Assembly (NCBI GenBank): GCA_031315865.1
Contig: JALDRJ010000002.1
Span: forward strand, 2,082,001-2,146,000
DNA length: 64,000 nt
Source of the DNA: Nitrospirales bacterium
GTDB taxonomy: Bacteria > Nitrospirota > Nitrospiria > Nitrospirales > UBA8639
Direction: 5' to 3'
Position 1 is the first letter of the stretch; every line of letters starts with the position of its first letter. The notes beneath the pieces were generated by a model. It saw only the letters and a program-made list of their open reading frames with translations. It made no database searches and was not told the DNA's origin. This document shows, one piece after another, positions 1 to 64,000 of this stretch. Made by a program: the position numbers and the translations under genes.

Positions 1-56
1 TTTTCCCGCAGCAGTTGATCTGAGTAAATCTCCAGAAACTTCTTCCGAACAGACAA
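1..56 (-). CDS. possible 5' end of an unidentified gene running off the window
   Basis: Downstream of yqgE on the same strand an open frame runs to the window edge. A TTG codon at 56-54 would give a basic start reading roughly MSVRKKFLEIYSDQLLRE. The composition is protein-like, but only 18 codons are visible and the start codon is weak. It could also be untranslated sequence after yqgE. No function can be assigned. Confidence 0.25.
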   Translation of the reverse strand, partial: MSVRKKFLEIYSDQLLRE

Positions 57-80
57 CCTCGCAGGCTTGTTTCCCCAGGA

Positions 81-641
81 TTAGTTCAATGATGGGTCGA
101 CGGGCATGTCCATGTAGATTTTATAACTTTCGTCTAACGATTGAATGATTTCACCCCAGAGCACGGTGGGATCTTTCTCGAATACCCATGAGGGATCGGC
201 GGGCAGTGTAAGCCATGATCCAGTTTGCATCTCATTTTCCAGTTGACCAGGAGCCCAACCGGAATACCCCATGAATGCTCGGAAGGCTTCATCCTGGGAA
301 GGCTGTTCTAAAATTCGCTCGAGTGTCTGAATATTCCCTCCAAGATACACGCCATCGACCACATGGTGAGTGTCCGAAGGTTCATTGGGAACCCGGTAGA
401 GGATCAATAGACTGTTCTTTTGAACGGGGCCACCGGTAAAAACGCGATGCCGCTGGCCCTCAATGATTGGAATTTGGGGTAAGACCTCGGTGATGTTGAT
501 TTCGGTGGGACGGTTAATGACGACACCCAATGCCCCTTCTTGGCCGTGCTCGCACAACAAGATAACGGTTTGCCGAAAGTTCGGGTCACGTAAAGACGGT
601 GTGGCGATCAGAAAAATCCCTTTGCCTAGTCGCGTGTTCAT
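81..641 (-). CDS. YqgE/AlgH family protein (UPF0301)
   Basis: This 186-residue protein belongs to the YqgE/AlgH (UPF0301) family, compact cytosolic proteins of unknown biochemical activity. The family hallmarks are visible: an N-terminal G-x-F-L-I-A-T-P start, then 'TVILLCEHGQEGALGVVINRP', a central 'FTGGPV' and a 'GYSGWAPGQLENE' block in the last third. The length is normal for the family. An AGGA stands seven bases before the ATG. In some bacteria the gene sits beside ruvX, but no ruvX is seen here. Family assignment is secure; the cellular role is not known. Confidence 0.92.
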   Translation of the reverse strand: MNTRLGKGIFLIATPSLRDPNFRQTVILLCEHGQEGALGVVINRPTEINITEVLPQIPIIEGQRHRVFTGGPVQKNSLLILYRVPNEPSDTHHVVDGVYLGGNIQTLERILEQPSQDEAFRAFMGYSGWAPGQLENEMQTGSWLTLPADPSWVFEKDPTVLWGEIIQSLDESYKIYMDMPVDPSLN

Positions 642-856
642 GCATTCATCCTAACCTGCCTGATTTACATGTTCAAGTATCAGATAATCGAGCGGGGCTT
701 ATTGGATTGTTTGTCTGAGTAGAATCAAGCGGATCGGGCTTGGAGTGTAACGGAGAGAAACACCGCATGGTGTATGAGCCGTGCTGATCCTTGATGCCGT
801 CGAAAACTTTCCTGGTAAGTCACGAGGTCGCCACAAGAGTGGAAGCGGGTTTGCGG

Positions 857-1129
857 TTAGGTGCGGTAGTCTTTAAACTCTGCATTCGCGTCCGGTAGTT
901 TAAAAAAGGCGCGCATTTGATTTTTGAGTGTTGCGCGCGCATTTTCGTCTCCGAGGTTGAGGCGATATTCATTGATCACCATGGTTTTGACCCCGCCTGG
1001 GCGGTTCCACTCGTCCCAGCACTCTTGGCACACGTTGTTCTTGATCTCGTCTTCCAACTTGCCCAAGAACAGATTATCGGTGATCATTTCCGCGGACTTT
1101 TCGCATTTTAAGCAGGAAATTTCAGACAT
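857..1129 (-). CDS. YggX-like Fe(2+)-trafficking protein with extra Cys pairs
   Basis: A 90-residue cytosolic protein whose second half, around 'MVINEYRLNLGDENAR' and 'LKNQMRAFF', matches the YggX/Fe(2+)-trafficking family, linked in enterobacteria to protection of Fe-S clusters from oxidation. Unlike E. coli YggX, which from memory has a single N-terminal Cys, this protein carries two CxxC pairs (C6/C9 in 'CLKC' and C34/C37 in 'CQEC'), spaced like a small zinc-ribbon or rubredoxin-like metal site. The ppx gene starts about 140 bases away on the other strand, so the intergenic region probably holds divergent promoters. Family membership is likely; metal binding through the four cysteines is inference. 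Confidence 0.82.
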   Translation of the reverse strand: MSEISCLKCEKSAEMITDNLFLGKLEDEIKNNVCQECWDEWNRPGGVKTMVINEYRLNLGDENARATLKNQMRAFFKLPDANAEFKDYRT

Positions 1130-1267
1130 ATGACCTTACGCTCCTTTGCCGAAGTAAAAAATGATAGAAACGAGATTCCCGTAGTGGACATGCAATCCTA
1201 TCACACCTTTTTGTCTCAGGAAAAGTAAGAGGTTGCAGTGAATTATAAACTGGAAGGAACGATAAAC

Positions 1268-2197
1268 ATGATTGTGGCTGGTATAGATATTGGGACCTTA
1301 ACCTGTCGGTTGTTGATTGCTGAAGTTCAGGCAGATGGGAGTTTTCGGGAGCTCGAAGCCGACCGTCGTTTGTTGCGGTTAGGGGAAGGTCTTGATGAAA
1401 CGGGGTCGCTTGGCCTTCCGGCGATGACAAGGGTCGTCGAGGCGTTGTCGCAGTGGCGGGGAAGAATTTCGATGCGTCGAGCCGAGGCTACGGTCGTTGT
1501 GGCGACCAGTGCGGTTCGAGACGCCAAGAATCAACGGGAATTCCTGGATAGAGTCAAGCGGGAAACAGGTTTTGAGGTCGAAGTGCTCAGCGGAACGGAA
1601 GAGGCGCGCCGCACGTTATCGGGAATGAAACATGGCCTTCTGCCTCAGGTTGACTCTCTGCTTGGTCTTGATATCGGTGGAGGGAGCACGGAGTTTATTC
1701 GAGCGTTCAACGATGAACGATTGCAGGTCGCCTCGTTGAATATTGGCGTGGTCCGGCTATCCGAGCGATGCCTGCATGCAGATCCACCGGAACCCCAAGA
1801 GCTTGCCTCTGCCGAGCGCATAATTCGTCAGGAGCTGGAATCAATCCGATCGATCGCCGTCGATGCCACGAAGGCTACGCTTGTCGGTACCGCTGGAACC
1901 ATCACGACCTTAGCCGCTATGGCGCAACGGTTATCGCATTATGAATCGGCTCGTATTCATAACTATTGGCTGTCTTTGGAGACTGTTTGCCAACTCCAGA
2001 AAGAACTCTGCGCACGAAAAGCCGAAGAACGAGCTCAACTACCGGGGTTGGAGCCGGGGCGAGAAGGCGTCATCGTGGCAGGAACCGTGATCCTTCGAAC
2101 GGTGATGGGGACGTTCGGATTCGAGCGTTGTTTAGTCAGCGATTACGGGTTGCGCGAAGGGATCATCGTGGAATGCGCGGAGCGGTTGAGGCGGTAA
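1268..2197 (+). CDS. Ppx/GppA family phosphatase (exopolyphosphatase-like)
   Basis: A 309-residue member of the ASKHA-fold Ppx/GppA family, which hydrolyses polyphosphate or the 5'-phosphate of pppGpp. The N-terminal 'AGIDIGTLTCRLLIAEV' is the first phosphate loop, 'GLDIGGGSTEFI' (about residues 133-144) the second, and 'VGTAGTITTLAAM' completes the nucleotide pocket. The length fits the short single-catalytic-module subgroup without the C-terminal HD region of E. coli Ppx. An upstream GTG at 1238 is in frame, but the ATG at 1268 has a clear AAGGAA eight bases before it and starts exactly at the conserved fold, so it is preferred. Whether the substrate is polyphosphate or pppGpp cannot be told from sequence. 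Confidence 0.9.
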   Translation: MIVAGIDIGTLTCRLLIAEVQADGSFRELEADRRLLRLGEGLDETGSLGLPAMTRVVEALSQWRGRISMRRAEATVVVATSAVRDAKNQREFLDRVKRETGFEVEVLSGTEEARRTLSGMKHGLLPQVDSLLGLDIGGGSTEFIRAFNDERLQVASLNIGVVRLSERCLHADPPEPQELASAERIIRQELESIRSIAVDATKATLVGTAGTITTLAAMAQRLSHYESARIHNYWLSLETVCQLQKELCARKAEERAQLPGLEPGREGVIVAGTVILRTVMGTFGFERCLVSDYGLREGIIVECAERLRR

Positions 2198-2280
2198 GCC
2201 TATCGAACGCGTTTGCTGTTGGAGTGTCCGCGCGAATCGTATCCGTGGACTGGTGAAATCCATACAGGCCGGATGGCCGA

Positions 2281-3783
2281 TTATCGCTGACTGTACCACC
2301 GGAATCCTTTGGATTCCTGGTAGTTTGGCCTGTGGAATTTCGCGCCCGGCTTTTCGAGCATCAATACCTTGAAGTCCCAAAGTCCGAACCAGGCCGGGTC
2401 CAACACGCTATGATAGTGCAGGCCCGTTAATTTAGGGAGGGTTTCCCCAAGACTGTCCTTCAATTCGGCGTGCGTGTAGGCGCGGACGGAGAAGGGTTTG
2501 TCGAGGCTCGCGCAAATACGACGAATTGCGTAGGCCGCTCCGGTACACAGAACTTGCGTGTTCCCGGAAATATTCAGAAGCTGCGGCAGCGCACAGTATT
2601 GTTCACGGAAGCCAAGGCCCCGAGCGGCATGCCGCATGTGTGAATATTGAACTTCATACTCGGTATGTCCCGGTAGCTTCACGGGTTCGGGATAGCCGGT
2701 CTCGATCCCAAACTCGATCATGATGGCATGGCCCCCCGGCTTCAGGACCCGCCAGGCTTCCATGAGGAATGAGAGCGCGCCGAAATTGAAAATAATCTCG
2801 TCCGGGAACGGGGTATCCAAAGGCAGATGCAATCGGCGAATCAGGTCCAACGCCGCTTGATGTTGCGGGGTCGTGCCTTCATGAGTTTCCAATTCTTTCG
2901 CGGTGAGTTGAACCGGAGTCATGTCGGCGAGGTTTTCATTGTCGATGATGAGGTCAACACTGCCGTCCCTGAATGGAAGCTGTTCGGCGTTGGCCTGTAT
3001 GGCCGAGGCTTGCCATCCGGCAGATTGCGCTAAACGGGTCTGTGATCCCAAAAAAGGTTTCGTGAGGTCTAAGAATGTATAAGACATGCCGGCACGTTCT
3101 TCCGCACTCAGCTCTCCGGCCAGCTCTTTTGAAACGTACCCCAAGCCGGCGCCGACTTCAACGATGCACGTGGGGCGTGGAGAAAACCATCCCATCTGTC
3201 GAAGGGTCGTTCCCAGCAACCGGCCATAGGTCAGGCCATGTAACGCTTCGCAAGGCTCACGGAACAGATGTGACACGGTCGTCTCGATGATTTCGAAATG
3301 ACCATGTTGAGTCTGGATTCCTTGCATATGAAACTTCGAGAGATGATCTTCCGTTTCCTCCGAGACATTCCCATGCCATTTCTCTCGAACCTTTTGTAAT
3401 AACAGGTCCCATTTGGCTTCGGTGTTGTGTCCGCTGGGGGCTTCTGTTCCGTAAAAACACAGAGAGTATCGCGGCAGAGCCCAACGTTCCAAAAACCACT
3501 GGCCTGTCTCCTGGTTGGGACCACAGACCCATTTCCCAAAACGACTCAGCAGGGTGGCCAGGGTCGATCGGCCATCCATGGCCCCCAGCAGTGAAGCGCC
3601 CATGCGGTTGAGTTTGATCAACGGCAGGTCCTCATCCAGGGGGCTCACCCACCATTCTTCAGGCCCATGCTGGTAGATGATGAGATCCGGCATGCGCCAG
3701 GCGCGCTGCGTAAGGATTTCGCCCTCAAGCGTGAGTGCGTCGTCGGTCTGTGTCGTCGGGTTTGAACTGAGAGAATCTGGCAC
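2281..3783 (-). CDS. class I SAM methyltransferase with PqqD-like N-terminal domain
   Basis: A 500-residue protein of two parts. Residues about 40-85 ('WWVSPLDEDLPLIKLNRMG', 'LLGAMDGRSTLATLLSRFG') look like a PqqD-type peptide- or partner-binding domain. From about residue 205 a class I SAM-dependent methyltransferase begins, with the glycine-rich loop 'VEVGAGLGYVSKE' (208-220), the acidic 'FLDLTKPF' strand, the 'LPFRDGSVDLIID' motif and 'AWRVLKPGGHAIMIEFG'. Translation starts at a GTG one base after the stop of the di-iron protein gene upstream, so the two are almost certainly co-translated. The substrate is unknown. The PqqD-like element hints at a peptide or carrier-bound substrate, but that is inference; no RiPP precursor or radical SAM gene is seen nearby. 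Confidence 0.75.
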   Translation of the reverse strand: MPDSLSSNPTTQTDDALTLEGEILTQRAWRMPDLIIYQHGPEEWWVSPLDEDLPLIKLNRMGASLLGAMDGRSTLATLLSRFGKWVCGPNQETGQWFLERWALPRYSLCFYGTEAPSGHNTEAKWDLLLQKVREKWHGNVSEETEDHLSKFHMQGIQTQHGHFEIIETTVSHLFREPCEALHGLTYGRLLGTTLRQMGWFSPRPTCIVEVGAGLGYVSKELAGELSAEERAGMSYTFLDLTKPFLGSQTRLAQSAGWQASAIQANAEQLPFRDGSVDLIIDNENLADMTPVQLTAKELETHEGTTPQHQAALDLIRRLHLPLDTPFPDEIIFNFGALSFLMEAWRVLKPGGHAIMIEFGIETGYPEPVKLPGHTEYEVQYSHMRHAARGLGFREQYCALPQLLNISGNTQVLCTGAAYAIRRICASLDKPFSVRAYTHAELKDSLGETLPKLTGLHYHSVLDPAWFGLWDFKVLMLEKPGAKFHRPNYQESKGFRWYSQR

Positions 3784-3784
3784 G

Positions 3785-4501
3785 TCACGAGTCCTTCATA
3801 TGTTCAGATTGAAAAACCGCGCGGCGCATGCCTGTCCAGAAAGCGTCCCACCCATCGGCGGCGGTTCGAGCTCCGGAAACCACGAGTGCTAGCTTTTCCG
3901 GCGTTTGGGCTGTCTTCTGCACGGCTGTGATGAGCCAATCGCTGTGCGCGATTTCTTCTTCGAGGTGCATGGAAAAAAACGTTAAATCCTGCTCCGTGAA
4001 TCGCGGATACTTTTTCAGTCCCGGCAGGAAAAACCGGAACTCGGACACCGCGGTCGTTTCGACGGCCAGTTCCGCGCCAAGCGCTTGTAAATACCCCGCT
4101 TCGAGGAACAGGTGCCGCAAGATGTCCAGATAATGGCGATTTTCCGGGATGGGCCGCGTCAGACGGAGTTCGTCTATGTCGATGCCCGCAGCCGCGGCGA
4201 ACCGTTCAAGATGACAAATATGAGCCTGGGTCACGGTGCCGCTGCCGAGTTCGGAGTACAGGGTTTTTGTCAGCTCCACGCGCATTTCCAGTTCTTCGAC
4301 CGGAGTCTGAAAGAGCAGGCCTTCGAGGAGCTTCACAAAGTGACGGCAAAAATAGTGGTACTGCGTGGTGAAGACGTAGAGTTGTTGCGGTGTTAGCCAT
4401 CGCTCCCGGAATTCAATAAAGAAGCGATGAGTATTGACTGGATGGTCGTGGAGCTCAGCCAGCAGCGATTCCAGGGAACAATCGTGGACCGATTCAGCCA
4501 T
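3785..4501 (-). CDS. haem-oxygenase-like di-iron oxidase (TenA/PqqC/CADD-like)
   Basis: An all-helical 238-residue protein of the 'iron-containing redox enzyme' group (haem-oxygenase-like di-iron oxidases such as CADD, UndA and BesC). Candidate iron ligands occur in the expected order: E84 and H94 in 'SELGSGTVTQAHICHL', E148 in 'LAVETTAVSE', and H179/E183/H186 in 'HLEEEIAHSDWL'. It resembles the Chlamydia protein CADD, but the position matching CADD's self-sacrificed Tyr27 is Phe ('HRFFIEF'), so CADD-type p-aminobenzoate formation from its own Tyr is unlikely. The start at 4501 is chosen for a GAGGAA seven bases upstream; an in-frame ATG 35 codons earlier lacks this. It is first in a two-gene operon with the methyltransferase. 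Substrate unknown. Confidence 0.8.
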   Translation of the reverse strand: MAESVHDCSLESLLAELHDHPVNTHRFFIEFRERWLTPQQLYVFTTQYHYFCRHFVKLLEGLLFQTPVEELEMRVELTKTLYSELGSGTVTQAHICHLERFAAAAGIDIDELRLTRPIPENRHYLDILRHLFLEAGYLQALGAELAVETTAVSEFRFFLPGLKKYPRFTEQDLTFFSMHLEEEIAHSDWLITAVQKTAQTPEKLALVVSGARTAADGWDAFWTGMRRAVFQSEHMKDS

Positions 4502-4823
4502 GTTTTCGGTTCCTCGCTTTCCAAAACAACGATGCGCTTGCGCGAGCCTGAAGACTACATGAAGTCCGGAAAGGCCCGCAACTTTTTCCTGACGGGAGGA
4601 GGCCATGCTGACATGACCGGGATGACGAACGATCGTCTCAATGGTGCTTCCTGGTAGTTGTGAGACAGTACCGCCATTTTGTCATGATTGGTCGGAAAAC
4701 GGTCAGGATTCTTCAAAAACTGCCGAAAAGGTAACTGAAATTCTGGTGCCTGTCATCCCTCGCCGGCGAATTGACCGCGTGACGTCGCGAGTGACAGACC
4801 CGTCTGGCCTTGAAAGGATCATC
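4502..4823. other. intergenic region between divergent genes
   Basis: About 320 bases separate the di-iron protein gene (minus) from the first bactofilin (plus). Open frames cross it, but they lack ribosome binding sites and family resemblance. It presumably carries both promoters; I could not pick out convincing -35/-10 pairs. Confidence 0.5.
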
Positions 4824-5390
4824 ATGCCGCAGATTGCCATATTGCATGGAAAACCGTCCAGGTTGAAAGGGCCGATGTTTCCGATCCGCCGGATCGCCAA
4901 ACTCGTGAAGCATCCGAAAGCTGCGCCATCGGCAGCACCTGCGCCCACTGCCTGGCAGGAGGAGAATCCCGCGGCGTTTATCGGTCCCGGTGGCGAATGC
5001 AAGGGGGTCATCGTCGGAGACGGCAAGATGCGTATCGATGGCAGACTCGAAGGTGAAATTCATGCCAATGGAGAGGTGATTGTCGGGGAAGAAGGCGCTG
5101 TCGAGGCGGACATTCAAGCCGATTCGGTGATCACGCAAGGACACATTACCGGCAATGTGAATGCGAAGAAAAATATCCACCTCAAGTCCACCGCTGTTCT
5201 GAAAGGCTCGGTCAAGACGCCGTATCTGTCCATGGAAGAAGGGGCCGTGCTCGAGACCGATTGGAATATCTGGATCAATGGCGGGCGGATTCCGGGGAAT
5301 GTCTGGAATGAGATGTTTCAATGGGGAGCCATCAAGCATCCACACTGGTGGCCGACGGAAGTCCCGAGCCTTCCCGTCACAAACATGTAA
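4824..5390 (+). CDS. bactofilin with Trp-rich C-terminal tail
   Basis: A 188-residue bactofilin, a self-polymerising beta-helical cytoskeletal protein. The core (about residues 50-145) shows the six-residue repeat pattern of right-handed beta-helix rungs: 'FIGPGGECKGVIVGDGKMRI', 'DGRLEGEIHANGEVIVGEEG', 'VITQGHITGNVNAKKNIHLK'. The N-terminus is basic with an Ala/Pro linker. The tail is unusual: the last ~45 residues hold six tryptophans ('DWNIWINGG', 'VWNEMFQW', 'HPHWWPTEV'), which could contact membrane or a partner. The start is set by AAAGGA five bases before the ATG; an upstream in-frame ATG at 4641 is not supported. A second bactofilin follows on the same strand, suggesting a co-polymer pair. 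Confidence 0.88.
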   Translation: MPQIAILHGKPSRLKGPMFPIRRIAKLVKHPKAAPSAAPAPTAWQEENPAAFIGPGGECKGVIVGDGKMRIDGRLEGEIHANGEVIVGEEGAVEADIQADSVITQGHITGNVNAKKNIHLKSTAVLKGSVKTPYLSMEEGAVLETDWNIWINGGRIPGNVWNEMFQWGAIKHPHWWPTEVPSLPVTNM

Positions 5391-5574
5391 ATGAAGCGTC
5401 TGATGAATGGACAATAACGGCACACAATGAGTTCTGACCGGGGCAGATTCAAGAAAGTGTCACGAACCACCGACAACAGTTGGAGAACGATCAAGAGAAG
5501 AGAGAACGAGATCGTCGACCAGACTAATCACCAACAGAATCCCGATAGCCGGGATAAGGGAAGGAGAGAGTCAC

Positions 5575-6021
5575 ATGGCCATTGAATTAGATGAACGAGA
5601 AACCGTCAACGGTCAATCCGCTACAACCACGAATGGCGGAGGGGGAGGCTATCGAAATGGATCGACGCCTGCCGGGGTCAAAGGCGATGTCGTGGCCTTC
5701 ATCGGCCCGGGTGTCGAATTCAAGGGGGTGATCAGCTACCAGGGAAGCGTGCAAATCGATGGAAAACTCGATGGAGAGCTGCATACCGAAGGCACCCTGT
5801 TAGTCGGAGAGCAGGCCGTGATCACGGCTAAAATCAGCGCAGGTTCCGTGATCAGCCGTGGAGAAATCAAGGGGGATATCGTGGCGAAAGACAAAGTGCA
5901 GTTGCTGTCTACGGCCGTGATGGAAGGGTCCCTCAATACGCCGCAATTGTCGATGGAAAATGGCGTGGTGTTGAACGGAACGGTCGAAATGAAATCCAAT
6001 GGCGCCAAAAAAATGTATTGA
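5575..6021 (+). CDS. bactofilin (second, canonical)
   Basis: A 148-residue bactofilin with a disordered Gly/Asn-rich N-terminus, a beta-helix core from about residue 38 ('VVAFIGPGVEFKGVISYQGS', 'QIDGKLDGELHTEGTLLVGE') and a short basic C-terminus. It has a strong GGAAGGAGAG ribosome binding site. It lies 184 bases after the first bactofilin and shares its 'FIGPG' entry motif and rung pattern, so the pair probably arose by duplication. Bactofilins organise cell-wall modification, stalks or chromosome anchoring in other bacteria; which applies here is not visible, as no M23 peptidase or ParB partner is adjacent. Confidence 0.92.
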   Translation: MAIELDERETVNGQSATTTNGGGGGYRNGSTPAGVKGDVVAFIGPGVEFKGVISYQGSVQIDGKLDGELHTEGTLLVGEQAVITAKISAGSVISRGEIKGDIVAKDKVQLLSTAVMEGSLNTPQLSMENGVVLNGTVEMKSNGAKKMY

Positions 6022-6397
6022 TTCTGGAGAGTTGAGGCGTTTTGATCGAATCAATCTGAAGAGAACGCAGGCTTTTGAACGTGAATTTTAGCCTGCGTGA
6101 GCGAGAAGGCATGAACTGTGGCGTTTTGTCGCAAGGATGGCCGCTCGACATGTCACAAGTCTTCCGAACGGTGACGGTTCGGAAGGCAACCCCGCCGTAC
6201 GAATCACAGGAAATACGATAAAGCAGCTTGCCAGTCGGCGAGATCTCTCATGCGGCATGCCGGTCTCGCCACAATCCTCTCGACGCAACCAGACCGAATT
6301 TCCTTTCCTGAAATCTTTGACTGCCTGGAAAAGTCTCCAGTATAGTTCTACCCGCTCCGCAACCAAGGACCCCCAATCAGAGAGTAGATTTTCCTCG
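6022..6397. other. intergenic region, hairpin then no visible gene
   Basis: About 375 bases between the second bactofilin and the CopD-like gene. The first part holds the hairpin at 6065-6098; the rest is open in one frame that runs into the CopD-like gene without a ribosome binding site or recognisable sequence. I treat it as untranslated. Confidence 0.45.
6065..6098 (+). terminator. hairpin after bactofilin pair
   Basis: ACGCAGGCT at 6065-6073 pairs perfectly with AGCCTGCGT at 6090-6098 around a 16-base AT-rich loop, about 45 bases after the bactofilin stop. No T-run follows, so it may protect the mRNA 3' end or act as a weak terminator. Confidence 0.45.
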
Positions 6398-6871
6398 ATG
6401 CCCTTATACCTTGTCATTTGGATTCATCTCGTCGCGGCCATCACATTCATTGGCGGTCTGCTGTATGTGCAGCTTGTGCTGAGACCCGTGCTCTCCGCTC
6501 AAAGTAAAAATACCGGTGAAGCCCAGGATATTCTGAAGAAGACCGATCAGCGATTCCGGACGATTTCATGGGTAAGTCTCATCGCGCTTATCATTACCGG
6601 AGCCTTTAATATGTTGAGCGAAGGAGGATCGGCCAGGATCGAAACGGCCTGGGGCGTGGTGTTGATGTTGAAACTCTTTCTCTTCGCCATCGCGTTCGGG
6701 TTGGTCCTGATCCATGACCTGGTCCTCGACCCCTATGCACCATCCCACCGGTCGTCCCGTCCCGATGCTTCCCATCCCGGTCACATGACCAAAGCCCTTC
6801 TGGTCCAACGCCTCATCCTCACCCTGGCGCTCGTGATTCTCTTGATCGCGACCTATCTCACAACGATGTGA
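6398..6871 (+). CDS. CopD-like four-helix membrane protein
   Basis: A 157-residue integral membrane protein with four predicted helices: about residues 3-23 ('VIWIHLVAAITFIGGLLYVQ'), 55-75 ('ISWVSLIALIITGAFNML'), 86-108 ('VVLMLKLFLFAIAFGLVLIH') and 135-155. The His in helix 1, the small-residue glycines and the 'TGAFN' motif resemble the CopD/YozB-like membrane domain family, whose members act in copper handling or as haem-binding four-helix proteins. The ATG at 6398 is chosen because it begins directly at the first membrane helix; the upstream frame is hydrophilic and family-unlike. No copper-resistance partner is seen next to it, so the ligand is open. Confidence 0.65.
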   Translation: MPLYLVIWIHLVAAITFIGGLLYVQLVLRPVLSAQSKNTGEAQDILKKTDQRFRTISWVSLIALIITGAFNMLSEGGSARIETAWGVVLMLKLFLFAIAFGLVLIHDLVLDPYAPSHRSSRPDASHPGHMTKALLVQRLILTLALVILLIATYLTTM

Positions 6872-6962
6872 AGAACTGGCTCAAGGCGCCTAGAGAACTC
6901 GTGTATACTGAATAAAGTGTCGATAAGTAGAACTGTACGTCATATTTATCGAATTTGTAATT

Positions 6963-7892
6963 ATGGTTCTAGCCTCAAAAGTAGAACAACCTCGTTGGCG
7001 AGTTTTGCTCTTATATTTTTCCTTAGCGGCTTGGCTTGGTGGATGTACGACCACTATTGAGTCTGTCCACTTCGATTCCGATATTCAAAAACCGTATGCT
7101 TCTGGGTATGGGAACATGGATGTAATAAAGGGTGATGCAGTTCCAAAGGTGCACTTTGTGAGCCCTGATGTTGTGAAGAAAGTTGAAGATCGCAGCATAG
7201 GACGAAAAATCGGTAATAACATTGTCGTTGGAATGGTCGAGGGCGCCAAGAGCGGTCTGAAAGTAGGTGTTGGTATCTGTGCAACAATATTGCGGAGTGG
7301 CGGCGCGAATACCCCAGAAGCACTTCTGCTTACTGTGCTTCTTTGTGGAGGAGCAATGTCTGGTGCGCCTGTCTTAGGAGGAATGATCGGAGGATTGTCA
7401 GCACCGTTCGTTGAGGACATGCCTGAAGAGTCGCAGTATCAATTGTTTGTCAATGAAAATATCTTCCAGTTGATGAGAGCGAATATCTTAGCCATTGCCC
7501 CTGAGAATTCTAGCAAGAACTTATGTAAACACGGCCCCAAAAGAAATGAGCGGTGGTCATTTGAAAAGGAAGAGGCTCCCATTGAAAACCATCTGAAAGT
7601 AAATGTTGTCGAAATCGGGTTTATTCAAGAAGCTTCAATGCAGAGGGAAAGCTATAATCTTCTTTTGAAACTTGAGCCAGTCTTGACGGATCTTAATAAC
7701 CAAGTCCTTGCCAAGCAAGAGATCGAGATACGTCATACAGCACATACATATGAGGAATGGGCTGAGTACGACGGTCAATTATTGAAAACGGCATTGGCTC
7801 AAAGCTATCGGGTCGCAAGCCAGTTAATCGTTGGCGCGCTTATTTTAGAATGTGAGGGAGAAGGGGAAAGGGCGGCCATCCCGCAGAGCTGA
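6963..7892 (+). CDS. uncharacterised lipoprotein
   Basis: A 309-residue protein starting with a basic N-region, a hydrophobic stretch and a lipobox 'AWLGGC' (Cys28), so it is probably a lipoprotein. The middle (about residues 80-145) has Gly/Ala-rich hydrophobic segments ('IGNNIVVGMVEGAKSGLKVG', 'AMSGAPVLGGMIGGLSAPF') that could be amphipathic or membrane-associated. The second half is a mixed soluble domain ('LKVNVVEIGFI', 'YNLLLKLEPVLTDLN'), reminiscent of outer-membrane-linked lipoproteins, but I do not recognise the family. Base composition is clearly AT-richer than the flanking genes, and the broken antitoxin follows, so it may belong to an acquired patch. No strong ribosome binding site is seen before the ATG. 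Confidence 0.65.
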   Translation: MVLASKVEQPRWRVLLLYFSLAAWLGGCTTTIESVHFDSDIQKPYASGYGNMDVIKGDAVPKVHFVSPDVVKKVEDRSIGRKIGNNIVVGMVEGAKSGLKVGVGICATILRSGGANTPEALLLTVLLCGGAMSGAPVLGGMIGGLSAPFVEDMPEESQYQLFVNENIFQLMRANILAIAPENSSKNLCKHGPKRNERWSFEKEEAPIENHLKVNVVEIGFIQEASMQRESYNLLLKLEPVLTDLNNQVLAKQEIEIRHTAHTYEEWAEYDGQLLKTALAQSYRVASQLIVGALILECEGEGERAAIPQS

Positions 7893-7901
7893 TTACCGAA
7901 A

Positions 7902-8195
7902 CTATGAGTTACTGAAAAAGTCTTGGGTAACAACCGTGAGTAATTCAAAATCATTTGTTGTTCGAACAGGCAGTATCTTGCCGTGAGGACCTTTTGTTTG
8001 TCTTAAATACGCCAACACGTGCGGCTTGACCCGTAACGAGATAGGAATACTCGTTGGGGCCTTTTGCGGTCCACGCTGGCCGCGTAGTCGTTTCATCTCT
8101 TTGGCCAGTTTCGGATTCACCTCCTGAATGGGCCGAAACGATCTGAAATCCTCCTTGGTTATCTCGCGGACCTCGCCGTTTTTAGTCGTGAGCTT
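7902..8195 (-). pseudogene. decayed BrnA-type antitoxin
   Basis: Reading the minus strand from 8195, the open frame begins directly after a TAA with no start codon and translates as a typical BrnA-like antitoxin front: 'NGEVREITKEDFRSFRP', then 'GQRGPQKAPTSIPISLRV' and 'VLAYLRQT', the ribbon-helix-helix region. Past that point the expected ending of the family ('G-W-Q-T-R-I-N') is absent and replaced by unrelated residues, consistent with a frameshift. A GTG at 8120 could start a 72-residue fragment. No BrnT toxin is found next to it. I read it as a dead antitoxin remnant. Confidence 0.6.
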
Positions 8196-8568
8196 TTAAA
8201 TAGACTGTCAAGCTTTTGGGGTATACAAATGGTAGCAGGCACATCCGTGCGACCATCCACGGAAGAACGCAGAATTTCCCGGATACAAACGAACCAAAAA
8301 CATTCGAGTAGTGTAGCTTTTGTCAGTCCCGCGAAATTAGAAAGTACAGTTTGGTATCAGGAGATCGAAGTCGACGACGCGCTAGCTTTTCAGGACACGC
8401 ACGTAAAGCGGCTCGGTCTAAGAAAGGAACGGTACAGCATAGCCTGAATTTTGGATGGCTCATCCGTAGAGAGAGTTTGGAAGGAGGCTTTGCAGACAGC
8501 AGAATCTGGAACATGACAGGGTAGTAGATTGGGGGAGGGTAGATTCTACAATGAAAAGACTAAAAGAT
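8196..8568. other. gene-poor stretch beside antitoxin remnant
   Basis: About 370 bases with no convincing gene. It is where a BrnT toxin would lie if the antitoxin remnant were part of a pair, but neither strand gives a BrnT-like translation. A 72-codon plus-strand frame at 8229-8447 lacks a ribosome binding site and family resemblance. Confidence 0.45.
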
Positions 8569-8805
8569 TCAGGGTTCATCTCCTGTCAGGGGCGGCCGAG
8601 CCGGCACTTTTCGCAAGATCTTACGTAAGGTGCCTTTTTTGGCTTTGGCGGCCCGATTTTGTAAATAGTCCTCGGTCATGATCGCCGAAATCTTTTCTGC
8701 GACAGCAGTAGAAATAAACTGGTTGATGGACACTCCTTCTTTTTGGGCAACTTCCTTAATATGTCGATGGATCGATTCAGGCAGTCGTAAATTCAGCGCG
8801 CTCAT
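8569..8805 (-). CDS. ribbon-helix-helix antitoxin (HicB/Arc-like)
   Basis: A 78-residue protein with an N-terminal ribbon-helix-helix: 'ALNLRLPESIHRHIKEVAQK' forms the DNA-contacting strand and first helix, 'EGVSINQFISTAVAEKI' the second helix. This is the HicB-like/Arc-like antitoxin type. The basic tail ('RAAKAKKGTLRKILRKV') probably wraps the toxin. The start ATG overlaps the stop of the PIN gene by four bases (ATGA), giving coupled translation in a toxin-first operon. It should repress its own promoter through the inverted repeat at 9231-9252. Confidence 0.85.
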   Translation of the reverse strand: MSALNLRLPESIHRHIKEVAQKEGVSINQFISTAVAEKISAIMTEDYLQNRAAKAKKGTLRKILRKVPARPPLTGDEP

Positions 8806-9221
8806 GTCAGTTCCTCCAAGAAGAGCCTTGGTGTCACGGCCCGGATACCAAATTGTGTACTCTCGTGAAAATCCTTGACATTGTGGGTCACAATCAGCGG
8901 CGCTTTTGCTGCCACGGCTAACTCAAGGATGTGATCGTCCTTCGGGTCCTTTAAACAGGGGCGCCACAAATAGGAGATTCGATGGTGGGTGCTCACCTGA
9001 CATAAATAATTCAAAAGTTGTTCAATATCGTCACCGGTTAATCGCAACATTGTCGTATGTCGTTTTAAGACCTCTTCGTACTCAAACAAGAGGGTTGTCG
9101 AAAGGTTCAGTTTAACGACTCCTTGCTCAACCAATTGAAGGATGCGATAGGACCCTCCACGTGAGGAATATAATCCAGCATGCAAGACGTTGGTATCCAG
9201 GACAACTTCAATTTCTTCCAT
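8802..9221 (-). CDS. PIN-domain toxin (putative ribonuclease)
   Basis: A 139-residue PIN-domain protein of the 'putative toxin-antitoxin system toxin component, PIN family'. The acidic active-site residues are visible: D9 in 'VVLDTNVLHAGL', Glu in 'FEYEEVL' (47-50), D95/D96 in 'KDPKDDHILELA' and D117 in 'THNVKDFHE'. Such proteins are Mg-dependent RNases that cut tRNA, rRNA or mRNA. No SD sequence stands before the ATG, and the palindromic operator lies only ten bases upstream, so the mRNA leader is very short or absent. It forms an operon with the antitoxin that overlaps its end. Confidence 0.88.
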   Translation of the reverse strand: MEEIEVVLDTNVLHAGLYSSRGGSYRILQLVEQGVVKLNLSTTLLFEYEEVLKRHTTMLRLTGDDIEQLLNYLCQVSTHHRISYLWRPCLKDPKDDHILELAVAAKAPLIVTHNVKDFHESTQFGIRAVTPRLFLEELT

Positions 9222-9230
9222 GAAGTATAA

Positions 9231-9252
9231 ATGATACCGTATATAGTATCAT
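9231..9252 (-). promoter_or_regulatory. palindromic operator of the PIN toxin-antitoxin operon
   Basis: ATGATAC at 9231-9237 and GTATCAT at 9246-9252 form a perfect 7-base inverted repeat around eight AT-rich bases, directly before the PIN start codon. TA-rich hexamers on the minus strand inside and beside it could serve as a -10 box. Such repeats are the normal binding site for ribbon-helix-helix antitoxins. Confidence 0.65.
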
Positions 9253-9433
9253 TATTCAAGGTGATCTCTTTTCGCCGTGTAGCAGGAGCAAACTAGCCTG
9301 AGCGAGGGCATACCCTATGCAGTGGCCATCGTATGTATACAGCATCACCAAATAATGGCAGAACTCTGTCCTATCCACGAGATTTATTCTTCCGTGGACT
9401 TGGTGATTAACAGCTACGCTTAGTGCTCTATTT

Positions 9434-10351
9434 TTAAAACGGCACGTCGCCGGCGCGCAGTTTGGCCAAGGCGTCTTTCACGAACTTGGCATCTGGGCTG
9501 TTGGGCTCCAGGTTTTTAAACGCCAGGGCCCAGGCTTCTTCGGTTTCTCTCGGTCGTTTGAGGTACCACAACGTCAATCCCCGGTACCAGTTCACGCCCG
9601 GTTCATTCGGCCGGTCAATCAGCACCTTGTCAAAATAGTCCAGCGCTTTCTGAAACACTTCCGGGTCATCGAATTTTCGTGTTTCGATCAGAATGACGCC
9701 TAAATTGTAGGAGGCTTCGTTGTTCCGGGGCTGGAGCTCTAAGACTTTGGTCCATGCTTTCCGGGCTTCCTCATGCCGATTGAGGACCTGATACGAGCGT
9801 CCTGCCATGATTTGCCCTTCAAGGTCGTCCGGGTTCTTTTGCAATCGTTTTTCGAGGCGGGCGACCATTTCCAATGGATTGGGCCCGCCGGCTCCTGCCG
9901 TTTGCGCTTGCGCAGCGGCATTGAGTTTTTCAAGAGCTTGCACTTGCACCCATAGATAGGTTCCCAGCGATGAAAGGAGCACGATGAGCCCACAGATGGT
10001 GGCAGGAATCCAGACTCGTTTTCGTGCTGGCGTGGACTGGGAGTCTGTGGCTCGAATGCCGGAGTCTTCCTGGAGCCGGTCAATCCGGTCGAGTACTTGC
10101 AACAAGCGATGTTCGTCCGTCGCTTTGAGTCGGGTATGATCTTCCGGTTCCAGACGTTTTTGAGCCAACTCCACGTCCAGTTCCTGCAATGAGCGGATGA
10201 GCACCTCGCGTTCGACGAATAAATCGGCGAGCTCTTGCTGTTGCTCATCATGATGAAACGGTGAAAACGGGTGAGGGTCTTTTCTCCAGAACGGGGACGT
10301 GATCGCCACGATGACGAGAATGAGGATGATCGTGACAGGAATGAGCAACAT
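9434..10351 (-). CDS. ccmI: cytochrome c biogenesis protein CcmI (TPR)
   Basis: A 305-residue protein with an N-terminal membrane helix (residues 2-18), the short 'FVEREVLIRSLQELDVELAQ' coiled segment typical of CcmI/CycH, a second membrane helix at about 112-132, and a periplasmic TPR region ('LEGQIMAGRSYQVLNRHEEA', 'NEASYNLGVILIETRKF'). CcmI binds the C-terminus of apocytochromes c and presents them to CcmF/CcmH. It is the last gene of the ccm operon, 21 bases after ccmH. Confidence 0.9.
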   Translation of the reverse strand: MLLIPVTIILILVIVAITSPFWRKDPHPFSPFHHDEQQQELADLFVEREVLIRSLQELDVELAQKRLEPEDHTRLKATDEHRLLQVLDRIDRLQEDSGIRATDSQSTPARKRVWIPATICGLIVLLSSLGTYLWVQVQALEKLNAAAQAQTAGAGGPNPLEMVARLEKRLQKNPDDLEGQIMAGRSYQVLNRHEEARKAWTKVLELQPRNNEASYNLGVILIETRKFDDPEVFQKALDYFDKVLIDRPNEPGVNWYRGLTLWYLKRPRETEEAWALAFKNLEPNSPDAKFVKDALAKLRAGDVPF

Positions 10352-10372
10352 GATGATTCGTGAGGTAAACGG

Positions 10373-10846
10373 TCAGGATTGGAGTTCGCGTTCGATTCGT
10401 TTCCGAGCTTCGACATCGAGCGGAGGCGGCTGGTCCTGTGGCTTCGGGGACGGTGGTTTGACCCAGTGTCTGACTTCTTTGTACAGAAAAAACCCTCCGA
10501 CCACGAGAAGGATAAACGGCGCAACCCAAATCAACCAGTTCATGCCATGTTTCGGCGGCTGCATCAGTATATAGTCGCCGTACCGGCTGAGAAAATAGGC
10601 GTGAATTTCTTCCGGCGTCTGTCCTTGCGTGAGCCTTTCGCGGATGACGCCGCGCATTTGCACGGCCAGGGGCGCGCCCGATTCCCAGATGTTTTCCGTT
10701 TGGCAGACCGTACATCGCAGAGTCTTCGCAATCTCCCGCACTTGGATGTCAAGCTCGCTCTCGTCTACCACCTTGGCCAGCGCCGGTGATGGCGGAGACA
10801 GCCAGAGGAGAAGCAGGAGGCAAAGAGCGAAGGTGCGATGAATCAT
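10373..10846 (-). CDS. ccmH: cytochrome c maturation thioreductase CcmH
   Basis: A 157-residue CcmH. It has a Sec signal ending near 'SPALA', the redox motif C45-x-x-C48 in 'LRCTVCQTENIWES', a three-helix periplasmic domain, a membrane helix ('LIWVAPFILLVVGGFFLY') and a Pro-rich cytosolic tail ending with the basic 'EARKRIERELQS'. It reduces the apocytochrome CxxCH thiols before haem ligation. The start at 10846 is chosen because the ATG overlaps the ccmG stop (ATGA) and is followed by the signal peptide; the longer upstream frame is a shadow of ccmG. Confidence 0.93.
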   Translation of the reverse strand: MIHRTFALCLLLLLWLSPPSPALAKVVDESELDIQVREIAKTLRCTVCQTENIWESGAPLAVQMRGVIRERLTQGQTPEEIHAYFLSRYGDYILMQPPKHGMNWLIWVAPFILLVVGGFFLYKEVRHWVKPPSPKPQDQPPPLDVEARKRIERELQS

Positions 10847-11397
10847 GTCGATGCCGGCGTCTTGTTCAAGAGCGGAGTGATGACGTTTTCCGTGAGGTTC
10901 GTGTAGACCTGTCCAACGATGGGACCCACCCACTTGTGTCGAATGATGCCCTGCTGATCGATGACGAAGGTTTCAGGAACGCCGTAGACTCCGTAATCGA
11001 TGGCCACGGTGCCGTTGATGTCCCGCACATGCTGAAATGTGGTGCCATATTGTTTCAGGTACTGCCGGGCATTGGGGAGTTCATCCTGGTAATTGACCCC
11101 AAGCATGACAAAATCCGGATGATCCTTGAATTGTTGATGGAGACGCAGGATATCCTCATGTTCCACTTTGCATTCGTAGCACCACGAAGCCCAGAAATTC
11201 AGGAGGACGACCTTTCCTTTATAGTGATCCAGGGAAATGGGTTTTCCTGACTCCACGTCCGGGCCCGTGAAGGTCGGCGCGGTCGTGCCGATGAGCACGG
11301 TGGGAATACTTCGCGGGTCTCCCCACAGGCCTTGATAAAACAGGGCGAAGAGCCCCAGCAGGCCGATGACGATAGCTATTTGTAATCCACGACTCAT
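10843..11397 (-). CDS. ccmG: thiol:disulfide interchange protein CcmG/DsbE
   Basis: A 184-residue membrane-anchored thioredoxin. Residues 6-22 form the anchor; 'GKVVLLNFWASWCYECKVEH' carries the active site C73-Y-E-C76, with the acidic Glu preceding the second Cys as is common in CcmG proteins. The cis-Pro loop 'YGVYGVPETFVID' follows. It passes electrons (from CcdA) to CcmH and apocytochromes. Both ends overlap neighbours by ATGA (ccmF upstream, ccmH downstream), which fixes the start at 11397 rather than the longer frame. Confidence 0.93.
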   Translation of the reverse strand: MSRGLQIAIVIGLLGLFALFYQGLWGDPRSIPTVLIGTTAPTFTGPDVESGKPISLDHYKGKVVLLNFWASWCYECKVEHEDILRLHQQFKDHPDFVMLGVNYQDELPNARQYLKQYGTTFQHVRDINGTVAIDYGVYGVPETFVIDQQGIIRHKWVGPIVGQVYTNLTENVITPLLNKTPAST

Positions 11398-13343
11398 TCT
11401 TCTCGTCTTCGTGGCCGGAAAATATTCAGCAAGACTCCCAATCCCATAATCCCACCGCCCCCCCACACCCACAGGATGAGCGGATTAATCACACCTCGGG
11501 CCACGGCGACGCCATCGGGTGACACGTCGGGCATCGTCAGGAAGATGTGCCCCATGTTGATCGCATAGATGGCCGATTCGGTCGTCGGGCTCTGGGACGC
11601 CGTGTAGACGCGTTTTTGCGGGCGAAGTTTCGTGATTTCTTCATTTTCGCGCGTGACTTGAAAGACGCCTTCCTGCGCGGTCCAGTTCGTTCCTTTCACC
11701 TCGTGAATGTTCAAAAGCTTCATGTCGTAGTCAGCGATGGAGAAGGTGTCGCCCACTCGCATCGACACGACTTTTTCGGTCTGGTAGATCGTCGACGCGA
11801 TGATGCCGACTACGAGCACCAGCACGCCGATGTGCGTGATGAGGCTGGAATACCGGCGTTGATTCGCGGAGAAGGCCTTGAAAAATCCCTGCAACAGATT
11901 GACATGTTCCCGGTTGGCGTAAAGTTTTGAAATTTTCCCGAAATCCAGAAAGATCGCCGAAGCGGAAAAGCCCACCACAAAGCCACCACTCAAAGCATAG
12001 AGACTATGAATGCCTGTAAGCCAGAGGAGGATGGTTGTTACGACGCCGACTATCGTCGGAACCAGGAAATTCTTCTTAAGCATGCTGGTCGAAGCTTTTC
12101 GCCAGGGAATGTAGGGGCCAACACCCATGAGAAACAACAGTCCGAGCGCGATGGGCATAAAGACCGCATTGTAATACGGCGGCCCCACGGTCACTTTTCC
12201 GCCTTGAAGGGTTTCGACCATGAGGGGATACAGCGTGCCCAAAAAGACCGTTGCGGCGGCCACGAGGAAAAACAGGTTGTTGAAAAGGAAGACCGATTCC
12301 CTCGAGATGAATGAGTCCATTTCGATCTGGCTTTTGAGTTTTTTCGATTGAAAGATGAGCGCTCCAAAGGCTATCCCGATGACGGTCGTGATGAATAACA
12401 GGATGTACAGGCCGCGTTCAGGGTCGGTGGCGAAGGTATGGACGGAGGTCAAGACGCCGCTTCGCACCAGGAACGTGCCGATGAGCGACAGGGAAAACGT
12501 GATGATGATTAAGAGCAGGTTCCAGACTTTGAACATCTTCCGTTTTTCCTGAACCAGGACGGAATGCAGGTAAGCCGTGCCCACCAACCAAGGCATGAAT
12601 GACGCGTTTTCGACCGGGTCCCATCCCCAATAACCTCCCCATCCCAATTCGTAGTAGGCCCAGTACCCTCCTAACAGGATGCCGGTAGTGAGGCACAGCC
12701 AGGCAAAAATCGTCCAGCGCTGGGTGACTTTTATCCATTCCTCTCCGAGCCGGCCGGAAAACAAGGCGGCCATCGCGAAGGCGAAGGGAATCGAAAAGCC
12801 CACGTAGCCCATGTAGAGCATCGGGGGGTGCATCACCATCGCCGGGTCTTGAAGCAGAGGATTGAGGTCCTTCCCGTCTGCGGGCGTGGGAACCAACCGG
12901 GCAAAGGGGCTGGATAAGAACACGATCAGAGACAAAAAGCCCAGCATCACTCCCGATTCCACGGCGATCAGGTAGGGCATGATCGTGGGTTGAGTGCGCC
13001 AATGCAGCCAAACCGCTAACGTGCTGAAGGCCGACAATATGAAGGCCCACAGCAGTAAGGACCCTTCATGCCCTCCCCAGACGGCGGCCACGGTGTAAAA
13101 GAAGGGGAGTTTGGAATTGGAATTATTGGCGACGTACAGGACTGAGAAGTCCCTCGTGAGGAATGAGTAGACCAGAGAGGCCATGCCGACGAATAACAAG
13201 AGAAAGATGGCGGTGACCGCTATGCGACCGACCCGGACCCAGTCTGGGTTTCTCGACCGCAGGGCCGCAAGGGCGGACCCGATGCCCAATAAGGAAAGCA
13301 CCCAGGCAACGACGACAGAAAAATGGCCGATTTCGATGATCAT
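11394..13343 (-). CDS. ccmF: haem lyase subunit CcmF
   Basis: A 649-residue polytopic protein of the haem-handling family. The tryptophan-rich 'WWD' motif that holds haem is at about residues 234-243 ('GWGGYWGWDP'), and histidine-bearing loops ('GGHEGSLLLW', 'MVMHPPMLYMGY') match the haem-ligand positions of CcmF. A large periplasmic loop near the C-terminus ('TFSIADYDMKLLNIHEVKGT') is typical. CcmF with CcmH and CcmI joins haem from holo-CcmE to apocytochrome c. The length is normal. About 175 bases without a gene separate it from ccmE. Confidence 0.95.
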   Translation of the reverse strand: MIIEIGHFSVVVAWVLSLLGIGSALAALRSRNPDWVRVGRIAVTAIFLLLFVGMASLVYSFLTRDFSVLYVANNSNSKLPFFYTVAAVWGGHEGSLLLWAFILSAFSTLAVWLHWRTQPTIMPYLIAVESGVMLGFLSLIVFLSSPFARLVPTPADGKDLNPLLQDPAMVMHPPMLYMGYVGFSIPFAFAMAALFSGRLGEEWIKVTQRWTIFAWLCLTTGILLGGYWAYYELGWGGYWGWDPVENASFMPWLVGTAYLHSVLVQEKRKMFKVWNLLLIIITFSLSLIGTFLVRSGVLTSVHTFATDPERGLYILLFITTVIGIAFGALIFQSKKLKSQIEMDSFISRESVFLFNNLFFLVAAATVFLGTLYPLMVETLQGGKVTVGPPYYNAVFMPIALGLLFLMGVGPYIPWRKASTSMLKKNFLVPTIVGVVTTILLWLTGIHSLYALSGGFVVGFSASAIFLDFGKISKLYANREHVNLLQGFFKAFSANQRRYSSLITHIGVLVLVVGIIASTIYQTEKVVSMRVGDTFSIADYDMKLLNIHEVKGTNWTAQEGVFQVTRENEEITKLRPQKRVYTASQSPTTESAIYAINMGHIFLTMPDVSPDGVAVARGVINPLILWVWGGGGIMGLGVLLNIFRPRRREE

Positions 13344-13519
13344 GGATACTCAGATTGTATCAAAAGTGGAATCCGGCTAGGCCACCAACGCTTCGATGGC
13401 TTGGGGAAACCGTTGAGTCAATGGGGAAAAGAGGTCCAAGAAGGTGTGACGCAGGCTATTGGTTTTCCATTGCTGGCTCTTCATGTCCCTAATGTTTCGC
13501 TCTCTGTTGATCACCATCT

Positions 13520-13975
13520 CTAAGGAGAGAGGGTCTTCATGAAATCTTTCTTTGGTAATTCCACGCCAGCCCGTTTCATCTCGATTGGCATGTAATCTTC
13601 AGAATGTTTCGCCATGATCATATTGGAATGAAAGACGTGATCCGCCCGCCAATGCCCCTCGGCCACGGCCCCCTGGCCTTCCTTGAACAGGTCCGGCGGA
13701 ATCCCCTGAAAGACTACAGGAATCGTCGCTTCGCCATCGGTCAATTCAAACGTAAGGCCTACAGGGTCGGATTGCGTCTTAATGCTTTCCTTGACGACCA
13801 TCCCGGCGACTCGAATTTTTTGTTGAGCCTGCTCAGCCGTAAACGCGCGTACTTCTGAGGGTGTGACGAAATAGACTAAATTCTCGCCAAAGTTCCCCAA
13901 CGCCAAATAACCCAGCGCTCCCGCGACGAGGAGAACGCTGATGATCAGACTGGTTTTTCTGCCTGTGCTCCACAT
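13520..13975 (-). CDS. ccmE: haem chaperone CcmE
   Basis: A 151-residue periplasmic haem chaperone. It has an N-terminal anchor (residues 9-26), an OB-fold domain ('IRVAGMVVKESIK', 'FELTDGEATIPVVFQGIPPD') and the haem-binding H124-x-x-x-Y128 ('AKHSEDY'), where His attaches haem covalently. The C-terminal tail is flexible and basic. It starts seven bases after the CcmE/CcmD-like gene. This is the functional CcmE of the cluster, in contrast to the His-less OB protein before it. Confidence 0.94.
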   Translation of the reverse strand: MWSTGRKTSLIISVLLVAGALGYLALGNFGENLVYFVTPSEVRAFTAEQAQQKIRVAGMVVKESIKTQSDPVGLTFELTDGEATIPVVFQGIPPDLFKEGQGAVAEGHWRADHVFHSNMIMAKHSEDYMPIEMKRAGVELPKKDFMKTLSP

Positions 13976-13982
13976 AGGTCAC

Positions 13983-14471
13983 TCACTCGGCTTCATAGAG
14001 TTTGGAATCTTTAATTTCCTGGTATAAATATGTGACTTTTCGGCTCATGAAAAACACGTAGGCCACAAGGCCGATCAAGGCGACGATATAGGCACTTGCG
14101 ACAAAGCCATAATTGGTCACGAGAGCCGTCTCTCGCGCGAAAAAAATCTGGTCTTCCGGGTTCCATTGTCCGATGAGTATGAGCGTTTTTAACTCGCGCA
14201 GGTTGTCCGGAGGCGGTCCCTGGTACTGCACGTGTAAGGTCTGCGAATCTCCGGACAGCTCGAATTCCGCCTGACCGGATTCGGGATCGCCGCGCAAGCT
14301 CCCGCTTTTGACCATGCCTTGGACGCGGATGGGTTCTTGTGACACATGTCCGGTACGCACCATTTCCGGGCTGACGCTGGCCAGATGAGTCTGATAATTG
14401 CCGGTTGCAAGTATGGCCAATACGATCATGATCCCAATGATGCCTGCCCATCGTAGATAAAACGCGGTCAT
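13983..14471 (-). CDS. CcmE-like OB-domain protein with CcmD-like C-terminal helix
   Basis: A 162-residue protein sitting exactly where ccmD is expected, between ccmC and ccmE. Residues 8-24 form a membrane helix. Residues 48-118 align with the OB domain of the CcmE encoded next door ('IRVQGMVKSG' against 'IRVAGMVVKE'; 'FELSGDSQTLHVQYQGPPPD' against 'FELTDGEATIPVVFQGIPPD'), but the haem-binding His is missing ('ALVTNYGF' in place of 'AKHSEDY'). Residues 122-142 are a second helix followed by 'SRKVTYLYQEI', resembling the small adaptor CcmD. The start at 14471 overlaps the ccmC stop (ATGA). I infer a fused adaptor that does the job of CcmD. Confidence 0.78.
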   Translation of the reverse strand: MTAFYLRWAGIIGIMIVLAILATGNYQTHLASVSPEMVRTGHVSQEPIRVQGMVKSGSLRGDPESGQAEFELSGDSQTLHVQYQGPPPDNLRELKTLILIGQWNPEDQIFFARETALVTNYGFVASAYIVALIGLVAYVFFMSRKVTYLYQEIKDSKLYEAE

Positions 14472-15193
14472 GAGGTGGATTGAGACAAGTGAATTTGGCT
14501 CAGCAGCCGTCCTTTTTTCGCTTCGAGCAAGTTGGTTAAGTATAACATTTGCGTTCGAATCATGAGCATGTAGATAAATAACAGGTTGAAACCCAGGCTC
14601 ATGATCGACAGGGGCAGCAGAATATCTCCGGTCATGCTCACGCCTCGCATGGAGATGGACAGTGGTTGATGGAGCGTCCGCCACCATTCGGCGGAAAAAT
14701 AGATAATCGGCAGGTCGATGCCTCCGACGATCGCGAGCACCGCGGCGTAGCGTCCAACTTTATCCGGGTCTTCGACGAACGTGCGGAGCATCAGGTACCC
14801 GGAGACAATCAAGAGAAGCACCGCGAATGACACCAATTTCGGGTCCCATGTCCACCATGTATTCCAGGTGGGTTTTGCCCAGATGGCTCCCGTAATGAGG
14901 GCCAATGTCGTAAAGGCGACGGTAATGCCCGCGGCGGCCTGACACATATTGTCCACGAGTGGGTCTCGCTTCCATAAATACCATAAGCTTCCGATGAACA
15001 GAGTCATATAGGCCAATAGGGCCGTATGCGCCAGAGGAACATGGACATACATGATGCGAACGACCTCTCCCTGGTAATAATCCGGCGGAGAGTCGAGCAG
15101 TCCCAGGTACAACCCGTAAAAGATGCACATGGCCGAAATCGCACCAAACCACCCCTTGAACCGTTGAATACGTCTAATAAAGCGATTCATCAT
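14468..15193 (-). CDS. ccmC: haem-handling protein CcmC
   Basis: A 241-residue protein with six membrane helices. The tryptophan-rich haem motif 'TWNTWWTWDPKL' is at residues 109-120, and flanking periplasmic histidines ('YVHVPLAH' near 51-56 and 'RTLHQPLS' near 175) match the axial haem ligands of CcmC. CcmC delivers haem to CcmE with CcmD and the CcmAB transporter. The length is normal. It starts 81 bases after ccmB and overlaps the next gene by four bases. Confidence 0.94.
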   Translation of the reverse strand: MMNRFIRRIQRFKGWFGAISAMCIFYGLYLGLLDSPPDYYQGEVVRIMYVHVPLAHTALLAYMTLFIGSLWYLWKRDPLVDNMCQAAAGITVAFTTLALITGAIWAKPTWNTWWTWDPKLVSFAVLLLIVSGYLMLRTFVEDPDKVGRYAAVLAIVGGIDLPIIYFSAEWWRTLHQPLSISMRGVSMTGDILLPLSIMSLGFNLLFIYMLMIRTQMLYLTNLLEAKKGRLLSQIHLSQSTS

Positions 15194-15274
15194 AGTTTAG
15201 TCAGGATAAAAAGCCATTAATTGCATGGTTCGGATGGTTAGGCTGCCAGGTGACAGTGGGGATTCTTCTGATGA

Positions 15275-15952
15275 CTATGAGTCCAAGATCAACTCAAATA
15301 GCCAAAAGGACGCCACGGTGAAGATGATATCAAAAACCGTCAGAAGCTCAATCCATTGTGAATAGATGGCGAATGGCTGTGCATTGAGAGCGCCTCGAGT
15401 AGCCTCCACTGCTGCAATCATCACTGGGACGGCCAGTGGAAGGAGCAAGACTGGGAGCATGACCTCTCTGGCACGAACCTGAACCGTAAGCGCTGAAAAC
15501 AGCGTCCCCACAGCGGAAAGTCCCACGGTGGCTAAAAAAAATATTAACAGAAGAATCCCGATTTCTTCAACAATATCAAGATTGAAGAAGAGAACGAAGA
15601 GTGGAAACAACATGACTTCCACAACGAGCATGAACAGTAGATTCCCTAGCATCTTTCCTAAATAGATGGCTCCCTTGGGAGCGGGACTCATCTGCAGGTA
15701 TTCGATCGCGTCGTTCTGTAATTCCGCCGTAAAGGATTTTCCGAGTCCGATAATGCCGGTAAAGGCGAATGAGACCCAAATGATGCCGGCGATCAGCTGC
15801 TGGGCCGCATCCTGGTCCATCGAAAAACTGAAACTGAAGACCAAGATGACGATAAGAGCGAAAAACAACATCGACGAGAGCGTTTCCCGGCTTCGCAGTT
15901 CGCTGATGAGGTCTTTCCATACGACCCACTGAATGATACTGAAAAAGGTCAT
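15275..15952 (-). CDS. ccmB: haem exporter ABC permease CcmB
   Basis: A 225-residue permease with six membrane helices. The family marker 'LGKSFTAELQNDAIEYLQMS' lies in the first cytosolic loop, and 'LPLAVPVMIAA' in the fourth-fifth helix region. CcmB pairs with CcmA; ATP use releases holo-CcmE from CcmC. It lies 19 bases after ccmA, so they are co-transcribed. Confidence 0.92.
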   Translation of the reverse strand: MTFFSIIQWVVWKDLISELRSRETLSSMLFFALIVILVFSFSFSMDQDAAQQLIAGIIWVSFAFTGIIGLGKSFTAELQNDAIEYLQMSPAPKGAIYLGKMLGNLLFMLVVEVMLFPLFVLFFNLDIVEEIGILLLIFFLATVGLSAVGTLFSALTVQVRAREVMLPVLLLPLAVPVMIAAVEATRGALNAQPFAIYSQWIELLTVFDIIFTVASFWLFELILDS

Positions 15953-15971
15953 GAGTGGTGTGCGGCGTGCT

Positions 15972-16610
15972 TCACGACAATGTGAGGGACCCTTGCCGCA
16001 GCAGTCCGCTACGGGTCGAGACTTTGTGCGCTTTTTCCTGATCGTGAGTGGTCATGACGACGAGACCGTTACGTGTCATCACTTCGAGAATAATGGTGTT
16101 CGTCGTCTGTACGCCAGCTTCATCAAGGGCGTTATAGGGTTCATCCAGGAATAGCACTTGAGGTTGCGCGAGGATGACCTTGGCTAATGCGAGACGACGC
16201 TTCATGCCGGCGGAAAAATTCCGTGTTTTCATGCCCGCGAACGCTCCGAGGCTGACGCGATCCAATGCTCGTTTCATGTCTTGACTTGAAGGCTGTTGAT
16301 TGCGCATGGCCAGCGCAAACCGGAGATTTTCGAGCGCGTCCAGGTCATCGTACAGGTGTGAGCCATGGGCCAGGAACATGATGGTTTGCCGGACAGCATC
16401 TTTCTCTTGAATCCCATCCTTCCCAAAGATCGAAAATTCACCGCTTGTGGGCCGCACGAGGGTGGCGAGGATACGTAATAGCGTGGTCTTACCCGCCCCG
16501 TTTGACCCGAACAGCGCAAAGCATTGTCCGCTTGAAATCTCAAAGGAGAGATTCTCAAAAATTCGATAATTGCCGAACGATTTCGTGAGGTTGACTGCCT
16601 GTATGGCCAT
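15972..16610 (-). CDS. ccmA: haem exporter ABC ATPase CcmA
   Basis: A 212-residue ABC ATPase. Walker A 'GSNGAGKTT' is at residues 35-43, the signature 'FSAGMKRRLAL' in the usual place (Met replaces the more common Gln), and Walker B 'VLFLDEPYNALD' follows. The switch His is in 'VMTTHD'. The length and the position at the head of ccmB fit CcmA. It is the first gene of the minus-strand ccm operon, so the operon promoter should lie in the gap up to the divergent resA. Confidence 0.92.
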   Translation of the reverse strand: MAIQAVNLTKSFGNYRIFENLSFEISSGQCFALFGSNGAGKTTLLRILATLVRPTSGEFSIFGKDGIQEKDAVRQTIMFLAHGSHLYDDLDALENLRFALAMRNQQPSSQDMKRALDRVSLGAFAGMKTRNFSAGMKRRLALAKVILAQPQVLFLDEPYNALDEAGVQTTNTIILEVMTRNGLVVMTTHDQEKAHKVSTRSGLLRQGSLTLS

Positions 16611-16881
16611 AGATGAAGCGTTTTGTCACTCGTGTGCCCGCTAGTCTACGCAACGGACTGACGGTCTGTCTATCTGTGTGAACATCGCTGATGAAGGCCG
16701 CTTGGTGTCGTTGATGAGTATGGTACACTATGATAGGTCAAATATTGACGCTCCTGGTGGCGAGAATTATATTGAAGCCTCGATGACGGCCGAATTTACC
16801 GGGTCCAAGGTCCTTACGTATCGATCCAAGAAGACTGCCGGGATGTAAAAGAGCTGTTTCAAAACTGGATTGGGAGATTGG

Positions 16882-17523
16882 ATGAAGAATACGATCATGA
16901 ATGTGCCGCTTTGCTTCGTCATGAAGAGGAATCCGCGAATATCAGCATTGGCGATTGCCCTAATATTCGCCGCCACGTTGGGGTGCGATTCAGGTTATTC
17001 TGGCCTTTCCGACGTCTCGTCTACGGATTATCGGCTTGCTGTAAAGCGGGGATGGCCGAAAATCGGGGACGCCTCTCCTCCCTTTACACTCATCGATTTG
17101 GAAGGTCGACAGGTGAGCCTGTCGGATCATCGCGGAAAGGTCGTGCTGCTGAATTTTTGGGCCACATGGTGCGGTCCCTGTCGGGTCGAGATGCCGGCTA
17201 TGGAAGCCCTCTATCGTGACATGCGGAGTCAGGGGTTGGAGATTTTGGCTGTCTCCGTCGATGCGCAGGGTTCTCAGGTGACCAAGCCTTTTCAAGAAGC
17301 CATGGGGTTGACCTTTCCTATCCTGCATGATCCCGACTATGAAGTTGGTGGAGCCTATGGAGCGCGAACGCTTCCGATCAGTTATGTGATTGACCGCGAC
17401 GGCATTATTCGTCACCGGGTGTTCGGTGCCAGAGACTGGAATGGCTCTCAAGCCAAAGAACTGATCCGGGAACTGCTTGCTCCTCCGGCTCAATCTCCCA
17501 TGGTGAACGATGGATTCCTTTAA
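16882..17523 (+). CDS. TlpA/ResA-type thioredoxin lipoprotein
   Basis: A 213-residue exported thioredoxin. After a rather long N-region a signal sequence ends in a lipobox-like 'FAATLGC' (Cys35), so it may be lipid-anchored. The thioredoxin domain carries 'NFWATWCGPCR' (C97/C100) and the cis-Pro loop 'TLPISYVID'. ResA/TlpA proteins reduce apocytochrome c haem-binding thiols. The ATG at 16882 has GGGAG in front; a later ATG at 16921 would give a shorter signal peptide. The gene overlaps ccdA by 14 bases and is divergent from the ccm operon. Confidence 0.85.
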   Translation: MKNTIMNVPLCFVMKRNPRISALAIALIFAATLGCDSGYSGLSDVSSTDYRLAVKRGWPKIGDASPPFTLIDLEGRQVSLSDHRGKVVLLNFWATWCGPCRVEMPAMEALYRDMRSQGLEILAVSVDAQGSQVTKPFQEAMGLTFPILHDPDYEVGGAYGARTLPISYVIDRDGIIRHRVFGARDWNGSQAKELIRELLAPPAQSPMVNDGFL

Positions 17524-18256
17524 TCAAGTCTCCCTCCTGGCCGCCTTTAGCGCGGGATTTCTCTCGTTTGTTTCCCCCTGTGTCCTGCCATTAGTCCCAT
17601 CCTATATTTCCTACATCACGGGGTTGTCAGTCGAGGAATTAGCCAATGCGCAAGAACGGGAGCGGTTTCGAAAAGCGATTATGTTGAATTCGCTCCTGTT
17701 TATCGCCGGGTTCTCCAGCGTGTTTATCGCATTTGGTGCCTCGGCCAGTTTTATCGGGCAATTGTTGTACGAATACCAAGACCTGATCCGAAAAGTCGGG
17801 GGCGTGCTGATCGCCGTTTTTGGGCTCTACTTGATGGGAGTGCTCAAACTACGGTTTTTAATGACGGAACGTAAACTACTGCATTTTGAGAAACGTCCGT
17901 TAGGGTACATCGGCTCTTTTTTGGTGGGGACAGCGTTTGCCGCCGGGTGGACACCCTGCGTAGGGCCGGTATTGGGTGGTATTCTGGCCTATGCCAGCAC
18001 GACCGAGTCGATGCGAGACGGTATAGTGCTCCTCACGTCGTACTCGGTGGGATTAGGGCTCCCGTTCTTTCTGGCTGCTTTTGGAGTGGATAGGTTTTTA
18101 ACTCACTTTAAAAAAATCCGTCATTACCTGGGTGGGATCTCCATCGTCAGCGGCATGCTGATGGTCGCGATCGGCGTCATGTTGTACACCAATGGCGTGA
18201 CGATGTTGACGAGCTTCCTTGAACGTCACGGGATTGGTTGGTACCTCGGACAATAG
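17510..18256 (+). CDS. ccdA: cytochrome c biogenesis protein CcdA
   Basis: A 248-residue polytopic thiol-electron carrier (short DsbD core). Its six-helix layout has the two redox cysteines in inverted-repeat motifs, 'SFVSPCVLPLVPSY' (C24) and 'AAGWTPCVGPVLGG'. It moves electrons from cytosolic thioredoxin across the membrane to ResA and CcmG. It overlaps resA by 14 bases, so the two are translated together. The length is slightly above the minimal CcdA because of a basic loop around 'RKLLHFEKRPLG'. Confidence 0.92.
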   Translation: MDSFNQVSLLAAFSAGFLSFVSPCVLPLVPSYISYITGLSVEELANAQERERFRKAIMLNSLLFIAGFSSVFIAFGASASFIGQLLYEYQDLIRKVGGVLIAVFGLYLMGVLKLRFLMTERKLLHFEKRPLGYIGSFLVGTAFAAGWTPCVGPVLGGILAYASTTESMRDGIVLLTSYSVGLGLPFFLAAFGVDRFLTHFKKIRHYLGGISIVSGMLMVAIGVMLYTNGVTMLTSFLERHGIGWYLGQ

Positions 18257-18331
18257 GTATTGTTTTCAGCCTCTTTCTTCCTACTCGGATACTCCACGCA
18301 TCAGGCCAAGAACCCTCTCTTCGCTTCTACT

Positions 18332-19306
18332 TTAACACCATTGTCCCGGTCTACAGGTCTTGTTCGTGGATGGGGCCAAAGAGGGTTGCGGGGAAGATTC
18401 ACACCATGCCCCGATCGAGCATGAGGCTGCCCCTCCTGTCGGAGTTTGAGATGTCGATAATTCAGTGGTGGAAGGGGATGGAGGCAGGAAGTGCGTTTGA
18501 AGTCGTGATAGGTCCGGTTGTAACTTAACAAGCTTTATATCTTCTTTAGGCGTGGTATCCATGTCCGGCACTTCGAGCTCGGGGTGCTGCTGTTTTAGCT
18601 GCGTGAGCATTTGCATACCACGTTCATACGTCGAATGAGATTGATGGTTTTGTACGAGATCGACAAGCCAGTCTTTGGCCCATTCTGCATCGCCGAGTTG
18701 CTCATACGTCTGGGCAAGGTGTAACTTGGCTATTATGGCGGCATCCAGTAGAGGGTATTGATCCACGATATGCGTGAAGCGATGGGCGGCAGCCAGGAAC
18801 GCTTCACGGTTGTAATAAAATTCGCCAACGAATAAGTCATGTTGAGCCAGGTGTTCCTGGCATGTTCTAATATCCGCACGCGCTTCTTCTTCATAACGGC
18901 TGTTCGGGAAGTCTGTGATGAGTTTGCGAAAGGCCGTGATCGATTCTTCAAGCGGAGCCGGGTCCCGATCAATCGTTTGGAATTGCTTAAAGTGACTCAT
19001 CGCGATTTTATACTGGGCGTACGAGGCTAAAACGTGGTTTCGGTGAAGATCCAGGAAATGTTTGTATTCCACGATGGCTTCCGAATATGATTCTTTTTCA
19101 TAGTAGGCTTCTGCGCGTTTCATGATCACGTTAGGGTCGTAATTCATTTCAATCGAATCACCGACAAAAATTTGTTCATCCGTTCCGCTCAGGACGGTCT
19201 GAGGATCGGCCGGAGGGGCATTCTGTGTGGATGAGCAACCTGTCCCAAGAACGCTGGAGGATAGGCCAATTGCTATAAGAACGGTGGTCAAATTTCGAAA
19301 ATTCAT
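18332..19306 (-). CDS. bamD: outer membrane assembly lipoprotein BamD-like
   Basis: A 324-residue lipoprotein with a signal ending in 'VLGTGC' and TPR repeats: 'AEAYYEKESYSEAIVEYKHF', 'YAQYKIAMSHFKQFQTIDRD', 'EFYYNREAFLAAAHRF'. The TPR array and the 'FPNSRYEEEARADI' motif match BamD/YfiO, the Bam complex subunit needed for beta-barrel insertion. The last ~75 residues are unusual: a Ser/Thr/Pro-rich tail with several Cys ('ASCSIGAWCESS', 'KTCRPGQWC'), not seen in ordinary BamD. It may be a lineage-specific extension or reading-through after a lost stop. The start at 19306 begins the signal peptide. Confidence 0.8.
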   Translation of the reverse strand: MNFRNLTTVLIAIGLSSSVLGTGCSSTQNAPPADPQTVLSGTDEQIFVGDSIEMNYDPNVIMKRAEAYYEKESYSEAIVEYKHFLDLHRNHVLASYAQYKIAMSHFKQFQTIDRDPAPLEESITAFRKLITDFPNSRYEEEARADIRTCQEHLAQHDLFVGEFYYNREAFLAAAHRFTHIVDQYPLLDAAIIAKLHLAQTYEQLGDAEWAKDWLVDLVQNHQSHSTYERGMQMLTQLKQQHPELEVPDMDTTPKEDIKLVKLQPDLSRLQTHFLPPSPSTTELSTSQTPTGGAASCSIGAWCESSPQPSLAPSTNKTCRPGQWC

Positions 19307-19478
19307 ATGAGTCGATTCCTGTGGGTAATTGCTATGGACGCTGCCTTTGAGCATAACACAAAAAACGTGCCAGGCTAGCAAAGCATATGAAAGCAAATCA
19401 AATTTATGTCGTTTGCTGGCCGTTCATGTGGTGTTTTCCCTTCAGAGAGTTGTTTTATAACCTCAAATCTTCACAATT

Positions 19479-20498
19479 ATGAGTAATGCCTCCCAGGCAC
19501 ATTCATCACCCTGTGTAACCAGGATTGCAGGTACCGGGTCATATTTACCCACTCGGATCGTTTCCAATGCCCAAGTGGCTCGTCTGCTCGGGGTGGAAGA
19601 AGGCTATATTTATCGTGTATCGGGTATTCGTGAGCGTCACTGGAGTGAGCCATCGGAGACTTGCTCCTTATTGGCAGAGCAGGCCGCTCGTCAGGCGCTC
19701 GATCAAGCCAAGCTTAAGCCTTCGGACATTGATACGATTCTATTGTCCACGACCTCTCCGGAAATGGGAGGATTTCCCTCCACCGCCTGTCTGCTGCAAC
19801 GTCGGCTAGGGATCAACGGCGCCAGCGCTTTTGATATAAGCGCTTCATGCTCAGGGTTTTTATATGGACTGTCTCAGGCGGATACCTTGATTCGTTCAGG
19901 GTACAGTCGGCGATGCCTGGTGGTGGCAGCCGAAGTCAAATCCTGTTACCTCAACCCGGACAATACGGGCACGGCCCTGTTATTCGGTGATGGAGCCGGT
20001 GCGGCAGTGGTGACCCAAGGACACGATCCTCATGTAGGGATCCAAAATATTCGACTCTTTTCTGACGGCCAATATACGGACTTGGTCAGCATTCCGGCTG
20101 GAGGATCTCGTGAACCAATGTCACCGTCGACGGTCCAGGCAAAGCGCCATACGCTTCGATTGAAAGGCGCAACCCTGTTTCGAGTCGCCGTGAAACAGTT
20201 GGCGCACTCTCTCACTGAGCTTCTCGCGTCTCATCAGGTATCGGTCGAAGATTTGGATCATGTCATGTTTCATCAAGCCAATGGTCGAATTCTGGCGAAA
20301 CTCGCTGCGCGCTTGCACATACCTGTCCGCTCGGTGTTTTCGGTCATTGAGCGCACCGGTAATACCTCTTCGGCTTCTCTGCCTCTCACACTTGATATGG
20401 CCAACAGGCAAGGACGTCTGAAGCCAGGGGATCTCATTTTGCTGGGAACCTTTGGCGGTGGGATTACATGGGGAGGCGCGCTTTTGCGATGGGGCTGA
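19479..20498 (+). CDS. fabH: 3-oxoacyl-ACP synthase III (FabH)
   Basis: A 339-residue ketoacyl synthase III that starts fatty acid synthesis by condensing acetyl-CoA with malonyl-ACP. The Cys-His-Asn triad is present: C124 in 'ISASCSGFLYGL', His in 'VMFHQANGRIL' and Asn in 'RTGNTSSASLPL'. The C-terminal 'FGGGITWGGALLRW' is typical. It is not next to plsX, fabD or acpP here, so it may be a secondary FabH or simply separated from the fab cluster. Confidence 0.92.
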   Translation: MSNASQAHSSPCVTRIAGTGSYLPTRIVSNAQVARLLGVEEGYIYRVSGIRERHWSEPSETCSLLAEQAARQALDQAKLKPSDIDTILLSTTSPEMGGFPSTACLLQRRLGINGASAFDISASCSGFLYGLSQADTLIRSGYSRRCLVVAAEVKSCYLNPDNTGTALLFGDGAGAAVVTQGHDPHVGIQNIRLFSDGQYTDLVSIPAGGSREPMSPSTVQAKRHTLRLKGATLFRVAVKQLAHSLTELLASHQVSVEDLDHVMFHQANGRILAKLAARLHIPVRSVFSVIERTGNTSSASLPLTLDMANRQGRLKPGDLILLGTFGGGITWGGALLRWG

Positions 20499-20684
20499 AT
20501 CAAAAGAGTCAGTAAGCTGTCCTAAGGAGAGAGAGGGGGATGTCTCCAACAGACGCTCTATTTCTATATTGACGAACGCAGCCATTTCACCTATCGTGGC
20601 CATGACGGACGGATGGTAGGATTTCTGAGAGTGAGTGAAGTAAGTAATGACTATTGGGTACAACATGAATAGACGGAGGCAGCT

Positions 20685-21623
20685 GTGAAAATTTATTTGG
20701 CGGACCCGCGTGGGTTTTGTGCTGGCGTTGATCGGGCAATTGAGATCGTCGACTTATCTCTGAAAACCTACGGAGCCCCGATTTACGTACGTCATGAAAT
20801 TGTCCACAGTCGTCATGTCGTCAACTCTCTTCGTGAAAAAGGGGCGGTCTTCGTCGAAGAGTTGGACGAAGTGCCAGATGGCGCGATCGTTATTTTTAGT
20901 GCCCATGGCGTCGCCAAAAGTGTCTGGGAAGAAGCCAATCGCCGAAATCTGAAGGTCATCGATGCGACGTGTCCCTTGGTGATCAAGGTGCATAACGAGG
21001 TCAATCGCGACTATACCAATGAATATGAATTGATACTGATCGGGCATTCGGGTCATCCGGAAGTAGTCGGGACGCTCGGCCAAGTTCCAGATAAGTTTCA
21101 CCTGGTTTCGTCGGTAGAAGATGTTGAACGTCTGATCGTAGAAAACCCCAATCACTTGTCTTACGTCACGCAGACCACATTGAGTGTGGATGAATGTCGC
21201 GATATTGTCGAAGCGCTCAATCGACGATTTCCGGGAATCAAGGGGCCTCATCAAGAAGACATTTGTTATGCCACGCAAAACCGGCAAAATGCGGTCAAGG
21301 AGCTCGCGAAGCATGTCGATGTGATACTGGTCATCGGTTCTCCGAATAGTTCCAATTCCAATAGGCTTAAAGAACTTGGAGAACGGTGCGGTAAGGCGTC
21401 GTATCTCATCGATTCTTACCAGGACATTAAGCCAGAATGGCTGGATGGGGCGAAGGCCATCGGGATTGCGGCCGGAGCTTCGGCTCCTGAAGTGCTCGTC
21501 ACCGAAGTCGTTGAGAATCTCAGGACTCTCGGAGCGGATGAACTTGAAGAATTAACGGTCGTTGAAGAAAATGTAGAATTTCTCCTCCCCCGTGAGCTAC
21601 TGGCTTCTCAGGCGAAAGCCTAG
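20685..21623 (+). CDS. ispH: 4-hydroxy-3-methylbut-2-enyl diphosphate reductase (IspH)
   Basis: A 312-residue IspH, last enzyme of the MEP isoprenoid pathway, making IPP and DMAPP on a [4Fe-4S] cluster. The three cluster Cys motifs are visible: '[13 protein letters not shown]' (C12), '[11 protein letters not shown]' and '[11 protein letters not shown]'. The catalytic 'TQTTLSVDE' and the substrate loop '[11 protein letters not shown]' are intact. It uses a GTG start with GGAGG seven bases upstream. The length is normal for the bacterial enzyme. Confidence 0.96.
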
Positions 21624-21825
21624 GCGTTAGCCTCTCCTCTCAACTCTACAGTTTTTATTCCCTCGCGCATGGACCTGAGTCTTCTGCCTCACCAAAATTC
21701 TGGTATTGTCATGAGGGAGACTGTGAAGATCTTTCTCCTTATTAAGCATTCCAAAGGCCACAGAGTAGGATCAAGGATTTTCGAAGTTTGTTCGAGGATT
21801 TACGGAAAACTCAAATCCTTGGTGT

Positions 21826-21860
21826 GCCGTTTCTTACTGATAAAACGGGTAAGAAACGGC
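21826..21860 (-). terminator. perfect 12-bp hairpin after the Flp pilin gene
   Basis: GCCGTTTCTTAC (21826-21837) pairs without mismatch with GTAAGAAACGGC (21849-21860) around an 11-base loop. It lies 16 bases beyond the pilin stop on the minus strand. No T-run follows, so it is more likely an mRNA 3'-stabilising stem or weak terminator than a textbook terminator. Confidence 0.5.
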
Positions 21861-21875
21861 GTTGAGGGATTACTT

Positions 21876-22049
21876 TTACGATGCGGCGCTCATCGATGAA
21901 GACAAGGTATTAAAGGTGTTGGCTACGGTTTGACCGAGGACGGTAACGGCGCCGATGATGACGGCGGCAATCAAGGCGGCTAATAGTCCATACTCCAAAG
22001 CGGTGGCACCTCTTTCGTCATGAAAAAAATGCATGATGTGCGTCAACAT
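21876..22049 (-). CDS. Flp-type IVb pilin
   Basis: A 57-residue Flp/Fap pilin. The leader ends before 'ERGATALEYGLLAALIAA', whose Glu at +5 and Tyr at +6 after the cleavage site are the hallmark of tad-system pilins, followed by a 20-residue hydrophobic helix and a short Ser-rich tail ('NTLSSSMSAAS'). The ATG at 22049 has AGGAG ten bases upstream and gives the usual short leader; the longer frame from 22076 is less likely. No tad assembly genes (tadA, cpaB, prepilin peptidase) are in the window, so the assembly machinery must be elsewhere if the pilin is made. Confidence 0.88.
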   Translation of the reverse strand: MLTHIMHFFHDERGATALEYGLLAALIAAVIIGAVTVLGQTVANTFNTLSSSMSAAS

Positions 22050-22413
22050 GGTCTCGTCTCTCCTGATGCCGGACATAGTAATGAGATGTCAAAAACGATC
22101 GTCTGTCCCAATAGGTCGATCGCTGACAGTGTGGAGGGATTCCACCTCTTGCTCAAGGCGCAAGGCCAGGCCATGATAAACCCGTGATTCAACTCGTTAT
22201 TTCGGAGCCTCTGACTAAATACTTGATGAAATACAGAGGAATTGAGCGCGGCGTAATCCCTATCTTATCCACAGCATCCACAATATATGGGATTGATCTT
22301 ATGGATGATCCACTTCATTTGGTATGCTTTCTTTGATTTAACGAAATTATTGTGTTAGATGTTTATGGTTACTCAAACTCCAGTTTGGATTCACGCAATT
22401 ACGGAGGAAACAT
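22050..22413. other. intergenic region between divergent pilin and smc genes
   Basis: About 365 bases, moderately AT-rich in the second half. It must carry the promoters for the pilin gene (minus) and smc (plus). No small gene, RNA gene or clear repeat was recognised. Confidence 0.5.
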
Positions 22414-25400
22414 ATGCATCTCCAGACCGTCATCGTTGATGGCTTTAAGTCATTTGCCGAGGCCAAAATCGACTTTCCCCAAGGCGTGACTGCTATCGTC
22501 GGGCCGAATGGGACGGGGAAAAGTAATATCGTGGATGCATTGTTGTGGTCGTTAGGCGAGCAAAGCCCAAAATCTCTGCGCACGGAACGGATGGAAGATG
22601 TCATTTTTAATGGAACGGAAGTGCGAAAACCGATGAATATGGTGGAAGTCTCGACGGTATTCGGGGGCGTCACCGAACAGGAGCTGGAGGCCTTGTCTGC
22701 CTTAGGAGATGCGTTAGGCCAATCGACCGAAATCATGATCACTCGACGACTCTATCGGGATGGGGAAAGCGAGTATTCCATCAATAAAATTCCTTGTCGT
22801 TTGAAAGACATCCGGAGCCTATTGTGGGCATCGAGAGCCGGAAGCAAAGGGCATACGGTGATCGAACAGGGGAATATCGATCAGCTTTTGAGCGCGTCAC
22901 CGCTCGAGCGACGTGAATTTATCGAAGAAACCGCCGGCATTATTCGTTATAAAAAACAGAAGGCCGAGGCCCTACGAAAACTCGACTCGACGGAACAGAA
23001 TTTGTTTCGCGTCCGAGACATTCTCACGGAAGTTCAACGTCAACTTCGTTCGTTAGAACGTCAGGCCAGACAGGCTCAGCACTATCAGGATCTCCAGCAG
23101 GAAGCCAAGGCTTTAGAGATTCAGCTGTTGAAATGGGAATGTCGGCAACTCCGGACTCAGCAAGACCTGATCGAACGGGAACTTCAGGAGTCCGAGGATC
23201 GCGAACTGGCCCACGTGACTGAAGAACAGCGTGTCATGGCCGAGCAAGAAAACGTCACCCTTTCCCTCTCAAAGACCGGTGAGTCGGTGTCAGAAAGCCG
23301 CGAGCAGCTCCGCGAGGTCGAGCAGGCCATGGCGCATGCCTTGACGACGATGGAGGTGTTACGGAATCAGCTCGAACATTATGAGGAACAGCACGAGCAC
23401 GCGTTGAAAGAGCGGAGTCGGGTCAGGGAAGCGTCCGATCAATCACACGGTTTGACCGAAGCCAAGAAGGCACGATTGTCACAGATTCAATCTGAGATCG
23501 AAACCCTGGAAGCATCGGTCGTCGATGGAAAGGAGCGGTATGAGACTTTGATCGAACAGCGGTCTGTTTCGGCGCAGGGTCGCGACCGTCTTCGGCAGCT
23601 ACTCGTTGATCTGGCGGTTCAAAAGACCAACATTCAGAATCGCACCAAGAGCATGGAAGAACAGCAAGGAGGTCTTCTGCGGCGCCTTGAACGCTTGTTA
23701 GCTGAATTGACGGAGACCGAAACCCAACAGACTCGACTGTCCGCCGAAAATCAAGAATTTCGTCAACAGCGAGAAGTATTGTCGGATGCCTATGAGCAGC
23801 TCCAGACCAAACAAAAGGAAATGGAACTGGACCTTCAAACGCTCGTCGGGGAGCAGGAAGAACTTGATTCGCGTCTTCAGACGAGACGAACCGTGATCGC
23901 TGGGCTTGAATCAGAGATTCGGGCGTTACGGGCGGTTGTTCAGGAAGAATTAGGGTACGGGCCAACCGGTGAAATCGACGAATCCTCCATCCGTGGGGTC
24001 TGCCATGAAGTTGTCGAAGCGTTTGCTGAACGCATGGTAGTCCAAGAGCACGTTGAAAAAGCCATAGAAGTGGCGTTGGGTGACCGTCTCAAGGCCTGGG
24101 TGGTCGGGAGTCCGGATGATGCGTTGCAGGCGATTCGGACGTTGAAAGGGCAGTCGCTGGGACGAGGCAGTTTCGTGTCTTTGACCAGCGGGACCGTCGC
24201 ATCAACCCACCCGCCGATGTGGCGGCAGGCTTTGCATGAAGAAACGGCCATCAAAGGTGCGGCCATAGAGTTCGTGCAAGTGCCAGATGCGTTACAGTCC
24301 GTCACCTCGATTTTTCTGGAGAATGTCTATATCGTCGAAACCCTTGAAGCGGGCCTCCATATCATGGAAACGCATGAGTGGTTCCATGGGCGTGGTCCCA
24401 TACTCGTGACCCCGGACGGTGAAATGATTCAATCATCAGGGGTCATGACCGGTGGAATGTTAGGGGAGTTTGATGGAGTTTTGCGGAGGCGTGGTGAAAT
24501 TAGCCGGCTGGAGGCTCAATCCGAGGAATTAGAAGGAGCTCTACGGGAGGATGAACGTCGGAGAAATGTCATCGTCACGGAACGGGATGCGATTCAATCT
24601 CAATTGCACGAATTGCGACAATCCATCCGTGAGACGGAAGTGCGGCTTCTGTCTGTGCGGCAAGAAGAAAGCGTTCGAACCAACGCGTTGCCGGAACTCA
24701 CGCGACGCGTGGAATTGATTCGTGCCGAACGTAGCTCTGAAGAAGGAGAAGTCGGGAGGTTGCGAAGAGAGTCTGCTCTCCTGCAGGAGCAATTACGAGA
24801 AGTCGAAGGGACACTTGGACAGCGGGAACAAGAACTTCAAGAGGCCTCGCAGGGTTTGATCGATCTAGAGGCAGAAGTGGATGAACTTCAAAAGTACATG
24901 ACGGAAACCCGCATGAGTTTGAGCACGCTGTTGGCGCAACGTTCCCACGAACAGAGTGACTTAGCGCGCCTGCGGGATGAAGAACAAGCTAGGGCTGTCA
25001 GATTGCAGGAATTAGATCAACATCTTGAGCAACTTTTCCTTCAAACGAGACAGAGCCGAGATGAACGTCTTCGTCAGGAAGAAATGTTTGAAAAAGCTGA
25101 CGAGAAAAAGACCGGCATCGAAGCGTCATTAACTACGCTTCAGGAGCATTATGACCATGTCGTCGAGCAGTCGCGCATGTTCGACCGACATATTTCGGAC
25201 ATTCGTAAGCAGTTGTCGGAAACGCTCAAGGTTCGAAGTGGGATAGAAGTGCGAATGGCCGAAGTTCGTACCAAATTAACCACGGTGCAAGAGACGCTAA
25301 CGGCCACCTATGAATTATCTCTCGATGCGCTGGACGAGGAAGAAGGCGGAGAACGGCAGCCTGAACCTGGTGCTCAGCCAGCATCTAGCGAACAGGATGA

Positions 25401-26103
25401 AGAGGGTATTCTCGATGATCCTTCAGAGCAGTGGAAAGAGCAATTACAGCTCGTCAGAGGAAAATTAGCGCGAATGGGGCCGATAAACCTTGCCGCGATC
25501 GATGAACATCAGGAATTGCAAGAACGGTGTCAATTTCTCACGGCTCAAGAAGCGGACTTGACCGCATCTATCCAGTCACTCCAAGAGATTATTCAACGGT
25601 TGAACCAGACCACGAGTAAATTATTCACGGAAACGTTTCAAAGTATCCAGATCAAGTTTAACGAGGTGTTTTCCGCATTGTTCGCAGGGGGACGAGCCGA
25701 GCTTATTCTCGTGGAGCCTGAAGTCGAGGAAGGGGAGACAGCCCGAACAGATGCTGGCGTGGATATTGTCGCGCAGCCTCCCGGCAAACGTCTGAAAAAT
25801 TTGTCGATGTTGTCTGGCGGGGAAAAAACCATGACCGTGTTGGCTTTGTTGTTTGCGAGTTTCCTGATTAAGCCCTCTCCCTTCTGTATCCTCGATGAGG
25901 TTGATGCTCCGTTGGATGAAGCCAATGTGGGTCGTTTTGGGCAGTTCTTAACGCAAATGGCTGAGCGATCTCAATTTATCATCATCACTCATAATAAACG
26001 TACCATGGAAATCGCCGATTCCCTTTTTGGCGTAACCATGGAGCAGCCCGGTGTGTCAAAGTTGGTTTCAGTCCGGCTGAATGAACTGCAGAAAGTATCC
26101 TGA
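22414..26103 (+). CDS. smc: chromosome segregation ATPase SMC
   Basis: A 1229-residue SMC protein. The head has Walker A 'GPNGTGKSNIVDALLW' (30-45); two long heptad-rich coiled coils flank a hinge at roughly residues 510-690 ('RGVCHEVVEAFAERMVV', 'GVMTGGMLGEFDG'). The C-terminal head has the signature 'LSMLSGGEKTMTVLALLF' and Walker B 'FCILDEVDAPLDEANVGRF'. It forms the condensin ring with ScpA/ScpB, which are not in this window. An acidic, Pro-rich insert ('EEEGGERQPEPGAQPASSEQ') near residue 980 is a flexible lineage-specific addition. Ribosome binding site ACGGAGGAAAC. Confidence 0.95.
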   Translation: MHLQTVIVDGFKSFAEAKIDFPQGVTAIVGPNGTGKSNIVDALLWSLGEQSPKSLRTERMEDVIFNGTEVRKPMNMVEVSTVFGGVTEQELEALSALGDALGQSTEIMITRRLYRDGESEYSINKIPCRLKDIRSLLWASRAGSKGHTVIEQGNIDQLLSASPLERREFIEETAGIIRYKKQKAEALRKLDSTEQNLFRVRDILTEVQRQLRSLERQARQAQHYQDLQQEAKALEIQLLKWECRQLRTQQDLIERELQESEDRELAHVTEEQRVMAEQENVTLSLSKTGESVSESREQLREVEQAMAHALTTMEVLRNQLEHYEEQHEHALKERSRVREASDQSHGLTEAKKARLSQIQSEIETLEASVVDGKERYETLIEQRSVSAQGRDRLRQLLVDLAVQKTNIQNRTKSMEEQQGGLLRRLERLLAELTETETQQTRLSAENQEFRQQREVLSDAYEQLQTKQKEMELDLQTLVGEQEELDSRLQTRRTVIAGLESEIRALRAVVQEELGYGPTGEIDESSIRGVCHEVVEAFAERMVVQEHVEKAIEVALGDRLKAWVVGSPDDALQAIRTLKGQSLGRGSFVSLTSGTVASTHPPMWRQALHEETAIKGAAIEFVQVPDALQSVTSIFLENVYIVETLEAGLHIMETHEWFHGRGPILVTPDGEMIQSSGVMTGGMLGEFDGVLRRRGEISRLEAQSEELEGALREDERRRNVIVTERDAIQSQLHELRQSIRETEVRLLSVRQEESVRTNALPELTRRVELIRAERSSEEGEVGRLRRESALLQEQLREVEGTLGQREQELQEASQGLIDLEAEVDELQKYMTETRMSLSTLLAQRSHEQSDLARLRDEEQARAVRLQELDQHLEQLFLQTRQSRDERLRQEEMFEKADEKKTGIEASLTTLQEHYDHVVEQSRMFDRHISDIRKQLSETLKVRSGIEVRMAEVRTKLTTVQETLTATYELSLDALDEEEGGERQPEPGAQPASSEQDEEGILDDPSEQWKEQLQLVRGKLARMGPINLAAIDEHQELQERCQFLTAQEADLTASIQSLQEIIQRLNQTTSKLFTETFQSIQIKFNEVFSALFAGGRAELILVEPEVEEGETARTDAGVDIVAQPPGKRLKNLSMLSGGEKTMTVLALLFASFLIKPSPFCILDEVDAPLDEANVGRFGQFLTQMAERSQFIIITHNKRTMEIADSLFGVTMEQPGVSKLVSVRLNELQKVS

Positions 26104-26277
26104 GCGTTTCTTTTCTTTAATCCGCCACCTCCGTAAGTCGGTGTCTGCTGATCGTGATCCTCTTGTTCAGCTGATTGTTCGTACGAAACTCACAGGACTG
26201 CCATACGAAGTCGGATGCCGAGTGTGGGTGCTTGGCCAAAGAAGTGCTGAAACTATGAGTATGGATGTGTTTCCTGT

Positions 26278-27468
26278 ATGGAGGCTTCTTCATTGGATAG
26301 CGTAAAGAATTTTATCGAGCAGGTTGTCGTCGTCTGGAATGCCGGGGTGTTGGGGACGAGTGTCGGAGAAATCCTCACGGCAATTGGAATCTTCTATGTA
26401 TTTTTAATGTTACGTCATCTCTGTTCCAGGCTTGTGATGAAGATTGCTTGGAAGTTGACACAACGAACAGAGACGGCGATTGATGACCAGCTTCTGGAGG
26501 CGGTGAAGAAGCCCTTGGAGTTTATGTTTGTGGTGATTGGGCTGTATGTGGCCAGTCAGACGGTTCACGTTTCTGAAGCTGTGGAGGTGGTTTTTTCCAG
26601 GATCATTCGCTCGCTGATTGCTTTCACGATTTTTTGGGGGCTCTATCGTGCGATTTACCCGCTGTCACTCATTCTTGATCAGGCTATTGGCTTTTTTGAC
26701 GACTCGAGCATGCATGAGACCATGCAAGAGTTTTTTGTCAAATTCTCCAAATTCATTATTGTGTGTTTAGGGGTGGCTGCCATTATTCAAGAATGGGGAT
26801 TCAACGTGGTTGCCTTACTCGGAAGTCTCGGGCTCGTCGGCATGGCGGTAGCGCTGGGGGCACAAGACTTTATTAAAAATATGTTTGCGGGCCTCACCAT
26901 CTTTCTGGATCGAATGTTTGAGAAGGGTAATTGGATTCAGACGCCCGACATTGATGGCACTGTGGAACACATTGGGTTTCGTGCGACAAAAGTTCGCCGT
27001 TTTGATAAGGCTTTGGTGACGATTCCCAACAGCAAGCTCGCGAACGAAGCGCTGATTAATTTCTCTCGAATGACGCAACGGCGTATTTATTGGAAGATCG
27101 GGGTGGAATATCGCACGACTCGCGAGCAATTGCAGGATATCATTCATGATATCTCCGAGTACGTGCATTCGAACCCTCTTTTTGAAACTGACCCCGAGAA
27201 AACCAAAACGTTCGTGTTTCTCGACTCATTCGGTGCGTCAAGCATCGACATTATGCTCTATTGTTTTACGAAAACAACGAAATGGGGAGAATGGTTGGCA
27301 GTGAAGGAAGAGCTGGCGTACAAGATTAAAGCAATCGTGGAGGGACACGGAACGGGGTTCGCATTTCCTTCTACTTCTGTATATGTGGAGACGCTCCCGT
27401 TTGGGACTCCTGAAGCCTTTCCTGTCCCGGAGGGTGAGGGGAAACCGGAGAAGTCAACAAGGACATGA
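26278..27468 (+). CDS. MscS family mechanosensitive channel
   Basis: A 396-residue small-conductance mechanosensitive channel. Predicted membrane helices lie near residues 25-45, 80-100, 105-130 and 155-195. The pore helix 'ALLGSLGLVGMAVALGAQDF' matches the Gly/Ala-packed TM3 of MscS, and 'GNWIQTPDIDGTVEHIGFRA' is the start of the cytosolic beta domain with the usual 'RATKVRRFD'. It opens on osmotic downshock to release solutes. The length is larger than E. coli MscS because of an extra N-terminal helix pair. Confidence 0.93.
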   Translation: MEASSLDSVKNFIEQVVVVWNAGVLGTSVGEILTAIGIFYVFLMLRHLCSRLVMKIAWKLTQRTETAIDDQLLEAVKKPLEFMFVVIGLYVASQTVHVSEAVEVVFSRIIRSLIAFTIFWGLYRAIYPLSLILDQAIGFFDDSSMHETMQEFFVKFSKFIIVCLGVAAIIQEWGFNVVALLGSLGLVGMAVALGAQDFIKNMFAGLTIFLDRMFEKGNWIQTPDIDGTVEHIGFRATKVRRFDKALVTIPNSKLANEALINFSRMTQRRIYWKIGVEYRTTREQLQDIIHDISEYVHSNPLFETDPEKTKTFVFLDSFGASSIDIMLYCFTKTTKWGEWLAVKEELAYKIKAIVEGHGTGFAFPSTSVYVETLPFGTPEAFPVPEGEGKPEKSTRT

Positions 27469-27495
27469 GGCGACCACCGGCTCGTTTGATGTAGA

Positions 27496-27537
27496 TCAAG
27501 CCCCTCCATAGATATTGAGATGTATGGAAGGGCTTGA
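27496..27537. terminator. bidirectional hairpin between convergent genes
   Basis: TCAAGCCCCTCCATA (27496-27510) pairs with TATGGAAGGGCTTGA (27523-27537), one mismatch in 15, around a 12-base loop. It lies between the mscS stop and the ferredoxin stop, so it can end transcription from both sides. T-runs are weak. Confidence 0.6.
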
Positions 27538-27567
27538 ATAAGAAAGGCTCAGATTGAATTGAGTAAA

Positions 27568-27915
27568 TTAATTTCTTACCCCGCTCCAAACCTTTTCAGG
27601 GTCGATTTCTTTGTCCGGGTTTAACTGGCGGGCTTTTTCTAGGAGCGCTTCCGTTGTTTCAGGAATGTCCGGGTCGGAAATACAGCAATCATCGACAGGG
27701 CACACGGCAGCGCATTGGGGTTCATCAAAATGTCCGACGCATTCCGTGCAGCGTTCGTAGGTGATGACATAAACCGTATCGCCATCTCCCTGACCTTCCC
27801 CTACCTGGTTGCCCGCTTCCTCAGCCGCGCTTCGTGTTTCGAATATGGCTTCATTTGGGCATTCAGGGAGGCACGCCCCACAATTAATACATTCTTCAGT
27901 GATAAGCAATGACAT
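27568..27915 (-). CDS. 2[4Fe-4S] ferredoxin, YfhL type
   Basis: A 115-residue bacterial-type ferredoxin. The first cluster motif is 'CINCGACLPECP' (C9, C12, C15, C19); the second is 'CTECVGHFDEPQCAAVCP', with the eight-residue insert between its second and third Cys that marks the YfhL/alvin type of low-potential ferredoxins. A Gly/Asp linker ('NQVGEGQGDGDTVYVI') separates the two halves and a C-terminal helical tail follows. The start at 27915 has GGAGGAAC immediately upstream. Redox partners are not visible from the context. Confidence 0.93.
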   Translation of the reverse strand: MSLLITEECINCGACLPECPNEAIFETRSAAEEAGNQVGEGQGDGDTVYVITYERCTECVGHFDEPQCAAVCPVDDCCISDPDIPETTEALLEKARQLNPDKEIDPEKVWSGVRN

Positions 27916-28163
27916 AGTTCCTCCTTCGAAACCGAATAAAAGGGCTACAACCCTCAATAGGAAATTTAGGGTTCTTCTCTTGGATCAATCGAACCTAAGA
28001 AAATACCACATGTTACGTACAAGTGGAGTTTATTCTAACCCTGTGATTTTACACTCGTCAACGGCACAGAAGACCTAACTTGCTAAGCCCTTTGGTCCGT
28101 AAAATGGTCTCAGATGAATGAGAGGGGCAAGCAAATATGAAGGGTCTGTCTAACTGTCGGAGG

Positions 28164-28919
28164 TTAGGGGTTCAGAGCGTCCCAGGACCACTCGAAACGT
28201 GAAATAGAATAGTCCTGTGAGCCATACACGACCAGCGAGGCGGAATAATCCGGTTCGATGAAGAGGTTATCCATTGACCAGTAGAGGCTTTCCTGGTCGG
28301 CTCCTTGTACATGAATGAGTGTGGTGCATTCCGAGGGCGGTAAGGAAACGGTAATCGATGACAAAGGAATGCTCATTCCCTTACCTGTGGCTTTGAGGTA
28401 GGCTTCTTTTCTCGTCCAACATGCAAAAAAGCACCGCTCGAATTCAGGGGGCGAGAGCGTTGAAAACACCATCTGTTCGGCTGGAGAGCAAATGCGTCGG
28501 ATCAGCGCATGCAGTTCAAGAGGGCGACGATGGTACTCAATGTCAATGCCGACTTCTCTCTCTACTGCGACAGCGTACAGTGCATGATGGTGTGAATGGC
28601 TGACATTGAACTGATAACAGGGAGTGGTAGGATTGGTGAGAAAAGGTTTACCATGGGGCCCCTGTGCAAACTTCAGGGTTTCCGGAAGGGCACTCACGTA
28701 TCGGCTTAAGATGAGGCGAAGGACGCCTCTCGCGGATATAAAATCCTGTTGATGTTGCGTTGATTTAAAACGTCTGCCTCTCTTGATTTCGTCAGGGGAG
28801 AGTAACGTTTGGAAGTGCGTGAGTTGAGAGTCTGATGGATATAAATGTGCGTGCCATACATGAACCTGATTGGCAAGCAACGTTATGGGTGCTTCTGTAC
28901 GGTCTCTATTCTTTGCCAT
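28164..28919 (-). CDS. 4'-phosphopantetheinyl transferase (Sfp type)
   Basis: A 251-residue Sfp-family transferase that moves phosphopantetheine from CoA to carrier proteins. The three signature regions are present: 'GPHGKPFL', 'FNVSHSHHHALYAVA', 'VGIDIEYHRR' (Mg-binding D and E) and 'FFACWTRKEAYLKATGKGM'. The length of two tandem subdomains fits Sfp/EntD rather than AcpS. The start at 28919 is placed at the ATG that begins the conserved N-terminus; an ATG 51 codons earlier would add a hydrophobic, family-unlike extension. Neither site has a good SD, so the start is uncertain. No NRPS/PKS gene is in the window. Confidence 0.87.
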   Translation of the reverse strand: MAKNRDRTEAPITLLANQVHVWHAHLYPSDSQLTHFQTLLSPDEIKRGRRFKSTQHQQDFISARGVLRLILSRYVSALPETLKFAQGPHGKPFLTNPTTPCYQFNVSHSHHHALYAVAVEREVGIDIEYHRRPLELHALIRRICSPAEQMVFSTLSPPEFERCFFACWTRKEAYLKATGKGMSIPLSSITVSLPPSECTTLIHVQGADQESLYWSMDNLFIEPDYSASLVVYGSQDYSISRFEWSWDALNP

Positions 28920-29214
28920 AGAACGGCCATTATGTCGGAATGAGTGGATGTGTGTGAGAAGATTGTCGTTCTCGCAGCCAACAGGCCAGTGGGCTAGTAG
29001 TCCAATAGGAATGAAAAGAACAAAGGTGAAAAGGTTTAGGTTATTGTACTGATGGGGGAAAGTTAGAATCAATCGATAGGGAAGTATCGGGTGCGCTTAT
29101 TAAATGTTTCCTAAACAGCGATGTCGAGATTGTAGCTTGTAATCAATCAGTCAGAGGCTCAATCAACATTGACGGTCATGCTAGCCTCTTGTTTTTCTTC
29201 TTAGGATTTTAAGC

Positions 29215-30108
29215 ATGTCAGTTAAAACACCCGCAGTCGCGTATGCGTCTCTCACGACGGCCGCAGTCGTCTGGGGTGGATCTGTCGTGGCGCAAAAAGT
29301 GGCGCTCGGACCATTTTCTCCTGTCGAGGTTTCGGTGCTACGAGGGTTCGGGGCGTTGCTCATCTTATTTCCACTCTGGTTATGGCGTGAGCGTTGTATC
29401 ACGTTTACTGGCCGGGATATTGGCGTGTTTGCTATCCTCGGCCTCACGGTCTTAGCCAATCATCTTCTGGTCCTGTTTGGGTTAAATTTTATAGGAGCAG
29501 GAGCGGCCGGCATCATTATCGGCGCCGGTCCGGCCATAACGGCGTTTTTGTCATCGGTCATTCTCCGTGACCTTCCCTTCCGGCAAGTTTGGGTTGGCTG
29601 TACGGTGTCTTTTGTGGGAGTCTTGCTTGTATCGGGGACGAATGGTTCGGCAGAGTGGGGAGGAAGTCCTTTATTGGGCGGGAGCTTGATTCTCCTCTCG
29701 CTCGTCAGTTGGGCGCTCTATACCATCGGTAGCCGGCGAGTCATGGAACGGTTTTCATCGTTAACTGTCAACTGGACGACGCTGTTGATTTCCCTTCTTC
29801 TCCAGATTCCTCTCTTGACCATCAACCAAAAAGTGTTTTCGAGTGGTGTGGAGGTTGTGCCGCTTTCAGGGTGGCTGGCGCTTTTCTACGTGATCGTGTT
29901 CGCGACGGCTCTTGGCCAACAAGCTTGGTTATACGGGGTGGAAGGCGTCGGCCCCGCACGGGCCGGTATATTCGTGAATGTGATCCCGGTTTCTGCCCTG
30001 ATCTTGTCATTTTTCATTCTGAATGAGTCCATAGGTTGGATTGATGTGCTCGGTATCAGTTTTATCCTGACGGGAGTATGGCTGGTCAATCGACAGTCAG
30101 CCGTGTAA
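29215..30108 (+). CDS. EamA/DMT family permease
   Basis: A 297-residue membrane protein with ten predicted helices in two EamA halves, each about 140 residues. The first half starts 'TTAAVVWGGSVVAQKVALG', the second 'SLVSWALYTIGSRRVMERFS'. The 'FILNESIGWIDVLGISFILT' near the end is the conserved DMT segment containing the Glu. Such permeases export amino acids, purines or other metabolites, or import small molecules; the substrate cannot be told. It is upstream of, and perhaps co-transcribed with, the SnoaL-like gene 46 bases on. Confidence 0.88.
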   Translation: MSVKTPAVAYASLTTAAVVWGGSVVAQKVALGPFSPVEVSVLRGFGALLILFPLWLWRERCITFTGRDIGVFAILGLTVLANHLLVLFGLNFIGAGAAGIIIGAGPAITAFLSSVILRDLPFRQVWVGCTVSFVGVLLVSGTNGSAEWGGSPLLGGSLILLSLVSWALYTIGSRRVMERFSSLTVNWTTLLISLLLQIPLLTINQKVFSSGVEVVPLSGWLALFYVIVFATALGQQAWLYGVEGVGPARAGIFVNVIPVSALILSFFILNESIGWIDVLGISFILTGVWLVNRQSAV

Positions 30109-30154
30109 GCTGTGCCGATCGCGTGGAGAATCATCGTTTAGAAGGAGTTGTTTC

Positions 30155-30547
30155 ATGCTCGAGCAACGTATAGAAGAAGTGACCCATGCCAATGATGTGT
30201 TTTATCGGTCTTTTGAGAATCTGGATATTTCTGCCATGGATGGAATTTGGGCACATCAAGAATACGTGACCTGCATTCATCCTGGGTGGAGCATTCGAGT
30301 TGGATGGCCAGCAGTTCGGGATTCATGGGTCGTCATTTTTAATAATACCTTCTCGATGAAGTTTGATTTAACAGAGTTACAGGTACAGGTTGCTGCGGAT
30401 GTGGCTTGGGTGATCTGCACGGAAAATATCACCAGCCGTGTAGGGGAGTCTGATCAGAATAGCGTCGTGGTGGCTACGAATCTCTATGAGCGGATCGACG
30501 AAGAGTGGAAGATCATTCATCATCATGGGTCGCCGTTGATGGAATGA
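30155..30547 (+). CDS. SnoaL/NTF2-like protein
   Basis: A 130-residue single-domain NTF2-fold protein. 'VTHANDVFYRSFENLDISAM' forms the first helices, 'VTCIHPGWSIRVGWPAVRDS' the typical SnoaL-like middle, and 'ATNLYERIDEEWKIIHHHGS' the C-terminal strands with a His cluster in the pocket. This subfamily (ketosteroid-isomerase-like, DUF4440-type) includes unassigned small enzymes and ligand binders. AGAAGGAG precedes the start. Function unassigned. Confidence 0.82.
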   Translation: MLEQRIEEVTHANDVFYRSFENLDISAMDGIWAHQEYVTCIHPGWSIRVGWPAVRDSWVVIFNNTFSMKFDLTELQVQVAADVAWVICTENITSRVGESDQNSVVVATNLYERIDEEWKIIHHHGSPLME

Positions 30548-30651
30548 TCATGCGCCTGGTCACTCTCGTCCAACATATTTATGTTGACGGAACCCTGTTG
30601 GCAATGATGTTCTTCACGGAAGTCATTGCCAGCGACAGCAAATGCCAGGAT

Positions 30652-31026
30652 TTAAGGACCGAGAAATCGAACCGGTTTATCGCCGGTCAGGTGTTCAGGC
30701 GTAATCACATACGTTCCGAGCAGCGATTTTTCCCATACGATATTGGCTGAATCCAGATCTCCCGCCGTTAAGAGGTATGTAAATCCACCTACTATTGCGC
30801 CGAGGCCAGCGTACGCGATTTTTACGGCACCGTAAGGGAGGGTACTCAAGAAGCTCGCGATTCCTAGTCCAATGTCGGCTGCTTTGTCGGATTTTTCTTC
30901 TTCTGCAAAAACTGGTTGAGCGCTGAGACCTAACATCAGCATGGACATGACTGTCCAATAAAGGAGTCTTTGGAATACGGTTCTTGCTTGTCGAGATTGG
31001 ACAGTCAATGAAGAAATAATTTTCAT
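30652..31026 (-). CDS. uncharacterised small exported protein
   Basis: A 124-residue protein with a long signal peptide ending at 'AQPVFA' (about residue 41), an acidic linker, then a Gly/Ala-rich hydrophobic segment ('AYAGLGAIVGGFTYLLTAGD') and a C-terminal motif 'GTYVITPEHLTGDKPVRFLG'. I recall similar short proteins from Nitrospira-like and delta-proteobacterial genomes, all unnamed; the 'Y-V-I/V-T-P-E-H-L-x-G' motif looks conserved and would be periplasmic. The start has AAAGGAG upstream. No function known. Confidence 0.7.
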   Translation of the reverse strand: MKIISSLTVQSRQARTVFQRLLYWTVMSMLMLGLSAQPVFAEEEKSDKAADIGLGIASFLSTLPYGAVKIAYAGLGAIVGGFTYLLTAGDLDSANIVWEKSLLGTYVITPEHLTGDKPVRFLGP

Positions 31027-31093
31027 GAGTATAACTCCTTTCTATCAAATATCCCCTCTCAATCATTTTCAGGGGAAAATACGGTATGATGGC

Positions 31094-31309
31094 TTACACT
31101 TGAACGGTAACCGTCTTGGACCATTCATCAACGGTGGGGTCTCGTTCATCCATGGTCATGGCCCCGTATTTTTTAAACATGCCCAGCCCGCCTTTTTTCC
31201 GTCGCCAGTTCAGGAAATCCAGGAAATGCTCCTTACAGAGTGAGCGTGTTCCCGCAGGGGCGTAATAGGGTTGGGTACATCCTTGAATCAAACATGGTTC
31301 TGTACTCAT
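31094..31309 (-). CDS. small CCCH-type zinc-finger-like protein
   Basis: A 71-residue protein with a C6-x4-C11-x13-C25-x2-H28 pattern ('EPCLIQGCTQPYY', 'RSLCKEHFLDFLNW'), followed by a basic 'RRKKGGLGMFKKYG' and an acidic tail. The Cys/His spacing resembles the N-terminal finger of the TtuA-like protein at 45751-46692 (C3/C6 and C22-x2-H25), including the shared C-x2-H-x2-D-F. It is probably a metal-binding adaptor; nucleic acid or partner binding through the basic patch is inference. The start at 31309 is chosen because the finger begins there; the longer upstream frame is unsupported. Confidence 0.6.
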   Translation of the reverse strand: MSTEPCLIQGCTQPYYAPAGTRSLCKEHFLDFLNWRRKKGGLGMFKKYGAMTMDERDPTVDEWSKTVTVQV

Positions 31310-31540
31310 GTGAAGACTCCATCCAAGATTGCAGATATAAGAATAGGGCGAGTATGCCGAACTCTTACGATGGAATGCAATGGGTGGTGTCAATCCAGCG
31401 TTCAACGACATGACGGTGCATTTTTCAGGCGGCGGACGATCTTGATGGTTCCCTTGCATTCCTCACAGACCCATAGGTATCGTAAGGCCCTGAAACAACC
31501 ATCTGTTTAGCTGTGCTATTACGTGAAAGGAGAGTGCCTT

Positions 31541-32014
31541 GTGTTGACCGCTAAAGAAGTTTTTGAGAAGACGAAAGAAGCTGCGCTGGGTACGACGGAT
31601 CAAGACGAACGGCCTTTACAGATTGATTATCCTGCGCTGGAGACGAAAATCCAGGATGCCTTAGGGGGGCGCAAAATCGAATTGCTTCATATCAATCAGT
31701 TTTTGCCGGAAGGGTATGAAGATCAGGGGCGATTTAATGTCTTGGTCATGAGTTCGGGTAAAGTCTTATTCGATATCGTCATTGGCGACTCCTACTTTCG
31801 TTATGATGTCTTTTCCTGTGGTGATCTAGACAAAATTCAGCTTATCGACGGAACATGGGATAATACGGAAAACAAAACTCAGGATGCATTCTTGAGCTTA
31901 CGGTTGATGCACGGCGATGAGGCCCACATTCTACTTGCTCTGAGCGATGAGCAACGACCAGGTGTGTTCGCGATGGCGGCGGCGGTGTCCAAGGAACGGC
32001 ATCCGGAAAAATAA
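31541..32014 (+). CDS. uncharacterised protein
   Basis: A 157-residue soluble alpha/beta protein that I do not recognise. It begins 'LTAKEVFEKTKEAALGTTDQ', has a hydrophobic beta core ('GRFNVLVMSSGKVLFDIVIG', 'SYFRYDVFSCGDLDKIQLI') and ends with 'SDEQRPGVFAMAAAVSKERH'. Translation probably starts at the GTG at 31541, eight bases after GAAAGGAG, rather than at the in-frame codon 18 bases earlier. It sits among other short unassigned genes. No catalytic motif is obvious. Confidence 0.65.
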   Translation: MLTAKEVFEKTKEAALGTTDQDERPLQIDYPALETKIQDALGGRKIELLHINQFLPEGYEDQGRFNVLVMSSGKVLFDIVIGDSYFRYDVFSCGDLDKIQLIDGTWDNTENKTQDAFLSLRLMHGDEAHILLALSDEQRPGVFAMAAAVSKERHPEK

Positions 32015-32040
32015 ATGTTTTCCAGAAAACGTGAACGGAC

Positions 32041-33135
32041 TTACTTGTAGGGGAATGGGAGCGAGTGAACGGTTGCCGGAAATCGATGGTCTCCAACTTC
32101 CACTGTGAGAGCAGTGCCGGGTTTCATGAAGTCTCGTAAGGGAAAGCCGAAGGCTAGTGGTTTCTTCAACACAGGGGAGTAGGCGACGCTCGAAAGCCAT
32201 CCAACTGCCCGATCGCCACTAAAGAGTTTGGCTCCTGGTTCTGGGAGCTGATTGTCTGGAAGGTCGAGCGTAAGGCCAACCAGCCGACGTTTGACCGACC
32301 CATAGGTATCCATACGTGCCACTACTTCCTGGCCTGGGTAGCACCCCTTGGTCAGGCTAAAGGCTTTTCCTTCCAGGTTAGCTTCCGGAGGAACGATACG
32401 GTCGTTGATATCGGGTCCGACTTTGGGGAGGCCAGCCTCGAGGCGTAATGATTCTAATGCCTTGCGGCCTACTGCCCGCAAGGAAAATCGTTGGCCTACC
32501 GACCAGATTCGATCCCAGACGTTAAGCAGTTCAGAATGAGGCACAAGGATTTCAATGTCTTGCTCTCCAGTCTCCTCCGCCTTGAGCAGCAGGACCGGTG
32601 TTCCATCCATATTGCCGGTATGAATCGTGAATGGCTTGGCGTCAGCCATATCGACGGAAAACGCTTCCCTGATCAGGGCAGGGGCTGATGGTCCGGATAC
32701 CAGAAGAATCCCCCATGATTCGAGGCAGTTTTCCATCTTCGCTTTCGTTCCAAACAACAGAAATTTTTTCAGGTGTTGATACGTGGTCTCACCCACTTCG
32801 CCGAGATCTTCGAGCAGAATCGAATCTTCTAGGAACAGAACGCGAAAATAGGCCAACATTTTCCCTTTGTGATCCATGAATGCGGAAGGGAGCCCCTGGC
32901 CGGCATTCAACGGGCGAATATCGTTACTGATGAGATTCTGAAGCCAGGAGACGCGGTCCTCGCCCGTGATACGGTTGAGTCCCCGGTCAGAGAGGTCAGC
33001 CACGCCGACGCCTTGTCGAACGGCCATGTGTTCCTCAATGGCCTGTCCGTAATATTCAGGCATCTCCCAATCTCCCAATGATTGGAAGTGTGCCCCTTGG
33101 GCTTGATGTCGAGAATGGAGGGGAGATTGCTTCAT
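32041..33135 (-). CDS. ygfZ: folate-binding protein YgfZ (GcvT-like)
   Basis: A 364-residue aminomethyltransferase-fold protein. The YgfZ signature is present: 'LTKGCYPGQEVVARMDTYG', with the invariant K-G-C-Y-x-G-Q-E. YgfZ binds tetrahydrofolate and supports MiaB-like and other Fe-S enzymes. It lacks the glycine-cleavage partners GcvH/GcvP nearby, in line with YgfZ rather than GcvT. The start codon overlaps the stop of the receiver-like gene by one base (TGATG), so the two are coupled. Confidence 0.9.
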   Translation of the reverse strand: MKQSPLHSRHQAQGAHFQSLGDWEMPEYYGQAIEEHMAVRQGVGVADLSDRGLNRITGEDRVSWLQNLISNDIRPLNAGQGLPSAFMDHKGKMLAYFRVLFLEDSILLEDLGEVGETTYQHLKKFLLFGTKAKMENCLESWGILLVSGPSAPALIREAFSVDMADAKPFTIHTGNMDGTPVLLLKAEETGEQDIEILVPHSELLNVWDRIWSVGQRFSLRAVGRKALESLRLEAGLPKVGPDINDRIVPPEANLEGKAFSLTKGCYPGQEVVARMDTYGSVKRRLVGLTLDLPDNQLPEPGAKLFSGDRAVGWLSSVAYSPVLKKPLAFGFPLRDFMKPGTALTVEVGDHRFPATVHSLPFPYK

Positions 33136-33521
33136 CAGGATGATGTCGAGTTGACGGTTAGCTCTTCGAGCAGGGCCAGAGTTCTGGCGGAAAACTCGTT
33201 TCGTGAAACGATTTTGTTAATGCCCATTTCTTTGGCGCGCTTCCATGTTTCCACTTCCTCATGATTGGCGAACGCCAGGACAGGAATATGGCTGTAAGCC
33301 TCCGTTTCTTTGAGCAGGCGGAGAGCAGAGGGAGCGTCCAGCCGTTCATCGTTCATGTTGAGGATGACGGCATGGGGTTGTAGGGACTGAAGCTTGGTTG
33401 ACCAGTCATCCTGGTTTTTCACCCGTTGAAGGGCGTATCCCTGCGGTAAAAAGGCATCACGGATTTTGGTGTAGAAGAAAATATCACTGACTCCGACCAG
33501 AAGGGTTTTTGCATCGCTCAT
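33135..33521 (-). CDS. degenerate response-regulator receiver protein
   Basis: A 128-residue protein with the alternating pattern of a CheY-like receiver: 'TLLVGVSDIFFYTKIRDAFL', 'HAVILNMNDERLDAPSALRL', 'IPVLAFANHEEVETWKRAKE', 'GINKIVSRNEFSARTL'. The phospho-accepting Asp position is Asn ('VILNMN'), the N-terminal acidic pair is reduced to one Asp, and the conserved Thr and Lys are replaced, so it cannot be phosphorylated in the usual way. It lacks an output domain. It lies between the TPR gene and ygfZ, overlapping ygfZ by one base. A scaffold or sensor of another ligand is possible. Confidence 0.75.
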   Translation of the reverse strand: MSDAKTLLVGVSDIFFYTKIRDAFLPQGYALQRVKNQDDWSTKLQSLQPHAVILNMNDERLDAPSALRLLKETEAYSHIPVLAFANHEEVETWKRAKEMGINKIVSRNEFSARTLALLEELTVNSTSS

Positions 33522-33536
33522 CGTGTGAATCTTTCT

Positions 33537-34052
33537 CTAGTTCATTAGCGTGATCAATCGCATCATGGCCCGTTTGGCTGCGGTATATTCGGGGTCCAGC
33601 GTCGTGGCTTGTTTGTACGCCTCGATCGCTTTGTCCCAGTCACCTTTTTTCTCATACACGCGGCCGATGTTCATATGAGGAAAAGCGGGGTTCTCATAGC
33701 GTTTCGCATTCATGGCTTTTTCAAACCAGGGAATGGCTTCGTCTAATTGATTGAGTTCGATCAAATACGCCCCGATATCATTGTATGGGTTGCCAAAGTC
33801 AGGATCGCAATTAATCGCCCGGTGACATTCCTCTATCGCTTCATTTAATTGTCCCATAAAACTGTACGTCCAACCGAGGAACGTGTAGGCTTCGGCTGTC
33901 GGAGAGGCGTCGATGGATTGTTTGTAGAGTTTTACTGCTTCGTCGAGTTGCCCCTTACGCTGCAGTTCATAGGCTTGCTGAAAAAGATTCCACGCTAAAA
34001 TCTTCTCCTCTTCCGTACCGCTGCCCTGTTGCAGGAAGTCCTGCAAGTCCAT
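33537..34052 (-). CDS. TPR-repeat protein
   Basis: A 171-residue soluble protein made of about four tetratricopeptide repeats: 'NLFQQAYELQRKGQLDEAVK', 'AYTFLGWTYSFMGQLNEAIE', 'PYNDIGAYLIELNQLDEAIP', 'PHMNIGRVYEKKGDWDKAIE'. No signal peptide or lipobox is present, so it is cytosolic. It is followed 15 bases later by the degenerate receiver gene and then ygfZ; the three may be an operon. TPR proteins act as protein-binding adaptors; the client is unknown. Confidence 0.85.
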   Translation of the reverse strand: MDLQDFLQQGSGTEEEKILAWNLFQQAYELQRKGQLDEAVKLYKQSIDASPTAEAYTFLGWTYSFMGQLNEAIEECHRAINCDPDFGNPYNDIGAYLIELNQLDEAIPWFEKAMNAKRYENPAFPHMNIGRVYEKKGDWDKAIEAYKQATTLDPEYTAAKRAMMRLITLMN

Positions 34053-34384
34053 CCCTGGTCTCCTGTTGTGAGGGATTCGTAAATTCTTGAATGCTATCGA
34101 AGATCGGTCCTTACAGTCTAAGGTGCCATTCGGAGCTTTTCAACGGGTCTGTTGAAAAAAGCTGTCAGCGGTGTTCTCGGTATTTTGCCGTGCTCACGTA
34201 ATGCCAGTACGTTCCGCGCGTCAAAATGCCTGTGGTCTTGCTGACCAGACTTTTTTGAACCGCCCCGAAGCTTCTGGGTTGCAACGTCTTTCTGGCGATA
34301 TATTGCCTTTGCTACCTTCATTATTCAACATTTTCAACCATTAAAATTTTGAACTGGGCGGTCCATCCAAGTTGAGCGGAATCC
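34053..34384. repeat. structured palindromic intergenic element
   Basis: This 330-base non-coding stretch between thi4 and the TPR gene holds nested palindromes. TTTTCAAC/GTTGAAAA (34137-34144 and 34151-34158), framed by AGC..GCT, forms one hairpin. A longer imperfect palindrome runs 34182-34227 (ATTTTGCCGTGCTCACGTA against TACGTTCCGCGCGTCAAAAT, seven-base centre). The far end again has TTCAAC. It looks like a dispersed palindromic element of the REP/MITE type; I recall similar sequence between genes in other genomes. A 67-codon minus-strand frame across it is not credible as a gene. Confidence 0.5.
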
Positions 34385-35185
34385 TTATTCACCTTTCAGT
34401 TTTTTTCGAACAAGTTCTGCGGCCTTCCTTCCTGATAAAATCATCGAGCCGAAGGCCGGCCCCATCCGTGGCGTGCCGTCCACCGCCGCGACCGCCAATC
34501 CGGTGACGAAACAGTTCGGGTAGACTTCTCGAGTGTTTTCCACGACGAGGACTTCGGATTTGGCGATCCACATGGCGCCATTGCCCGGGACGTTTTTGTA
34601 GAGATTACGACGATGAAGCAGATCGACCACGACCGCGTCATGCCCTGTGGCGTCGATGACGATTTGGCTTTCCAAGGCAATCGGGTCTACGTGGATAATG
34701 TCATGGCCAGCCATTTCAGCAGTGGTATTATTGACGACGACCCCACCAAGTTGGCCTTCTTCGCGGACGATCAAGTCGAGCACGCGGGTTAAGTTCATGA
34801 TTTTCGCGCCGGCTTCATAGGCTGCCGCAATCAAGCGAGCGGTGGCATGTGGCGGATCGACGATCGTCATTCCATCGCATTCCTGAACGGGTTTGCACGG
34901 GATGCCGAGTTCCTCCAGGATCGCGTCCGCCGGGCGACAAATCGTGGCTTTATTCATCAGATAGCCACCGGACCAAAATCCTCCACCCAACGCCAGGCTT
35001 TGCTCGAGAAGCAAGGTCCGGATGCCATGTGATGCGAGGTCTCTTGCGCATAAGAGGCCGGAGGGGCCGGCGCCCACGATAATCACGTCACTCTCGATTA
35101 GTTGATCAAACTCTCTATAAAACTCCCGTGCGATGTGACGAGTGACGTCTCGTTCACGTAAGGGAGCTATCTGTTGTCTGCTCAT
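34385..35185 (-). CDS. thi4: thiazole synthase, Thi4 type (His active-site variant)
   Basis: A 266-residue FAD/NAD-fold thiazole synthase that makes ADP-thiazole from NAD and glycine. The dinucleotide motif 'VIIVGAGPSGLLCARDLASH' starts near residue 34, 'LGGGFWSGGYLMNK' follows, and the C-terminal 'MGPAFGSMILSGRKAAELV' is typical. At the position where yeast Thi4 has the sulfur-donating Cys, this protein has H165 ('IIHVDPIALE'), as in archaeal enzymes that use free sulfide and turn over repeatedly. The start at 35185 has GGAG seven bases before it; an ATG four codons earlier has none. It is downstream of thiC and so probably under the TPP riboswitch. Confidence 0.92.
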   Translation of the reverse strand: MSRQQIAPLRERDVTRHIAREFYREFDQLIESDVIIVGAGPSGLLCARDLASHGIRTLLLEQSLALGGGFWSGGYLMNKATICRPADAILEELGIPCKPVQECDGMTIVDPPHATARLIAAAYEAGAKIMNLTRVLDLIVREEGQLGGVVVNNTTAEMAGHDIIHVDPIALESQIVIDATGHDAVVVDLLHRRNLYKNVPGNGAMWIAKSEVLVVENTREVYPNCFVTGLAVAAVDGTPRMGPAFGSMILSGRKAAELVRKKLKGE

Positions 35186-35254
35186 CGTCTGCTCCATGTT
35201 GGCTTATTTCAAACATCGTTTCTTTTTTGAAGAGACCCCTTAAAGGGAGGTGCA

Positions 35255-37400
<2,146 letters not shown>

Positions 37401-37582
37401 CAATGCTAACGCTGGGGTAAACCCTTGTCAATGAGGCGAATGGTCGATAATAAAGTCGTCGGACACATTTGGGGTAAAAATTGACCTACCATCTTCATGA
37501 AGAAAGAGCGCCAGGCACGAGATAAGTAATGGGCAAATATTAAAGAAACCAGTTCTTTTTCATGTCACCGTACATATCATCC
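37401..37582. other. thiC promoter region
   Basis: About 180 AT-rich bases between the riboswitch and the end of the EamA permease gene. It should hold the thiC operon promoter. No gene was seen. Confidence 0.4.
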
Positions 37583-38467
37583 TCACTCGCCTTCATCTAT
37601 TGCTATTGCCACGAGTCCAATTCCTATCACCATCAGCGTGGCTCCAAAGAACCGCTGCCGGATGTTGGGTTCTCGTAAGATCCAAAAGCCCCAAAGAACT
37701 GCAAACAGAACGCTTGTGCGTTTGATGGCGATAACGGCAGGAACGCTTGCCGTGCTTAAGGCCATGTTGTGAGCGATCAACGTCGTGGCGCTAAAGAATC
37801 CAATGAGCAGAAGTAGGGGGAAATTAACATGTGGGCCTTTTTTAACCAGAGGTGCACGAATGAACAGGTGAGTGACAAACAAGCCCAGCACCATAAATAT
37901 ATTGATCGAAAGGCTCCAAAAGAGGGGCGATGAGTTCAGTACACCAATCTTGTCGAAATTTGACGTAAGACCATAGATAGCTGCGACTGAGAGCATTCTT
38001 CGAGGCCCTGGCTCTTTCACTATCGCGAAAAACGGGGCGAGTAAGCTGGCGTTTGATCCCTGAACGGAAAGAATGTACGAACCTCCGACTATCAGCAGAA
38101 TTCCTAGCAGTCCTAGCGACCCGGGAGATTCACCGACAAGCCATGGTGAAGAGAAAAGCAGAAAGATGGGCGTAAAGGTTATGAACGGAATCGTGAACGA
38201 TAAATCTGAGGCCTTCAGTGCCCGCATGAATTGAACAAAGGCCAGCACGTTTAGGGCTCCTCCCCATAGAAGGGCTTCCCAATATCGTGGGCCGATGAGC
38301 GGAATTCCACTCGTGAAAAGAAAAAAACCGAGAAGAATCGGGAAGGAAAAGGCACTGGCGGCCAATGCGGCGACGTGGGGCTGGACAGATTCCAATCCTT
38401 TTTTACTAAAAAGATCCTTCAAGGATTCGGAAAAAGCCGCAAGCAGAGCGAAGAGAAACCAACTCAT
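37583..38467 (-). CDS. EamA/DMT family permease (second)
   Basis: A 294-residue membrane protein with ten predicted helices in two EamA repeats: 'FALLAAFSESLKDLFSKKGL' opens the first, 'MLSVAAIYGLTSNFDKIGVL' the second, and 'IAIKRTSVLFAVLWGFWILR' precedes the conserved C-terminal 'GATLMVIGIGLVAI'. It differs clearly in sequence from the EamA protein at 29 kb. It lies upstream of the thiC riboswitch on the same strand but reads as a separate unit. A thiamine-related substrate is possible by position only. Confidence 0.85.
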   Translation of the reverse strand: MSWFLFALLAAFSESLKDLFSKKGLESVQPHVAALAASAFSFPILLGFFLFTSGIPLIGPRYWEALLWGGALNVLAFVQFMRALKASDLSFTIPFITFTPIFLLFSSPWLVGESPGSLGLLGILLIVGGSYILSVQGSNASLLAPFFAIVKEPGPRRMLSVAAIYGLTSNFDKIGVLNSSPLFWSLSINIFMVLGLFVTHLFIRAPLVKKGPHVNFPLLLLIGFFSATTLIAHNMALSTASVPAVIAIKRTSVLFAVLWGFWILREPNIRQRFFGATLMVIGIGLVAIAIDEGE

Positions 38468-38520
38468 GGGGTCAAGTCTTTTGTTGTTAAAATTTAGGGC
38501 TTGTGGTATGCTATTCTCCT

Positions 38521-39471
38521 ATGGCTCGTCCTCTTCGCATTCAATATCCCGGCGCGGTCTATCATGTGATGAATCGGGGGCTGTCTCGCCAGTTGGTGTT
38601 TCGCGATGCTCACGATTATCGGGCACTTCTCGCGGTACTCGCCGAAACGCATGATCTCTGGGGAGTGGAAGTCCTGGCCTACTGTCTAATGCCCAATCAT
38701 TACCATCTGTGTCTGAGGACACCGGAAGGCAATTTGTCTCGGGTGATGCGTCATGTCAATAGTGTGTATACACAAAGGTTTAATCGATCTCATCGGCGTG
38801 ATGGCCCTATATTTCGTGGTCGGTATAAATCCATCCTTATCGATGTCGAGACCTATCTGGCTGCAGTGATTCGCTATGTCCATTTAAACCCGGTGAAGGC
38901 GAAAATGGTCAAAGCACCCGAGCAGTACGTGTGGAGCAGCCACGGCCAGTATGTGAGACCCCAATCGGCCTTTCCGTGGTTAGCCGTCGATGAAGTGATA
39001 CAAGAATATGGTTCTTCTCATATGTTCCATGAATTTGTGTTATCGGGCAATGAAGGCGAAGTTGAAGCCTTCTATGGTGCCGGCCGTCAATCTCCAATAC
39101 TGGGGACTGACCGATTCCAGGCAAAAGTGGTTAAAAATGTTCGGGCCTTTTCACGAGAGCATCCTCGCTATGAACGTAAGTTGGCTCGCCCGTCAGTCAA
39201 ACAGGTAGAAAAGGTTGTAGCGAAAGAGTTCGGCGTGCCGGTCTCAGTGTTGTGTCATGGTCGTCGAGGCGTACCCAATGATGCTCGCAAGGCTGCCATG
39301 TATCTCGTGAAGCGATTGTGTGATTTGACTCTTCAGGACACCGCGAGAGAATTCGGTGTCAGCAGTTATGGTGTTGTGGGTTGGGCCTGTACGCAAGTGA
39401 AGAGCAAAATACAACAAGACTCTCGTTTTCGGAGGCGAGTCGCTCAAGTGGAGAAGTCTTTCGCAGTATAG
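38521..39471 (+). CDS. REP-associated tyrosine transposase (RAYT), IS200-like
   Basis: A 316-residue Y1 transposase-like protein. The HUH motif is 'MPNHYHLCL' (H60, H62) and the probable catalytic Tyr is in 'VNSVYTQRFNRSH' (Y83). 'GPIFRGRYKSILID' and 'YVHLNPVKAKMV' are typical of RAYT proteins. A C-terminal helix-turn-helix ('DTAREFGVSSYGVVGWACTQ') resembles the DnaA domain IV found in this subgroup. The ATG at 38521 starts the family consensus 'MARPLRIQYPGAVYHV'. RAYTs mobilise REP palindromes. No terminal repeats delimiting an insertion sequence were seen, so it looks domesticated or solitary. Confidence 0.9.
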   Translation: MARPLRIQYPGAVYHVMNRGLSRQLVFRDAHDYRALLAVLAETHDLWGVEVLAYCLMPNHYHLCLRTPEGNLSRVMRHVNSVYTQRFNRSHRRDGPIFRGRYKSILIDVETYLAAVIRYVHLNPVKAKMVKAPEQYVWSSHGQYVRPQSAFPWLAVDEVIQEYGSSHMFHEFVLSGNEGEVEAFYGAGRQSPILGTDRFQAKVVKNVRAFSREHPRYERKLARPSVKQVEKVVAKEFGVPVSVLCHGRRGVPNDARKAAMYLVKRLCDLTLQDTAREFGVSSYGVVGWACTQVKSKIQQDSRFRRRVAQVEKSFAV

Positions 39472-39623
39472 GTCATTTGGTACTGGGAGAATGAAAAAAG
39501 AACTTTTGTAACGTTTGAGTCATCTGCTAGAGTACTACATTAATCGTTTTTCTCGCGTTAGTCACTTCCTGTATTTCAACTTTTCCTTATCATTCACGAA
39601 GTACGCGATAGACGAGGTTGCCC

Positions 39624-40727
39624 ATGAAAATTATAGAAGAAGCTAGCATACCCATTACTGATTACCAGGACCGTTCAGCCGAGGAATTGTACGCCCGTAT
39701 TACAGAAGCCAAAAAGTCGCTTGGCGGTCAAGTGCTCGTGCTTGGGCATAACTACCAACGTGATGAAGTCATCGTTCATGCCGATTTACGAGGAGATTCG
39801 TTGTTGCTGTCAAAGCTGGCCGCCGAGCGATCCGAGTTTCCGAATGTGGTGTTTTGTGGCGTGCATTTTATGGCGGAAACGGCGGATATTCTGAGCCGAT
39901 CCAACCAGACCGTGATATTGCCGGATTTAGCCGCCGGATGTTCGATGGCCGATATGGCGGCGATTGAACAGGTGGATGAATGCTGGGAGGCGCTTTCCCT
40001 GTTCATGCCAGTTGAGGAGGTGGTGACCCCGGTCGTGTATGTCAATTCGGCGGCTGACCTAAAGGCCTTCTGCGGGGAACATGGCGGGATTACCTGTACG
40101 TCTTCTAACGCAAAATCTGTCATGGAGTGGGCTTGGTCGCGACGTGAGAAAATTCTTTTTTTCCCCGATGAACATCTCGGGCGAAATGTCGCCAACAAGA
40201 TGGGCTTTCCCAAAGAGGAGATGATTGTCTGGGACCCGTTCCAAGTCAATGGAGGCAATAGCCCCGAAGCCATTCGCAAGGCCAAGTTGATCCTCTGGAA
40301 GGGCCACTGCAGCGTCCATCAAATGTTTCAGCCGGAACATGTTGACTATTTTCGCAAGCAATATCCTGGCATCCAGGTTATCGTGCACCCTGAATGTCAT
40401 GAAAACGTGGTGAATAAAGCGGACCTTGTAGGGTCCACCGAGTACATTATTCAAACGGTAACGAAAGCTCCTGCCGGAACGACTTGGGTGGTTGGTACGG
40501 AGTTAAACCTCGTGAATCGTCTCAAAGCCGAACTCACCGATAAGCAGGTTTTTTTCCTTTCCCCGATGGTCTGCCGTTGCGCCACGATGTTTCGGATTGA
40601 TGCGGCCCACCTCTGTTGGTCGATGGAAAACTTAGCCCAAGGGCAAGTCGTGAATCAGATTTCCGTACCCACGGATGAAAAGGTTTTGGCCAAAGTCGCC
40701 CTGGATCGCATGATGGCCCTGAGCTAA
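39624..40727 (+). CDS. nadA: quinolinate synthase NadA
   Basis: A 367-residue quinolinate synthase, which condenses iminoaspartate with DHAP on a [4Fe-4S] cluster in NAD synthesis. The three-fold repeat architecture is visible: 'LVLGHNYQRDEVI', 'VVFCGVHFMAETADILS', 'GITCTSSNAKSVMEWA' and 'VIVHPECHENVVNKAD', with the cluster Cys in the last three blocks or the C-terminal 'MVCRCATMFR'. The ATG at 39624 has GAGG six bases upstream and is preferred over a TTG two codons earlier. NadB and NadC are not in the window. Confidence 0.94.
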   Translation: MKIIEEASIPITDYQDRSAEELYARITEAKKSLGGQVLVLGHNYQRDEVIVHADLRGDSLLLSKLAAERSEFPNVVFCGVHFMAETADILSRSNQTVILPDLAAGCSMADMAAIEQVDECWEALSLFMPVEEVVTPVVYVNSAADLKAFCGEHGGITCTSSNAKSVMEWAWSRREKILFFPDEHLGRNVANKMGFPKEEMIVWDPFQVNGGNSPEAIRKAKLILWKGHCSVHQMFQPEHVDYFRKQYPGIQVIVHPECHENVVNKADLVGSTEYIIQTVTKAPAGTTWVVGTELNLVNRLKAELTDKQVFFLSPMVCRCATMFRIDAAHLCWSMENLAQGQVVNQISVPTDEKVLAKVALDRMMALS

Positions 40728-40890
40728 GACGGCTACTCGCTTTCTCATATTTCCCTGTCACTGTCGAACTTGCCTTGTTCAGGAGAGAGAATGAGCGTAC
40801 GTTCGGCCTCGGTTCGCAGGGTGTTTGACGGGCTTTCAGCCCACCGCTAGAATGCCAGAAAAGCTTTTTTTGGCCTTGATTGAGAGGGAT

Positions 40891-43761
40891 ATGGATTACA
40901 AGTCAACACTCAACTTGCCTCAAACCGACTTTCCGATGAAAGCCAACCTCCCGCAGCGGGAGCCCAGGCTTTTAGCCTGGTGGGCAGAACAGCGGCTGTA
41001 CCACAAGATTCAGGAGGCGAGATCTGGTCATCCCCTCTATCTTCTGCATGATGGTCCTCCGTACGCCAACGGCAAAATTCACATTGGCCATGCGCTCAAC
41101 AAGATTCTCAAGGACATCATTATTAAATCCAAAACCATGGCGGGGTATCGTGTTCCCTATGTTCCGGGTTGGGACTGTCACGGGTTGCCGATCGAGCACC
41201 AAGTCGCTAAACAGTTGGGAGAAAAGAAAAAGCATCTCTCGGCGGTAGAGTTGAGGCAGATGTGTCGTGACTATGCCGGGAAGTTTTATCGCATTCAACG
41301 GGAAGAGTTTGAACGCCTTGGCGTGTTCGGTGATTGGGAGCGTCCCTATCTGACGATGGACAAAGCGTATGAAGCGGATATTGTCCAAGAGTTTGGGAAA
41401 TTCGTTGAAAAGGGTGGAGTCTATAAAGGTCTGAAGCCCGTTTTATGGTGTACCACCGATCAGACGGCTTTGGCTGAGGCGGAAGTCGAATATGAAGATC
41501 ATTCATCACCATCAATTTTTGTCAAGTTTCCATTTGAGCGATCGCCAAAGGAGCTTGCCTCAGGTTCGGTATTTGGCCTTCCTCTATTAGCGGAAGCGTC
41601 ACAGGTTTCGATCGTAATCTGGACCACGACTCCCTGGACCCTGCCGGCCAATCAAGCCATCGCGATCCATCCCGACCTGGCCTATGCCTTTGTGCGCGTC
41701 GGTGATGAAGTGTTGGTGGTGGCGGAAGAACTCGTCGAACAGGTCGCCAAGACCTGCCAATGGTCAGACTATCACGTGCTAGGAGTCAAAAAGGGGAACG
41801 AGCAATTCGAAGGGTTGTTGTGTTCGCGGCCGCTGACGACAGGGTCTTCTCCTGTCCTCCTTGGCGACTTTGTGACCTTAGAGCAAGGGACGGGGTGTGT
41901 GCATATCGCACCTGGGCATGGGATGGAAGACTACCTTCTGGCCCTCAAGTATAACCAGGCGCCACATAATTCCGTCCTGCATGAACGGTTACAGATCCTC
42001 GTTCCAGTCGATCATGCCGGTCGCTTCAAGCAGGATGTTGAAGATTTTTCAGGCCAGCCGGTGCTGAAGGCTAATCCGGATATCGTGGACAAGCTGGAAA
42101 AATTGGGTGTACTTGTCGGACAGGGTACCGTCGAGCATTCGTACCCTCATTGTTGGCGCTGTAAGAATCCGGTGATATTTCGCGCGACAGAGCAATGGTT
42201 TGTGTCGATGGAAGAGGGTGAATTACGATCGCGCGCGTTGAAAGAAATCGATCATGTGCGATGGTTCCCGGAGAGGGGAAGGGACCGCATTTATGGGATG
42301 GTCTTGAATCGACCGGATTGGTGTTTGTCGCGTCAGCGAATTTGGGGGACCCCGATCCCAGGGTTCACCTGCACGGCCTGTGGTAAGACGTTGGCCGACA
42401 CCGAAGTGATCGCGCATATCGTCGGTCTGGTTCGTCAACATGGGGCGGATGTCTGGTTTGAAAAGCCGGTCGATGAGTTGTTGCCGAATGGCACTGCATG
42501 TCCATCTTGCGGAGGGACGAAATTTACCAAAGAGCAAGATATTCTAGATGTGTGGTTTGAATCGGGCGTGAGTCATGCTGCAGTCCTGAAAGCTCGTGAT
42601 GCGAACTGGTGGCCCGCCGACCTCTATCTCGAAGGATCAGATCAACATCGGGGTTGGTTTCACAGCGCGCTGTTGGCTTCCGTGACGACGGATGGACGCG
42701 CGCCTTACAAGGCTGTCCTGACGCACGGTTTTGTCGTGGATGGTCACGGGAAGAAAATGTCCAAGTCTGCCGGAAATGTCGTGGCTCCCCAAGATGTCAT
42801 TAGCCAGTCTGGCGCCGATATTTTACGGTTATGGGTGGCGTCACAGGATTATCAAGAGGACTTACGCATTTCTCAGGACATCCTCAGGCAAATGGTGGAT
42901 GCGTACCGGAAAATCCGGAATACGTCGCGATTTTTATTGAGCAATCTCTATGACTTTGACCCGCTTCAGCATCGCATTCCGTACTCTGATCTTTCAGGAA
43001 TCGATCGGTGGGCGCTACTGCGGTTGGCACGGATGAGCGCGGCCATTCAGAAAGCCTATGATGACTTCGATTTCCGGCAGGCCATTCACGAGCTGGATTA
43101 TTTTTGTTCGGTGGATATGAGCGCCACATATTTGGATGTGTTGAAGGATCGTCTCTATACGTTTCCCAAGAATTCGACTTTGCGGAGAGGAGCCCAAACC
43201 GTAATCTTGGAGATCGTGATTGCCTTATCGAAATGCATGGCCCCGATACTGAGTTTTACGTCTGAAGAAATCTGGCAGGCGTTGCCCAAAAATGCCATTC
43301 AGGGAGTTGACTCGTTCAGTGTCCATGTTTCTTCGTTTCCCGAACCTGATTCGTCTTGGATGAATGCTGATCTGGAGCGAGAGTGGGATTCTCTTTTGGC
43401 CATTCGTACCATTGTGCAGGGTGCATTGGAGAAACTACGGCGCGAGAAGGTGATCGGTGCGCCACTAGAGGCTCAGGTGAGCATTCGCGCGACGGCCAAG
43501 CATTATGATCTGTTAAAACGGCACGAATCGGAACTGCCTGCGCTGTTTATCGTGTCTCATGTGCGTGTGAATCAGGAACAGGCGTTTGTCGCCGACGATG
43601 GGTTCGTGTCGGATCGAGAGCTTGAGATCATGGTGGATGTGACCAAGGCCCAAGGGAACAAATGTGAACGGTGCTGGAATTATCGATCGGCAGTCGGGGC
43701 GGATGCGGAACATCCCAACCTGTGTGATCGCTGTCTCGAAGCCATTAAGGTCTGTGCATGA
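40891..43761 (+). CDS. ileS: isoleucyl-tRNA synthetase
   Basis: A 956-residue class I synthetase. The 'HIGH' motif is in 'PYANGKIHIGHALNKILKD', 'KMSKS' in 'GKKMSKSAGNVVAPQD', and the editing domain carries 'WTTTPWTLPANQAIAIHP'. The C-terminal zinc finger 'CERCWNYRSAVG..HPNLCDRC' is present, as in the bacterial type. The start at 40891 begins the family consensus 'MDYKSTLNLPQTDFPMKA'; the longer frame is non-homologous. The last four bases overlap lspA (ATGA). Confidence 0.96.
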   Translation: MDYKSTLNLPQTDFPMKANLPQREPRLLAWWAEQRLYHKIQEARSGHPLYLLHDGPPYANGKIHIGHALNKILKDIIIKSKTMAGYRVPYVPGWDCHGLPIEHQVAKQLGEKKKHLSAVELRQMCRDYAGKFYRIQREEFERLGVFGDWERPYLTMDKAYEADIVQEFGKFVEKGGVYKGLKPVLWCTTDQTALAEAEVEYEDHSSPSIFVKFPFERSPKELASGSVFGLPLLAEASQVSIVIWTTTPWTLPANQAIAIHPDLAYAFVRVGDEVLVVAEELVEQVAKTCQWSDYHVLGVKKGNEQFEGLLCSRPLTTGSSPVLLGDFVTLEQGTGCVHIAPGHGMEDYLLALKYNQAPHNSVLHERLQILVPVDHAGRFKQDVEDFSGQPVLKANPDIVDKLEKLGVLVGQGTVEHSYPHCWRCKNPVIFRATEQWFVSMEEGELRSRALKEIDHVRWFPERGRDRIYGMVLNRPDWCLSRQRIWGTPIPGFTCTACGKTLADTEVIAHIVGLVRQHGADVWFEKPVDELLPNGTACPSCGGTKFTKEQDILDVWFESGVSHAAVLKARDANWWPADLYLEGSDQHRGWFHSALLASVTTDGRAPYKAVLTHGFVVDGHGKKMSKSAGNVVAPQDVISQSGADILRLWVASQDYQEDLRISQDILRQMVDAYRKIRNTSRFLLSNLYDFDPLQHRIPYSDLSGIDRWALLRLARMSAAIQKAYDDFDFRQAIHELDYFCSVDMSATYLDVLKDRLYTFPKNSTLRRGAQTVILEIVIALSKCMAPILSFTSEEIWQALPKNAIQGVDSFSVHVSSFPEPDSSWMNADLEREWDSLLAIRTIVQGALEKLRREKVIGAPLEAQVSIRATAKHYDLLKRHESELPALFIVSHVRVNQEQAFVADDGFVSDRELEIMVDVTKAQGNKCERCWNYRSAVGADAEHPNLCDRCLEAIKVCA

Positions 43762-44267
43762 GCAAACGTTTTCTCGTTCTGGCTGTCGTCAGTTTGACGA
43801 TCATCGTGCTTGATCAAGTCACGAAGTCGTACATTGCCTCGAAGATGTACCTGCATCAATCCATTCCTGTCATCCCAGAATATTTTAGCCTGACGTACAT
43901 TCGAAACCCTGGCGCGGCCTTTGGCATCTTGGCTTCCAGTAGTAGCGGGTTTCGCATGGTCTTTTTCCTCATCACGTCGCTCTTTGCCCTGGGGCTCCTC
44001 ATGACGATTTTTGTCCGCTTGCAACCGAACGATTGGTGGGGACAACTGACCATTGCGAGCATTTTCGGGGGCGCCATCGGGAACCTGATCGATCGTCTGC
44101 AATTCGGCGAAGTCATCGATTTCCTTGATTTTTACGTGAACGGTTACCATTGGCCTGCCTTTAACGTGGCCGATATGGCTATCAGTATTGGTGTCTGCTC
44201 GCTGTTTCTCCTCTTCGCCTTCGAAAAACGCAAACCGACTTTATCTCCCCAAGAAGATCCATCGTAA
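43758..44267 (+). CDS. lspA: lipoprotein signal peptidase LspA
   Basis: A 169-residue signal peptidase II with four membrane helices. The catalytic Asp pair is in 'GGAIGNLIDRLQFGEVIDFL' and 'WPAFNVADMAISIG'; 'YIRNPGAAFGIL' is the conserved substrate-binding block. It removes signal peptides from prolipoproteins such as BamD and the lipoprotein at 7 kb. It is coupled to ileS by an ATGA overlap, a common arrangement. Confidence 0.96.
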   Translation: MSKRFLVLAVVSLTIIVLDQVTKSYIASKMYLHQSIPVIPEYFSLTYIRNPGAAFGILASSSSGFRMVFFLITSLFALGLLMTIFVRLQPNDWWGQLTIASIFGGAIGNLIDRLQFGEVIDFLDFYVNGYHWPAFNVADMAISIGVCSLFLLFAFEKRKPTLSPQEDPS

Positions 44268-44287
44268 CGTATCTTTGGTATTGCTCT

Positions 44288-45661
44288 TCACTCTGAATAC
44301 GCGCTGTACAGGCGTTCTGGCAAGGTAGTGTTTTGTCCTTCGTCAGCTTGGGACGGAAAATAGCTGATGATACGACGAGGATTGAGATAGTCTCGTATGT
44401 TGTGAGGGACATCCTTGGGTTGAAGACTTCTGGCAATGGCCAGATTCTCTTCTTGGGAAAGATCGATGATGCAGGCTTCTTCTCGTGGAATGTCTTGCGA
44501 ATAGAGCATGACCCAAGGGGCCATGCGGGTTTGTGGGTTGATGCTGCTGACGACGCCCAATGAGCTATCTGACAATTCTACCAATGACCCTGGAGGATAG
44601 ACACTTAACATTTGGACGAGCGCGACGACCGCATCGTCCCAAAGTGGGCCTCTGCGTTTACCATAGAGGTAACAGAGGGCTTCATACGGAGTCAGACTTT
44701 TACAGATGTCTGGATGATTACAGAGTTCATCATATTCATCGACGACCATGACAATTTTGGTGAAAAAGTCGATATCCTCTCCTCGCAACCCAGCTGGATA
44801 TCCCGATCCATCAAGGCGTTCATGGTGGTGAGCTATGATATGAGTACAACCAGAAGCCGTTCCAAAGAATTTTTCAGCTATTGTATTTCCTTCTTCTGGA
44901 TGTTCTCTAAGGGTTTTTGAGTCAAGTGTCGTGCGATAAGATTTCACATCCCGAGTTTTCCGTTCATATTCCAGCAACCCGATGTCGTGAAAGAGGGCGC
45001 CAATTCCGATAGTCTGTGTGTCTTCGGCATCATCTGTAAACGATTGCGCGAGCATCATCGAGAGTGTGCACACGTTTAACGAATGCATGAAAAAGTCTTC
45101 AACTTCTTCAGGTGAACTCATCAAATTCATGAGTGCCATGGAGCTGTTCGGATCACTCACAATTTTATTCAATGACTCGATCATGCCAGAGGCTCTTACG
45201 ATCGCCTTGGAGTGTCCAGTGCGCAATTCCTGAAACATGAGTTTGCTCTGTTGTAAAACGGCTTGGTAGGCCTGATCTGTTTTCCTGAGAATTTTTCGGC
45301 GTACGAGAAATGCCTCTCGTCTGCTTTCAGGCGTCTCATAGACGGTAACGTGTGCCGGAGGTGGTTGCTGGCCCAAGGCCATGCTTTCGCGGTCATTCGA
45401 TATCCGTACCTCTGATGCCGAATTGACCCTGGGATACGGCGTAGCTTCCTCACTCACTGATTCATGTTCTGTTTGAGGATCTGAACGGTCAGGGTCATAA
45501 AGGAGCCGTACTTTCGTGAGTCCTTGCAAGGTTTCCAAATCTTTTTGAAGCTTGATCTTGAAGGCATTTTTAGAAAAGGGATGACTAAACCAGGAGCCTT
45601 GGATTTTGATGTATAGCCCTAAGCGAAGATCTTGGGGTGATTCGATAGGAATAAAGGCCAT
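44288..45661 (-). CDS. HD-GYP domain protein (probable c-di-GMP phosphodiesterase)
   Basis: A 457-residue cytosolic protein. The N-terminus ('SPQDLRLGLYIKIQGSWFSH') is a DUF3391-type domain that often precedes HD-GYP. The HD-GYP domain (about 200-380) has 'GIGALFHDIGLLEYERKT', 'HPEEGNTIAEKFFG', 'HIIAHHHERLDGSGYPAGLR' and 'KIVMVVDEYDELCN'. The metal-binding His/Asp residues are intact, but the Lys that normally follows 'HDIG' is Leu. It probably degrades c-di-GMP. It converges with lspA. Confidence 0.88.
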   Translation of the reverse strand: MAFIPIESPQDLRLGLYIKIQGSWFSHPFSKNAFKIKLQKDLETLQGLTKVRLLYDPDRSDPQTEHESVSEEATPYPRVNSASEVRISNDRESMALGQQPPPAHVTVYETPESRREAFLVRRKILRKTDQAYQAVLQQSKLMFQELRTGHSKAIVRASGMIESLNKIVSDPNSSMALMNLMSSPEEVEDFFMHSLNVCTLSMMLAQSFTDDAEDTQTIGIGALFHDIGLLEYERKTRDVKSYRTTLDSKTLREHPEEGNTIAEKFFGTASGCTHIIAHHHERLDGSGYPAGLRGEDIDFFTKIVMVVDEYDELCNHPDICKSLTPYEALCYLYGKRRGPLWDDAVVALVQMLSVYPPGSLVELSDSSLGVVSSINPQTRMAPWVMLYSQDIPREEACIIDLSQEENLAIARSLQPKDVPHNIRDYLNPRRIISYFPSQADEGQNTTLPERLYSAYSE

Positions 45662-45750
45662 AATAGTGTGAGACGAGGTGAGGCTAGTCTCTTATCTAGG
45701 ATTCGGCAGAATGAATGAGGATCTAAACCGGCATTTGAAAGAAAAATGAG

Positions 45751-46692
45751 TCAGGATTGCTGGGCGAATGTTCTGGCGCGGGCAATCATCTTGCAGTAAG
45801 AGCATGTTTCCGCGCTGGTCGGTTGCCCACAGATCGTGCAGGGATGAAGGGTGGATTGATCGGTTTCGGTCATTGACGCGTGCGAGGCTTGGGTTTTGGC
45901 CTGTTTTCGTAGAAATTGCCAGTAAAAGGTCTGTTTAGTCCCGGGTGATTCCATCTCGAGTCGATTGAGGACATCCTTATAGATGAGCATCTTAGCCCCT
46001 TTTGACATTGGGCATTCTTCTACGATGTAGTCAATGCCATTCACCACGGCATAGGCGGCAATTTCCCGTTCAGTCAGACGATACAGGGGCTTCACCTTTT
46101 TGGCGAATCCTTCCATGGAAGCTGGTAGGTTCGGGGTTTGCTTTTGGAGATAGTCTTCTTGCCAATGCAGAACATTTCCCAATAACCTTGCCGCCTCGTC
46201 GTCCAGATTATGTCCGGTGGCCATCACGTCATAGCCACCTTGAAGAGCTGCACGATTGAACTGGTATCGCTTGACGGTTCCGCAGGCTGAACATGTGGGC
46301 CGGCGAATCATGTTGGCAAGGTCGGGAATATTTGCCCCTTCCTCCTCTTCTACATCGTGAATGGTCAGTTTGGCGCCGCGGGGTGAGGCAATCTTTTCGG
46401 CAAACCGTTCGACTTTCTGACGCGATGTCTGCGAATACTCACCTATCCCTTGGTCCACATAGAGCGCGTCAGCCCGATAGCCTAGCTGTAACAGGATCTC
46501 CCAGAGTACAAGGCTGTCTTTTCCTCCGGAAACGGCTACCATGATGCGGTTTTCTGGAGTGAACATGTCTTGGGTTTTAATCGCGCGGGCGACTTGATGA
46601 CGGACAAAATCCGTCAAATGTGTCCGGCAAAAGGCCGTATTATGCCGTGGTAGTTTCAAGGCGGCTTGGTCGGGACATTTTTTGCATTTCAT
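45751..46692 (-). CDS. TtuA/TtcA-type tRNA thiolation enzyme
   Basis: A 313-residue PP-loop ATPase of the TtuA/Ncs6 group, which puts sulfur into tRNA uridine. Order: an N-terminal zinc finger (C3/C6, C22/H25 in 'FCRTHLTDF'), the PP-loop 'VAVSGGKDS' (52-60), the cluster-type 'RRPTCSACGTVKRYQFNRAA' block, 'MATGHNLDDEAARLLGN', and a C-terminal zinc finger 'CTICGQPTSAETCSYC'. The two-finger architecture matches TtuA (2-thioribothymidine synthesis) rather than TtcA. The ThiS-like carrier gene ends two bases before the start, which supports a protein-carried sulfur source. Confidence 0.88.
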   Translation of the reverse strand: MKCKKCPDQAALKLPRHNTAFCRTHLTDFVRHQVARAIKTQDMFTPENRIMVAVSGGKDSLVLWEILLQLGYRADALYVDQGIGEYSQTSRQKVERFAEKIASPRGAKLTIHDVEEEEGANIPDLANMIRRPTCSACGTVKRYQFNRAALQGGYDVMATGHNLDDEAARLLGNVLHWQEDYLQKQTPNLPASMEGFAKKVKPLYRLTEREIAAYAVVNGIDYIVEECPMSKGAKMLIYKDVLNRLEMESPGTKQTFYWQFLRKQAKTQASHASMTETDQSTLHPCTICGQPTSAETCSYCKMIARARTFAQQS

Positions 46693-46694
46693 GC

Positions 46695-46898
46695 CTAAAC
46701 TGCCGCCCCTCCGGATATCACTGGACGAATTTCGACGATGTCGTGGTCTAGTAGGAGTTCATCTTCGGTGACGAGGTCTTGTCCGCGAATGACGAGATAG
46801 GCTTCGGGGATCAGCTGCAGCTCTTTTAGCAATTCCCGAACATGTTTGGGCCCTGAAATTTCAATGTCTCGTGCAGGATGGCTCAGATGAATCTTCAT
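46695..46898 (-). CDS. ThiS/MoaD-like sulfur carrier with GG-AAV tail
   Basis: A 67-residue beta-grasp protein ('MKIHLSHPARDIEISGPKHV', 'AYLVIRGQDLVTEDELL', 'DHDIVEIRPVISGG'). Sulfur carriers of this type end in Gly-Gly, which is activated to a thiocarboxylate. Here the GG is followed by Ala-Ala-Val before the stop, so it would need trimming before use. It is encoded two bases before the TtuA-like gene, so it is most likely the TtuB-type partner of tRNA thiolation. A ThiS role in thiazole synthesis is unlikely because Thi4 replaces that pathway here. Confidence 0.85.
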   Translation of the reverse strand: MKIHLSHPARDIEISGPKHVRELLKELQLIPEAYLVIRGQDLVTEDELLLDHDIVEIRPVISGGAAV

Positions 46899-47143
46899 AA
46901 TCAGCCCCCATCATACGAAGAGATAGTCAATATTGGCAATCTGAGAGAAACAATGGAGCGTTCGAATGATGGGAGGGCGATCTAAGAGGGAAAGGCCTAG
47001 TCCAGAGCACAGATTTACGATAGGGTATAACAAATATGAAAAAAGTGATAAGATTCTGAGGAATGTAAAGAAACCGTAAGGAATATGTTGCAACGACTGA
47101 ACATTTTGGACAGATCTCGGTGGAGACCGAGGAGGAAACAATC

Positions 47144-49234
47144 ATGAAGGATGATCGCGAGTCTCTTGATCTTCTAAGCATCAATACCATTCGAACTCTA
47201 TCAATGGATGCCGTGCAAGCTGCGAATTCCGGACATCCCGGAACGCCAATGGCGATGGCGCCAGTCGTGTATAGCCTATGGAATCAAATATTACGATTTG
47301 ATCCCGAGGACCCTATCTGGCCGAATCGCGATCGGTTTGTGCTGTCCATTGGTCATGCTTCGATGTTGCTGTATTCCATCCTGCATTTGACGGGAGTGAA
47401 AGCGGTCAATGCGGAATACGAAACCCTGGGCAAACCCTCGGTGTCCCTGGATGACATCAAGCATTTTCGTCAACTCGAAAGCAAGTGCCCGGGGCATCCC
47501 GAATACCGGTGGACCTCTGGTGTTGAGACCACGACCGGCCCATTGGGCCAAGGCGTGGCCACGAGTGTCGGCATGGCGATGGCTGAACGATGGATGGCCG
47601 GGTATTTCAACAGACCGGGCTATGAGATGATCAATTATCACACCTATGCTCTCTGTGGTGATGGTTGCATGATGGAAGGGGTCTCCAGCGAAGCGGCCTC
47701 TTTGGCCGGCCACCTCAAGCTTTCCAACCTCTGCTGGATTTACGACAACAATAAAATTACGATCGAAGGCCACACGGATTGGGCCTTCAGTGACGATGTG
47801 GCCACTCGGTTTATGGCCTATGGATGGAACGTGACGCGAGTCGGCGATGCGAACGACTTGGAGATGCTGAGGAAAGCCTTTGAAACCTTCCAAAAGGAAA
47901 CGGAACGTCCCACACTAATCATCGTCGACAGTCACATTGCCTTTGGCGCTCCGCACAAACAGGATACGCAGGCGGCTCATGGCGAACCATTGGGAGAGGA
48001 AGAAATTCGTCTTACCAAACGAAATTATGGTTGGCCGGAAGATGCAAAATTTCTCGTTCCTTCGGAAGTCGTCCAGCATTTTCAAGAAGGCATCGGAGTG
48101 CGCGGGAAAAAATTACGAAACGATTGGATGGCCCTATTCGAAGACTACAAGCAGCACTTTCAAGAACTGGCCGATCATCTGTATCGGATGCAACATCGTC
48201 AACTGCCGTCAGGGTGGGATCGTGGGCTTCCAGTTTTCCCGGCTGATGGCAAAGGCCTGGCGGGTCGGGATGCATCTGGTAAGGTGCTGAATATTTTGGC
48301 CGAAAACGTACCCTGGTTACTCGGCGGGTCGGCTGACTTGGCTCCGAGTACGAAAACGCGATTGACCTTTGAGGGGGCTGGCGACTTTACGGCGACGAAT
48401 CGAACCGGCCGCAACGTGCATTTCGGTGTGCGAGAGCATGCGATGGGTGCGATATTAAATGGCCTCTCACTCTCGAAAGTTCGACCCTATGGGTCTGGCT
48501 TTTTCATCTTTAGCGACTATGCGCGTCCGGCCATTCGCCTGAGTGCCTTAATGGAAATTCCGGTCATTCATATCTTTACGCATGACTCCATCGGGGTGGG
48601 AGAGGATGGTCCGACGCATCAACCCATCGAGCATTTGCCATCTCTGCGAGCCATTCCCGGATTGGTGACGTTACGTCCGGCCGATGCAAACGAAGTCGTT
48701 GAAGCCTGGAAAGTCATCATGGGGTTGCGGCATGAACCGGCGGCGTTAATCCTGACTCGACAGGCTCTTCCCACACTCGATCGTACGAAATACGCTTCTG
48801 CAGAGGGTGTCGCGAAAGGGGCGTATATTTTAGCGGACGCGGATGATGGAGAACCTGACGTCTTGTTGCTCGCGACCGGGAGTGAAGTGTCGATGTGTAT
48901 CGAAGCCTATGAACAATTGAAGGTCGAGGGGGTGAAATGCCGCGTCGTCAGTATGCCCTCTTGGGAGATATTCGAACAACAACCTCTAGGGTATCGAGAT
49001 GCGGTGCTTCCGCCTCACGTCACTGCTCGTGTCTCTGTTGAGCTGGCCTCGACTTTTGGATGGGGCCAATACATCGGAACGAAGGGACAGAGCATCGGTA
49101 TGAAGACGTTCGGTGCGTCAGCCCCATTAAAAGAATTGGCCAAAAAATTCGGATTTTCATCGGAACATGTCGTGGTGGCGGCTAAAGCGCAACTTGAGCA
49201 GGCCAAAAATCTTTCATTCGTCCATCCTGCATGA
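47144..49234 (+). CDS. tkt: transketolase
   Basis: A 696-residue transketolase, a TPP enzyme of the pentose phosphate and Calvin cycles. The TPP motif is 'ALCGDGCMMEGVSSEAASLA' to 'WIYDNNKITIEGHTDWAF'; 'GVETTTGPLGQGVATSVGMA' and 'HDSIGVGEDGPTHQPIEHLP' are the conserved substrate regions. The start at 47144 has a GAGGAGGAAAC ribosome binding site. The transaldolase-PGI gene follows about 140 bases later, forming a sugar-phosphate pair. Confidence 0.95.
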   Translation: MKDDRESLDLLSINTIRTLSMDAVQAANSGHPGTPMAMAPVVYSLWNQILRFDPEDPIWPNRDRFVLSIGHASMLLYSILHLTGVKAVNAEYETLGKPSVSLDDIKHFRQLESKCPGHPEYRWTSGVETTTGPLGQGVATSVGMAMAERWMAGYFNRPGYEMINYHTYALCGDGCMMEGVSSEAASLAGHLKLSNLCWIYDNNKITIEGHTDWAFSDDVATRFMAYGWNVTRVGDANDLEMLRKAFETFQKETERPTLIIVDSHIAFGAPHKQDTQAAHGEPLGEEEIRLTKRNYGWPEDAKFLVPSEVVQHFQEGIGVRGKKLRNDWMALFEDYKQHFQELADHLYRMQHRQLPSGWDRGLPVFPADGKGLAGRDASGKVLNILAENVPWLLGGSADLAPSTKTRLTFEGAGDFTATNRTGRNVHFGVREHAMGAILNGLSLSKVRPYGSGFFIFSDYARPAIRLSALMEIPVIHIFTHDSIGVGEDGPTHQPIEHLPSLRAIPGLVTLRPADANEVVEAWKVIMGLRHEPAALILTRQALPTLDRTKYASAEGVAKGAYILADADDGEPDVLLLATGSEVSMCIEAYEQLKVEGVKCRVVSMPSWEIFEQQPLGYRDAVLPPHVTARVSVELASTFGWGQYIGTKGQSIGMKTFGASAPLKELAKKFGFSSEHVVVAAKAQLEQAKNLSFVHPA

Positions 49235-49373
49235 CCGGGATTCTTCGACGTTCCGGAATGGGGGCACAGAGAGTCTGGTCATGGGAATGTATGTGGACAT
49301 TCGGTTTTTCTGAGAGAGAAGTTCGTCGGCATGAAATGACAACCGTGAACCAATTAGGCAAGGAGACATCAAG

Positions 49374-52235
49374 ATGAATCCCTTGGTCCAACTGGAAGAG
49401 TGCGGACAAAGTCCCTGGTACGATTACATCCGTCGCGGCTTGATGACCTCTGGCGAATTGGGGAAGCTCATCGAACAAGATGGGCTCATGGGTATGACCT
49501 CCAATCCCGCGATCTTTGAAAAGGCCATCGCGGGGAGTTCGGATTATGATGAGTCTCTCACGCAGGCCGCTGTCGAGGTGATTGGCGTCAAAGAAATTTA
49601 TGAACGTTTAGCTATCCAAGACATTCAGGATGCCGCCGACATAATGCACGTCGTCTATGAACGCACGAAGGGGCGTGACGGCTATGTGAGTTTAGAAGTC
49701 TCACCAACGTTGGCTTATGACACTCAGGGTAGCATTGACGAGGCTGTTCGCTTGCATCAAGCCGTGGCCCGAAAGAATGTCATGATCAAAGTGCCAGCCA
49801 CGGCTGAAGGCTTGCCGGCCATCGAAGAATTGATCGCTCGAGGGATCAACATCAATGTCACACTGTTGTTTAGCGTCGATATGTATGTGCAAGTGGCCTG
49901 GCGGTATATTCACGGCCTCGAACGATTAGCGAAGAACGGAGGCGATGTGAGTCAAATGGCGTCGGTGGCAAGCTTTTTTGTGAGCCGAATCGACAGTCTG
50001 ATCGATAAGCAACTGGAGGCGAAACTTCACGTCGCCAAGGATGCTGATGAGAAGGCAGTCTTAGAGGGTCTGATGGGAACCGTCGCCATCGCCAACGCCA
50101 AACTGGCTTATGAACAATTTGAGGAGATTTTTAACAGCCCAGAATTTCAGGCCTTGAAGGCCAAAGGGGCCAGGCCTCAGCGGGTGTTATGGGCAAGCAC
50201 CGGGACGAAGAATCCCAAGTATCCCGATACGCTCTATGTGGATAACCTGATCGGGTCGGATACTGTGAATACGATGCCAGAAGCTACGTTTACGGCGTTC
50301 CGGGATCATGGTGTCGTCAAGTCGACGATCGGGGAAGGTTTGGCCGAAGCCAAGGCCACGATGAAACAGTTGGCCGAAGCCGGGATTTCGATGGAGGAAG
50401 TCACGAATACGCTCTTGCGCGATGGGGCCAGATTGTTCGTCGAGGCATTCGAGCAATTAATGGGGGTCATCAGCCGTAAACGTGCTGACGTGCTCGGCGA
50501 GAAAATTGACCGAGTGAGCTATGCTCTCGGCACATGGGAAGGGGCCGTGAATGAACAGCTGGCTGAGTTGCAAAAAAATGATGTCGTGCGTCGAGTATGG
50601 GCCAAGGATCCCACTGTCTGGCATCGTGATGCCGGTCATCAGAAGATTATCCGTCAGGCGCTGGGATGGCTGACGATTTCCCAAGAGCAGTTACCTCATG
50701 TGAGCCAACTGCAAGCAGTGGCCAAAGACGTCAAGGAGGCCGGGTTCAAACATGTCCTGCTTCTGGGCATGGGAGGAAGTAGCCTATGCCCAGAAGTCCT
50801 TCGCATGACATTTGGCACCATACCCGGATATCCAGAATTGCATGTTTTGGATAGCACTGTGCCATCGCAGGTTCGGGCATTCGAGAATCAGGTCGATTTA
50901 GCCGCGACGGTTTGTATCGTGGCGAGTAAGTCCGGATCGACGACCGAACCCTTGGTGTTTCAGAAGTATTTTTATGAACGGATGAAACAGGTCGTGGGTG
51001 ACAAAGCAGGAGACCACTTCATCGCGATTACCGACCCTGGGTCTTTGCTTGAAGGTGTGGCCAAACAGTTGAAGTTTCGACACATTCTTCCCGGGGTTCC
51101 GGAAATCGGAGGGCGGTATTCGGCGCTATCCAATTTTGGAATCGTTCCGGCGGCTCTGATGGGGCTGGATATCGATCGCCTTCTTCAGCAGGCAGAACGC
51201 ATGCGTTACGCGTGTGACGCCTCGGTTCCAGCCGCTGACAATCCCGGTGTGAAACTAGGCGCGGTGCTGGGAACGTTGGCCAAAGCAGGGCGAGATAAGC
51301 TGACCTTCGTGACCTCTCCGGCTATTTGGGATCTTGGCGCATGGCTGGAACAGCTCGTGGCCGAGAGTACGGGAAAAGAAGGAACAGGGATTATTCCCGT
51401 TGCTGGAGAGCCCTTGGGCGGGTCTGAGTCTTATGGACAGGACCGGATCTTTGCCTATGTCCGCTATTCCAAGGAGCCATGTCCTGAACAGGACGCGAAA
51501 ATTTCTGAGCTTGAAAAGGCTGGACATCCTGTCATTCGTGTCGATCATGCAGATCTAATGAATGTCGGACAAGAATTTTTCTTGTGGGAAATGGCCACCG
51601 CGGTAGCAGGGTCCATCCTGAAAATCAACGCATTTGATCAACCCAATGTTCAAGAGAGCAAAGACTATACGAAGGCCTACCTTGATGAATTCAAGAAAAC
51701 CGGAAAGCTTTCGGAGAATGATCCCATGTTGATCGATGAGGGCATTCAGGTATATGCCGACAAGGCAAACCATGCCGCGTTGAATGGCGCTTCTTCCTTA
51801 GAAGCGGTCCTTGCGAAGCATCTCGCTCGAGTCAAATCCGGCGATTATGTCGCGATCAACGCCTATGTGGAACACACAGAGGAAGCCCAAGGGGTCTTTC
51901 AGCGTCTGCGCACAAAGATTCGTGACACGAAACATGTGGCGACCACATTGGGATATGGGCCACGATTCCTTCATTCGACCGGCCAGTTGCACAAGGGCGG
52001 GCCCAATTCCGGAGTATTTATTCAAGTGACGTGTGAGGATGCGGAGGATTTGGCCATACCTGGCGAACCGTATACGTTCGGCGTGCTCAAAGCCGCCCAA
52101 GCGTTAGGAGATTTAAAAAGCCTCACGGCTAAAGGGCGTCGAGTGATCCGTGTCCATGTCAGATCGGATGTCCTGAAAGACTTGGCGAGATTGGAGCAGG
52201 CTGTCGAAGCGGGATTGTGCGTGGGGAAACAATAA
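49374..52235 (+). CDS. bifunctional transaldolase/glucose-6-phosphate isomerase
   Basis: A 953-residue fusion. Residues 1 to about 365 are a TalB-type transaldolase: 'WYDYIRRGLMTSGELG', the Schiff-base K139 in 'KNVMIKVPATAEGLP', and 'RVLWASTGTKNPKYPDTLYV'. Residues about 400-950 are a phosphoglucose isomerase: 'HVLLLGMGGSSLCPEVLRM', 'CIVASKSGSTTEPLVFQKYF', 'GGRYSALSNFGIVPAAL'. This joins the non-oxidative pentose phosphate pathway to the glucose-6-phosphate pool. The fusion is known in several bacteria. The start has AAGGAG upstream. Confidence 0.93.
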   Translation: MNPLVQLEECGQSPWYDYIRRGLMTSGELGKLIEQDGLMGMTSNPAIFEKAIAGSSDYDESLTQAAVEVIGVKEIYERLAIQDIQDAADIMHVVYERTKGRDGYVSLEVSPTLAYDTQGSIDEAVRLHQAVARKNVMIKVPATAEGLPAIEELIARGININVTLLFSVDMYVQVAWRYIHGLERLAKNGGDVSQMASVASFFVSRIDSLIDKQLEAKLHVAKDADEKAVLEGLMGTVAIANAKLAYEQFEEIFNSPEFQALKAKGARPQRVLWASTGTKNPKYPDTLYVDNLIGSDTVNTMPEATFTAFRDHGVVKSTIGEGLAEAKATMKQLAEAGISMEEVTNTLLRDGARLFVEAFEQLMGVISRKRADVLGEKIDRVSYALGTWEGAVNEQLAELQKNDVVRRVWAKDPTVWHRDAGHQKIIRQALGWLTISQEQLPHVSQLQAVAKDVKEAGFKHVLLLGMGGSSLCPEVLRMTFGTIPGYPELHVLDSTVPSQVRAFENQVDLAATVCIVASKSGSTTEPLVFQKYFYERMKQVVGDKAGDHFIAITDPGSLLEGVAKQLKFRHILPGVPEIGGRYSALSNFGIVPAALMGLDIDRLLQQAERMRYACDASVPAADNPGVKLGAVLGTLAKAGRDKLTFVTSPAIWDLGAWLEQLVAESTGKEGTGIIPVAGEPLGGSESYGQDRIFAYVRYSKEPCPEQDAKISELEKAGHPVIRVDHADLMNVGQEFFLWEMATAVAGSILKINAFDQPNVQESKDYTKAYLDEFKKTGKLSENDPMLIDEGIQVYADKANHAALNGASSLEAVLAKHLARVKSGDYVAINAYVEHTEEAQGVFQRLRTKIRDTKHVATTLGYGPRFLHSTGQLHKGGPNSGVFIQVTCEDAEDLAIPGEPYTFGVLKAAQALGDLKSLTAKGRRVIRVHVRSDVLKDLARLEQAVEAGLCVGKQ

Positions 52236-52489
52236 GTCTATCGGGTCATCCAGTCAAACAGGATGGTACCTTAATCATGACAGGCTAATTCGCGTAGCGT
52301 TCTGTAAGGTAATTTTCAGTCAACAAGTTTTAGCGCATCGAGGTAGATAAAAACCCCACCTTGATTCTTGACTCGCTTGACCATTCTTCATGCCGAGACG
52401 CTAGCTATTCCCTAGATGTGAACGATCGAAGGTGAGTGCAACCCGATGTATACCCCCTCCCTCCCAAATCTGAGCCTTGTATAGTACCG

Positions 52490-55009
52490 TTATATGGTAG
52501 AAGGGACTGCTGTGTTTGTTGGTGAAGTTTTTGTGATCAGGTCTATGGCTAAAGTGTGTTGACCATTGATCGATAAACGATGATCCTCATGGTTTCTCGG
52601 CTCGATGATGGGTTCAAAAATAGCGTTGACATCGAATGCATTTGGAGCATTTGCACGATTCTCACCAGGAGAAAAAATCTTTTTACCGATGTGATAACCA
52701 AGTGTGCGATAATTTTCGAAGCGGGCTTCATCGAACAATTGGTTCAACGTTGAATCATGAGGGAATTTCGGGTTTTTCTTTTGATATTGAATAATGTCAA
52801 TGGGTAAATCGGAAAACATCATGGGTTTGAAATAGATAAGCGTGCCATACTCTTTTTCCCCCTCTTCTTTTAATGGATAGACGATTTTTCCAATCGCGCA
52901 GTAGGCTTCGCTATATCCGTTGTTTCCGGGCTTTAAGCTTTCAGGGTTAAACTCTTCAATTTCGACTCCAAAATCAATACGAATTTTTCGTAGCGTGCCT
53001 TCGAGGTCTTCAAATAGTGAATCTTTATCATGTCCTGCGTCCGACACGATGATATAGCGGCATCGTCGTTGTATGAGAGCATACAAGCCGAGATTCTCAA
53101 AATGCCCGCCATCGGAAAGGTTGACATAAGGTGTGTGTCGACTGGTGAGTGCGAATAATTCAAGGAAGAATGTTTTTAATAAGTCGCCGACCCCAGGAAG
53201 TTCTTGGGGGTTTGGTTCCCAAGAACCGAGTCGTATATTCAGTAAGGCCATCAAGATCCCAAGGGGACGGCTCGTGTACATTCCCATTTGTGGGCCTGCG
53301 GCCGCACCGGAAATCGCCATGGCCGTCGCGACGTCCATCTCTCCTGATGCATATTCTTTTGTGTCCCGCCAGCCGGTAGCTTTAGATCCGCAATAGTATC
53401 CAGAAAACTCAAAGAGATGAGACTTGCGTCCACGTAATCTGTTTTCTTTGTCGCAATCGCCGGTTAAGTTGATTGCGGCGTTGATCAAGTGATAGGGAGC
53501 CGAAAATGTTTGGTTGTCAGTTAGTTTCTTGTCAGAAAGATGAGGATAGAGCTCTCTGAGCAGCAGATCATGGTCCGGAACAAACTCATTAGACGTGCCT
53601 TGAGCACTTGACAGGTAGGCTTGTGCGAGTCGGTCTCGGTAGAAGAAATGGAGTGAAGCTCGATTTGGATCGAGAAAAAGAAATGCAACGATCATCGTTA
53701 CAAACGAAAGTACAGCGGCCGGTATTTTATGATGGAGATAAAAGTTTAACAGGGTTAATCCCAATAGTACTAAGAATATTACAACTCCAGCTTTTCCTAA
53801 GAATAGAGAAAGTTGGTTGATCCATTTTTTCTCCCAATTTCGGTTGGCACTGAGTGTTAGCAGTAGAGAAAGGAGTAGTGATAATGCTGCTATATGATAA
53901 ATGAATTCCTCCATGTTCCTTCCCAGTAAATAGACCCAAATGTTTGGAGAGAGAGCGACAAGTGTCGGTAGGATATTGATGAGAAAAACAATGAATGTTG
54001 CCATGAGCGTATATGCTTGAAGACGGGCAAGTCTTTCACGACGTTTGGCTTGTCCAGCTTTGCATCTGAGCGGGTCGGTACTGCCTTTAGATGATCCATT
54101 TCCATTCGAGCCTCCATTGGTTTTTGTGAATCCTAAATAGACCAGGATCTCGATGAAAAAGAATGCAAGTAATCCAGCGTCAACCGCGACGAGAATTCGG
54201 TGTAATCCGCTGGGGGCCCATGCACCGAAAAACCAACAACGAAGTCCCTTGTCCTCAATGAGAAAAGACCACAAATTCATATCAGTTTGACAGTTCGAGG
54301 GCTTCCAATTTTTCATGAGCTCTTCTTGCCAGAAGGCGTTGTTTTGCCATCCACCCGTCGAAAAATCCCAGGAGATAACGATGGAAGCCAGGTCGAGAAT
54401 TCCAGCCGCGAGGATCAGGACTGACGCTGGGACAGGAAGGAGAACAAGCAGTCCGCTGAGATATGTTCCGACAAGGTGCCAAGTGTGAAGTGAAAACAGA
54501 CCGCTTTGTGGCGCGAGGAACTTACTATGATTGCGAAGATGCCGAACTTCCGGCCGTTCTTCTCCAGTTTGTCCTTCTTGAGCTGGATAAGCAAAAGGAA
54601 ATCTCGTTCCCTCTAACTGGCTCTCTTCTTCGCATAAATGCTTTGTGAGGCAGCTACCGATATAGCTCCCTCCAGACACCGTCGACAGGTAATCGATGTA
54701 TTTAAGCAGTTTAACTCGTGCGAGCGATTGGAGGAGTCCTAAGTTAAAGGTTGCTGAACGGATCCCTCCTCCGGAGAGAGCCAATCCAACGAGATTGGCA
54801 TCGACTGTGGGTTCATTGAATTCCGATGTTCGTTCTGGGCGAGGCCAGCGGTGTTTGAGGTATCGTTCCCACTCTGTTTTCCATAGTTTGTCGCTGTTGG
54901 TTCCTTCAATATAAGTGTCGTGTTCTTTTGTTTCAGACTTTCCGAGCGATTGGAGTTTCTTGAGATACCTTTTGGGAAGCTCGAACATAGTTTTGGTTGT
55001 TCGTTTCAT
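52490..55009 (-). CDS. patatin-like phospholipase with a membrane-domain insert
   Basis: An 839-residue protein with a split patatin domain. The oxyanion loop 'ALSGGGIRSATFNLGLLQSL' (77-96) and nucleophile S112 in 'LSTVSGGSYIGS' lie at the front. Then some 290 residues (about 175-465) hold eight or so predicted membrane helices (for example 'LSGLLVLLPVPASVLILAAG' and 'VVIFLVLLGLTLLNFYL'). The catalytic Asp is in the late 'LSDGGHFENLGLYALIQRR'. It should be an inner-membrane-anchored lipid hydrolase. The DUF2235 lipase gene follows immediately upstream on the same strand; both split the carbohydrate island. Confidence 0.8.
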   Translation of the reverse strand: MKRTTKTMFELPKRYLKKLQSLGKSETKEHDTYIEGTNSDKLWKTEWERYLKHRWPRPERTSEFNEPTVDANLVGLALSGGGIRSATFNLGLLQSLARVKLLKYIDYLSTVSGGSYIGSCLTKHLCEEESQLEGTRFPFAYPAQEGQTGEERPEVRHLRNHSKFLAPQSGLFSLHTWHLVGTYLSGLLVLLPVPASVLILAAGILDLASIVISWDFSTGGWQNNAFWQEELMKNWKPSNCQTDMNLWSFLIEDKGLRCWFFGAWAPSGLHRILVAVDAGLLAFFFIEILVYLGFTKTNGGSNGNGSSKGSTDPLRCKAGQAKRRERLARLQAYTLMATFIVFLINILPTLVALSPNIWVYLLGRNMEEFIYHIAALSLLLSLLLTLSANRNWEKKWINQLSLFLGKAGVVIFLVLLGLTLLNFYLHHKIPAAVLSFVTMIVAFLFLDPNRASLHFFYRDRLAQAYLSSAQGTSNEFVPDHDLLLRELYPHLSDKKLTDNQTFSAPYHLINAAINLTGDCDKENRLRGRKSHLFEFSGYYCGSKATGWRDTKEYASGEMDVATAMAISGAAAGPQMGMYTSRPLGILMALLNIRLGSWEPNPQELPGVGDLLKTFFLELFALTSRHTPYVNLSDGGHFENLGLYALIQRRCRYIIVSDAGHDKDSLFEDLEGTLRKIRIDFGVEIEEFNPESLKPGNNGYSEAYCAIGKIVYPLKEEGEKEYGTLIYFKPMMFSDLPIDIIQYQKKNPKFPHDSTLNQLFDEARFENYRTLGYHIGKKIFSPGENRANAPNAFDVNAIFEPIIEPRNHEDHRLSINGQHTLAIDLITKTSPTNTAVPSTI

Positions 55010-55070
55010 GGGCGGTTCACGGTGAAGGAGTAGGCTTACATGTGCAATCGTATATCGTGCCTGGCATATG

Positions 55071-57416
55071 TTAACTACGGCTTAGCGCTTCATCATAGGA
55101 ACGACTTGCCAGCCCGGTCGGTGCCGGACTATCAATCGGTTCAATCGTGATCGACGCATGACCGTGATTGTTCTTGTAAAACATTTGCCATGGTTCAGGT
55201 CCGGGCAGAATAGAATCGTTAATAAACAAAAAGAGTTCTCCGTCCCGTCGGGCTTTGAGTTCAGTGATTAATGTGGATGTCTGAATAGTAGTATTTTGGG
55301 ATGAGTGAGAGGGGGACGCTGTCGGATGAAGTGGGTATTCGTCGCTCCCTTGACTGCCGATCCGCGCGATGGGCTTAACCCACGGTTCACCAAGGTGACG
55401 GCGTAAGAGGAGTCCTCCATACATTGGAGGCGTCATCTTCTCCCATGTAAATCCATTCATATCTGTTGGAATGCCATTATCATTCCATGGCGCTTGCTCG
55501 TTCATGGAGAAGGTGAGCCGATAGTGTTGACCGGCTTTGAGCCGAATTCCGCTGGCCCAGCATAAGGCATTCGTCGAGAAGACGCCTGCGTTGATAGCTT
55601 CTGAAGCCATCCGCGATTCTTGTGTCTTTTGGCAAATCAACCCACCCGAGTTCATCATCGAAAATATGATGTGACTGGTCCCTTGGACGATGAGGATCAC
55701 AGAGACCAGTCCGGCGGCAAACGGCAGCACCCGTTGTTTCATGAGCTTGAAGAAGGCCTGGTACAGCCAGTGCGTTCGAAATCGATAGATGGCGTTGTCG
55801 CGGAAAGTCGCTGTGGTTGTTGAAGATTCCGTGGGGTGCGTGAATGGCTTCCACAGGGTTCGCATGCGGTCCGTGATGGAAACCTGTATGTGGCATCCGA
55901 TGGAAATAAGGCCGATGAGAAGAAGCACGAGGGTTCCTAATGTGCCGGGATGGCTCTTGAACGCTTCAAGCCAAGGCTGTAGTAGATTGGGGAGAAATGC
56001 GCCAATGATGGTGATGATTGGCGAGAGTGCGCACAGGGTTCCTGTGCAGGCTTCTGTTGCCGGCCTGTAGAGCGGAAAGGCAAGTAGTCCTCCGGAAACG
56101 AAGACCGAGGCAAAATAGGCGATGCGTTTGCACCACACGAGATTCCACACGGATTCCTGCCATTGCGCTCGGGATTGAGCTGTTGAGGCGTGTTCGATCA
56201 AGGTTGACGACGGTTCATCTTTCACGGGTTGATCGATGATTCGTCCATCGGCGGTCACGACGGCATAGTGTGCTGGAAGTCCGATAGGGGCATAGGCATC
56301 GATTCCTGCGCGAATGCGTTGGATGACACTTTCGTGAATTTTGGGATACGCAATCTTGATGGGATCGTCACGGTCGTCATCGTTGTGTATCAGGCATTCC
56401 AACTTCCTTGGAAGGTACCGATAGGCTCCACCCAACCCCTGTCTGGCATCGTAAATTTTTCCCAGGGGATTGGTTTGTTCTCGAATGCGTTTCGCATCAT
56501 GTTCTTTAAACCGAAGTCCTTTTCGTTCAGCTTCTTGCATCATCCATGCTAGAGAGACATAGGATAACCCGTCATCGGGATATCCACCTCCGACATTGGT
56601 ATGCGCCCCGGCGAACCAGACTTGTGCCACTCGTGTATCTTCGATGTAATGGGCAGGGTTTTGCGCGTTTTCTCGCGCGTGTAGTTCGCTTAACAGTTGA
56701 GGGTGAAAGGAGTTGCGCTCATCGTCGAGTGCGAGGGCATGACAAACTCGATCCACATTTTTATCAAGAATGTGTTTCGGCCGTATCGGAAACACGGCAT
56801 CCCACGCACGTGTTAATTCGTCGATGGGCAATCCGTACGCAGCTACGGTGTCCCACAAGCCGAGGAAGGTGATTGGAGGCCCGATTTGTGCGTCCGTTGT
56901 CGGGTATGATTCACGAAATGTATCTGCGATTTTCTGCATTCCCATCTGTCTGGCTAGTGCCTTCAGATTATGTTTGTAGTGCCCACGCTGGCACAGGCGT
57001 CTGTGCTTGTTAAAGGCATTGGTGGCGAGTTTCCGGAGTTTTCGAGTGTTTTGAGCAGTTATGAGCCCTTGACATCTGACGAGCTCAGACAGCACACGGA
57101 TAGTAAACGCCCCTCGGCTAAAGCCAAAACAATAAATCTGGTCACCGGGCTTGTAGTTCCAGGAGAGAAATGTGTAGAGATCGATCACATTGCGTTTCAG
57201 CCCCCATCCGAATGCTCCGCCAAGCAAGGCCAGCGGTTTAAACGCTGAGGTGCCGACGCCATCATCATAATAAGCAATCTGCGTCGGCCGATCTGGACAG
57301 GAATCATCAGGGCCTGAAAGATCCAAGGCTTGATAGAGCCTCCAGACATTCGTTTTAAAGAGCTTGGCTGAGCTGTTCCCAGTTCCATCTGAAAATACGA
57401 CAATGTGTTTGCTCAT
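55071..57416 (-). CDS. DUF2235 alpha/beta-hydrolase with membrane segment (Tle1-like)
   Basis: A 781-residue protein. Residues 1 to about 350 are a DUF2235 domain: 'IVVFSDGTGNSSAK' (5-18), nucleophile S100 in 'CFGFSRGAFTIR', 'FLGLWDTVAAYGLPID' and 'VWFAGAHTNVGGGYPDDGLS'. This fold includes the Tle1 phospholipases of type VI secretion. Four membrane helices follow between about 430 and 610 ('FASVFVSGGLLAFPLY', 'LVLLLIGLISIGCHI', 'AGLVSVILIVQGTSHIIF'), then a C-terminal soluble region. No VgrG, PAAR or immunity gene is seen, so a secreted-effector role is not supported. The start at 57416 has GAGGATC upstream. Confidence 0.78.
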   Translation of the reverse strand: MSKHIVVFSDGTGNSSAKLFKTNVWRLYQALDLSGPDDSCPDRPTQIAYYDDGVGTSAFKPLALLGGAFGWGLKRNVIDLYTFLSWNYKPGDQIYCFGFSRGAFTIRVLSELVRCQGLITAQNTRKLRKLATNAFNKHRRLCQRGHYKHNLKALARQMGMQKIADTFRESYPTTDAQIGPPITFLGLWDTVAAYGLPIDELTRAWDAVFPIRPKHILDKNVDRVCHALALDDERNSFHPQLLSELHARENAQNPAHYIEDTRVAQVWFAGAHTNVGGGYPDDGLSYVSLAWMMQEAERKGLRFKEHDAKRIREQTNPLGKIYDARQGLGGAYRYLPRKLECLIHNDDDRDDPIKIAYPKIHESVIQRIRAGIDAYAPIGLPAHYAVVTADGRIIDQPVKDEPSSTLIEHASTAQSRAQWQESVWNLVWCKRIAYFASVFVSGGLLAFPLYRPATEACTGTLCALSPIITIIGAFLPNLLQPWLEAFKSHPGTLGTLVLLLIGLISIGCHIQVSITDRMRTLWKPFTHPTESSTTTATFRDNAIYRFRTHWLYQAFFKLMKQRVLPFAAGLVSVILIVQGTSHIIFSMMNSGGLICQKTQESRMASEAINAGVFSTNALCWASGIRLKAGQHYRLTFSMNEQAPWNDNGIPTDMNGFTWEKMTPPMYGGLLLRRHLGEPWVKPIARIGSQGSDEYPLHPTASPSHSSQNTTIQTSTLITELKARRDGELFLFINDSILPGPEPWQMFYKNNHGHASITIEPIDSPAPTGLASRSYDEALSRS

Positions 57417-57600
57417 CCGATCCTCGTTGTATGACAGTGCGATTAAAGTCCTGTGTATTGATGAATTTTGAAACTGCAAGAAAGATTCCCCAGGAATCTA
57501 CGAGAGCGGAGAAAAAGTTTTTCTGAGAATGTTGGAAATTTTCAAGAATGACGTGTGGCTGAGAGGCCAGGTGCGATTCATTCGGGATGATCCGTTATTG

Positions 57601-57625
57601 AAAAAGATACAGGACGTATCCTTTT
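57601..57625 (-). terminator. Rho-independent terminator after sthA
   Basis: On the minus strand GGATAC pairs with GTATCT's partner arm (GATAC/GTATC, five-base loop GTCCT) with flanking A- and T-tracts (AAAAG before, TTTTT after). It lies about 55 bases past the sthA stop. Confidence 0.55.
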
Positions 57626-57680
57626 GGTAAGCGATTATGCGTAGCGATGGGGTATTGGCCCATCGAAAATGCTCGTAATT

Positions 57681-59087
57681 TTACAGGCGGCGTTGCTTGG
57701 TGATGTCGAGCGCGGCCACGCGGTAGGCTTCTGCCAGCGTGGGAAAGTTGAAGATATTTTCTACGAAACTATCAATGTTCACATGATGCAATAAGCCCAT
57801 CTGACCGATATGAATCAACTCGGTCGCGCCTTCTCCCACGATGTGTACCCCGAGGAGTTTTTCTCCCTTGGGGTCGGCGACCATTTTTAACATTCCCATC
57901 GTCATTCCGGATATTTGCCCGCGGGCGATTTCTTTGAATCGGGATCGTCCGACGAGCGATCCACCGAATTTTTTGACCGCTTCGTCTTCGCTGAGCCCCA
58001 CACTCGACATTTCTGGGATCGTGTAGATGCCCATGGGAATGTTTTCAGGATTGACGCCAGGAGAGATTCCCAGGGCATGGCACGTGGCGCGTCGTCCCTG
58101 TTCCATCGAACACGAGGCAAGGGAGGGAGGGCCAATCACGTCTCCGACTGCGTAGATATGCGACACATCGGTTTGACAGTCGGCATTCACGGGAATGAGA
58201 CCTCGATTGGTGGGAGTCAATCCAGCGGCTTCAATATTGAGGTATGTGATATTGGCGATGCGTCCGAGGGCGACGAGCAGTTTTTCGCTTTCGACCGTAT
58301 CTCCGTTCTCGAAAGTCGTGATGACTTTGGAATACCCGTCCCAATGAGCTTCCTTGATTTTCTGGTCTCCTCGATACGTTCCACCAGTAGCTTGAAATGC
58401 TTCACAAAATTCGTCGGTGAGTTCTTTGTCGAGAAATCGAAGTGGGCGGTCTGATGCGTCGATCATCGTGACCTGGACTCCCAAGAGCGCAAAGATTGAG
58501 GCATATTCACTCGCGATCACGCCTCCGCCCAAGACAGTCAGAGACTTTGGAAGATAGACCAGCGAAAGAATGGAATCGCTGTCGAGAATGTTCTCATGAT
58601 CGACTGGAACATTGTCTGGAACCCGGGGGCTTGATCCAGTTCCGATCACGATAACATCAGCGGTAAGCGTATGGGATTTTCCGTTAATCCCTTTCACTTG
58701 CACTTCGTGGTCGGAGAGAAACTTTGCGCGGCCGTGAATACAGTCAATATGGTTCCTTCCGATTTGTTCCTTCATATATGTCCCATGGGCTTTCACGACT
58801 TGCTCTAATCGTTTCATGAGACTCGCGATTTTGATGTCATCCCGCATCTTGAATTCGAATACTTCTGTCGTGCGTTGAAAACGCACCATTTGTAGCGCGC
58901 TCTCCCGAAGAGTCTTGCTCGGGATTGTCCCTTGGTACACACACGATCCGCCGACTTCCCGGTTCTGCTCGATCAGTGCTGTGCGTTTACCGGCTTTGGC
59001 TCCCTGAATGGCGGCTTTTTGCCCAGCGGGTCCGCTGCCGATGACCAGGATATCGTAGTGGGTATCCGTGTTCATAAAATCATGCAT
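57681..59087 (-). CDS. sthA: soluble pyridine nucleotide transhydrogenase SthA
   Basis: A 468-residue flavoprotein of the disulfide-reductase fold. The FAD motif is 'DILVIGSGPAGQKAAIQG' and the NAD(P) motif 'SLTVLGGGVIASEYASIFAL'. The redox pair of dihydrolipoamide dehydrogenase is broken ('EVGGSCVYQGTIPSKTLR', second Cys replaced by Thr), as in SthA/UdhA, so it passes hydride between NADH and NADPH rather than using a disulfide. In this context it balances the NADPH from Zwf/Gnd. Its start overlaps the HDOD gene by 16 bases. A start four codons later (59075) is also possible. Confidence 0.9.
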   Translation of the reverse strand: MHDFMNTDTHYDILVIGSGPAGQKAAIQGAKAGKRTALIEQNREVGGSCVYQGTIPSKTLRESALQMVRFQRTTEVFEFKMRDDIKIASLMKRLEQVVKAHGTYMKEQIGRNHIDCIHGRAKFLSDHEVQVKGINGKSHTLTADVIVIGTGSSPRVPDNVPVDHENILDSDSILSLVYLPKSLTVLGGGVIASEYASIFALLGVQVTMIDASDRPLRFLDKELTDEFCEAFQATGGTYRGDQKIKEAHWDGYSKVITTFENGDTVESEKLLVALGRIANITYLNIEAAGLTPTNRGLIPVNADCQTDVSHIYAVGDVIGPPSLASCSMEQGRRATCHALGISPGVNPENIPMGIYTIPEMSSVGLSEDEAVKKFGGSLVGRSRFKEIARGQISGMTMGMLKMVADPKGEKLLGVHIVGEGATELIHIGQMGLLHHVNIDSFVENIFNFPTLAEAYRVAALDITKQRRL

Positions 59088-59947
59088 TCCACGCTAGAAT
59101 CGATCGAATCGTGTAGCTCGAGTAAGGCGTCCATGTCTTCTGGATAAAAATTTAAATCCTGGACGACGGGCAACGTGCGGAGCGCGTCTTCGTCAATGCT
59201 CATCGGGTCAAGATGGAAAGAGGCCATTGTGCTCGCGAGACATGTAATGATCGCGCCTTTGGTCGGAGATGTTGATTGCGTATAGGCCTGCTCTTGGTGC
59301 AAACGAATGGTTTCACGCACGGGTTCCGGCAGCTTCCAGCTTTCGGCCAACTGCGAGCCAATCGGCACGTATGATTCATCCATTAATTGTTCGATCATCG
59401 GCCATGTGGGGTGAAGGTTCCTGGGCTTTGAAATGCCAAGAACGATGTGCAGGACAACAGGCTTGCCGATTCCATGAAGGAGTCCGCATAGAAAGGCATT
59501 TTCGACATTGTGGCGAATTTTTCTGGCAATTTCTTTCCCGTATAGTCCCGTCATGAGGGCATGACGCCACAGTCCCTTGATTTCTTTTTCGAACCCCTTC
59601 ACATTGAACACTCCGGATTGGACTGAGACAGAGAAAGCAATCCCAGAGAGCATATTCAACCCGAGCCAAGCGATAGCCTGCTGCAACGAGGCGATTGGAG
59701 AACGAGGAAGATAAGCCGGCGAATTGGCGATGCGGAGAATCTGCCCTGCCAGGGCTTGGTCCTGTTGAATGAGAGATGATAATTTGGAGGGGTCAGCATT
59801 TGGATCATCGGCGACCAGCAGGACTTGATTCGCGACCTGAGGCAATAGTGGAAGGTCCAGGGTACCTCCTTCCAGCTGATCACAGATTTCCTGGCGAAGT
59901 TCTGCGAGTATTTCCTGATCAGTCGTGACAGATGCAGGGGGCGTCAT
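59072..59947 (-). CDS. HDOD domain protein
   Basis: A 291-residue cytosolic HDOD protein, a regulatory relative of HD phosphohydrolases that usually lacks catalytic residues. 'LPQVANQVLLVADDPNADPS', 'IQQDQALAGQILRIANSPAY' and 'ASLQQAIAWLGLNMLSGIAF' are the family blocks; 'NAFLCGLLHGIGKPVVL' replaces the true HD motif. HDOD proteins act as signalling scaffolds. The end overlaps sthA by 16 bases, so they are coupled, linking an unknown signal to redox balance. Confidence 0.85.
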   Translation of the reverse strand: MTPPASVTTDQEILAELRQEICDQLEGGTLDLPLLPQVANQVLLVADDPNADPSKLSSLIQQDQALAGQILRIANSPAYLPRSPIASLQQAIAWLGLNMLSGIAFSVSVQSGVFNVKGFEKEIKGLWRHALMTGLYGKEIARKIRHNVENAFLCGLLHGIGKPVVLHIVLGISKPRNLHPTWPMIEQLMDESYVPIGSQLAESWKLPEPVRETIRLHQEQAYTQSTSPTKGAIITCLASTMASFHLDPMSIDEDALRTLPVVQDLNFYPEDMDALLELHDSIDSSVECMIL

Positions 59948-60176
59948 GATCGTCTTGTCGGACGTTCCTCACTGCCTCTTAAGCGTCACAATAAAAGGGG
60001 ATATTCTATTTTATCGTGACGTGAAGATTGGCATTCGTCTTCCCGCAATAGGAAGATCATCTATGAGGCGGGAGGAAGCCGTGGGCTAGAAAACGGAATA
60101 TGCCGTGATCTAGGAAGAGGCAATGTCCTCTATGCGAAGTCTGAACGCTGGCGTCGAACCGGTTTGGCTTTCTACT

Positions 60177-61727
60177 CTAGACCTTTCGCCATTTTCTGCC
60201 ATCGGTTTCAATGAGCCGGTCGGCTTCGACCGGTCCCCAGGTTCCGGCCGGGTATTCAGGAAGCCATTTGGTGCCATGGGTTTCCCAGCCCTTTAAGATA
60301 TCGGTCACCCAGGTCCAGGACGCTTCCACGGCATCACGGCGCATAAACAGGGACGCATCACCGGTCATCACATCGAGCAAAAGCCGTTCATAGGCCTCAG
60401 GCGAAGGTTCGTCAAAGGCATCGCCATACTTAAAGTTCATGTCTACGGGGTGGGTCTTGGCCTTGCTCCCGGGTTGTTTCGAGATAATTCTGAGTGCCAT
60501 GCCTTCTTCCGGCTGAATGCGCAAGGTGAGTAAATTCGGGGCTTGCGCCGATTTGGGGTTCGCATTAAAGAGAATTTGCGGAATGTCTTTGAATTGCACC
60601 GCAATTTCCGATGCCCGTTTGGGCATCGCTTTTCCGGTACGGATGTAAAATGGAACGCCCGCCCATCGCCAATTTTCAACGAGCACTTTTAATGCCACAT
60701 AGGTTTCAGTCGTGGAATCTGGCTGGACTCCTTCTTCGCGTCGGTATCCTGGAACCTCTTTGCCGTGTATCGTTCCATGAGAATATTGTGCGCGAACAGT
60801 CATCGTCTCCACATCTTCCCCTCGAATAGGACGTAACCCACGCAAGACATCCATCCTGACATTGCGAACGACATCGGGGTCGAGGGAATACGGAGGTTCC
60901 ATCGCGATGAGACACAGAAGCTGCAGGATATGATTTTGAATCATGTCCCGTAACGCCCCGGCCTCTTCATAGTACGAGGCCCGTGTCCCCAAGGTTTCAG
61001 CTTCGCTTACCGTTATTTGTACGTGATCGATATAGCGATGGTTCCATATGGGTTCAAAGATCGCGTTCGCGAAACGCAGGACCATGATGTTTTGGACGGT
61101 TTCTTTCCCAAGGTAGTGATCGATGCGATAAATCTGTGATTCGTCAAAGACTCGGCCCGTGATGGTATTAATTTCCTTGGCCGACGCCAAATCACGCCCG
61201 ATGGGTTTTTCGATGATGACCCGTGAGTAGGGCGAGGGCTTGTGACTGTCATAAATCAGTCCGGCCTTGTGGAGACCTTCACATGCTGGTTGAAACGTGG
61301 TTGGCGGAACCGCGAGATAAAAAATTCGATTGCCAGGCAAATTGAGTTGTTGCTCGATTCCTTCTAATCGAGTTTTCATGTTGGTAAAGGTCGCGAGGTC
61401 GTCAATCTCTCCGTTCATGTAGAAGAGGCGATTCTGAAAATCTTTCCATTTTTCCTGGTTCAAGGTTTGCCGTGAAAATTTCTCGATACCGTTGCGAGCG
61501 ATTTCACCGAACTCCTCATCACTGAGGCGTTTCCGTCCGAGTCCCAGGACCGCGTAGTTTGCAGGGAGGAGCCCATCGAGTAAAAGATTATAAATAGCGG
61601 GTAAAAGCTTCCGGCGAGTTAAATCCCCTGACGCTCCAAAAATGACGAGCGTGCATGGCTCCGCCGGGGATGACGTCACGGTTTCAGACCGTGTAGGAGG
61701 TGGTTCAGTTACGGTGGTGGTTGCCAT
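60177..61727 (-). CDS. zwf: glucose-6-phosphate dehydrogenase
   Basis: A 516-residue Zwf. The nucleotide motif is 'VIFGASGDLTRRKLLPAIYN' (28-47), the active site 'YRIDHYLGKETVQNIMVLRF', and 'EKPIGRDLASAKEIN' is typical. It oxidises glucose-6-phosphate to 6-phosphogluconolactone, making NAD(P)H. It follows gnd on the same strand after about 130 bases. A 6-phosphogluconolactonase gene is not seen between them. A Thr/Ser/Pro-rich N-terminal extension (about 20 residues) precedes the fold. Confidence 0.95.
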   Translation of the reverse strand: MATTTVTEPPPTRSETVTSSPAEPCTLVIFGASGDLTRRKLLPAIYNLLLDGLLPANYAVLGLGRKRLSDEEFGEIARNGIEKFSRQTLNQEKWKDFQNRLFYMNGEIDDLATFTNMKTRLEGIEQQLNLPGNRIFYLAVPPTTFQPACEGLHKAGLIYDSHKPSPYSRVIIEKPIGRDLASAKEINTITGRVFDESQIYRIDHYLGKETVQNIMVLRFANAIFEPIWNHRYIDHVQITVSEAETLGTRASYYEEAGALRDMIQNHILQLLCLIAMEPPYSLDPDVVRNVRMDVLRGLRPIRGEDVETMTVRAQYSHGTIHGKEVPGYRREEGVQPDSTTETYVALKVLVENWRWAGVPFYIRTGKAMPKRASEIAVQFKDIPQILFNANPKSAQAPNLLTLRIQPEEGMALRIISKQPGSKAKTHPVDMNFKYGDAFDEPSPEAYERLLLDVMTGDASLFMRRDAVEASWTWVTDILKGWETHGTKWLPEYPAGTWGPVEADRLIETDGRKWRKV

Positions 61728-61858
61728 GTTGCACCTTATTATTAAGGTTAAAAAGTTGCCGGTGTGAACAACAACCGGGCTTGTATGAGACCAGAGAATA
61801 TAATCATTGTAAGATTTCAGCCTCGACCGTTTGGTCGGGGATGCAAATTTCTAGGATA

Positions 61859-62752
61859 CTAGCGTCTGACGCTGTGTCCGCCAAAGGCGTTTCGCAGTGC
61901 AGCCAGCATTTTTTCAGAAAACGATTCTTCTTGTCGCGAACGAAATCGTGTGAAAAGAGCCGTTGATAAGGTTGGGACGGGTACGTTTTTTTCAATGGCA
62001 TCCATTAACATCCATCGGCCTTCTCCTGAATCCTGGACATAACCTTTGAGTTTTTCGAGCTTCGGGTCTTCCCTGAGCGCACTAGCGCCCAGCTCTAAGA
62101 GCCAGGATCGAATCACACTACCCTGCATCCAAAGATCGGCGATTTGTGCAAGGTCCAAGCTGTAGGAGCTTTTCGACATCAATTCAAACCCCTCGGCATA
62201 GCCTTGCATGATGCTGTACTCGATGCCGTTGTGGACCATCTTGACGTAATGCCCTGCACCATGTCCACCGACGTGTGCCCATCCGTTGGGGGGGGCGAGC
62301 GTGGTAAAAATAGATTCCAGCCGTTTGATCGCGACTTCCTCGCCGCCCACCATCAGGCAGTACCCAATCTTGAGCCCCCAGATGCCTCCGCTCGTGCCGG
62401 CATCGACGTAATGAAGCCCCAGGGATTTCAAGTCATTCGCGCGACGCAGGTCGTCATGAAATTTGGTATTTCCACCGTCAATAATGGTGTCATCGCGTTC
62501 CAGGAGCTTTGAAATGTGTGTAATGGTTTCTTCAGTAGGATCTCCGGAGGGAACCATGACCCAGACTGCACGGGGTTTCGAGAGGTGAGTAACCAGATCT
62601 TCTAACGAGGAGGCCCCGACACATCCGACTTTCTCAGCGTCTTTTACGAGGTTGGCGGCACGGTCATAGACCACGACCCGATGATCGTCACGACGGAGAC
62701 GTGTCACCATGTTCATGCCCATCTTGCCCAATCCGATGAATCCGATTTCCAT
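61859..62752 (-). CDS. gnd: 6-phosphogluconate dehydrogenase, short (GndA-like) type
   Basis: A 297-residue decarboxylating 6-phosphogluconate dehydrogenase of the short class (about 300 residues against ~470 for E. coli Gnd). The coenzyme motif 'EIGFIGLGKMGMNMVTRL' is followed by 'VVYDRAANLV', which has acidic Asp at the end of the second strand, favouring NAD over NADP. 'VGGHGAGHYVKMVHNGIEYS' carries the catalytic Lys. GGAGGGG precedes the start. It follows the GH15 gene after a terminator-like hairpin and precedes zwf. Confidence 0.93.
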   Translation of the reverse strand: MEIGFIGLGKMGMNMVTRLRRDDHRVVVYDRAANLVKDAEKVGCVGASSLEDLVTHLSKPRAVWVMVPSGDPTEETITHISKLLERDDTIIDGGNTKFHDDLRRANDLKSLGLHYVDAGTSGGIWGLKIGYCLMVGGEEVAIKRLESIFTTLAPPNGWAHVGGHGAGHYVKMVHNGIEYSIMQGYAEGFELMSKSSYSLDLAQIADLWMQGSVIRSWLLELGASALREDPKLEKLKGYVQDSGEGRWMLMDAIEKNVPVPTLSTALFTRFRSRQEESFSEKMLAALRNAFGGHSVRR

Positions 62753-62769
62753 GTTGTCCCCTCCTTGGT

Positions 62770-62789
62770 AAAAAGGCCACCTTTGGCCT
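62770..62789 (-). terminator. terminator-like hairpin between the GH15 gene and gnd
   Basis: On the minus strand AGGCCA pairs with TGGCCT (four-base loop AAGG), followed by five T. It sits directly before the gnd ribosome binding site, so it could end the GH15 transcript or attenuate gnd-zwf. Confidence 0.5.
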
Positions 62790-62814
62790 CGGTAAAGGTT
62801 GGTAATGGAACGTA

Positions 62815-64000
62815 TTATCCGTTATTTTGTTTTTGAGCAGACGACCGGCTTCGTCGAACAACGGTGTGAGTGCCTTTTCGAGAATTCAAGGCTAGGTCAA
62901 GGTTCGAAGCGGCCGTAATCAGGCCAAAATGCGTGAAGGCTTGCGGGAAGTTCCCGAGCTGTTCTCCGGTATGTGAGACTTCTTCAGCGTAAAGACGGAG
63001 ATGGTTCGTGTAACTTAACATCTTCTCAAAGATCAGCCGGGCTTCGGTCAATCGACCGGCTCTTGTCAAAGCTTCGACAAGCCAGAAGGTACAGAGGCTA
63101 AACGTGCCTTCTTCGCCTTCAAGTCCGTCTGGTGCGGCTTTGCCGACTTCATACCGGTAGACCAAGCTTCCGAGTGCGAGTTCTTCCAATGTTCGGTCAA
63201 TCGTCGAAAGCATGCGTGGATCGGTAGGCGAGACAAAAAAGACGAGAGGCATGATGAGGTTCGAGGCATCCAGAGCTTCACTCCCGTAGGACTGGACGAA
63301 TGCGCCGACTTTGGGATTCCAGCCTTTTTGCATGACATCGGTGTAGATACGATCCCGTTCGGCCATCCACCGTGCTCGGTTTCCAGGATAACCTCGATTG
63401 TCAGCGAGGCGGATACCGCGATCGAGCGCCACCCAGCACATGACCTTTGAGTATACGAAGTGCTTGCGTCCTCCACGGACTTCCCATATCCCCTCATCGG
63501 GTTGTTCCCAATTCGCGCACACATAGTCTAATAACCGGCAGAGATTGACCCAGAGATCATAGGAAATTGGTGAACCATGCTTGTTATAGAGGTACACAGC
63601 ATCCATGATCGTGCCGTAAATGTCCAGTTGAAGCTGATGCGCGGCGGCATTTCCAACTCGCACGGGTCGCGAACCACGATGGCCGTCCAAGTGATTCAGT
63701 TCTTCCTCGGCTAAGTTACGTCGGCCATCAATGCCGTACACAAGTTGAAGGGAGCCATCTGGGTTAAGCTCATGGCAACGAGCATTGAGCCAATCCATAA
63801 ACCGAGCGGCCTCCACCGTGAAGCCAAGGCGCAAAAGGCCGTAGAGTGAAAACGCTGCATCGCGTATCCAGGTGTACCGATAATCCCAGTTTCGTGGACC
63901 TCCAATGTGTTCCGGAAGGCTGGTAGTTGGAGCAGCAACAATAGCGCCAGTTGGAGCATAGGTCAACAGCTTCAAGGTCAGGGCAGAGCGGTGAACCATT
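62815..64000 (-). CDS. GH15 family glucosidase/trehalase (C-terminal part)
   Basis: The C-terminal 394 residues of a glycoside hydrolase family 15 enzyme; the N-terminal part lies beyond the window, so the 63999 start codon is internal. The catalytic toroid is recognisable: '[20 protein letters not shown]', the general-acid Glu in '[18 protein letters not shown]' and the general-base Glu in '[15 protein letters not shown]'. Such proteins cleave glucose from trehalose, glycogen or maltodextrins. With Gnd, Zwf and the transaldolase-PGI fusion it probably feeds stored glucan to the oxidative pentose phosphate pathway. Confidence 0.9.

Follow-up and report, generated by a model that had tools for sequence, protein, structure and literature searches.

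Heme-oxygenase-like di-metal oxidases (HDOs) have been reviewed as enzymes that act mostly on amino-acid and fatty-acid substrates, with ribosomal peptide modification also among their roles (PMC13108848). One structural relative of the oxidase described here, CADD, is a self-sacrificing p-aminobenzoate synthase whose sacrificial residues are Tyr27 and Lys152 (PMC11965152). RREs, to which PqqD-like domains can be compared, have the element order bbb-aaa, three strands followed by three helices (PMC12710340). In two studied Nitrospira species, methyl-plastoquinones are the sole quinones (PMC12324825). Our literature searches, on HDO–methyltransferase pairings and on Nitrospira, turned up no description of this pair.

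The window, a stretch of 64,000 nucleotides, is DNA of the order Nitrospirales from a nitrifying-type bacterium. Its minus strand encodes a 238-aa HDO (3785..4501), followed by a 500-aa protein (2281..3783; hereafter MT) that joins a PqqD-like domain to a class I SAM methyltransferase. HDO runs from ATG 4501, which follows a ribosome site of the GAGGAA type, to its stop at 3785; because of this site, and because the nearest relatives start at the same position, the longer listed frame (to 4606) is unneeded. A single base, C at position 3784 (minus strand), separates the HDO stop from the GTG of MT at 3783. An AAGGA motif ~10 nt ahead of this GTG, within the last HDO codons, is likely the MT ribosome site, judging by sequence. 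The one-base gap claimed in the first-pass annotation holds up, with both frames present, and the joint production claimed there is supported in that coupled translation is probable. Relatives keep the tight spacing, which is −4 nt (the frames overlapping in ATGA), close to 0, or +45 nt. Mean column identity is 74% in the HDO alignment and again in the MT alignment, each spanning an order, and neither gene can therefore be a chance open reading frame. On one flank of the locus lie ppx, yggX, and algH; the other flank carries two bactofilin genes plus one CopD-like gene.

A short DNA block, CTTGCGAC...GCATCGTGTAATCTGG, is conserved ahead of HDO, no more than about 120 nt upstream, at eleven loci (L038, L041-L043, L045, L049, L051, L055, L058, L061, and L087); it may be a regulatory element, and it matches no Rfam family in the loci scanned. 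A search with Rfam for riboswitches and other known RNAs near the locus in nine relatives returned solely a tRNA at the gathering threshold. Elsewhere in the window (8569-9221), genes for a HicB/CopG-type antitoxin and a PIN-domain toxin overlap by 4 nt.

HDO matches Pfam Haem_oxygenas_2 (PF14518) with an E-value of 1.1e-21. Six ligands, E84, H94, E148, H179, E183, and H186, are invariant across 24 aligned sequences, supplying the three histidines and three carboxylates on three core helices that characterize the superfamily. The AF2 model (pLDDT 91) has the predicted heme-oxygenase α7 fold, and a Foldseek search places BesC (TM 0.79–0.85) and CADD (TM 0.77–0.85) at the top, with HrmI and PqqC also among the top matches. 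The call of a di-iron oxidase made in the first-pass annotation is supported: this is a genuine HDO with a full ligand set and probably a metal- and O2-dependent oxidase of the BesC/CADD structural type. It makes up a new, clearly delimited subfamily in which every metal ligand is kept and the residues that its CADD relatives sacrifice are missing. Additional paralogues of HDO type, with E between about 1e-53 and 1e-21 and no linkage to MT, occur in genomes G172 (C2:212405-213088) and G316 (C56:242-916) and in many genomes of family f3; one of them in G172 has close by a 195-aa ORF that weakly matches a ferritin-like protein (L223).

METHYLTRANSFERASE is a class I SAM enzyme, with a match to Pfam Methyltransf_11 at 3.2e-11. 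The SAM-binding core and C-terminal region (2281..3172, minus strand) are delineated by Pfam, the family alignment, and the longest structural partners; the Pfam score is over the cut-off, and the structure matches agree with a Rossmann core carrying motif I and an acidic loop. The core motifs are EVGAGLGYVS (res. 209–218), FLDLT (res. 237–241), and DNENLADMTPV (res. 281–291). Many methyltransferases match the AF2 model of MT (pLDDT 80) in Foldseek and VIA-align. The longest structural alignments are to MidA/COG1565 proteins, extending over 250–275 residues with Z of 17.3–17.8, values tied with those of many small-molecule methyltransferases, and the MidA likeness is for this reason a lead only. 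The segment after strand 4 is alike in the two, DNENLADMTPV in MT versus SNELVDAFPV in MidA, both of the NExxD type, and hhalign gives a weak link between MT and the MidA/COG1565 profile (probability 78%). The MidA model PF02636 is weakly reached by 13 of 43 MT family members (best E 0.0011); the window MT is unlisted at E 10 and stays below the gathering score. Two clear MidA proteins are encoded in the genome, together with a third, 506-aa relative (G000 C2:540519-541061, L158) whose MidA-like core matches PF02636 at 7.1e-9. Found in most relatives searched, the 506-aa protein represents a third MidA-type family beside the two canonical ones.

The putative PqqD/RRE-like domain occupies about residues 21–112 of MT (3448..3723, minus strand). 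Only three of 43 MT family members reach PF05402 (PqqD), with a best E of 0.064, a weak match; the window MT has no listed match at E 10 and falls short of the gathering score, and searching the G000 genome with PF05402 gave no match at E 0.001. In hhalign, the MT N-terminus scores 24.9 against a local set of nine PqqD sequences from relatives, compared with a maximum of 18.0 over 200 column shuffles, and the alignment is centered on LNRMGASLLGAMDGRSTLATLL. When 44 local families are compared with the PqqD set, the MT family comes out on top. The AF2 model contains strands at residues 27–30, 36–40, and 43–46 (plus 56–58), followed by helices at residues 60–68, 75–82, and 94–100, in a block with pLDDT mostly 84–95. 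This predicted element order fits the bbb-aaa of RREs. Matches in a fold search against the PDB cover the methyltransferase part only (res. 148–481); PqqD is not among them, a result that is neutral for the N-terminus. Thus, the PqqD-like N-terminus that had been read from the sequence survives in part: the motif, the predicted topology, and a profile score above all shuffles speak for it, and the weak sequence match and missed Pfam gathering score limit it. The sequence likeness to PqqD is weak but beyond chance.

MT is distributed along taxonomic lines. In an even sample of 296 genomes of the phylum, MT is found in 97, all within Nitrospirales, corresponding to 97 of 99 Nitrospirales genomes (the two without it, among the 99 shown, are G041 and G314) and none of 197 from elsewhere in the phylum. 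Among the 60 nearest genomes, 51 encode MT, which is absent from all four genomes of family f4 in this set. Close relatives are nearly all Nitrospirales MAGs (NPIRA, OFTM, and similar); the exceptions are single MAGs labeled Nitrospinota and Opitutia. No plasmid-borne MT relatives were found. HDO is patchier: orthologues (E ≤ 1e-50) are present in 16 genomes of the phylum sample, every one of which also encodes MT, and MT is retained in many genomes without HDO. In G172 and G316, HDO is away from MT, among unrelated genes. An obligate two-enzyme unit is not supported by these genomes. In G013, MT appears split, with an N-terminal piece beside HDO and the remainder about 540 kb off (C1:51671-52564 and C1:594142-594249), in what appears to be a rearrangement or misassembly.

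We labeled a tree of 54 MT proteins by HDO adjacency. Each of the two deep halves of the tree contains genomes with HDO directly upstream of MT as well as HDO-less genomes; the label needs seven changes, five of which are forced by well-supported branches. This pattern suggests ancestral linkage with repeated loss, and gains are compatible with the change count alone. For linked pairs, HDO and MT distance matrices correlate with r = 0.92, and none of 2000 permutations was as high; vertical hitchhiking of neighbors would equally give this value. No MT positions track HDO presence beyond clade-specific ones. The two genes, taken at first as a pair, are thus co-inherited where both exist, and co-conservation breaks down elsewhere.

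In many Nitrospirales, the MT gene has an insertion hotspot at its 3′ end (L125 in G311, L126 in G137, L123, L120, L121, L056, L057, and L177-L216). Among Nitrospirales relatives that lack HDO, MT and ppx are separated by anything between about 30 bp and more than 9 kb. In 15 of 46 loci this gap is shorter than 200 bp and tail copies are absent, and 19 of 46 carry 29 extra copies of the final 50–75 nt, or of longer stretches, of the MT gene; most of these copies end with the stop codon. These copies span the last 50–440 nt and bound small cassettes between MT and ppx, a pattern confined to this site in the ten genomes scanned. The cargo includes HigB-like, HepT-like, nucleotidyltransferase, HTH, and SNF2 (ZorD/DpdE-like) genes, which are toxin-antitoxin-like and defence-like. 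The pattern looks like serial insertion at the 3′ end of a protein gene; no dedicated integrase was identified.

Our leading proposal, advanced tentatively and with less than even confidence, is that MT is a lineage-specific core methyltransferase whose PqqD-like domain holds the protein or peptide to be modified, served by an accessory O2-dependent oxidase in what would be an ancestral Nitrospirales operon. The N-terminal wing would dock the protein or peptide, and the class I SAM domain, MidA/COG1565-like in extent, would methylate the docked polypeptide. HDO, translated just ahead of MT, would contribute an accessory O2-dependent step in the same pathway, probably on an amino-acid-like group, and would have been lost or relocated in some lineages without loss of MT. 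The absence of HDO from many genomes weakens the case for a pathway shared by the two enzymes, and the tie between the MidA-like matches and small-molecule methyltransferases weakens the case for a protein substrate of MT.

The alternative that survives best, which we consider somewhat unlikely, is a small-molecule pathway for a metabolite or cofactor, in which HDO cleaves or oxidizes a free amino-acid-like compound, MT methylates the product, and the winged helix has a purely structural role. By both sequence and structure, BesC ranks with the nearest relatives of HDO, and many structure matches of MT are small-molecule enzymes. Two plasmid HDO homologues also sit within BesC-style amino-acid clusters, alongside an aminotransferase, an FAD oxidoreductase, a TauD-type dioxygenase, and an ATP-grasp enzyme; however, these partner genes are all absent from the window locus, and MT persists without HDO.

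A RiPP-like, carried-peptide system is improbable. Here, the PqqD-like domain would bind a leader encoded elsewhere, HDO would oxidize, and MT would methylate the core, a scheme suited to a PqqD-like wing on MT and to the ribosomal peptide modification listed among roles that otherwise involve mostly amino-acid and fatty-acid substrates (PMC13108848). Yet clustering of short ORFs within about 7 kb at 64 loci recovered as conserved only YggX, ribosomal L28, and shadow frames. The precursor gene nearby that marks a RiPP cluster is thus missing from these loci, a result still compatible with a lineage-specific or distant precursor, and the neighboring precursor that the earlier reading had led us to look for did not materialize. 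The locus likewise has no conserved radical SAM or RiPP gene and no conserved protease or transporter partner, and neither a substrate nor a conserved partner gene was found. Moreover, MT is near-universal in an order, whereas RiPP clusters are patchy. A pqq operon (pqqB, C, D, and E, assigned by eye and by a PF05402 match) does lie a few kb from the HDO-MT pair at one locus (L157, 8515-11606), in a single f2 genome, and is not general. The small system for modifying a carried peptide substrate envisaged in the first-pass annotation is therefore possible yet unsupported, because MT is kept without HDO and no precursor ORF is conserved within 7 kb.

A role in making the methyl-plastoquinones of Nitrospira, as a ring-methylating or ring-oxidizing step, is very doubtful. 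The pathway needs a ring methylation and MT is order-wide, but the methyltransferase already named, MpqE, is a protein distinct from MT; it scores over the cut-off in 51 of 60 relatives, among them three of the four sampled genomes of family f4, which is without MT. MT was accordingly rejected as MpqE, which is a different gene.

It is highly improbable that HDO and MT share no function and are neighbors by vertical descent only. HDO can be absent or relocated without change in MT, as such a history would allow; against it, the frames remain overlapping or adjacent in two deep clades that take in many genera, and HDO orthologues in the phylum sample are confined to genomes with MT.

It is scarcely credible that HDO belongs to the CADD type and makes p-aminobenzoate for folate by self-sacrifice, with MT a mere neighbor: HDO shares the fold and metal ligands of CADD and NePabS and has the PDB relatives 9pj4 (profile match 8.1e-14) and 8va9, but it scores 47 bits against a CADD-family cut-off of 200, the position of Tyr27 is an invariant Phe28 and that of Lys152 is Phe, Tyr, or Leu at residue 158 in all 24 members, and pabC-like and pabB-like genes lie side by side in the genome (C2:834547-836309), as in many relatives, so that this assignment is ruled out.

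The near-universal presence of MT in Nitrospirales and its absence from the rest of the phylum sample make it a candidate core trait of lineages that include the Nitrospira nitrifiers, and the optional HDO offers natural comparisons with and without the oxidase. If the PqqD-like domain truly carries a peptide or protein, RRE-type capture would extend beyond natural products. A bolder version of our proposal is a long shot: the RRE-like wing on a MidA-like MT would capture one Nitrospirales house-keeping protein, which HDO would oxidize before methylation. Within this joint module, the captured protein might be, for example, a respiratory or nitrite-oxidation subunit. Such a module, if true, would be a case of an HDO acting on another protein.

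Besides CADD and NePabS, three known systems place the pair. BesC (4-chloro-allylglycine synthase) is the best solved relative of HDO by phmmer (8.5e-13) and Foldseek and shares its heme-oxygenase-like bundle and di-metal ligand type, but the two are only 24% identical, bes-type partner genes are absent from the HDO locus, and a score of 53 bits (53.1) against the NCBIfam BesC cut-off of 500 excludes HDO as a BesC equivalog. MidA/NDUFAF7 (COG1565, PF02636), a group of protein methyltransferases marked by arginine methylation of complex I, gives MT its longest structural alignments, a similar motif after strand 4, and a weak profile link, whereas MT carries an extra PqqD-like N-domain and itself misses the Pfam model. 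The PqqC-PqqD pair, with its natural PqqCD fusion, also sets a heme-oxygenase-fold enzyme beside a PqqD-like domain, as in HDO-MT. However, PqqC acts without a metal (PMC13108848) and HDO retains its metal ligands; in MT, the PqqD-like segment and a methyltransferase form one polypeptide, and PqqA, PqqB, and PqqE are absent from the window locus. Rather than a compact peptide-modifying cluster, the HDO-MT pair is an old core enzyme with an optional oxidizing partner.
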